Shown here: in pieces, positions 1 to 34,470 of the stretch
Numbering within the stretch: position 1 is the stretch's first letter
How the letters are laid out: every line of letters begins with the position of its first letter
Source: an uncultured Erysipelotrichaceae bacterium
GTDB taxonomy: Bacteria; Bacillota_I; Bacilli_A; Erysipelotrichales; Coprobacillaceae
DNA: 34,470 bases
Assembly (NCBI GenBank): GCA_951801965.1
Contig: CATOPA010000004.1
Coordinates: 1 to 34,470, forward strand
Direction: 5' to 3'
Notes under the pieces: generated by a model
The model's database searches: none
Seen by the model: only the letters and a program-made list of their open reading frames with translations
Told to the model about the DNA's origin: nothing
Translations under genes and position numbers: made by a program

Positions 1-995
1 TCATTTGCATAATTTAATAAAATAGACAATGATAAAAGTATGTTCATAACAACAAATGATAACAAAGATAAGAGAATATCTAATACATTTTGTAATGATA
101 TTGACATCATGGCGAGAATCAAAATATCACTCACAATAAACAAAATAATGTTTTTCTTTAAAAGCATCAAATCACTTCTTAAAAGACCACAATAAATCAT
201 CTTTAATTTCTGATTAATCCATTTTATTTGAATATTTTCATTAAGCCACGGAATAAAAACACGATGAATACTTAAATATAATCCAATCATGCCAATAATT
301 GAATAAAAAAGAAGACTACTCAAATCATCTTTACTCATATAGAAAAGAAGAACGGGTCCAATAAACAAAAGAAGACTTATTATCTTTACAGCATGTATAG
401 GAATATTGAATTTATATAAAGTAGGTATTTTTAATACTATCTTTGTATGTTCATTGTCTAATAATGTTTTTATAGAACAACGATATGTATATCCTAAATT
501 CAAAATTGTACACCATATGATTTCAAACCCTAAAATAATAGTAGTCGATATCATTGCATCTAAACGTATAGATATATAGCCTTGTGAATGTAACACATTG
601 ATTAAAACCTCATTGATGAAAGGAATGGCTGCCAGTGAACAAAATATACCTATTGGTATTGCAAATATAAAGAGTATAAAAGTTTGAAATAAAAGATACT
701 GAACGATTTGTAAATAAGTTCCACCACTCATCAACATCACAGCAATTGCTTTTGATTTCTTTTTGACATAAAAATCATTTGCAAAGAAAATAACAATCAT
801 ACAAATAACCAAAACAATAATAGTAAGATTTGTAGCCATATTTTTTTGACTATGAATAAAAGTAACGCCTACCATATCAGAATAAGAAAGATGAAAGAAT
901 AAAAACATGAACATTGATGTTAAAACAAACGTAAACCAATAAAATAATGATCTTGAAAAATCATTTTTTATAGATTGAATAGCTGATAAAATCAT
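1..995 (-). CDS. ABC transporter permease, FtsX-like, partial (continues beyond left edge)
   Basis: Reverse strand reads openly from ATG at 995 (MILSAIQSIKNDFSRSLFYWFTFVLTSMFMFLFFHLSYSD...) to the window edge with several hydrophobic segments. Start codon abuts the stop of the ATPase gene (996). Missing from the ORF track because it is truncated. Confidence 0.8.
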   Translation of the reverse strand, partial: MILSAIQSIKNDFSRSLFYWFTFVLTSMFMFLFFHLSYSDMVGVTFIHSQKNMATNLTIIVLVICMIVIFFANDFYVKKKSKAIAVMLMSGGTYLQIVQYLLFQTFILFIFAIPIGIFCSLAAIPFINEVLINVLHSQGYISIRLDAMISTTIILGFEIIWCTILNLGYTYRCSIKTLLDNEHTKIVLKIPTLYKFNIPIHAVKIISLLLFIGPVLLFYMSKDDLSSLLFYSIIGMIGLYLSIHRVFIPWLNENIQIKWINQKLKMIYCGLLRSDLMLLKKNIILFIVSDILILAMMSISLQNVLDILLSLLSFVVMNILLSLSILLNYAN

Positions 996-1763
996 TTATT
1001 TTGAAATAAGCTTCTTAGATTCAGAAGAATTCAATTCAACAATTTTTTGAAAAAAATCTTCTTGATTTAATAGTTCACGTTTTATTGTTTCTTGAATTTT
1101 TCCATCTTTAATATAGATAAGACGAGAAGAATAAGAAGCAATCATTGGGTCATGAGTCACCATAATAATTGTAACTCCTTGTTCATTTAAGTATTTAAAA
1201 ATATTTAAAAGTTCTTGTGAATTAGCACTATCTAAATTTCCAGTTGGTTCATCAGCAATAATCATCTTTGGTCTTGCAATTAATGCACGACATATTGCAG
1301 CCCTTTGCTTTTGTCCACCAGAGCATTCATATGGATACTTTTTTAAAAGTTCAAAGATATTCATCTTTTTTGCTATATCTTCAACTCTTTGATGAATTTC
1401 TTCTCTTTTTATTTTTGCTAAGGACAATGGCATTGCAATATTCTCATAAAGTGTATGTGTATCAAGTAAATGGAAGTCTTGAAAAACAAAACCAAGATTT
1501 TTATATCTAAATCTACCAATTTCATTAGCTGACATTGTTTTCACTTCAACACCATCTATATAAACCAAACCTGAAGTTGGCATATCTATTGTTGATATAT
1601 TATTAATAAAGGTTGATTTTCCACTTCCACTCGGTCCCATAATACATATGAATTCTCCCTCTCTCACCTCAAAATCAATATCATGAAGTGCTTCAAATTC
1701 ATTTTGTGTATGTAAACCATAAACTTTTTTTAATTTTTTGACTTGCAAAATTATATCTTCCAT
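996..1763 (-). CDS. ABC transporter ATP-binding protein (MacB/LolD/BceA-like)
   Basis: Walker A GPSGSGKST, signature SGGQKQR, Walker B MIIADEPTGNLDS. ORF track starts at 1781, but the internal ATG at 1763 has a better RBS (AAAGAGATGAGAAG). Confidence 0.9.
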   Translation of the reverse strand: MEDIILQVKKLKKVYGLHTQNEFEALHDIDFEVREGEFICIMGPSGSGKSTFINNISTIDMPTSGLVYIDGVEVKTMSANEIGRFRYKNLGFVFQDFHLLDTHTLYENIAMPLSLAKIKREEIHQRVEDIAKKMNIFELLKKYPYECSGGQKQRAAICRALIARPKMIIADEPTGNLDSANSQELLNIFKYLNEQGVTIIMVTHDPMIASYSSRLIYIKDGKIQETIKRELLNQEDFFQKIVELNSSESKKLISK

Positions 1764-1787
1764 CTTCTCATCTCTTTTCATATAAAA

Positions 1788-1816
1788 AGTATAACAGGGA
1801 ATATTAAAAAGGTAAA
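1788..1816 (-). promoter_or_regulatory. Candidate promoter for the ABC operon: -35 TTTACC (1811-1816), -10 TATACT (1788-1793), 17 bp spacer
   Basis: Read on the reverse strand; spacing counted by eye. Confidence 0.55.
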
Positions 1817-1835
1817 CGATAATATTTACCTTTTT
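1806..1835. promoter_or_regulatory. 11 bp perfect inverted repeat AAAAAGGTAAA-N8-TTTACCTTTTT covering the -35 of the ABC promoter
   Basis: Directly visible; lies between divergent genes. Confidence 0.6.
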
Positions 1836-1837
1836 AT

Positions 1838-1888
1838 TTAGAGCAATATGTTCTAAATAACTTAAGAACGAATTGCTCTAATTATAAT
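1838..1888 (+). promoter_or_regulatory. Nested palindromic operator TTAGAGCAAT...ATTGCTCTAA (1838-1881) plus -10 TATAAT (1883-1888)
   Basis: 44 bp imperfect inverted repeat made of two smaller TTAGAgCAAT/TGTTCTAA-type half palindromes; near-copy at 2654-2704. Confidence 0.7.
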
Positions 1889-1906
1889 AGATTTGAGGTG
1901 ATCATT

Positions 1907-2107
1907 TTGAAACTAAAAAAATTAAAAGATCTTCGTGAAGACCATGACTATACTCAAGCAGAAGTTGCCAAAATGGTCAACATTACACAACGTTCTTACT
2001 CTCACTATGAAAATGGTGAAAGAAGTATCCCTTTAGAAGTCCTTGGTAGACTTGCTGATTTGTATAATGTTTCTGTTGATTATATCATGGATAGAGAAAC
2101 AAAATAG
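1907..2107 (+). CDS. XRE-family HTH regulator, small (copy 1)
   Basis: HTH pattern KLKDLREDHDYTQAEVAKMVNITQRSYSHYENGERSIPLEVLGRLADLYNVSVDYIM. RBS GAGGTGATC, likely TTG start at 1907 (ORF track gives GTG at 1898). Confidence 0.9.
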   Translation: MKLKKLKDLREDHDYTQAEVAKMVNITQRSYSHYENGERSIPLEVLGRLADLYNVSVDYIMDRETK

Positions 2108-2110
2108 CTT

Positions 2111-2596
2111 TTATATGCACACAAATTTACTCTCATACTCTTCTTTTTTCTTGATAAATTCTTGGGACAATTTCTTCATTTCTTTATAATAAATACTGTC
2201 TAAATAGACAAGACTCAAAATTCTAATTGCAACCAATACCAAGTCAATAATAACTGGTATAACAAAAACAATCAAATATAAATGACCCCACAATAAAAGA
2301 GTAGACATAGATAAACTAAAAACAATAAAACTCACACCAAAAAGCTGTTCTATATATGCTTCATTGATACAATCACACCAAAATTTTCTAAACCCATCAA
2401 ATCTCTTCATTGATAAAAGATTCTGATAAACAAATGTTGTCTTTTCATAAACATCAGGATAATATCTTTCATCCCAACTTGTAATATACACAGTTTCTGT
2501 TTTATTAACAGCCTCTGAAAAATGTTTAACCATTTTTTTATAAAGACAAACATTATTTTTTATATTTTCACTGTCTGTAAAAATAAAATTCTTCAT
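2111..2596 (-). CDS. Hypothetical membrane protein (two or more hydrophobic segments)
   Basis: ORF with hydrophobic stretch FSLSMSTLLLWGHLYLIVFVIPVIIDLVLVAIRILSLVYL; convergent with XRE copy 1 and divergent from XRE copy 2. Confidence 0.6.
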   Translation of the reverse strand: MKNFIFTDSENIKNNVCLYKKMVKHFSEAVNKTETVYITSWDERYYPDVYEKTTFVYQNLLSMKRFDGFRKFWCDCINEAYIEQLFGVSFIVFSLSMSTLLLWGHLYLIVFVIPVIIDLVLVAIRILSLVYLDSIYYKEMKKLSQEFIKKKEEYESKFVCI

Positions 2597-2653
2597 TCTT
2601 TCTAATAAAGTCTTTATAGCTTCATCCTCCTTTTCCTATCTCTCAATATTATT

Positions 2654-2704
2654 TTAGAGCAATTTGTTCTAAAAAACAATAGAACAATTCGTACTAATTA
2701 TAAT
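2654..2704 (+). promoter_or_regulatory. Second copy of nested operator TTAGAGCAATTTGTTCTAA...AGAACAATTCGTACTAA (2654-2697) plus TATAAT (2699-2704)
   Basis: Near-identical to 1838-1888 with the same offset to the -10. Confidence 0.7.
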
Positions 2705-2722
2705 ATTTTTGAGGTGATGAGA

Positions 2723-2923
2723 ATGCTATTAAAAAGACTCATTGATTTGCGTGAAAGTCAAAACTTAAAGCAAAAAGAAATTGCTGCTTTTATTAATATC
2801 AGTACCCGCTCATATTCTCACTATGAAAGAGGTGATAGGAGTATTCCCTTGGAAATACTTATTCGTCTTGCTGATTTCTATGATGTCTCTCTTGATTATA
2901 TCGTTGGTAGAAAAGACAAATAA
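2723..2923 (+). CDS. XRE-family HTH regulator, small (copy 2, paralog of copy 1)
   Basis: LLKRLIDLRESQNLKQKEIAAFINISTRSYSHYERGDRSIPLEILIRLADFYDVSLDYIVGRK; RBS GAGGTGATGAG, start ATG 2723. Confidence 0.9.
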   Translation: MLLKRLIDLRESQNLKQKEIAAFINISTRSYSHYERGDRSIPLEILIRLADFYDVSLDYIVGRKDK

Positions 2924-2949
2924 CTTTCATGAATATATTATCATAATAT

Positions 2950-2990
2950 TTGCTTATTGTAAATACATTTATTTTCAATAAGCAATTTTT
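2950..2990 (+). terminator. Intrinsic terminator after XRE copy 2
   Basis: TTGCTTATTG-N16-CAATAAGCAA followed by TTTTT. Confidence 0.8.
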
Positions 2991-3055
2991 AATACCTACT
3001 TACCATATTTTAACTTAATAATGATTTTTTAAGGTCCATTATTTTAAAATTGCCT

Positions 3056-3096
3056 AAAAAAAGAATATTATCTTTTTATAATTTCAGATAATATTC
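3056..3096 (-). terminator. Intrinsic terminator of the glycyl radical enzyme gene
   Basis: Perfect 11 bp stem GAATATTATCT/AGATAATATTC followed by T7 on the reverse strand. Confidence 0.85.
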
Positions 3097-3109
3097 CTTC
3101 CATATTGAA

Positions 3110-5521
3110 TTATAATGTTTGTTCTGTTCTTCCAATAATATCATCTTGTGTTGCTTTTGATAAAACATTAAAGAAAGCTGAATAACCTGCAACCCTTACA
3201 ATGAGATCTTTATGCTTCTCTGGATGCTTTTGGGCATCTATCAATGTATCACGAGAAACAACATTGTATTGAACATGGTATCCATCTAATCTATTGAAAA
3301 ATGTTTTAATCAGCATTTCTAATTTCTCTATATTTTCTTTGCGAGATAACATTTGTGGTGTCACTTTTTGATTCAACAAAACTCCACCAGTAATTTCATG
3401 AGTAGGTAACTTAGAGACTGACTTAAAGACTGCTGTTGGACCACTCTTATCCATAGAATGTACTGGTGAGCATCCTTCAGCAAGTGGTGTTCGCGCTTTA
3501 CGTCCATCTGGTGTTGCCATTGTTGTCATTCCTTGTCCGACATTTGCTGAAATAGATGATGTACCACCATAACGAATACCTCCAATAGGTCCTCTTTGGT
3601 GGCGAGTATTTGGATATTTTTTAATTTCATCAAGATAAACTTGATAGACATCAACAACCAACTGATCTACATAATCATTATCATTCCCATACTTTGGTGC
3701 TTCATGAATAAGCATGTGTTGAATGCGTTGAGATTCAACACTTGAAAAATCATCAAGCATAGCATTCCACAATTGTTGAGGTGTTATCTTCTTTTCTTCA
3801 TAAACAAGCTTTTTGATAGCAGCTAAACTATCTGCCATATTTGCTATACCAACTTGAAGACCAGAAATAAAGTCGTATATTGCGCCACCTTCTTTAAGTG
3901 TCTTTCCTCTGCCAATACAATCTTGTGTTAATGCTGAGCATAAAATATCTGGAACTTCTCTTTCTAATGCTAAATCAATAGCATTTTCAACAATAACACT
4001 CATTCGTGTTAAATGTCGGATTGCTTTTTCTATTGCTTGTGATAACTCTTCATATGACTTCATATCTTTAAAGTAGCCATTTCCATCAAAGAACTTTTTC
4101 CCACTTGTCATATCCACACCATTATTCATGACCATTAATAAGATTCTAGGGAAGTTCATATAACTCATACCAGTACATCTATATCCCCACTTCCCAGGAA
4201 CTGCTGTTTCAACACATCCTATAGCCGAATAATTATAAGCGTCTTCTTCTTTTACACCTTTTTCAATAAATGATGGAATAATAACCTCATCAGAATTAAA
4301 TGCAGGCATTCCTGTTCCTAGTTTCATAACTTCTATAGCTTCGTCCAAGAATTTTTTAGGCATGTTTTTATGATATCTTACTGTTAAATTAGGCTGTGGA
4401 AGTCTTGTTTGAGCAACTGATTTTAAAACTAAATATGATAATTCATTTGTTGCATCTTTTTTATCTGGTGTTTGTCCACCAATCGTTACATTTTGATACA
4501 TTGGACTTCCAGCACTACTTAATGTATGTGATTGACTACGCACCTTATTAATTGTTAATGTTTTGATCCATAAATTATTTAAAATATCTATAACTTCATC
4601 ATCATTAATTATTCCGTTTTCTTTATCATGTTTATAATAAGGATATATATATTGATCAAAACGCCCATATGATAAAGAATGACCATTAGATTCAATTTGC
4701 AAAATTAATTGTATAAACCACGTTGATTGAACTGCTTCTAAAAAACTTTCAGCTGGATAATAAGGGACTTTTTTACAAATACGACTGATTTCTAATAACT
4801 CTTTTTTTCTCTTATCATCAGCTTGATCAGCCATTTCTTTCGCTAACAAAGAAAAGCGTTCAGCATAAGTCTTCACTGCCTCAATAACAATCAGTACAGC
4901 TTTATAAAACTGATACTTATCAATATTTTCTGCCACACAAAGATCTAATTCAGACTTCAATTGAAGAACTCTTTCTTCATAACCTTTTAATCCTTTTTCT
5001 AAAACCTGTTGATAATCAACAGCAAGATGCGCATCTCCTGAATTTAATTTTCCTTCCATACCAAAAAATCCAGTTTCCATATAAACACTCACTTCATCAG
5101 GCAGCAATGCACCTCCCTTACTCCTTAAATTATTATTTTCCCAAAAAGGTGCAATACTTCTAAGCTCTTCTTTTGTCTTCTCAGTAATATAAAAAACATC
5201 TCCATCTCTTTTTTCAAACAAATCCAATTCATTCATGACAAATTCTAAAGTATATTCAGGAAATATAGGTGCATCTCGAGGTGATGATGCTTGGTTACCA
5301 ACAATCAAAGTTTCATCCTCAATATAAATAGACATCTTTTCCAAAACATTCTTCAACATCAAAGCACGTTTCATGACAACTGGCTGATCTTGATAGTTCT
5401 TGTATGCCTCTGTTACAAGCAATGCACGTTGTGCATCAATAAATGGTTTTTTATTTAATACTTTTTCTCTAAATTGATTCATTCTTGGTGATATTTTTCC
5501 AAAGTGTCCTGTGTTTTCCAT
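3110..5521 (-). CDS. Glycyl radical enzyme (PFL superfamily, non-PFL eliminase-type active site; substrate unknown)
   Basis: C-terminal glycyl radical motif RVAGYSAFF; single active-site Cys in IGCVE rather than the Cys-Cys of true PFL; ~800 aa. Confidence 0.93.
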   Translation of the reverse strand: MENTGHFGKISPRMNQFREKVLNKKPFIDAQRALLVTEAYKNYQDQPVVMKRALMLKNVLEKMSIYIEDETLIVGNQASSPRDAPIFPEYTLEFVMNELDLFEKRDGDVFYITEKTKEELRSIAPFWENNNLRSKGGALLPDEVSVYMETGFFGMEGKLNSGDAHLAVDYQQVLEKGLKGYEERVLQLKSELDLCVAENIDKYQFYKAVLIVIEAVKTYAERFSLLAKEMADQADDKRKKELLEISRICKKVPYYPAESFLEAVQSTWFIQLILQIESNGHSLSYGRFDQYIYPYYKHDKENGIINDDEVIDILNNLWIKTLTINKVRSQSHTLSSAGSPMYQNVTIGGQTPDKKDATNELSYLVLKSVAQTRLPQPNLTVRYHKNMPKKFLDEAIEVMKLGTGMPAFNSDEVIIPSFIEKGVKEEDAYNYSAIGCVETAVPGKWGYRCTGMSYMNFPRILLMVMNNGVDMTSGKKFFDGNGYFKDMKSYEELSQAIEKAIRHLTRMSVIVENAIDLALEREVPDILCSALTQDCIGRGKTLKEGGAIYDFISGLQVGIANMADSLAAIKKLVYEEKKITPQQLWNAMLDDFSSVESQRIQHMLIHEAPKYGNDNDYVDQLVVDVYQVYLDEIKKYPNTRHQRGPIGGIRYGGTSSISANVGQGMTTMATPDGRKARTPLAEGCSPVHSMDKSGPTAVFKSVSKLPTHEITGGVLLNQKVTPQMLSRKENIEKLEMLIKTFFNRLDGYHVQYNVVSRDTLIDAQKHPEKHKDLIVRVAGYSAFFNVLSKATQDDIIGRTEQTL

Positions 5522-5537
5522 AGTTTTCTCCTATCTA

Positions 5538-5549
5538 TTTCATTTGAAA
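5538..5549. promoter_or_regulatory. Candidate operator TTTCATTTGAAA (copy 1)
   Basis: TTTCA-N2-TGAAA palindrome; identical 12-mer at 5631-5642 in the same divergent intergenic region. Confidence 0.5.
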
Positions 5550-5630
5550 TAAAAATATATTTCATTTATACATATATTATATAATATTTTATATTAAAAT
5601 CAATTATTTTTCATAAAAAGTTTATTTTAC

Positions 5631-5642
5631 TTTCATTTGAAA
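5631..5642. promoter_or_regulatory. Candidate operator TTTCATTTGAAA (copy 2)
   Basis: Identical to 5538-5549. Confidence 0.5.
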
Positions 5643-5700
5643 CATATTTACTTTCATATTTAACTATGATAAGATATGATTAAAGCAAAGGAGATAATCT

Positions 5701-6591
5701 ATGAGTCAAGGAATCATATTTAATATTCAAAAATTTAGTCTTCACGATGGTCCTGGAATTAGGACAACTGTTTTTTTTAAAGGATGTCCTTTAAAATGTC
5801 AATGGTGTGCAAATCCAGAATCACAACTCAAAAGGATACAAATTTTACATGATCAAAAAAAGTGTGTTCATTGTTTATCATGTTTACAGGCATGTCCTCA
5901 TCAAGCAATAAAATTTATTGGTGATCATATTCAATTTCATGACTGTCATGGTTGCCTTCAATGTCTTCAACATTGTCCACAAAATGCGCTCTCTTTTGAA
6001 GGAGAATACAAAAGTGTTCAAGAGGTTGTAGATATTTGTTTACAAGATCAAGATTTTTATGAAGAATCGCATGGTGGTGTGACTTTTTCTGGTGGAGAAG
6101 CCATGAGTCAACCTGATTTTGCTAAGGAACTTGTTTATGCCTTAAAGAAACATCATCTTCATGTTGCCATTGAAACAACTGGATATGCTAAAGAAGAGAT
6201 TTTTTGTGAGTTAGCACCTCTGTTTGATTTGTTATTGTTTGATGTTAAGCATTATGATACACAAAAACATTATGAAGGAACAGGTGTATATCATGAACTT
6301 ATTATAAAAAATTTAAAATGGGCTATTGCTCATCACATTGAAGTCCTTGTCAGAATTCCTGTGATTCCTGGATTTAATGCAGCTATAGAAGATGCTTATG
6401 GCTTTGCGGACTTATTAAAAAACCTTCACATTTCAAAAGTTCAGCTTTTACCTTTTCACCAATTTGGCGAAAAAAAATATGAACTTCTTCATAAGGATTA
6501 TGCTTATAAAAATAAAAAAGCCCTCTATCCAGAGGACCTTAAAGATTATCAGCAGATATTTATAAATAAAGGTCTTGATTGTTTCTTTTAA
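5701..6591 (+). CDS. Glycyl radical enzyme activating enzyme (radical SAM, with two extra ferredoxin-like 4Fe-4S motifs)
   Basis: HDGPGIRTTVFFKGCPLKCQWCANPESQ, CVHCLSCLQACP, CHGCLQCLQHCP, FSGGEAMSQ; RBS AAAGGAG. Confidence 0.93.
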   Translation: MSQGIIFNIQKFSLHDGPGIRTTVFFKGCPLKCQWCANPESQLKRIQILHDQKKCVHCLSCLQACPHQAIKFIGDHIQFHDCHGCLQCLQHCPQNALSFEGEYKSVQEVVDICLQDQDFYEESHGGVTFSGGEAMSQPDFAKELVYALKKHHLHVAIETTGYAKEEIFCELAPLFDLLLFDVKHYDTQKHYEGTGVYHELIIKNLKWAIAHHIEVLVRIPVIPGFNAAIEDAYGFADLLKNLHISKVQLLPFHQFGEKKYELLHKDYAYKNKKALYPEDLKDYQQIFINKGLDCFF

Positions 6592-6615
6592 AGTCATCAA
6601 GACTTTTATTTTATT
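6572..6615 (+). terminator. Intrinsic terminator of the activase gene
   Basis: GTCTTGAT...ATCAAGAC followed by a T-rich tract. Confidence 0.65.
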
Positions 6616-7358
6616 TTTTTAACTTGCACGTTTTTCTCTTGTAAATAAACCTCACATTCATAAGGAATACCTTCATCAGTAATCACTTGTGAAATCATTT
6701 GTGTTGGTAATAAATTAACTAATCCAACATGATTAAATTTACTAGACTCACTCACAACAATGACATTTCGTGACTGTTTTGCCATATCTCTTACTGTTTG
6801 AGCCCTCATAAAATCATTTCCAGTAAATCCAGATTCAATAGAAAATCCGTCTGTTCCTATAAAAAACTTATCTACAAAGAAATTTTCTACACACTTTCTT
6901 GTCATAGGTCCAACCATAACCTGAGATTCATTTTGATACTCTCCACCCAAAAGAATCACTTTGACTTTTTCTTTACATACAAAATTAGCAATAAAGGCTG
7001 AATTCGTGATAATCGTGATATCTTTTTTTGTCTGTGCTATTTCTAATGCTAGCAAAGCACAGCAAGAGCCAGATTCAATCATCATTGTTTCTCCATCTTC
7101 TATAAGCATGGATGCCATTTTTGCAAGATGTAATTTCATATCATAATGATAAGCAAGTCTATTATTCATATTATCACTTGATTTTAATGCCGCAAATCCA
7201 TGTTCTCTTTTAATTAATTCTTTACTTTCTAGATAATCTAAATCTTTTCTAATTGTTACTTGAGATACCTCAAGCATCGAAGAAAGTTTAGCAACTTCTA
7301 CCTTTTTTTGTTCTGTTAATATTTCTAATATTTTTGTATGTCTTTGTGCAATTTTCAT
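6606..7358 (-). CDS. DeoR-family transcriptional regulator
   Basis: N-terminal wHTH (RHTKILEILTEQKKVEVAKLSSMLEVSQVTIRKDLDYLESKELIKREHGFA) and DeoR C-terminal sensor pattern. Start moved to ATG 7358 (MKIAQRHTK), RBS AAAGAGAT. Confidence 0.9.
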   Translation of the reverse strand: MKIAQRHTKILEILTEQKKVEVAKLSSMLEVSQVTIRKDLDYLESKELIKREHGFAALKSSDNMNNRLAYHYDMKLHLAKMASMLIEDGETMMIESGSCCALLALEIAQTKKDITIITNSAFIANFVCKEKVKVILLGGEYQNESQVMVGPMTRKCVENFFVDKFFIGTDGFSIESGFTGNDFMRAQTVRDMAKQSRNVIVVSESSKFNHVGLVNLLPTQMISQVITDEGIPYECEVYLQEKNVQVKKIK

Positions 7359-7447
7359 TGTATCATCTCTTTTCATTTACTACATTATCACACAGATATT
7401 CTAAATGCAACGAAAAATTCTTTTAAGTAAATGTGTTTTTCTACCAT

Positions 7448-7478
7448 TAAAAAAGAGAAGCATTTTATATTTTACTTC
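7448..7478 (-). terminator. Probable terminator of the feo operon
   Basis: 6 bp stem (with G-T pair) followed by a T-run on the reverse strand. Confidence 0.5.
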
Positions 7479-7659
7479 CCTTTTTATGTTTGTAATCTTC
7501 AAATAAACTTTGAGAGTGATGACATAATGAATTCCCACAGCCTTCACAATGTCCACCACATGATGATTTTCCTTCTTTTTTATCACGAATCATTGTACGT
7601 AAAGAACAGGCAACAATCCCTATCACAATAAAAAGTACAATTGCTGTTGAAAAATTCAT
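7465..7659 (-). CDS. FeoB-associated Cys-rich membrane protein
   Basis: One TM segment followed by SSCGGHCEGCGNSLCHH, directly downstream of feoB. Confidence 0.85.
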   Translation of the reverse strand: MNFSTAIVLFIVIGIVACSLRTMIRDKKEGKSSCGGHCEGCGNSLCHHSQSLFEDYKHKKGSKI

Positions 7660-7680
7660 AATTCTCCCTCCTCGTTTTCA

Positions 7681-9798
7681 TCAAAAATCCATTTCCACTT
7701 TCTCAAGATGAAATGTTGGTCTTATGAGTAAGTATATCATAGCTATGAATAAAACAATAGCAATGATTGTCCAAATATTAAAAATTCCATAAAAAATAGC
7801 ATTACCAATCTGATAAATAATCAATGCAACAACATATGCAAATAAGCATTGATAAGCAATTGCAAAGATTGTCCATTTTGTATTGTTCATTTCTCTTTTT
7901 ATTGCTCCTATTGCAGCAAAACAAGGAGCACACAATAAATTAAATACTAAAAAGGAATATGCAGATAAAGGTGTAAAACTCATTGCTAGAGTCTTCCATA
8001 TTTCGTCACCATTTTCAGCGACTTCGATAAATCCATACAATTGTCCAAGTGTTTGAACAACGTTTTCTTTTGCAACCAAACCTGTTATAGAAGCAACTGC
8101 AGCTTTCCAATGACCCCAACCCAATGGTGTAAATACCCAAGCAAAAGTCTGTCCAATCTTACTTAAAAAACTATTCTCCATACTTTCAACCATAACAAAG
8201 TTCCCATCTTCTAAACCAAAAGTATTTAAAAACCAAATAACAATTGCAGAAATCAAAATAACAGTCCCTGCTTTTTTAATAAAAGAGTATCCTCTTTCCC
8301 ACATACTTCTAAATACATTGACAACTCTTGGCATATGATATGCTGGCATTTCCATGACAAATGGTGCTGGATTGCCAGCAAATATTTTTGTTTTTTTCAA
8401 AATAACACCAGAAACAATGATTGCTAAAACGCCAACAAAATAAGCACTAGGAGCAACCCATGCAGACCCATTAAATAATGCTCCTGCAATTAACCCAATA
8501 ATTGGTAGCTTAGCAGAGCAAGGAATGAATGTTGTTGTCATAATTGTCATTTTACGGTCTCTATCGCTCTCAATTGTACGACTTGCCATAATAGCAGGTA
8601 CACCACAGCCACTTCCAATAAGCATTGGAATAAAAGATTTCCCAGATAATCCAAACTTTCTAAAAAGACGATCCATAATAAAAGCAACACGTGCCATATA
8701 TCCACAATCCTCTAAAATAGCAAGGAATAAAAACAAAACAAGCATTTGTGGAACAAATCCTAAAACAGCACCTACTCCACCAATGATCCCTTCAAGAATA
8801 AGACCTTGTAGCCAATCAGCACAACCAATGCTTATTAAGAAATTTTCTATTGCTGGAGGTATAATTTCTCCAAACAAAACATCATTTGTCCAATCTGTCA
8901 TGGTTGTTCCAACTGTTGTTACTGAAATATAATATACTATAAACATAACAAGTGCAAATATTGGTAAAGCAAGCAAACGATTTGTAACAATTTTATCAAT
9001 TTTATCTGACATTGTTAATTGTTGAGAATTTGCCCTTATATAATAATTTTTTATAAGAAATGAAATATAATTATATCTTGCATCAGTTATAAAACTCTCA
9101 CTATCATCACCAAACTTTTCTTCTAATGGTTTAATTACTTCTTCATTTGCAGTCATATTGAATGCTGATAAGATCTGATAATCACGTTCTAATAACTTGA
9201 TGCTATAAAATAATTGTTTTCCTTCATCTACTTTTTCAGGCAATGTTTGAGATAATTCTTTTAATGCATGATTGATTTCATCATTATAAATATTTCTAAC
9301 TGCAAAAGGTTGATATGCTATCTTTTTAATCTCACTCATCATCTCTTGAATACCTGTATTCTTCAAAGCTGATATCGCAACAACTGGACATCCTAACTCT
9401 TTAGATAGACTCTTATAATTAATCTTATCTCCTCTTTTTTCAATAACATCTACCATATTAATAGCCACAACCACAGGAATTCCTAACTCCAACAATTGTG
9501 TAGTTAAGTATAAATTCCTTTCTAAATGAGAACCATCTACAATATTCAAAATAACATCAACTTTTTCATTTAATAAAAACTCACGAGAAACAACTTCCTC
9601 TAAAGTATAAGGTGATAATGAATAGATACCAGGTAAATCTGTAATAACAATATCTTTATTTTCTTTATACTTCCCCATTTTTTTCTCTACAGTGACACCT
9701 GGCCAGTTCCCTACAAACTGATGAGATCCTGTAAGTGCATTAAAAAGTGTTGTTTTTCCACTATTTGGATTTCCTGCTAACGCAATATTTATTGACAT
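7681..9798 (-). CDS. feoB: Ferrous iron transporter B
   Basis: N-terminal G domain GNPNSGKTTLFNALTG, LPGIYSLSPY, gate motifs GCGVPAIMASRTI; ~705 aa membrane protein. Confidence 0.97.
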   Translation of the reverse strand: MSINIALAGNPNSGKTTLFNALTGSHQFVGNWPGVTVEKKMGKYKENKDIVITDLPGIYSLSPYTLEEVVSREFLLNEKVDVILNIVDGSHLERNLYLTTQLLELGIPVVVAINMVDVIEKRGDKINYKSLSKELGCPVVAISALKNTGIQEMMSEIKKIAYQPFAVRNIYNDEINHALKELSQTLPEKVDEGKQLFYSIKLLERDYQILSAFNMTANEEVIKPLEEKFGDDSESFITDARYNYISFLIKNYYIRANSQQLTMSDKIDKIVTNRLLALPIFALVMFIVYYISVTTVGTTMTDWTNDVLFGEIIPPAIENFLISIGCADWLQGLILEGIIGGVGAVLGFVPQMLVLFLFLAILEDCGYMARVAFIMDRLFRKFGLSGKSFIPMLIGSGCGVPAIMASRTIESDRDRKMTIMTTTFIPCSAKLPIIGLIAGALFNGSAWVAPSAYFVGVLAIIVSGVILKKTKIFAGNPAPFVMEMPAYHMPRVVNVFRSMWERGYSFIKKAGTVILISAIVIWFLNTFGLEDGNFVMVESMENSFLSKIGQTFAWVFTPLGWGHWKAAVASITGLVAKENVVQTLGQLYGFIEVAENGDEIWKTLAMSFTPLSAYSFLVFNLLCAPCFAAIGAIKREMNNTKWTIFAIAYQCLFAYVVALIIYQIGNAIFYGIFNIWTIIAIVLFIAMIYLLIRPTFHLEKVEMDF

Positions 9799-9815
9799 AT
9801 TTTTCCTCCTTTTAT

Positions 9816-9831
9816 GTTAGCTTACGCTAAC
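9816..9831. promoter_or_regulatory. Iron-box-like palindrome GTTAGC-TTAC-GCTAAC between feoA and feoB
   Basis: Perfect 6 bp arms; resembles DtxR/IdeR-type TTAGG/CCTAA boxes. Confidence 0.5.
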
Positions 9832-9845
9832 TCTTCGTTAAAATT

Positions 9846-10073
9846 TTAAGCTACTTTTTCAACCTCAATCATTGTAGCTTCTTCTTTTCTTATTGACAAT
9901 TCATAACCTCTTACAGTCACTTCAATAGGATCACCAAGAGGAGCTAGCTTTCTCACATAAATTTCTACCCCTCTTGTTATACCCATATCCATAATCCTAC
10001 GTTTTACTGCCCCTTGTCCATTTAATTTCTTCACAATAACACGTTCTTTAACATTGATTTCTTTTAGCGTCAT
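9846..10073 (-). CDS. feoA: FeoA-domain protein (second)
   Basis: SH3-like FeoA pattern (LNGQGAVKRRIMDMGITRGVEIYVRKLAPLGDPIEVTVRGYELSIRKEEA). Confidence 0.93.
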   Translation of the reverse strand: MTLKEINVKERVIVKKLNGQGAVKRRIMDMGITRGVEIYVRKLAPLGDPIEVTVRGYELSIRKEEATMIEVEKVA

Positions 10074-10084
10074 CTTATTCCCTC

Positions 10085-10291
10085 CTATACAATAATTTTT
10101 CTAGCAAGATCAGTAGAAAGTGCAATTCTTGTTCCTTTCATATCCACAATGATATTTCCATTTTGTTTATGAATAATACGTACAACACTTCCTGAAACAA
10201 AACCAAGATTTTTTAAATGATGCTTTATTTCATCACTGCCTCCAACTTTTTTAATGATATTCTCTTGATCAATATCTGCTAACAATAATGG
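10085..10291 (-). CDS. feoA: FeoA-domain protein (first)
   Basis: IIKKVGGSDEIKHHLKNLGFVSGSVVRIIHKQNGNIIVDMKGTRIALSTDLARKIIV. Likely start at MPLLLADI (~10294), ORF track 10315. Confidence 0.88.
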   Translation of the reverse strand, partial: PLLLADIDQENIIKKVGGSDEIKHHLKNLGFVSGSVVRIIHKQNGNIIVDMKGTRIALSTDLARKIIV

Positions 10292-10315
10292 CATTGTATT
10301 CTCCTTTCTCTTCAA

Positions 10316-10329
10316 TTAGCATAAGCTAA
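10316..10329. promoter_or_regulatory. Iron-box-like palindrome TTAGC-ATAA-GCTAA upstream of the feo operon
   Basis: Perfect 5 bp arms, same core as 9816-9831. Confidence 0.5.
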
Positions 10330-10350
10330 CTCATTTTTTTATTAATGATA

Positions 10351-10366
10351 GTTAGCAATGACTAAC
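10351..10366. promoter_or_regulatory. Second upstream iron-box-like palindrome GTTAG-CAATGA-CTAAC
   Basis: Perfect 5 bp arms. Confidence 0.45.
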
Positions 10367-10425
10367 CCATGTATAGATTACTCTTTTTTCCATGATTTGT
10401 CAATATAAAATATTTTAAAGCATAT

Positions 10426-10452
10426 AAAAAAACCACACCTATTGGCATGGTT
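10426..10452 (-). terminator. Intrinsic terminator upstream of the feo operon
   Basis: AACCATGCC-AATA-GGTGTGGTT followed by TTTTT on the reverse strand. Confidence 0.7.
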
Positions 10453-10652
10453 AGCACCTGTTTCATAAGGAATTATCATGAAATCATCTTTTAAGACATA
10501 ATAAGCATCCCAACATTTACGTAGCTGTTTCAAACATACATAGCAGCTTTGTGCTTTCACATCTTGAAGTTTAAATTCTTCATATACACCTTTTGACCTT
10601 CTATGATATTTCTCTTTCTAAACTTACTTTAAAAATATCATTGATTCAAAGT

Positions 10653-11396
10653 TTAAAAAAGCATAATTATCCTCATTATTCCTAAAGTGAATAAATGCAA
10701 TGGATAAAACCAATAAAAAAACCATTTAGAAAAGTCACTCTTTGAACCAGGTTTTCCATTATACAAATAAACAACAAGTATTCCCCCTATAGCTATACCA
10801 CACATTCTTCCTAATGAATATAAAAGATTAAAATGGAGAGGTAGAAATTCTATATATTCAATAAATGAAAATAAGCCAAATAATAACATAGCTATTAAAA
10901 AAGCTATTTTTAATCTTTTTTGATAATCTTTAGCCCATATAAATAACAATGTAAATAATGGAGCAAACAAAGGCCAGTCAGAAAAAATAGATATGAAAAA
11001 CATTAAAAAAATCATGAAGCCTTTCAAGAAATGATTTGAAATCCTATCATTAATAACAAGAATAAAAAAGCATATCAATAAAGTCACCATCATATTAAAA
11101 CCACAAAATGATAAAATACTTTCTCTTGTAAAAGCTAAACAATATGGTAATTCTGAAATCATTGCAAAGATAGCCAATCTTAAACCGTATTTCTTTTTTG
11201 AATGTGTATAATAATAACCTTCTACTAAAAAATAGCACATTGTTATCGCAGTTAGATACCCTATATCAATGAATACTTCAGTAATGAATAATCCACGTTT
11301 CATAAAAATACTAGCTATATGATTCAAAGACATAGCTAGCATTGCTATAAATTTAATAATATCTCTATTGAAAACTTGATAAGATTCTTTCATCAT
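10653..11396 (-). CDS. TraX-like integral membrane protein
   Basis: FNRDIIKFIAMLAMSLNHIA...EVFIDIGYLTAITMCYFLVEGYYYTHSKKKYGLRLAIFAMISELPYCLAF matches the TraX family pattern. Likely start MMKESYQ or MKESYQ, internal to the 11408 call. Confidence 0.8.
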   Translation of the reverse strand: MMKESYQVFNRDIIKFIAMLAMSLNHIASIFMKRGLFITEVFIDIGYLTAITMCYFLVEGYYYTHSKKKYGLRLAIFAMISELPYCLAFTRESILSFCGFNMMVTLLICFFILVINDRISNHFLKGFMIFLMFFISIFSDWPLFAPLFTLLFIWAKDYQKRLKIAFLIAMLLFGLFSFIEYIEFLPLHFNLLYSLGRMCGIAIGGILVVYLYNGKPGSKSDFSKWFFYWFYPLHLFTLGIMRIIMLF

Positions 11397-11567
11397 ATTT
11401 CCCCTCATGTTTATTTTTTTACTTAATCATAATCTCATTATAATACAAAGATATTTTTTATTCATCACTAAAATTTCTAGTATATTAAACATTCATGAGC
11501 TAAGCTTATAATAGCAAAAGGATTAACTTCACTCATTTAAAGAGATTATTTAAAAAAGAAAAAATCA

Positions 11568-12299
11568 TCAAATAGCATCACTATTTTTTGACACTCCACA
11601 ACAAACATCAAGAAAGAGTTTTTGAAGTTGAGCAACTCTTATATCAAAGCTTTCTTTTGAAATGGCATAACTAAAACAAAGTTCTGGATTATCTTGAGTA
11701 TCACAAAGTCCAACAAATCCTATTTTTGCATTTGTTTTTACAAGTAAATATTGAGGATCATGATAGAATAAAGTACGATTTGTTAAAAAATCTGTAAAGG
11801 TTTCATGTAGACTCACGATAATTATTAAATCATTTGTATGACATTCATATTCTGAAATGCATTCCTCTTCGCTTCCTAAATACACAGGTATCTCACATGG
11901 AATACCAAGATAAATAAGTGCTTTTTGATATAATAATAATGAAAATCTATTTCCATCTCCTAATATAATAATTCTATGACATTTTAAAACCTCATTTAAT
12001 ACTTTTTTTACTTCCACAGTTAACTCATTGTGAGGACTTTCTTTATCCTTTTTTAAATCAACCAAAGTATTCATATATTCATTATACATAATTTGTTTAA
12101 ATCTTCTAAACTGATGAATCTGAAGATGTTTCAAATATCTCATCATAGATGTCTTTGATATGCCTATCTCTTCAATAAATTGATTTAATGTATAATCAGT
12201 GATTTTACCTTTCAATTCTAATATTTTTTTACTGATAAGATAATCAACACTTCCTACAGGACTACTGTTTTGTACCATCATGATCTTCCCTATAATCAT
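11568..12299 (-). CDS. RpiR-like (HTH + SIS) transcriptional regulator, pair 1 gene B
   Basis: N-terminal HTH (LNQFIEEIGISKTSMMRYLKHLQIHQFRRFKQIM) and SIS-like segment (CHRIIILGDGNRFSLLLYQKALIYLGIP). Confidence 0.75.
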   Translation of the reverse strand: MIIGKIMMVQNSSPVGSVDYLISKKILELKGKITDYTLNQFIEEIGISKTSMMRYLKHLQIHQFRRFKQIMYNEYMNTLVDLKKDKESPHNELTVEVKKVLNEVLKCHRIIILGDGNRFSLLLYQKALIYLGIPCEIPVYLGSEEECISEYECHTNDLIIIVSLHETFTDFLTNRTLFYHDPQYLLVKTNAKIGFVGLCDTQDNPELCFSYAISKESFDIRVAQLQKLFLDVCCGVSKNSDAI

Positions 12300-13063
12300 A
12301 GTGTACCTCCTGCTATATATAATTCATAATATCTTGTTTTGATTAAATCTAAGTATAGCAAAAACATATAATGCATTTCATAATAATCATTGTCTGTATC
12401 AGTAGATAAGCAATAATCCATTTTTTCATCTACCACTTTATCTTTCGTCATGAAAATTTTTTTATTTGGAGCTTCCAAAACAATCTTTTTAAATACAGCG
12501 CCACAACAAGCAAGCAATCTTTTTGTTGCACTACAAATAACAACACAATCATTTTCTTTTGGAATAATCATTTTACCTTCATTGACAGAACTCATAAGAA
12601 CTGTTTTTCCAAAAATCTTCATATCAACTTGAAAATCAAAAAATAAATTTAACAAAGTTGGTGAACCATATACAATAAGACGCTCACTATTATGAATAAG
12701 ATGACATATATCTTCCATTTGAGCCATATCTATTTTTCCTTCTTTTAAAGACTCCATAATTGAAATAATTTTATCTTGATTAAAGTTTTCATATCTTTGT
12801 AAAAACTGTTCAAACCTTACTGCTTTTTCAAAAGATATTTCTTCCTTAAATTCAGAATATGTTTTACATCCAATCTGCAACAAATATTTTCTTAAATTCA
12901 ATTGTGATATATTTAATTTTTCTAAGACCTGAGGTAGAGAATATTGTGGAATCTCATTATAGATCTCTAACAATTCTTTAGAAATAAAAACTTCATTATT
13001 ATCAAAATCAAAAGAATTTGCCATCTTTATTATAAGATCTAAATGTAGTATTGCTGTTATCAT
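12296..13063 (-). CDS. RpiR-like (HTH + SIS) transcriptional regulator, pair 1 gene A
   Basis: LPQVLEKLNISQLNLRKYLLQIGCKTYSEFKEEI and SIS-like SERLIVYGSPTLLNLFFDFQVDMKIFGK; overlaps gene B by 4 bp (ATGA). Confidence 0.7.
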   Translation of the reverse strand: MITAILHLDLIIKMANSFDFDNNEVFISKELLEIYNEIPQYSLPQVLEKLNISQLNLRKYLLQIGCKTYSEFKEEISFEKAVRFEQFLQRYENFNQDKIISIMESLKEGKIDMAQMEDICHLIHNSERLIVYGSPTLLNLFFDFQVDMKIFGKTVLMSSVNEGKMIIPKENDCVVICSATKRLLACCGAVFKKIVLEAPNKKIFMTKDKVVDEKMDYCLSTDTDNDYYEMHYMFLLYLDLIKTRYYELYIAGGTL

Positions 13064-13117
13064 AAACCATCACCAAAATAAGTATAACATAATTTTATGA
13101 ATAATGCATTATCAGAC

Positions 13118-13147
13118 AAAAAAGACAGAAAGGTTTTTATCCTTTCT
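13118..13147 (-). terminator. Intrinsic terminator of the esterase gene
   Basis: AGAAAGG-ATAAAAA-CCTTTCT followed by a T-rich tract on the reverse strand. Confidence 0.75.
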
Positions 13148-13156
13148 ATCCTTCAA

Positions 13157-14719
13157 TTATTCTGATTCAAATTTTCTTATTCCTAAGTAAACACCAGCAC
13201 TTAAAAGAGTCATAGTTCCCATAAGAGCAATCATTGAATGATCTCCAGTTTCTACACCTTTATTAACTTGATTTGGCTTTTGATTTGTTTCTTCACTTGG
13301 ATTGTTATCCACTCCTGGTTTTTCTGGCTGTGGATTTTCTGGTTGTGGTTGAACAATAACTTCTTGTTTCTTTGCTTGTTTAAATAACCAATTCATTGGT
13401 GCGCCTTCTTCATTATGATTAAAGACTTTTACCCATGACCAATGTAATAAAGAAGCTCCAAAAGCATTACTAATTCCATCTTCTGCCATTTCATCATCTG
13501 ACCAAACTGTTAATTTGTTATTCTTTGCTCCTAAGTTCAATAAAGCTTGATACATTGCCTTTGAACTTTCTTCATGACAAGTTGGATCATTTTGTGCATG
13601 TGTAAAGTAAATTGGTACTTCTAACAATGCTTTTGTATCAATATCTTTAGATATCATTTGACCTTTTTCTTCACTCCAAGTATATACTACACCTTGGAAT
13701 GCATTTTCAAAATTACTAACAATTGTCTCAAATGATTCTCTTTGAGCTCTTGCACTTTTTCCTAATGTTGCAAAACTTTGATTATGAACATTAACAATTG
13801 GATCCATTGAACAACATGCGATTGCACCAGCAAATAATTCAGGATATTGCATTAAGAATCTCATAGTCGCTCCTCCACCAGAAGATGCTCCAGTCACATA
13901 AACTCTATCCTTATCTACTGTTCCTTCTGATATTAATTGTCTAATCAATGCAGCTTGTAATGCATTGTTTTGATCAATTAAAAGTTGTCTATCTGGGGCA
14001 TTTGCTGTTCCATATGAATAATTTGCATTAGAAACTTGTATCATTAAAACAGCTGTTTCATAACCAGCATCAACCCAAGCTGTCAAACCTTTATTCGCAA
14101 CTAACGTATCATCAAGTTTTCCTTTATATTCTCCACCACCATGATTCCATACAACAAGTGGTACATTTTTCATTTGTTTTCCTTGAGCATCTTTTGGAAC
14201 ATATAAAGCATATTCTCTTGTCAATCCAGCATATGTAAACTTACCTTTGATTGCATCATCTAAAACTTGTGTTTGAACAACATCAACATCTTCTGCTTTA
14301 AATGATAATTCACTATGTTTTGTACAATTCACTTCCCATGCATCTCTTCTAAAAGAAAAATCACTTTTATACTTTCCTGCATAGCAGAATGGTTTAACAT
14401 CCATAATAATCTTATTTCCATCCAACTTTAAAACAATCCCATCATCTGCATAATCTTGAGCCCAATTTGAAGTTTTAATATCAAATGGAACTGTACTTGA
14501 ATTATTTACAATATCAAAGTCAGCAGCAGATAAATCTTGAAGCATACTTGCATCTTTCACTTCAATTACAAATTGATAAACTTCTCTTTGTCCATCTCCA
14601 ACTTGAGTATTGGCAGTAATTTTTGTTACTTCTACATCAGCAGCATAAATGGGCATTAATGACATACCCATTGTCATAAGTAACGTTAGCAATGATAAAA
14701 CTAAACCTTTTATTTTCAT
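13157..14719 (-). CDS. Secreted esterase/alpha-beta hydrolase with C-terminal wall/membrane anchor
   Basis: Signal peptide MKIKGLVLSLLTLLMTMGMSLMPIYAAD; PLVVWNHGGGEY; nucleophile motif GASSGGG; C-terminal VETGDHSMIALMGTMTLLSAGVYLGIRKFESE. Start corrected to 14719 (RBS GGGAGGAT). Confidence 0.85.
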   Translation of the reverse strand: MKIKGLVLSLLTLLMTMGMSLMPIYAADVEVTKITANTQVGDGQREVYQFVIEVKDASMLQDLSAADFDIVNNSSTVPFDIKTSNWAQDYADDGIVLKLDGNKIIMDVKPFCYAGKYKSDFSFRRDAWEVNCTKHSELSFKAEDVDVVQTQVLDDAIKGKFTYAGLTREYALYVPKDAQGKQMKNVPLVVWNHGGGEYKGKLDDTLVANKGLTAWVDAGYETAVLMIQVSNANYSYGTANAPDRQLLIDQNNALQAALIRQLISEGTVDKDRVYVTGASSGGGATMRFLMQYPELFAGAIACCSMDPIVNVHNQSFATLGKSARAQRESFETIVSNFENAFQGVVYTWSEEKGQMISKDIDTKALLEVPIYFTHAQNDPTCHEESSKAMYQALLNLGAKNNKLTVWSDDEMAEDGISNAFGASLLHWSWVKVFNHNEEGAPMNWLFKQAKKQEVIVQPQPENPQPEKPGVDNNPSEETNQKPNQVNKGVETGDHSMIALMGTMTLLSAGVYLGIRKFESE

Positions 14720-14865
14720 AAATATCCTCCCTTTCAAGAGCATTATATATGAAAACCCTATCAATCAGCCATTTCTATTTATATGACCTTGTATCTTATT
14801 TTTGATACTTATCATAAATAAATACACTAAGTACCATAAAAAAGCACTTTTTATTTACATTTAAT

Positions 14866-14911
14866 ATAAAAAGGGAGATGGTATATTAGCACTTAACTCT
14901 TTATACCACCC
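14866..14911 (-). terminator. Probable terminator of the surface-protein gene
   Basis: GGTATA...TATACC with extended pairing, then TTTTTATA on the reverse strand. Confidence 0.55.
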
Positions 14912-14966
14912 TTATTTCTTCTTAATATATTTTAATTATTTTTTATCTACAAACATCTCATGAAAA

Positions 14967-16493
14967 TTATTTATTTTCGAATGCTCTCTTTCTTTTTAAA
15001 ACTACTGGGATTGCAATGTTTAACATACTCACAGCTGCAATCAATGCATATAATCCTACATGAACATTATCACTTGTCTCTACACTTTCACTTGGTTTAT
15101 CAGTAGCAGTTTCTCCTTTATCTGTATTAGGATGATCTACTTCTTGTTCAAGTTTTGGAAGTATTTCCTTTGCTTCTTCTCCACAGATTGAACATTTACG
15201 TACTTTTAATCCTTCTGCTTCTTTTGTTGTTTCTTTAATGACTTCCCATTCTCCAAAGTCATGTTCTACTACAACTTTTACTTTGACTTCATCATTAAAT
15301 GAATAAATTGGATTTAAAAGTTTCACAACAACTTCATATTCACCAGCTTCTGTAGGTAATGTTTGATGTGTACTTCCACCATAAACATATTCAACATCTG
15401 TTCCATCTTTTAATATTACTTCTTTATTTCCATCTAATTCATCTATAAATGCGACATAGTCAGACAGCACTTTATTTTCTTTTTCTTTATAAGTGATTAT
15501 CTTTTCACTATAATCTGCTTTTAATTTTATAGGTTCTACTCCTAATTCCATTGTGAAACCAAATTCAGTTTCTCCATGAACAATATTTTTCCATATCCCT
15601 TTTCCACTTAAAGTAACATTACCAACACCAATTGCTTCAAGTGTTCCATCATCATTGATTTTAATGATTCCTTCTTTATCAACTTCTAAATCTGAAACTT
15701 CCACATTTTCTTTAACATTCCCATAAAGCTTCCCTGCATCCTTAATTTTTCCATAAAAAAACATCTCTTTTGTGTGGAAGTTGAGAATATCATTAGAATA
15801 AATATTTATATCATAATAGCCATCAGGTCTTTTTTTATTAAAAACATCATCAATGTCAACATAATAATTTTCTGAATGCATTAATCCAGGGTTAACACGA
15901 TTTATAGAAACATGTATTTTATTTTCTATAAGTTCTTCTTTTAAACCTACAGGACTCGCTATATCTTCTAATTTAATACTACCACTCACAAAAGCTTGTT
16001 CACCAAAATTAACATTCTGAATGGCAACTAAATCACCATTCACTACACCATTAAGAGTAATATTGTAGCAAATAACATGACCATTGATTTTTGTAGACTC
16101 ACTAATTATAAGGCTATTTGGAATTCCATAAGAATAAGTGATATATCCATCTATAACAACGTCATTCAATGTCAGCTTTGTATGATCACCTCGTAGACTA
16201 ATGGCTTTAAAATAACTCTTATTTTCATATTCATTTGTCATTGTATAACCATTTCCTTTAATGACAACATTTGTCCCCTCATAAACATTAATTGTAGACT
16301 CTAATACAATATCCTTTATTAAGATAATGATTGTTTCGTCTGGATTAGAAGCCTTACCGACTGCTTCCATTAATTCAGTATAGTCACTTACTTCAACTTC
16401 AATTGTTTTCGCAAATACATTTTGAACTCATATTGACATCAATCCTATCATAAAGCTCATGATTAGTAGCCCAAATAAATATTTTCTTTTCAT
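14967..16493 (-). pseudogene. Surface protein with C-terminal anchor; signal peptide interrupted by in-frame TGA at 16428-16430
   Basis: From ATG 16493: MKRKYLFGLLIMSFMIGLMSI*VQNVFAKTIEVEVSDYTELMEAVGKASNPDET..., in frame with the 467 aa ORF. RBS GAGGAATGGAAAGAA. C-terminus VETSDNVHVGLYALIAAVSMLNIAIPVVLKRKR. Confidence 0.8.
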
Positions 16494-16615
16494 TTCTTTC
16501 CATTCCTCTTTTTGTTTTTTACTTTTTATTTTTTTAGTGCTTTTATTTTACCAAATTTCATTATTTTATCCATACTTCTATTCGATAAATTTAAGTAAGG
16601 TATTTAGGGTATTTA

Positions 16616-16637
16616 AAAAAGCACCTTAATAGGCACC
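16616..16637 (-). terminator. Probable terminator of the serC-serA operon
   Basis: GTGCCT-ATTA-AGGTGC (G-T pairs) then T6 on the reverse strand. Confidence 0.6.
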
Positions 16638-16640
16638 TTT

Positions 16641-17789
16641 TTATTCTATCACTCTCACTTTAACAACATTTTCTAAAGCTTCAAAAGCAGAAATACCTAC
16701 TGTATCATTTGTTTCAATGATTGTATAAGCATAATCTCCTTTTGCCTTATTCACCATATTTTCAATATTAATCTGCTGATTTGCAAAAAGAGTTGCAAAT
16801 TGAGCTAACATATTAGGTACATTTTTATGAATCAAACAAATACGATATTTTGTTGTTCGTGGTTCATTCACCATTGGAAAATTCACAGAATTGACAATAT
16901 TTCCATTTTCCAAATAATCTTTGATTTCCTTCACCGCCATGCGTGCACAATTATCTTCAGACTCTGGAGTAGAGGCTCCCAAATGTGGCATCACAATAAT
17001 ATTATCTTGATCAAGAATATCATCAGTCGCAAAATCTGTTACATATTTTGCTATCTTACCACTTTTTACTCCCTCTAATATAGCACTTGAATCAACCAAA
17101 TCTGCCCTAGCGAAATTTAAGATACGTACTCCTTCTTTCATCAAAGCAATCTTTTCTTTATTGATCAAACCCTTTGTTTCTTTTGTACTTGGAGCATGCA
17201 ATGTAATATAATCGCATTCACTCAATATTTTATCAATATTTTGAGCATTCTTGACCCATTTACTCATTCCCCATGCAGCATTAACTGAAATATAAGGATC
17301 ATAGCCATAAACTTCCATTCCAAGTTTGATTGCAGCATTTGCAACATGAACTCCAATAGCACCCAATCCAATAATCCCTAATTTTTTTCCATCAAGCTCA
17401 GGCCCTACAAATTGGCTTTTTCCTTTTTCAACTAATTTGCCAACACCTTCTTGACCGTTTAAAGACTTCACCCAATCAATACCTTCAATAACTTTTCGTG
17501 AAGACAATAACAATCCACAAATAACCAATTCCTTTACTGCATTCGCATTTGCTCCAGGTGTATTAAAAACAACAATCCCCTTTTCGCTACATTTTTCTAA
17601 TGGAATATTATTCACTCCAGCCCCTGCTCTAGCAATGGCTTTTAAATCATCATGTAGAGGATATTCATGCATTGAAGCAGAACGTACCAGCACGCCATCC
17701 TCATCAACTATGTTTTCTCCAATTTCATATTTTTCATCAAATAGATTTAAACCTACTGGAGAAATCTTATTTAATAACTTTATTTTCAT
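16641..17789 (-). CDS. serA: D-3-phosphoglycerate dehydrogenase
   Basis: Rossmann GKKLGIIGLGAIGVHVANAA, active-site segment HLGASTPESEDNC, C-terminal ACT-like domain; next to serC. Confidence 0.93.
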   Translation of the reverse strand: MKIKLLNKISPVGLNLFDEKYEIGENIVDEDGVLVRSASMHEYPLHDDLKAIARAGAGVNNIPLEKCSEKGIVVFNTPGANANAVKELVICGLLLSSRKVIEGIDWVKSLNGQEGVGKLVEKGKSQFVGPELDGKKLGIIGLGAIGVHVANAAIKLGMEVYGYDPYISVNAAWGMSKWVKNAQNIDKILSECDYITLHAPSTKETKGLINKEKIALMKEGVRILNFARADLVDSSAILEGVKSGKIAKYVTDFATDDILDQDNIIVMPHLGASTPESEDNCARMAVKEIKDYLENGNIVNSVNFPMVNEPRTTKYRICLIHKNVPNMLAQFATLFANQQINIENMVNKAKGDYAYTIIETNDTVGISAFEALENVVKVRVIE

Positions 17790-17800
17790 ATTTTAAGCTC

Positions 17801-18886
17801 CTATTTATTTTCTTCTTCAAATTTTTTCATAAAGTCCAACAATGCCTTAACACCTTCTAAGGGCATAGCATTATAAATTGAGGCACGAATACCACCAACA
17901 GAACGATGTCCTTTTAAATTAGACATTCCTGCTTGAATACTTTCTTTCACAAATTTAGCATCTAAATCTTTATCTGGGCAAGTGAAAGTCACATTCATAA
18001 TTGAACGATTATCAGCATCACTATGTGCTTTATAGAAATCACTTTGGTCTAAATAATCATATAACAATTTTGCCTTTTCCTCATTTTTCTTTTGCATAAC
18101 TTCTAATCCACCCATTTGATCAATCCACTCTAAGACAAGTCCTAGTACATAAATTGAAAATGTTGGTGGTGTATTATACATAGAATCATTATCAGCAATA
18201 GTATTATATTCCATTAATACAGGAATATCCTTTTGATGTTCAGCAATCAAATCTTCTCTGACAATCACAACACCTAATCCAGCAATTCCCATATTCTTTT
18301 GTGCACCTGCATAAATCATTCCATAATCAGATACATTGATTGGTTTTGATAAAATATTAGATGACATATCAGCCACAATAGGAATACCTTTTGTATCTGG
18401 AACATATTTCCATTCTGTCCCATAAATTGTATTGTTAGAACATAAATGAACATAAGAAGCATCATCACTTAAATCTAATTCTTCTTGTGTTGGTATATGT
18501 TTAAACTGATGATCAGCACCATTATAAACAATGTGTACATCTCCAAATTTTTGAGCTTCCTGAGCACTCTTTTTAGAAAATGCTCCTGTCACAATATAAT
18601 CAGCTTTTCCATTTTTCATTAAGTTTAATGGAATTGTTGAAAATTGTTGAGTTGCTCCTCCTTGAATAAATAATATTTTATAGTTATCAGGAATGTGAAG
18701 AACCTTCTTCAACAAATCCTTTGTTTCATTAAAAATAGTTAAGTAGGACGATGATCGATGACTCATTTCCATTACGCTCATTCCACTATCTTTGTAGTTC
18801 AACATTTGAGCAGCAACTTTTTCTAATACGGGTACAGGTAATGTTGATGGCCCTGCAGAAAAATTGTAAACTCTTTTATTTGTCAT
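17801..18886 (-). CDS. serC: Phosphoserine aminotransferase
   Basis: YNFSAGPSTLPVPVLEKV, YAGAQKNMGIAGLGVVIVRE (PLP Lys), HRSVGGIRASIYNAMP. Confidence 0.96.
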   Translation of the reverse strand: MTNKRVYNFSAGPSTLPVPVLEKVAAQMLNYKDSGMSVMEMSHRSSSYLTIFNETKDLLKKVLHIPDNYKILFIQGGATQQFSTIPLNLMKNGKADYIVTGAFSKKSAQEAQKFGDVHIVYNGADHQFKHIPTQEELDLSDDASYVHLCSNNTIYGTEWKYVPDTKGIPIVADMSSNILSKPINVSDYGMIYAGAQKNMGIAGLGVVIVREDLIAEHQKDIPVLMEYNTIADNDSMYNTPPTFSIYVLGLVLEWIDQMGGLEVMQKKNEEKAKLLYDYLDQSDFYKAHSDADNRSIMNVTFTCPDKDLDAKFVKESIQAGMSNLKGHRSVGGIRASIYNAMPLEGVKALLDFMKKFEEENK

Positions 18887-18918
18887 ATAGACATCCTCCT
18901 TTTTATAATATAACTATT

Positions 18919-18947
18919 ATTATATTTGATTTAAACAAATTTGTCTA
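18919..18947 (-). promoter_or_regulatory. Candidate serC promoter: -35 TAGACA (18942-18947), -10 TATAAT (18919-18924), 17 bp spacer
   Basis: Read on the reverse strand; spacer contains palindrome ACAAATTTGT. Confidence 0.6.
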
Positions 18948-18990
18948 CTTATATTATTAAAAAATACAAATTTTAATTAAATATTTATTT

Positions 18991-19004
18991 GATTGTATAC
19001 AATC
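18991..19004. promoter_or_regulatory. Perfect 14 bp palindrome GATTGTATACAATC upstream of serC
   Basis: Directly visible; contains TTGTATACAA, a GntR-operator-like core. Confidence 0.45.
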
Positions 19005-19019
19005 ATTGCTTTTTATGAC

Positions 19020-19042
19020 AAAAAAAGCCTGCTTTGCAGACT
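19020..19042 (-). terminator. Intrinsic terminator of the PHP phosphoesterase gene
   Basis: AGTCTGC-AAA-GCAGGCT followed by T6 on the reverse strand. Confidence 0.85.
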
Positions 19043-19829
19043 AATCTTTTATTCTTTGACTTGCTTGAACAATATAACTTCCAACATCACTTGGATGATG
19101 TGCGTCAGACGCTGTGATCATTTCAACATGATTTTGTTTAAAAATCTTTAATAATTCTTCACTCAATCCTACATCTGGATGGTGATATCTATAAAAACAT
19201 CCAACATTATTTTCAGCTTTCATATGATGTTCATTTAATAATTGAGATAACTTTTCATAAGTTGATTTCAGATCATAACTTGGATAAATTTCAAAAAGCT
19301 TGATTGTATCTGGGTGTGCCAATTGTGTAAATAAATCAGATTGAATAAGCTGAAATACCAATTCATAATATCTTTGATATATATCATTAACATCATAAAC
19401 ATCCCATAATAATTCTCTTGAAAAACTCATATCATATAATATACCTTCTATAGAATGAATAGCCCCTACAATAAAATCGAAGTGATATTGTGATAAAATC
19501 TCTTTGATTTTTTCTTCATGATGTGGAACATAACAAACTTCAAGACCATAAGTCACTTGAACAGGTAAATCCATTTCTTTTATTTCTTCCATAAGCTCAA
19601 TAAAAGTTATCAAGTGATCTTTAAACTTCATTTCCTTGTTTTCTAGCCATTTCTTTTGTACTGGATATTGTTTTAATTCTTCATAGATAGGCTCAAATTC
19701 AATAAAGCGATGTGTGTGATCTAATATTTGGATAGCATCCAATCCTTTTTTATGCGCTTCTTCTACAAAGAGTAAAACATATTCTTTTGTAAGTGGTCCA
19801 TTTTCTAAATGTATGTGTCCATCTATCAT
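19041..19829 (-). CDS. PHP-domain phosphoesterase (histidinol-phosphatase-like)
   Basis: MIDGHIHLENG, ILDHTHR, VGAIHSI, AHPDTIK, TASDAHHPSDVG metal-ligand motifs. Confidence 0.85.
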   Translation of the reverse strand: MIDGHIHLENGPLTKEYVLLFVEEAHKKGLDAIQILDHTHRFIEFEPIYEELKQYPVQKKWLENKEMKFKDHLITFIELMEEIKEMDLPVQVTYGLEVCYVPHHEEKIKEILSQYHFDFIVGAIHSIEGILYDMSFSRELLWDVYDVNDIYQRYYELVFQLIQSDLFTQLAHPDTIKLFEIYPSYDLKSTYEKLSQLLNEHHMKAENNVGCFYRYHHPDVGLSEELLKIFKQNHVEMITASDAHHPSDVGSYIVQASQRIKD

Positions 19830-19915
19830 AATTCTTCTCCCTTTCTTTTTCTACTATTATACTATAAATTAATAAAAAATCATTCACGAATATAAAAATA
19901 TGTATGTTGTTTCAT

Positions 19916-19944
19916 TTGCTTGTTAAAAATACGAGTGCTATAAT
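19916..19944 (+). promoter_or_regulatory. Candidate promoter: -35 TTGCTT (19916-19921), -10 TATAAT (19939-19944), 17 bp spacer
   Basis: Upstream of the first G3E GTPase gene. Confidence 0.6.
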
Positions 19945-19967
19945 ACATAAAGAAAGAAGGTATAAAT

Positions 19968-21146
19968 ATGAGCAAAGTTGATATTATTTCTGGTTTTTTA
20001 GGTGCTGGTAAAACAACCCTTATTAAAAAACTCATTAAAGAAAGTTTAGGTAAAGAAAAAGTTGTCTTGATTGAAAATGAATTTGGTGAAATTGGTATTG
20101 ATGGGTCATTCTTAAAAGAAGCAGGGATTGAAATTACTGAAATGAATTCAGGATGTATCTGCTGTTCACTTGTTGGAGATTTTAGTACAGCATTGAAAAA
20201 GGTTATGAATGATTATCATCCTGATCGCATCATTATTGAACCCTCTGGTGTTGGTAAGCTTTCTGATGTTATGAAAGCTGTCGAAGATATTCATGATGAA
20301 GAACTTGAAATCAATAGTTTAGTTACTGTTATAGATGCGAAAAAATGTAAAATTTATGCGACAAATTTTGGTGAGTTCTTCAACAATCAAATTGAATATG
20401 CTTCAACAATTATACTTAGTCGTAGCCAAGATATAAATCATACTCAATTACATCAAGTGATTGATATTATCAAAGAACATAATACTTCAGCCAATATTAT
20501 AACAACACCTTGGGAAGAACTCTCTGGTGATACTATTTTAAAAGCATGTGAAAATAAAAAATCTTTAAGAGATTCTATGATGAAAGATGAAGATATTTGT
20601 CCAGTTTGTGGACATCATCATGAAGAACGTGAGCATGAATGTGGATGTGGACATCATCATGAAGAGCATGATCACGAATGCGGTTGTGGGCATCATCACG
20701 AAGAACATGACCATGAATGTGGATGTGGACTCCATCATGAAGAGCATGACCATGAATGTGGTTGTGGGCATCATCATGAAGAGCATGACCATGAATGTGG
20801 TTGTGGACATCATCGCGAAGAACATGACCATGAATGTAGCTGTGGACATCACCACCATCATCATGCTGATGAAGTTTTTACAAGTCTAGGGAAAGAAACA
20901 ATTCAAACATATACATATGAACAATTAGAATCTATTTTATCTCAATTATCTCATGTTGAAAAATATGGACAGGTCTTAAGGGCTAAAGGTATTTTACAAA
21001 CACCAGAAAAAAAATGGATACATTTTGATTTCGTTCCTGAAGAATATGAAATACGTTATGGTGAAGCTGATTACACAGGTCGTTTCTGTGTTATTGGTAA
21101 GGATTTATTAGAAAAAGAAATTTGTAATTTATTTGGAGTTGAATAA
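19968..21146 (+). CDS. CobW/G3E-family GTPase with His/Cys-rich repeat insert (putative metallochaperone)
   Basis: Walker A GFLGAGKTT; ENEFGEIGID; GCICC motif; central CGHHHEEHDHECG repeats; CobW C-terminal-like domain. Confidence 0.92.
   Translation: MSKVDIISGFLGAGKTTLIKKLIKESLGKEKVVLIENEFGEIGIDGSFLKEAGIEITEMNSGCICCSLVGDFSTALKKVMNDYHPDRIIIEPSGVGKLSDVMKAVEDIHDEELEINSLVTVIDAKKCKIYATNFGEFFNNQIEYASTIILSRSQDINHTQLHQVIDIIKEHNTSANIITTPWEELSGDTILKACENKKSLRDSMMKDEDICPVCGHHHEEREHECGCGHHHEEHDHECGCGHHHEEHDHECGCGLHHEEHDHECGCGHHHEEHDHECGCGHHREEHDHECSCGHHHHHHADEVFTSLGKETIQTYTYEQLESILSQLSHVEKYGQVLRAKGILQTPEKKWIHFDFVPEEYEIRYGEADYTGRFCVIGKDLLEKEICNLFGVE
20613..20846 (+). repeat. Six tandem 39 bp units encoding HHHEEHDHECGCG-type 13 aa repeats
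   Basis: Counted by eye: six consecutive 13-codon units, followed by HHHHHH. Confidence 0.92.
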
Positions 21147-22087
21147 TGAAAACACGCATATATTTATTTACTGGTTTTTTAGATAGTGGAAAAACATCTT
21201 TCATTAGAGATACAATTATAGATACAGACTTTTGTGAAGGGGAAAAATCATTATTGCTTGTTAGTGAACAAGGCGAAATTGAATATAATCAAGAAGAAAT
21301 TGAAGCAAGAAATTGTGATATTGTTTATGTTCATGATGAAAGCACATGGACATATGATTATTTTGAAGACTTAAAAGAAAAATATAGTCCTACACAAGTT
21401 TTAATTGAATTCAATGGAATGTTTAATGTGAATCAGCTGTTATCTTGTAAGTTACCTGAAGATTGGAGTATTGTGCAAGTTCTTACAACAATCAATGCAG
21501 AAACTTTTGGATTATATATACAAAATATGAGATCTTTATTATATCAGCATGTTGTTTACACTGACCTTCTTATATTCAATAGAATCAATGATTCTATTAA
21601 AAAATCATTCTTAAGAAACAACATCAAAGCTATTAACTCTACTTGCCAAATTATTTATGAAAAAGAAGATGGTACAGTCAATCAATTAGATGAAGATGAT
21701 TTACCATTTGATATATCTTGTGATGAACTTTATATTTTAGATCATGACTTTGGGATTTTTTGTATGGATGCTTTAGATCATCCAGATAAATACAAAGGCA
21801 AAAAAGTTACGTTAAAAGGGAAATTCATTGGAAGAGACAAGCAATTAGATGATGGATTTGTTTTAGGTCGACTTGCGATGGTTTGTTGTGAAGAAGATAC
21901 ATCTTTAATTGGAATGGTTTGTGAACATTCTTCAGCAAAGCAATTAATGCCTGGAGAATGGATAGAAGTAAGTGGTATGATTGAACTTATTTATGATCAA
22001 GAACTTGGTGGAGAAGTGTGTTTATTAAAAGTAGATTATCTTAAAGTTGTTCCACCATTAGAAAATGAATATGTTACTTTTGATTAG
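21146..22087 (+). CDS. G3E-like GTPase fused to a TIGR03943/YcgQ-like C-terminal domain
   Basis: N-terminal FTGFLDSGKTSFI; C-terminal KGKKVTLKGKFIGRDKQLDDGFVLGRLAMVCCEEDTSLIGMVCE...WIEVSGMIEL. Overlaps the upstream gene by 1 nt. Confidence 0.8.
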   Translation: MKTRIYLFTGFLDSGKTSFIRDTIIDTDFCEGEKSLLLVSEQGEIEYNQEEIEARNCDIVYVHDESTWTYDYFEDLKEKYSPTQVLIEFNGMFNVNQLLSCKLPEDWSIVQVLTTINAETFGLYIQNMRSLLYQHVVYTDLLIFNRINDSIKKSFLRNNIKAINSTCQIIYEKEDGTVNQLDEDDLPFDISCDELYILDHDFGIFCMDALDHPDKYKGKKVTLKGKFIGRDKQLDDGFVLGRLAMVCCEEDTSLIGMVCEHSSAKQLMPGEWIEVSGMIELIYDQELGGEVCLLKVDYLKVVPPLENEYVTFD

Positions 22088-22109
22088 AGGATACCTATCC
22101 TCTTTTTTT
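22086..22109. terminator. Shared terminator between convergent genes
   Basis: GAGGATA-CC-TATCCTC followed by T-run; both CDS stop codons lie in the hairpin. Confidence 0.85.
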
Positions 22110-22505
22110 ATATTCAACAAAATCATAGCTATCAATTGCTAAACCCAATAATGACCTATTTTTATCATTTCTTACATTATAAAAATACACATAAGCCTGA
22201 TCTATGATTTGTTGATGTACATCATAAATATCACAAAGTATTCTATCATATTCATTATTTATATGATTTATTGAAAAATAATCTTCTAAATCATCTAGTT
22301 CTTTTAATTGATTATCATCAATCTCATAAATTTCACCATAAACAAAAGCATTATCATCTTTTAACAACGCTGGATAATCCTCAGATTTTATCATGTATAA
22401 TTTTCCTTTAACATATCCACTTTGATAAGGGGAACAATCTTTTAAATACAAATCATGATTTTCTAATCCTTGTCTTAAACTTCCATAAACAAAAACTTTA
22501 TTCAT
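22095..22505 (-). CDS. Gamma-glutamylcyclotransferase (AIG2/GGCT-like)
   Basis: MNKVFVYGSLRQGLENHDLYL...GKLYMIKSEDYPALL...VYGEIYEI; start 22505 via TGATG overlap with pcp. Confidence 0.85.
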   Translation of the reverse strand: MNKVFVYGSLRQGLENHDLYLKDCSPYQSGYVKGKLYMIKSEDYPALLKDDNAFVYGEIYEIDDNQLKELDDLEDYFSINHINNEYDRILCDIYDVHQQIIDQAYVYFYNVRNDKNRSLLGLAIDSYDFVEYKKRG

Positions 22506-23146
22506 CAACAAACTGTCCCTCCACACTCTTTAATATCATCCTTTGTCTCTATCATTGTTAAAATCGCAATTTCTATAGCTTTCATTGACATTTCCAAACT
22601 CATACTTGCCATATTTCTTTTATCAATAACCTGTTCTGGTAAAAAAGGAATATGGATAAACCCACTCTTTTTTCCTTTATACTTCGTTTCAATAAGATGT
22701 CTTACTCCATATGTCACATGATTACAAATAAACGTTCCTGCTGATAAAGAAATAGAGGCTGGTATATGATGATCTTGTATATTTTTCACAATAGCTTTCA
22801 CAGGAATATTTACAAAATAAGCATCTGAACCATCTTTAAAAATAGGCTCATCTATAATCTGTTTTCCAGCATTATCTGCAATACTAAAATCATTGACATT
22901 AATGCCTATTCTCTCTACTGTTATATCACTTCTTCCACCTGCTTGCCCTATTGATAAAATCATATCAGGATCATATTGAATAATTGCTTCTTCTATGATT
23001 TTTAAAGATTGATATGCGATTGTTGGCACTTCTAATTTAATAATATCCACATGAGAAATCCTATCTGGCAATCTTTTGATGACTTCTAAAGCAGGATTAA
23101 TTTTCTCATGATGGAAAGGATCAAACCCAGTTACAAGTATTTTCAT
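22505..23146 (-). CDS. pcp: Pyroglutamyl-peptidase I
   Basis: MKILVTGFDPFHHEKINPALEV; GQAGGRSDITVERI (Glu); AGTFICNHVTYG (Cys); GFIHIPFLPEQ (His). Start corrected from 23206. Confidence 0.95.
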   Translation of the reverse strand: MKILVTGFDPFHHEKINPALEVIKRLPDRISHVDIIKLEVPTIAYQSLKIIEEAIIQYDPDMILSIGQAGGRSDITVERIGINVNDFSIADNAGKQIIDEPIFKDGSDAYFVNIPVKAIVKNIQDHHIPASISLSAGTFICNHVTYGVRHLIETKYKGKKSGFIHIPFLPEQVIDKRNMASMSLEMSMKAIEIAILTMIETKDDIKECGGTVC

Positions 23147-23284
23147 AATTTTCCTCTTTTCGTTTTTTATACACCATAGTATATCATGATAAATATATTG
23201 AAACAATTTCTTTCATTTATTTTCAATTTTATATAGATTATTTTATAAAACAGATATATGATAGAAACAGGAGGATTCAACAAT

Positions 23285-24499
23285 ATGAAAGAAAAAATGA
23301 ATAATCGTTTTATTAACTTACAAGGGGGTTTATTTACAAAGGTCACAAAAGCTGATGTTGGTGAAAATGCTGGTCACCTTATGCAGCAAGGATATACATT
23401 TATGTCATGGGCAGATCCATTTTTCCCTGACCCTTCCATTCCTGATTCTGTAAAGAAAGCTATGATTGAAGAAATAGAAAGTGGTTTTCCAGCTCATTAT
23501 ACAATGCCTATGGGTGATAGAAAATTACGTGAAGTGATTGCACAAAGACTACATAAACGTTACCAAATCAAACTTGATCCAAGTAGAAATATACTCATTA
23601 CACCTGGTTCAGATTCCGGTTTATTATATGCAATGATGCCATTTTTAAAAGAAGGAGATGAAGTTCTCATCCCAGATCCAAGTTATCCTTCAAACTTTTT
23701 AAATGCTAAACTTTGTGGAGCAAAAGATGTTCATGTTCCATTATATCCTGAAAATGGATATCAATTCGATATCAAAGAGTTTGAAAAAAGACTAACACCA
23801 AATACAAAGATGGTCGTTATAACACATCCTAATAACCCAACAGGTACTGTTTTTAATAAGAAATCTATAGAAGAGCTTTGCCATTTTATTATTAAAAATG
23901 ATTTGATATTGGTTTGTGATCAAGCCTTTGAAGATCATATCTATGATAATAGAGAGATGATTGCTCCTATGTGTATAGAAGGTATGTTTGAAAGAACGAT
24001 TACAACTTTCTCAATTTCTAAAGGGTTAGGATTATCTGGATTTAGAGTGGGATATATAGTTGCTAATGATGAATTGATGGATGTTTATTATGGTGGAACC
24101 GTTAATGTTTTAGGAGCAACAAACACTCTTGCTCAAAAAGCAGCAATCGTTGCATTAGAAGATGAAAGTATTTTAAAAGATTATCATGAAAGATTATTAA
24201 GAAGAAGAGATCTTGTTTATGATATTTTAAGTAGCATTCCTCATGTGAAAGCTATTAAGCCTGAAAGTGGAATTTTATCATGGATCGATGTCTCAAAATT
24301 AGGAACAAGTGCCGAAGTTGCTTCATACTTACTAGATCATGCTCATATTTCTGTGAATGAAGGAACTCCATATGGAGAACAAGGCGAAGGATATTTAAGA
24401 ATTGTGCATGCATGCTTTTTAAATGATGATGATGCTGTTGAAGCACTTCAAAGATTAAAAGATTGTCTTATCCAATTAGGGAAAGAAAAAAATATCTAA
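23285..24499 (+). CDS. PLP-dependent aminotransferase, class I/II
   Basis: HPNNPTGTVF; FSISKGLGLSGFRVGY PLP-Lys motif; RBS AGGAGG, start corrected to 23285. Confidence 0.92.
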   Translation: MKEKMNNRFINLQGGLFTKVTKADVGENAGHLMQQGYTFMSWADPFFPDPSIPDSVKKAMIEEIESGFPAHYTMPMGDRKLREVIAQRLHKRYQIKLDPSRNILITPGSDSGLLYAMMPFLKEGDEVLIPDPSYPSNFLNAKLCGAKDVHVPLYPENGYQFDIKEFEKRLTPNTKMVVITHPNNPTGTVFNKKSIEELCHFIIKNDLILVCDQAFEDHIYDNREMIAPMCIEGMFERTITTFSISKGLGLSGFRVGYIVANDELMDVYYGGTVNVLGATNTLAQKAAIVALEDESILKDYHERLLRRRDLVYDILSSIPHVKAIKPESGILSWIDVSKLGTSAEVASYLLDHAHISVNEGTPYGEQGEGYLRIVHACFLNDDDAVEALQRLKDCLIQLGKEKNI

Positions 24500-24510
24500 T
24501 CATTACACTA

Positions 24511-24542
24511 AAAACAATGGTTTCTTAAGAAACCATTGTTTT
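24511..24542. terminator. Perfect 32 bp palindromic bidirectional terminator
   Basis: AAAACAATGGTTTCTTAAGAAACCATTGTTTT equals its own reverse complement; between convergent genes. Confidence 0.9.
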
Positions 24543-24546
24543 TATA

Positions 24547-26361
24547 TTAACATTCTTTCTTATTTAAATAGATATATCCAGCAGCAACTAAACTTGCCAT
24601 AGTCATCATTGTTACCATAACTGTTGATGTTGCATCAGAAGTCTCTGGAGTTTTATCAGCAGGTGTTTGTGTTGGTGGAGTTGTTGGCTCTTTTTCACCA
24701 TCAATAACTGGTGGTTCCTTGTCTCCTTCAACAGGTGGGTTTTTATCTTCATCCACTGGTGGCTTAGGTGCTAAATCATTTCTAAAGTTTACTGAAGCAA
24801 CTAATAATTCTTCTCTATCACTTAATCCATTAGCAAACATTTGCCCCATTCTTTCTCCAGTAACAACAGCACCATTTTCAACAATCACTAATCCACCTTT
24901 CCAAGCATTGTCTTTAGCATATTGTTCTTTTGCATATTCACAGGCAACTTTTACCCATTTTGCAAAATCAGGTGTATTTAAATATGGTGTATGTCCACCA
25001 ATAAAATATTTAATTCCATTATCTTGTGTATGTTTAATTGTCTTTTCACATCCAGCAATCCAATTATCAATAGTAGACATTGTGACATTTGTTCCACCTA
25101 AATGAACTTGTGCACCTAGTGTATCTCCACAATAGTTTATCTTATTATCTAAGTCAACCAATTGTCCACCAGCTTTGGTATGTTCTTCTGGAATTTCAAT
25201 AAATTGGAATTGTGTTCCAGCAACAGTTATTTTTTCCATATCTTTGATGTATTGTGGTTCACCAAATAATGTTACTAAATCTTTATCACCAAGTTTTGTA
25301 TGTGGTTCATTTTCTGGCCAGATAACAGTAATAATATCTCTTAAATCTTCATCTTCATAAATTTTAGCTAAGTTATTAACATGGTCTCCATGCATATGTG
25401 TACAGAAAATCTTTAATGATTCACAATCAGGTCCAATAACACTTTTAATCACTTGATTGATAACATTTTCACCATACATATCAACATCAATCATTAATGC
25501 TTCTTTACCATCTTTACTTACATAAATCATTGGATTTTCCAAATCAGTAGCATTTAACATATAACCTTTAGCAGTTGTGATATTTGGCATTGTAATCGCA
25601 AAGAAGTTTGCATATTTTGTTGTCAAATCACGTTGATTTTCTTGAGCAAAATCAGCAGCATATCCCATAACAACACCAGTAATAGAATCATGAGCTCCTA
25701 AATCATATCCCCAGTATCCATGAGAATCAATATGGAATTCAACTGATACATTTCCATCTTTACTTGTTGCAATAACATCTGTTCCACCTCTTGATGTATC
25801 ACTAGCAAATTCCTTTGTATCAAAAACAGATTTCATATCATATTGAATATTTGTTTCAGGATCCATAGCATTAATTTGATCTAATAGCCCTAATAATTCT
25901 TCAACATAAGATGCATCAACTTTATTTCCTTTATTATCAATAACACTATAACCTACATTATCATCTAATAATTGTTTCACTTGTTTAACATCTGTATAGA
26001 AATTAAGCATGTTATAATAGCTTATACCAGCTTCTGTTTTTCCGTTTAAATAATCAGAAGTTAAACGTACATCTTTTAATTGAACATCTACTGTTAATGT
26101 TTGTGCAACATCATCTTTTGTAGCAATAATATTTTTACGATTAAGATGTGATTTTAAAGTATCAGATACTTTTTGATCAACCTTTTTTCCATCATCTTCA
26201 TATCTTGGAATAACAATTTCTCCAACAGCTTTTTCATAATCTCCTTTAACTTCTGCTGTTGCTGCATAAGCATTGCTCAATGGGATACAAGCGAGTGCCA
26301 TTGTTGCTACAACAAAAGTCTTTGCCATTTGTTTTAATAAACTTTTTCTTTTCATTTTCAT
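24547..26361 (-). CDS. Secreted, C-terminally anchored metallo-beta-lactamase-fold protein
   Basis: Signal peptide ...FVVATMALACIPLSNAYAATA; FCTHMHGDHVNN (HxHxDH); NYCGDTLG; GGHTPY; Pro-rich linker; PETSDATSTVMVTMMTMASLVAAGYIYLNKKEC. Confidence 0.85.
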   Translation of the reverse strand: MKMKRKSLLKQMAKTFVVATMALACIPLSNAYAATAEVKGDYEKAVGEIVIPRYEDDGKKVDQKVSDTLKSHLNRKNIIATKDDVAQTLTVDVQLKDVRLTSDYLNGKTEAGISYYNMLNFYTDVKQVKQLLDDNVGYSVIDNKGNKVDASYVEELLGLLDQINAMDPETNIQYDMKSVFDTKEFASDTSRGGTDVIATSKDGNVSVEFHIDSHGYWGYDLGAHDSITGVVMGYAADFAQENQRDLTTKYANFFAITMPNITTAKGYMLNATDLENPMIYVSKDGKEALMIDVDMYGENVINQVIKSVIGPDCESLKIFCTHMHGDHVNNLAKIYEDEDLRDIITVIWPENEPHTKLGDKDLVTLFGEPQYIKDMEKITVAGTQFQFIEIPEEHTKAGGQLVDLDNKINYCGDTLGAQVHLGGTNVTMSTIDNWIAGCEKTIKHTQDNGIKYFIGGHTPYLNTPDFAKWVKVACEYAKEQYAKDNAWKGGLVIVENGAVVTGERMGQMFANGLSDREELLVASVNFRNDLAPKPPVDEDKNPPVEGDKEPPVIDGEKEPTTPPTQTPADKTPETSDATSTVMVTMMTMASLVAAGYIYLNKKEC

Positions 26362-26456
26362 TTATCCTCCCTTTACATTTTTCATTGTATCATTAATGTA
26401 TTCGTTTTCATATTTTTTAAAATTCATTATGCCATTATTTTTGAAACACTTAATAT

Positions 26457-26500
26457 AAAAAAACAAATACGTCTCATAAAATGAAACGCATTTGTTTTTT
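26457..26500. terminator. Terminator after RpiR pair 2
   Basis: AAACAAATACGTCTCAT-AAA-ATGAAACGCATTTGTTT with flanking A- and T-runs. Confidence 0.8.
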
Positions 26501-26504
26501 CTTT

Positions 26505-27260
26505 CTAATAAAGTTTTTGATAATACCTTAATTGAATCATATCTAAAAGAATTAAGAAAATAAATTCATCAAAATGAACACTTATTGTATGTGGTAAAGC
26601 AATATTCATTGCAACATCACCTATATTTTCAATTTTCCTTGATATAAGAATTGTTTGTTGATTCATAGAACATAATTGATGATATTCATTTCTATTACTC
26701 TCAATATATCTTCCTGATAATGTCATAATCAGCCATACACCTTTTTCACATCTTGTAAAGTCATTTTCTCCAAAATGGTTTTGATGAACATATACAGGAA
26801 TATGCATAACCGCCATGTCCTCTATAAATGACTGCGCTAAAGCTAGCGGAAACGTTGCTCCGAATAAATGTAAAGACTTGTCTTCATGAATATGTTGAAC
26901 AATCTCATCTATTTGTTTAAATAATTTTTCTTTATCTATATGATCATTTGTTAAGCTTTCTAATTGTGAGAAAAGAATATCCATTGTCAGAAGTCTATTT
27001 TTTTCACTTAATTGCATTCCTCTCATTTGTAAGGTTGCTAAAAACTGATTTTTAAATTCACTATAACTGTTGAATCCTAGCATTTGACAAAACTTGATAA
27101 TTGAAGTTGTGGATACATAAGCATTTTCAGAAAAGCTTTTAATATTCATTTCCCTTAGGTCATAAACATGTTCTAGAATATATTGTGCAATTGTATACAT
27201 GACATCATCTTTTAGTGTATTTTGACACACCATAACAATGAGTGATAAAACTGTATTCAT
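26505..27260 (-). CDS. RpiR-like (HTH + SIS) transcriptional regulator, pair 2 gene B
   Basis: IKSFSENAYVSTTSIIKFCQMLGFNSYSEFKNQF HTH; SIS-like HEDKSLHLFGATFPLALAQSFIEDM. Confidence 0.8.
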   Translation of the reverse strand: MNTVLSLIVMVCQNTLKDDVMYTIAQYILEHVYDLREMNIKSFSENAYVSTTSIIKFCQMLGFNSYSEFKNQFLATLQMRGMQLSEKNRLLTMDILFSQLESLTNDHIDKEKLFKQIDEIVQHIHEDKSLHLFGATFPLALAQSFIEDMAVMHIPVYVHQNHFGENDFTRCEKGVWLIMTLSGRYIESNRNEYHQLCSMNQQTILISRKIENIGDVAMNIALPHTISVHFDEFIFLILLDMIQLRYYQKLY

Positions 27261-28018
27261 AGCCTTGTCCTTTCTTGTAGCTTCTCTACAATCATATAAT
27301 CTAACAACAATAATTCAAAATCTCTGACATTTTCTTGATAATAAGGAAGTCCAATATTCAAGAAATCTTGATGTATCTGCTGACTTTCTTCACCAATATA
27401 AATTTTAGAAAAAGAATAATTTTCTAAAATATGTATATTAAACAATTCATTATGAGTCAAAGCCATTTCAAACATATATTGTAATTTAATAGATGTTTCT
27501 ACAATGATAAAAGCATCATTTTCAGATAAAGAATCAATTCCCTTTTGTATAATATTTTGATCCCAGACATTAAGTATATATATCTTTTTCTTCATTCCTC
27601 TTAAAAAAGCAATTGTTTTTCTTAAATAAGTCGTTTCATCTGGATTTCCATAAAAGATAATTGTTTGTGCTTGCATCAGTTTATTGACTAATGATGACAT
27701 AAGATCATCATCTATTGAAAATTCATGAAGAACTAATTGAAGATTATTCTTATATTGTTGAGATACTAGCATTTTCTGTTTCATAATTTGATACTCCACA
27801 GCAAGCGTTGAAGTCAAATCTTTAAATCCATTAAATCCATTCTTTGTATAAAAACGATGAATAGTTGCTTTAGAAATACCTGTTTCATCAATACATTTTT
27901 GAAGTGATACACGTGAAATACAAGATAAATGATTTATAAAATAATTTGCCAACTCTCCCTCAGTTGTTTCCATACCATATCTTTCTTGTAATTGATAAAG
28001 TTTATCTAAAGCATACAT
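27257..28018 (-). CDS. RpiR-like (HTH + SIS) transcriptional regulator, pair 2 gene A
   Basis: LQKCIDETGISKATIHRFYTKNGFNGFKDLTSTL HTH; AQTIIFYGNPDETTYLRKTIAFLRGMKKKIYIL SIS-like. Start MYALDK with RBS GAGGAGAGGG; overlaps gene B by 4 bp. Confidence 0.8.
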   Translation of the reverse strand: MYALDKLYQLQERYGMETTEGELANYFINHLSCISRVSLQKCIDETGISKATIHRFYTKNGFNGFKDLTSTLAVEYQIMKQKMLVSQQYKNNLQLVLHEFSIDDDLMSSLVNKLMQAQTIIFYGNPDETTYLRKTIAFLRGMKKKIYILNVWDQNIIQKGIDSLSENDAFIIVETSIKLQYMFEMALTHNELFNIHILENYSFSKIYIGEESQQIHQDFLNIGLPYYQENVRDFELLLLDYMIVEKLQERTRL

Positions 28019-28117
28019 ATTCCCTCTCCTCACCATATATTCTATAACATATATTATATCATAATTCCTATGAAGATTCATTTGCAAATCTTGAAAACCT
28101 CCAATTTGTAAAGCAAC

Positions 28118-28148
28118 AATAGGGAGACACTTAAAGTATCTCCCTATT
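28118..28148 (-). terminator. Hairpin overlapping the oxidoreductase stop codon
   Basis: AATAGGGAGA...TCTCCCTATT; only a weak T-tract. Confidence 0.5.
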
Positions 28149-29115
28149 CAAATGGATAAATCATTCCCCATTGCTTTCTAATTTCGGTTAATGTTGCCAT
28201 GACATCTCTTATATATTCTAAGTTTTGTTGTCCTCCATGATTGATTACATAATCTTGCATATCCATCACTTCATAATCTAATGCTTTCTCTGTTTCACCT
28301 AATTCTATTGTTTCTGTATGTCCATCATTTGTATATGTGATAGTTGCTTTATCACCTCTAGGATAATTGTTAATTTCAATATACCCATCTTCCCCAGCAA
28401 TTACTCCTCGTTTTGGTTGCTTAGCTCGCATTGTGAGTGCCATCACTGCCATTTGTCCTTGTGGATTTCGTAAAATAATTCCTGATGTTTCATCAACGCC
28501 AGTTTCAAAGAAATTCGCTGTTGTTAAAACTGTATTAGGTTTACTTTCCATGAAATATCTAGCAAAGCTTGTTGCATAGACGCCAATATCTAGCAAAGCT
28601 CCTCCAGCGAGTTCTTTAGAAAAGAAACGATTTGTCACATCATATTCCTTACAGCTTCCAAAGTTCACTTGTATCATCTTAATATTTCCAATCGCTCCAC
28701 TATCTACAATATCTTTTAATTTCTTAAATAAAGGCATATGGAATAAAGTCACACCATCACAGATCACTAAATCTTTTTCTTTAGCAATCGCAACTGCTTC
28801 TTCTAATTGCTGATCATTGACAGTAATTGCTTTTTCACAAAAAACATGTTTTCCTGCTTTTAAAGCTTGGATTAAAAATTGATAATGTAAATTATGTGGC
28901 GTTGCAATATAAACAATATCTACATTGTTATCACTAATCATTGTATCTGCATTATCATATGCTTTTTGAACACCATACTTATCAGCATATTTTTGAGCCA
29001 ATTCTAAATTGACATCACAGACAGCATAAATTTCACCATTGACTCTATTTAATGCTTCTGCCATTTCTGTTGCTATCCAACCTGTTCCTATAATTCCCCA
29101 ATTCAACTTTTTCAT
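28144..29115 (-). CDS. Gfo/Idh/MocA-family NAD(P)-dependent oxidoreductase
   Basis: NWGIIGTGWIATEMAEAL; IATPHNLHYQFLIQALKAGKHVFCEKAITVN (EKP-like motif). Confidence 0.93.
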   Translation of the reverse strand: MKKLNWGIIGTGWIATEMAEALNRVNGEIYAVCDVNLELAQKYADKYGVQKAYDNADTMISDNNVDIVYIATPHNLHYQFLIQALKAGKHVFCEKAITVNDQQLEEAVAIAKEKDLVICDGVTLFHMPLFKKLKDIVDSGAIGNIKMIQVNFGSCKEYDVTNRFFSKELAGGALLDIGVYATSFARYFMESKPNTVLTTANFFETGVDETSGIILRNPQGQMAVMALTMRAKQPKRGVIAGEDGYIEINNYPRGDKATITYTNDGHTETIELGETEKALDYEVMDMQDYVINHGGQQNLEYIRDVMATLTEIRKQWGMIYPFE

Positions 29116-29144
29116 CTCTATTTATTATCCTTTCCATCACTATA

Positions 29145-30050
29145 TTATAATTGTTTCAATAACTCTTCAATTTTTTCTTTTGTCGCAAGTCCACTACTAA
29201 ATGCAGTTGCACCTCCACAAGCTGTTGCTAGCTTTAATGTTTCTAAATAATCTTTGTGAGATAAACACCCTGCAACAAATCCTGCGACCATTGAATCTCC
29301 TGCACCTACTGAATTTTTAACTGTTCCTTGACATACACCTTGATGATATCTCTTTCCATGTTCATCTATGAGTAATGATCCATCTTTAGCCATTGAAATC
29401 AAAACGTTTCTTGCTCCCATGTCCTGAAGCTTTCTTGCATAAATTTCTATATCATCCAATGTTTTTAATTCAACACCAAATAACTCTGCTAGTTCATGAT
29501 TATTTGGTTTAATAAGAAATGGTCTATATTTCAATGTTTGTATAAGTAATTCTCCAGTCGCATCAACAATACTTCGTACACCCTTTTTAGAAACTTTTTC
29601 TAAAATATCACAATAAATTGATTTTGACATTGATGAAGGAACACTTCCTGAAAGTATTAATGTATCGCCCTCTTCAAGACAATCTAATTGCTTTAATAAC
29701 ACTTCGATATCATCTTGTTCAACAATAGGCCCCATTCCATTTAATTCTGTTTCCTTATCACTATGAATTTTCACATTAATACGTGTCATACCCTTTTTTA
29801 CATTTATAAAGTTTTCATGAAGATGATAATCTTCACAGATACCTCGTTTCAATTCTTGACCTGTAAATCCTGCCACAAACCCTAAGCAAGTACTTTCAAA
29901 ACCAAGCTCTTTTAAAATCATAGAAACATTAATTCCTTTACCGCCCATAAAAATATGTTCTTCCACTGCTCTATTGACTTCTCCAGTTTTAAACTCTGGT
30001 AAATCAACAACATAATCTAGTGCTGGATTCATTGTTATTGTGTATATCAT
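29145..30050 (-). CDS. PfkB-family sugar-phosphate kinase (1-phosphofructokinase/tagatose-6-P kinase-like)
   Basis: MIYTITMNPALDYVVDLPEFKTGEVNRAVEEHIFMGGKGINVSMILKELG; SVGAGDSMVAGFVAG. Confidence 0.92.
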   Translation of the reverse strand: MIYTITMNPALDYVVDLPEFKTGEVNRAVEEHIFMGGKGINVSMILKELGFESTCLGFVAGFTGQELKRGICEDYHLHENFINVKKGMTRINVKIHSDKETELNGMGPIVEQDDIEVLLKQLDCLEEGDTLILSGSVPSSMSKSIYCDILEKVSKKGVRSIVDATGELLIQTLKYRPFLIKPNNHELAELFGVELKTLDDIEIYARKLQDMGARNVLISMAKDGSLLIDEHGKRYHQGVCQGTVKNSVGAGDSMVAGFVAGCLSHKDYLETLKLATACGGATAFSSGLATKEKIEELLKQL

Positions 30051-30146
30051 TTTCTCGCTTTCTCCTTATATGAAATTTATTTTCACAAACAATATATCAT
30101 GATATCATATTTTCGTCAATATCATATTTTAGAAAAAAACCTTATC

Positions 30147-30170
30147 AAAAAAAGCTCTATTCAATAGAGC
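30147..30170 (-). terminator. Terminator of the MATE gene, overlapping its stop codon
   Basis: GCTCTATT-G-AATAGAGC followed by T7 on the reverse strand. Confidence 0.85.
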
Positions 30171-31497
30171 CTACCAAAAAATGATTCTTTTTAGATAATA
30201 GAAAATAAATTGTCACAAATAAAGCCATGACTTCTGCCACCACAACTGCCAACCATATCCCATCAATACCTAATAAATAAGGTAATGTATAAATAACAAT
30301 GACTTGAAATACCAATGTTCTTAAAAATGCCAAGATGGCAGATGTGACACCATCCCCTAAAGCTGTAAAAAAACCTGATGACCATATATTAAATCCCATC
30401 ACAAGAAATGAGAATGAATACAATTGAAATCCATAACATGTCATTTTAAAGAGATCTTGATCATATCCTACAAAGATTCTTACCAAAAAAGGAGCCATTA
30501 TTTCTGCAAGTGTTGTCATAAATAACCCCACTGTCCCAATAATCAAAAGACTCTTTTTAACAAGATTCTTTAATTCACCATCATTCTTTGCGCCAAAATG
30601 ATAGGAAAAAATTGGGGCACTTCCTATAGAATATCCTATATAAACTGCTGAAAAAATAAATGAAACATACATAATGACACCATAAGCTGCCACACCATTT
30701 TCACCAGCTAATGACATCAATTGAAAATTATATAATATATTCACTAATGAAGCAGATATATTTGTCATTAATTCTGATGAACCATTAATACAAACTTTCA
30801 AAAGCACTCTTCCTTCAAAGTTTGTTTTTGTGAGCTGCAATAAACTATCATTTTCCCTATAAAAATAAATGAGAGGAAAAACTGCTCCGACCGTTTGTCC
30901 AATAATTGTTGCAAAGGCCGCTCCTGCAATACCCCATTGAAAAACAGCAACAAATAAATAATCCAAAACAATATTTGTTAGTCCTGATGTAATAGAAAGC
31001 TTAAAATTTAAAGATGGTTTTTGTGCTGTTATACAAAAACTTTGAAAAACAACCTGCAAAATGAAGGCTGTCAATCCACCCGCAATAATTCTTCCATACA
31101 AAACACAATCATGAATCATTTGCTCACTAGCACCTAAAAAATAAGCAATATCTTTCATAAAAATCATTGCAATAATTGAAATAACGATACTCACAATAGC
31201 TGTCACATAAATAATCATGGAAAAATATTCATTAGCTTTTTTCTTCTTTCCCTCGCCAAGAGCAATTCCAACAATAGCACTTCCACCAGTTCCCATCATA
31301 AATCCAACTGTTGAAATAGCCATAATAAATGGATATATTAAATTGAGTGCCGCAAAGGGTGTTTTTCCTACATAGTTAGAAACAAATAAACCATCAACTA
31401 TACTATAAATAGACGTTAAAATCATTGTCATAATAGATGGTATTGTGTATAAAAATAATTTTTTATAATTAAAATGATCAGATAACTGAATTGCCAT
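30157..31497 (-). CDS. MATE-family efflux transporter
   Basis: 12-TM-like 446 aa protein; IPSIMTMILTSIYSIVDGLFVSNYVG...GTGGSAIVGIALGEGKKKKANEYF. Confidence 0.93.
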   Translation of the reverse strand: MAIQLSDHFNYKKLFLYTIPSIMTMILTSIYSIVDGLFVSNYVGKTPFAALNLIYPFIMAISTVGFMMGTGGSAIVGIALGEGKKKKANEYFSMIIYVTAIVSIVISIIAMIFMKDIAYFLGASEQMIHDCVLYGRIIAGGLTAFILQVVFQSFCITAQKPSLNFKLSITSGLTNIVLDYLFVAVFQWGIAGAAFATIIGQTVGAVFPLIYFYRENDSLLQLTKTNFEGRVLLKVCINGSSELMTNISASLVNILYNFQLMSLAGENGVAAYGVIMYVSFIFSAVYIGYSIGSAPIFSYHFGAKNDGELKNLVKKSLLIIGTVGLFMTTLAEIMAPFLVRIFVGYDQDLFKMTCYGFQLYSFSFLVMGFNIWSSGFFTALGDGVTSAILAFLRTLVFQVIVIYTLPYLLGIDGIWLAVVVAEVMALFVTIYFLLSKKNHFLVGSIE

Positions 31498-31518
31498 ATA
31501 TCTTCACCTTCCTTCAAA

Positions 31519-31558
31519 CAATAAACAAACATTTATTGTATTATGTACGATTTCGTAC
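31519..31558. promoter_or_regulatory. Two inverted repeats upstream of the MATE gene: CAATAAA-N6-TTTATTG (31519-31538) and GTACGA-TT-TCGTAC (31545-31558)
   Basis: Directly visible in the promoter region. Confidence 0.5.
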
Positions 31559-31612
31559 TAAAAAGTTTAACATATCCGTTTTTTATTGTCAAATATAGGG
31601 TATATATTAAAC

Positions 31613-31632
31613 AAAAAGCCACCAATGGTGAC
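31613..31632 (-). terminator. Terminator of the alpha/beta hydrolase gene
   Basis: GTCACC-ATT-GGTGGC followed by T5 on the reverse strand. Confidence 0.75.
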
Positions 31633-31640
31633 TTGTGTGA

Positions 31641-32567
31641 CTACTCATATTTTTTTACAATTTCTTTCAATGCCAAGTTAAATGCAATAGGTTGATCAAC
31701 ATTTGTTAAATGACCTGCTTCTTCAATCCAATAAAGCTTTTTTTCTGGTGCCTGAATTGTTTCAAAATAAGCTTCAGCAACAACACTGGCAACTTGCCAA
31801 TCATCTCTTCCTAAAATATAATACACAGGCACTTCATATTTAACATCTTTTTCGACATCATAATCAAAAAGATATTCCAGCAAATGAATATTTTGCATGA
31901 TTTTTCGCATAGCAATCAAATCTTTAATACGAAAAGTTGCACTTTGTCTTGCAATATTCAAATAGACTTTAGCTTCAGAGCAAATTTTATACTTTGTTTG
32001 AAGGTTTCTAAATATCATTAATTTTTCATAAGCATTTTCATATGTAACATTACTTGGATAATCCCCAAGCTCAGCTAAGTTCTTTTGATCATCTTCATCA
32101 GGATGTTGCATAATTTCTATCAAATGATCATAACCACATTTTTCAGACTTTTTAAAACTTGTGACTTGACCAACCCCAATATAACAATGCAAATCTTGTG
32201 GATAGTGAAGGGCATATTGTGTTCCTAATACACTTCCCCATGAATGTCCTAACAAAATGACTTTTTCAACATGATGATCTTTTTTCAATTTTTCAATGAC
32301 TTCTTTTAAATCCAACAACAATTCATCAAATGTAATTTGATCAGCAGTTGTTTTTGATTTCAGTTGTGTACGTCCTGTACCACGTTGATCATAATACACC
32401 ATTGTTGCAAAATCAATACCACGATTAAGATACCCTGCGAATGGAATCATGGATTGACCTGGTCCACCATGCAAATAAACAACAACAGGCTTGTTCTCTA
32501 TAGAATACTGTAATAGAAAATATTTAATTGATCGAATATTGACATATTCTTGCTGGTATTTTTTCAT
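31641..32567 (-). CDS. Alpha/beta hydrolase, proline iminopeptidase-like
   Basis: VYLHGGPGQSM; YYDQRGTGRT; GHSWGSVLG nucleophile elbow; GHLTNVDQP. Confidence 0.9.
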   Translation of the reverse strand: MKKYQQEYVNIRSIKYFLLQYSIENKPVVVYLHGGPGQSMIPFAGYLNRGIDFATMVYYDQRGTGRTQLKSKTTADQITFDELLLDLKEVIEKLKKDHHVEKVILLGHSWGSVLGTQYALHYPQDLHCYIGVGQVTSFKKSEKCGYDHLIEIMQHPDEDDQKNLAELGDYPSNVTYENAYEKLMIFRNLQTKYKICSEAKVYLNIARQSATFRIKDLIAMRKIMQNIHLLEYLFDYDVEKDVKYEVPVYYILGRDDWQVASVVAEAYFETIQAPEKKLYWIEEAGHLTNVDQPIAFNLALKEIVKKYE

Positions 32568-32651
32568 CTTTTTCTCCCATTTTATATTATGATAAATTTT
32601 AAATTTCTTTTCTATAAGTCAAGTATATCACTCTTATCTCTCACTATCAAT

Positions 32652-32861
32652 TTATTCATCCACAACATAAAATTTTTGTGTATCTGTTTTTATTAGCTGC
32701 CCTTTATTTACTAAATCATCCACCACTTTTGAAAAAGCATTTGGATGAAAAACTCCTGCTTCTTCTAACGTTTTAGCACTTTCTCTAGAGACTGCCTGAC
32801 ACTCTTTTAGTTTTTTTAATATCATTTTCTGTCTTAACATAAATGCTGCTGATCCAAACAT
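32652..32861 (-). CDS. Small hypothetical protein, winged-helix-like
   Basis: 69 aa, RBS-like AGGAGG upstream; pattern LKKLKECQAVSRESAKTLEEAG...FSKVVDDLVNKGQLIKTDTQKFYV. Confidence 0.6.
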   Translation of the reverse strand: MFGSAAFMLRQKMILKKLKECQAVSRESAKTLEEAGVFHPNAFSKVVDDLVNKGQLIKTDTQKFYVVDE

Positions 32862-32879
32862 TTTATTCCTCCTTTCTTT

Positions 32880-33767
32880 TCAAAATAATGAGAGTTGTTC
32901 ATAGCTCTTTGTTTCTTTCTTATATGCTCTTATAATATCTTCCATATTATATAAGATTCCATATTTATGACATTCTTCAATAAACACCTTATACAATACC
33001 TTATTATTTGGTACTGCACAATAATACCTATTTCCATAAAACTGAATATATTTCTCTTTCAAACCAATAAAGTTCTGATCTAATTTTTCAAAGTAGTAGT
33101 CTCTTTGACTATCTCTTAAAGTCATTCCCATATAAGTATGAATAAACTTAGCACCACTTTTATATGCAAGTTTAACTAATGTTTTTATATCTTCCTGCTG
33201 ATCTGTTAAAAATGGTAAAACAGGATTCATGATAATACCCACAAATAAACCATTGTCACTTAATTCTTTCACTGCTTTTAGTCTTTGTGAAGAGACACAT
33301 ACATTTGGTTCTATGACTTTTGATAATTCATCACTTGGTGTTGTTATAGTTAGCTTCACAATGACATTATTTTTCATATTGATCTCTTTTAATAAATCTA
33401 TATCTCTTAAAATCAAATCACTTTTTGTATCAATAGAAACCCCAAAACCATATTTTGAAATCAGTTTTAGTGCTTCTCTTGTTTGTTTGTATTCCTTTTC
33501 TAATGGGTTATAGGCATCTGACATTGCACCCATACTTATAACACCTTTATCTTTTTTCTTTGATAATTCTTGTTCTAAAATATAAACTGCCTTTTCTTTT
33601 CCTCTCACCATATGAAAACGATCTATACGATAGCATTGACTTCTTGAATCACAATAAATACATCCATGGGAACATCCCTTATACAAATTGATATTATAAT
33701 CAATGCCATACCAATCACTACCAGATTTCACTTTTGTTAATATGGTTTTTGCTTTTATAAATTCCAT
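32880..33767 (-). CDS. Radical SAM protein, SPL-like family
   Basis: NINLYKGCSHGCIYCDSRSQCY (CxxxCxxC); GAMSDAYNPLEK. Confidence 0.88.
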   Translation of the reverse strand: MEFIKAKTILTKVKSGSDWYGIDYNINLYKGCSHGCIYCDSRSQCYRIDRFHMVRGKEKAVYILEQELSKKKDKGVISMGAMSDAYNPLEKEYKQTREALKLISKYGFGVSIDTKSDLILRDIDLLKEINMKNNVIVKLTITTPSDELSKVIEPNVCVSSQRLKAVKELSDNGLFVGIIMNPVLPFLTDQQEDIKTLVKLAYKSGAKFIHTYMGMTLRDSQRDYYFEKLDQNFIGLKEKYIQFYGNRYYCAVPNNKVLYKVFIEECHKYGILYNMEDIIRAYKKETKSYEQLSLF

Positions 33768-33773
33768 TTTCTG

Positions 33774-34469
33774 TTACTCTAATAATTTTTTAAAAGAATT
33801 TGCATTCAGTATTGTATGAGATACAAACTTTCCTTTATAAAAGTTTGCCCAATTATTAAGTATGCAAGGGGCATTTTTCGCTTTTTCTAATGTATCAATT
33901 TTAATAAAGTGAATAGGAACGCAATGTTCTTTTGCATACTCAGATAGTTCTTTTACTTCATATTCTACATAAGGACATTCAGGGCTATAATAAATAGTAA
34001 ATTCTTGATTCTCTATCTTCATATGTCTTGCATTTTCATTAAACTTTGGTGTTTCTTTTTCATCAAATGACAAAGCTAATAATTCATAATCACCTATAGT
34101 ATCAACAACCTGAAATCCATAATGTTCAAAGAATTTCTTTTCCCCTATAAATGGTTTTTTCTTCTTAGCTGTTAAAGTACATAAACCACTCATCCCTTTT
34201 TCGTTTGCATCACTTATTGCATATTCAAGAAGCTCTTTCGCAATACCTTGCCCTTTAAAACGCCCAGCTACCCATAAACAGTAAATATATTCATAATTTT
34301 CACCATTTATAGGAACCCATGCAGTTTCTATTGGCTCATATTCAATAAAAACCTTTCCTCTCTCATTTAGTTTCCTCAATACATGCCCATCTTTTAACTT
34401 CTTTTTGATCCATTCTTTTTTACTATCAACACCTTTTTGATGTTTTTTATCACCAATAGCACAACATAT
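33774..34469 (-). CDS. GNAT N-acetyltransferase with YoaP-like C-terminal domain, partial (continues beyond right edge)
   Basis: Acetyl-CoA motif VAGRFKGQGIAKELLEYA. Frame stays open upstream of the called TTG start: ...ICCAIGDKKHQKGVDSKKEWIKKKLKDGHVLRKLNERG. Confidence 0.85.
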   Translation of the reverse strand: MCCAIGDKKHQKGVDSKKEWIKKKLKDGHVLRKLNERGKVFIEYEPIETAWVPINGENYEYIYCLWVAGRFKGQGIAKELLEYAISDANEKGMSGLCTLTAKKKKPFIGEKKFFEHYGFQVVDTIGDYELLALSFDEKETPKFNENARHMKIENQEFTIYYSPECPYVEYEVKELSEYAKEHCVPIHFIKIDTLEKAKNAPCILNNWANFYKGKFVSHTILNANSFKKLLE

Positions 34470-34470
34470 A

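Follow-up and report, generated by a model that had tools for sequence, protein, structure and literature searches.

A duplicated XRE regulator pair with paired palindromic operators, most likely a self-repressing module, in an uncultured Erysipelotrichaceae bacterium

Two small XRE regulators, XRE1 and XRE2, near the start of the window (the whole 34,470-nucleotide stretch analyzed here) most likely constitute an ordinary duplicated self-repressing module and not a switch dedicated to the adjoining genes, since many related genes of other gut bacteria are preceded by the same operator layout. Judging from sequence comparison, it is quite probable that each XRE protein places a dimer on each of two 17-bp palindromes lying 25 bp apart and represses its own promoter, and that the paralogues repress each other as well.

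Results

XRE1 (1907..2107) and XRE2 (2723..2923) are both encoded on the plus strand, with a start-to-start distance of 816 bp. The first-pass annotation had described two regulators of about 67 aa some 800 bp apart; both reading frames are present, and the size was corrected to 66 aa. The TTG at 1907 and the ATG at 2723, which match the starts of homologues, are most likely the initiation codons. Both proteins belong to HTH_3 (PF01381; 4.5e-18 and 1.9e-16, with 65.5 and 60.3 bits against a gathering score of 23) and are 60% identical. Their recognition helices, ITQRSYSHYE in XRE1 and ISTRSYSHYE in XRE2, are nearly the same, and the variable residue of the YSxYE motif is H in both. Likeness at the DNA level starts at the operator's left edge (1837 and 2653, respectively) and continues into the genes, with 71% identity in a stretch of 132 nt and 77% in one of 124 nt. 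Scores for more specialized families fell below their cut-offs, namely RstR (NF041951; 52.8 and 55.3 bits against a curated cut-off of 80) and the type II antitoxins PezA (40.2 bits against 290) and HipB (24.4 against 79). In addition, no toxin-like reading frame was seen downstream of either gene in the window, and no endonuclease or methyltransferase was linked to the pair as in a restriction-modification controller, the immediate neighbors being an ABC transporter, a hydrophobic reading frame and a glycyl radical enzyme.

Each gene is preceded by a block of two 17-bp palindromes of the TAG-N11-CTA type, the starts of which are 25 bp apart. The predicted sites of copy 1 occupy 1839..1855 (TAGAGCAATATGTTCTA) and 1864..1880 (AAGAACGAATTGCTCTA), and those of copy 2 occupy 2655..2671 (TAGAGCAATTTGTTCTA) and 2680..2696 (TAGAACAATTCGTACTA). 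As had been noted earlier, a -10 element directly follows each block: TATAAT lies 2 bp 3' of the second palindrome on the plus strand in both copies (1883..1888 and 2699..2704), is supported by homologues, in which the XRE1 element has the same position, and is followed by GAGGTGAT, the ribosome-binding site. Neither promoter shows a strong -35. Judged by the -10, transcription of XRE1 would start near 1895, which would put site 1 at about -56 to -40 and site 2 at about -31 to -15. In both copies site 1 is a better palindrome than site 2, site 2 of copy 1 lacks one outer TAG, and AAC and AGC half-sites occur in both copies. The description of each block as a large inverted repeat made of two smaller ones held for the two palindromes, while the exact outer repeat TTAGAGCAAT...ATTGCTCTAA was found at copy 1 only. 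The near-identity claimed for the two blocks was confirmed, the best ungapped 60-nt match between the 70-nt upstream regions being 48/60 compared with 26 on average and at most 32 after shuffling; common descent alone could be enough for this likeness. By palindromy alone, the copy-1 pair is within chance (p 0.16) and the copy-2 pair is marginal (p 0.0025 with the spacing fixed at 25 bp, 0.054 with any spacing allowed). Because palindromy within the window is this weak, the case for the sites rests on homologues.

Homologues were searched for in 43 genomes of the family, 316 of the order, 392 of the phylum and 299 Lachnospiraceae-centred genomes, together with named and viral contigs, and yielded 145 distinct upstream regions. 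The closest-homologue set comprised 52 members, four loci (L105, L110, L111, L148) having been kept out of it since several HTH domains within a single long frame account for their E-values. The repeats proved to be conserved in related genomes: a TAG-type pair at exactly 25 bp was present in 25 of these 52 homologues, about half having no scoring pair, compared with 0-7 for each of the other spacings (18 to 35) and with 0.14 on average and at most 2 for the 25-bp pair in shuffled upstream regions. The 25-bp spacing was prominent by two different measures, and a -10 lay 1-3 bp past site 2 in many members. Furthermore, the same layout and spacing stood before homologues from other families and Lachnospiraceae at 45-60% protein identity, and the window operators aligned with those of the relatives G243 and G218 across the whole block. 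A palindromic operator before the own gene, as expected of an XRE/HTH_3 member, is thus found in the window and kept in homologues. One further locus (L063) carries three TAGCGG-N5-CCGCTA-type sites in 25-bp steps, not two, upstream of an XRE gene at 1494.

The genome-wide scan that the first-pass annotation had suggested was performed with three mismatches allowed and showed the element to be rare, with close matches only at the XRE1 and XRE2 loci. The next best match (C131, two mismatches) fell inside a 679-aa reading frame. Among the candidate sites elsewhere, which also included C89 and C95 (three mismatches), the four examined (C131, C34, C72 and C79) lay within reading frames, so a wider regulon is not supported.

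The orientation of the neighboring genes is as initially described. Divergent from XRE1 is an ABC operon on the minus strand, comprising an ATPase gene (FtsE/LolD/MacB-like, 996..1781, with the inner ATG at 1763 as the probable start) and a permease gene with an FtsX domain (1..995, cut by the contig end). Its promoter, TTTACC-17-TATACT (1788..1816, minus strand), is separate from that of XRE1 and lies 23 bp from the XRE1 operator. A perfect 12-bp inverted repeat, TAAAAAGGTAAA-N8-TTTACCTTTTTA (1805..1836), covers the -35 of the ABC promoter, is unrelated to the XRE sites and may be the site of some other regulator. Divergent from XRE2 is a 161-aa reading frame with a long hydrophobic stretch (2111..2596, minus strand) and no family match, for which no homologue was found in 316 genomes of the order or in plasmids. 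No good ribosome-binding site precedes its putative start ATG at 2596 (2590-2635), and AAAGGAGG occurs about 34 nt upstream of this ATG, 8 nt before an in-frame ATA. The window also carries, at 3110-6591, divergent genes for an 803-aa glycyl radical enzyme of the PFL2 type and for the 296-aa enzyme that activates it; the former scored under the cut-offs of all characterized types scanned. In other genomes the neighbors, named here from readings of their sequences, change completely while the operator is kept: within the same family, the XRE homologue of one genus diverges from a ThiF-like gene and converges with a kinase-like gene, that in another family lies near purA, a HAD hydrolase gene and a SpoU-like methylase gene, and those in Petralouisia, Butyrivibrio and others stand beside still other genes.

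The triplet of the half-site, the three bases inside TAG, varies between members and tracks the variable YSxYE residue. Proteins with YS-R-YE mostly go with ACC (30 half-sites; next TCC with 8), those with YS-H-YE with AAC (19; next CCC with 8) and those with YS-N-YE with CGG (15; next 2), and YS-Y-YE and YS-D-YE go with AAC and CGG, respectively. Exceptions were L173, an H protein with CCC/TCC/ACC, and L140, a Y protein with ATA. Seven residue changes and six triplet changes were counted on the tree, too few independent changes for significance in the test of independence, and the independent evidence for the link is slight because the residue classes are almost clades.

Tandem XRE copies sharing the YSxYE residue were observed in the window and in G036, G038, G243 and G651, and such same-class copies recur in other lineages. 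The single XRE gene of G218 (L080:4975-5176) resembles XRE1 of G243 in its first half and XRE2 of G243 in its second (L079:3968-4456) and so looks like a fusion, as if a tandem pair had been collapsed by recombination. The G243 pair is adjoined by a gene for the transposon-encoded protein TnpV (PF14198; L079:4512-4859), which suggests that this copy resides in a mobile element.

Discussion

Starting from the genes, the sites and the conservation in homologues of the spacing and of the -10 position observed here, we infer binding, repression, cooperativity and cross-binding as follows. XRE1 and XRE2 would act as one-domain Cro/CI-type repressors, with one dimer on each 17-bp palindrome. Site 2 would lie between the -35 and -10 regions, where its occupancy would exclude RNA polymerase and cause autorepression, and the protein would keep its own level low in this way. 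Site 1 would probably contribute cooperative binding. Each paralogue is likely to repress the other too, probably through mixed dimers as well, and such cross-repression is expected because both have kept the same operator and the same recognition residues (H type). The autoregulation or cross-talk between paralogues suggested by the first-pass annotation is, on sequence comparison, well supported by the shared consensus, the near-identical helices and the layout kept in homologues.

The same annotation had proposed an envelope-stress, export or immunity switch operating with the divergent partners. Bidirectional operators, through which XRE1 and XRE2 would also control the ABC operon and the membrane-protein gene as a small envelope/export switch, would accord with the divergence of both neighbors and with the position of site 1 on their side of the intergenic region, and a divergent reading frame with a similar GGAGGATGAAG leader is present in the nearest relative, G243, too. 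We nevertheless regard such control as unlikely, given that the ABC promoter stands apart from site 1 and has an inverted repeat of its own next to it, copy 2 showed no divergent promoter of consensus type, homologues keep the operator beside ThiF-like and kinase-like genes or purA and a HAD hydrolase gene, and the 161-aa protein lacks a homologue in the order. Because the neighbors vary, the 161-aa frame has no homologue and the ABC operon has a promoter of its own, it is most likely the XRE genes themselves that are controlled through these operators; the ABC operon and the membrane-protein gene are probably incidental neighbors. A tempting but unsupported tie of the regulators to the transporter and the membrane protein is thereby removed for the window.

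A small XRE protein, two predicted dimer sites and a weak -35 would also suit controller-like regulation, in which site 1 (centre about -48) activates at low occupancy and repression sets in once site 2 (about -23) is filled, so that a delayed set-point or a switch would result. It is improbable here, as no restriction-modification gene was found next to the XRE genes and, of the two palindromes in each copy, that of site 1 is the better. The block likeness might otherwise be a mere residue of recent duplication with functionless repeats, and indeed genes and blocks are alike to a similar degree (71-77%) and palindromy is weak in the window alone; the recurrence of the same layout and spacing before homologues of 45-60% protein identity in other families and Lachnospiraceae makes this explanation very hard to sustain. 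Duplicated self-repression remains the preferred reading.

Looking beyond the window, it is quite possible, and we propose it tentatively, that these proteins represent widespread stand-alone, mostly one-domain XRE autoregulators of Bacillota, with a rigid operator TAG-NNN-N5-NNN-CTA occurring twice at 25 bp, an inner triplet read by the YSxYE residue as a simple code, and tandem paralogues that keep the code and cross-repress. If the residue-triplet link is true, the operators of many unstudied XRE genes could become predictable from sequence. In addition, tandem paralogues with one operator would then offer a handy natural test of paralogue interference.

Several known systems resemble the module. 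ImmR serves as the immunity repressor of a mobile element and has an anti-repressor protease as its partner. Likewise a small XRE repressor, ImmR of ICEBs1 (PDB 7t8i) is the closest solved sequence to the window XREs (2.5e-16), whereas no anti-repressor protease partner was found next to the window genes. The RstR phage repressor family (NF041951) gave the best NCBIfam match over the XRE helix-turn-helix, but no phage genes were seen at the XRE locus. In restriction-modification systems, two dimers of the C (controller) protein bind at two sites (PMC6237814). Like the window XREs, C proteins are small XRE proteins with two dimer sites (predicted here) in their own promoter; unlike them, the window XREs have no adjoining restriction-modification genes and no family match to C proteins. 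Paired sites at a fixed spacing, or the present lineages, are not mentioned in the main text of a 2025 survey of XRE proteins (PMC12565409), and no paired 25-bp layout was found in the other literature searched. In that survey, thousands of XRE proteins had a palindromic motif upstream, and EMSA confirmed 9 of 10 tested, which makes palindrome-based autoregulation the rule in this family (PMC12565409). The window XREs share with these surveyed autoregulators the XRE helix-turn-helix, the palindrome before the own gene and the expected binding as dimers.
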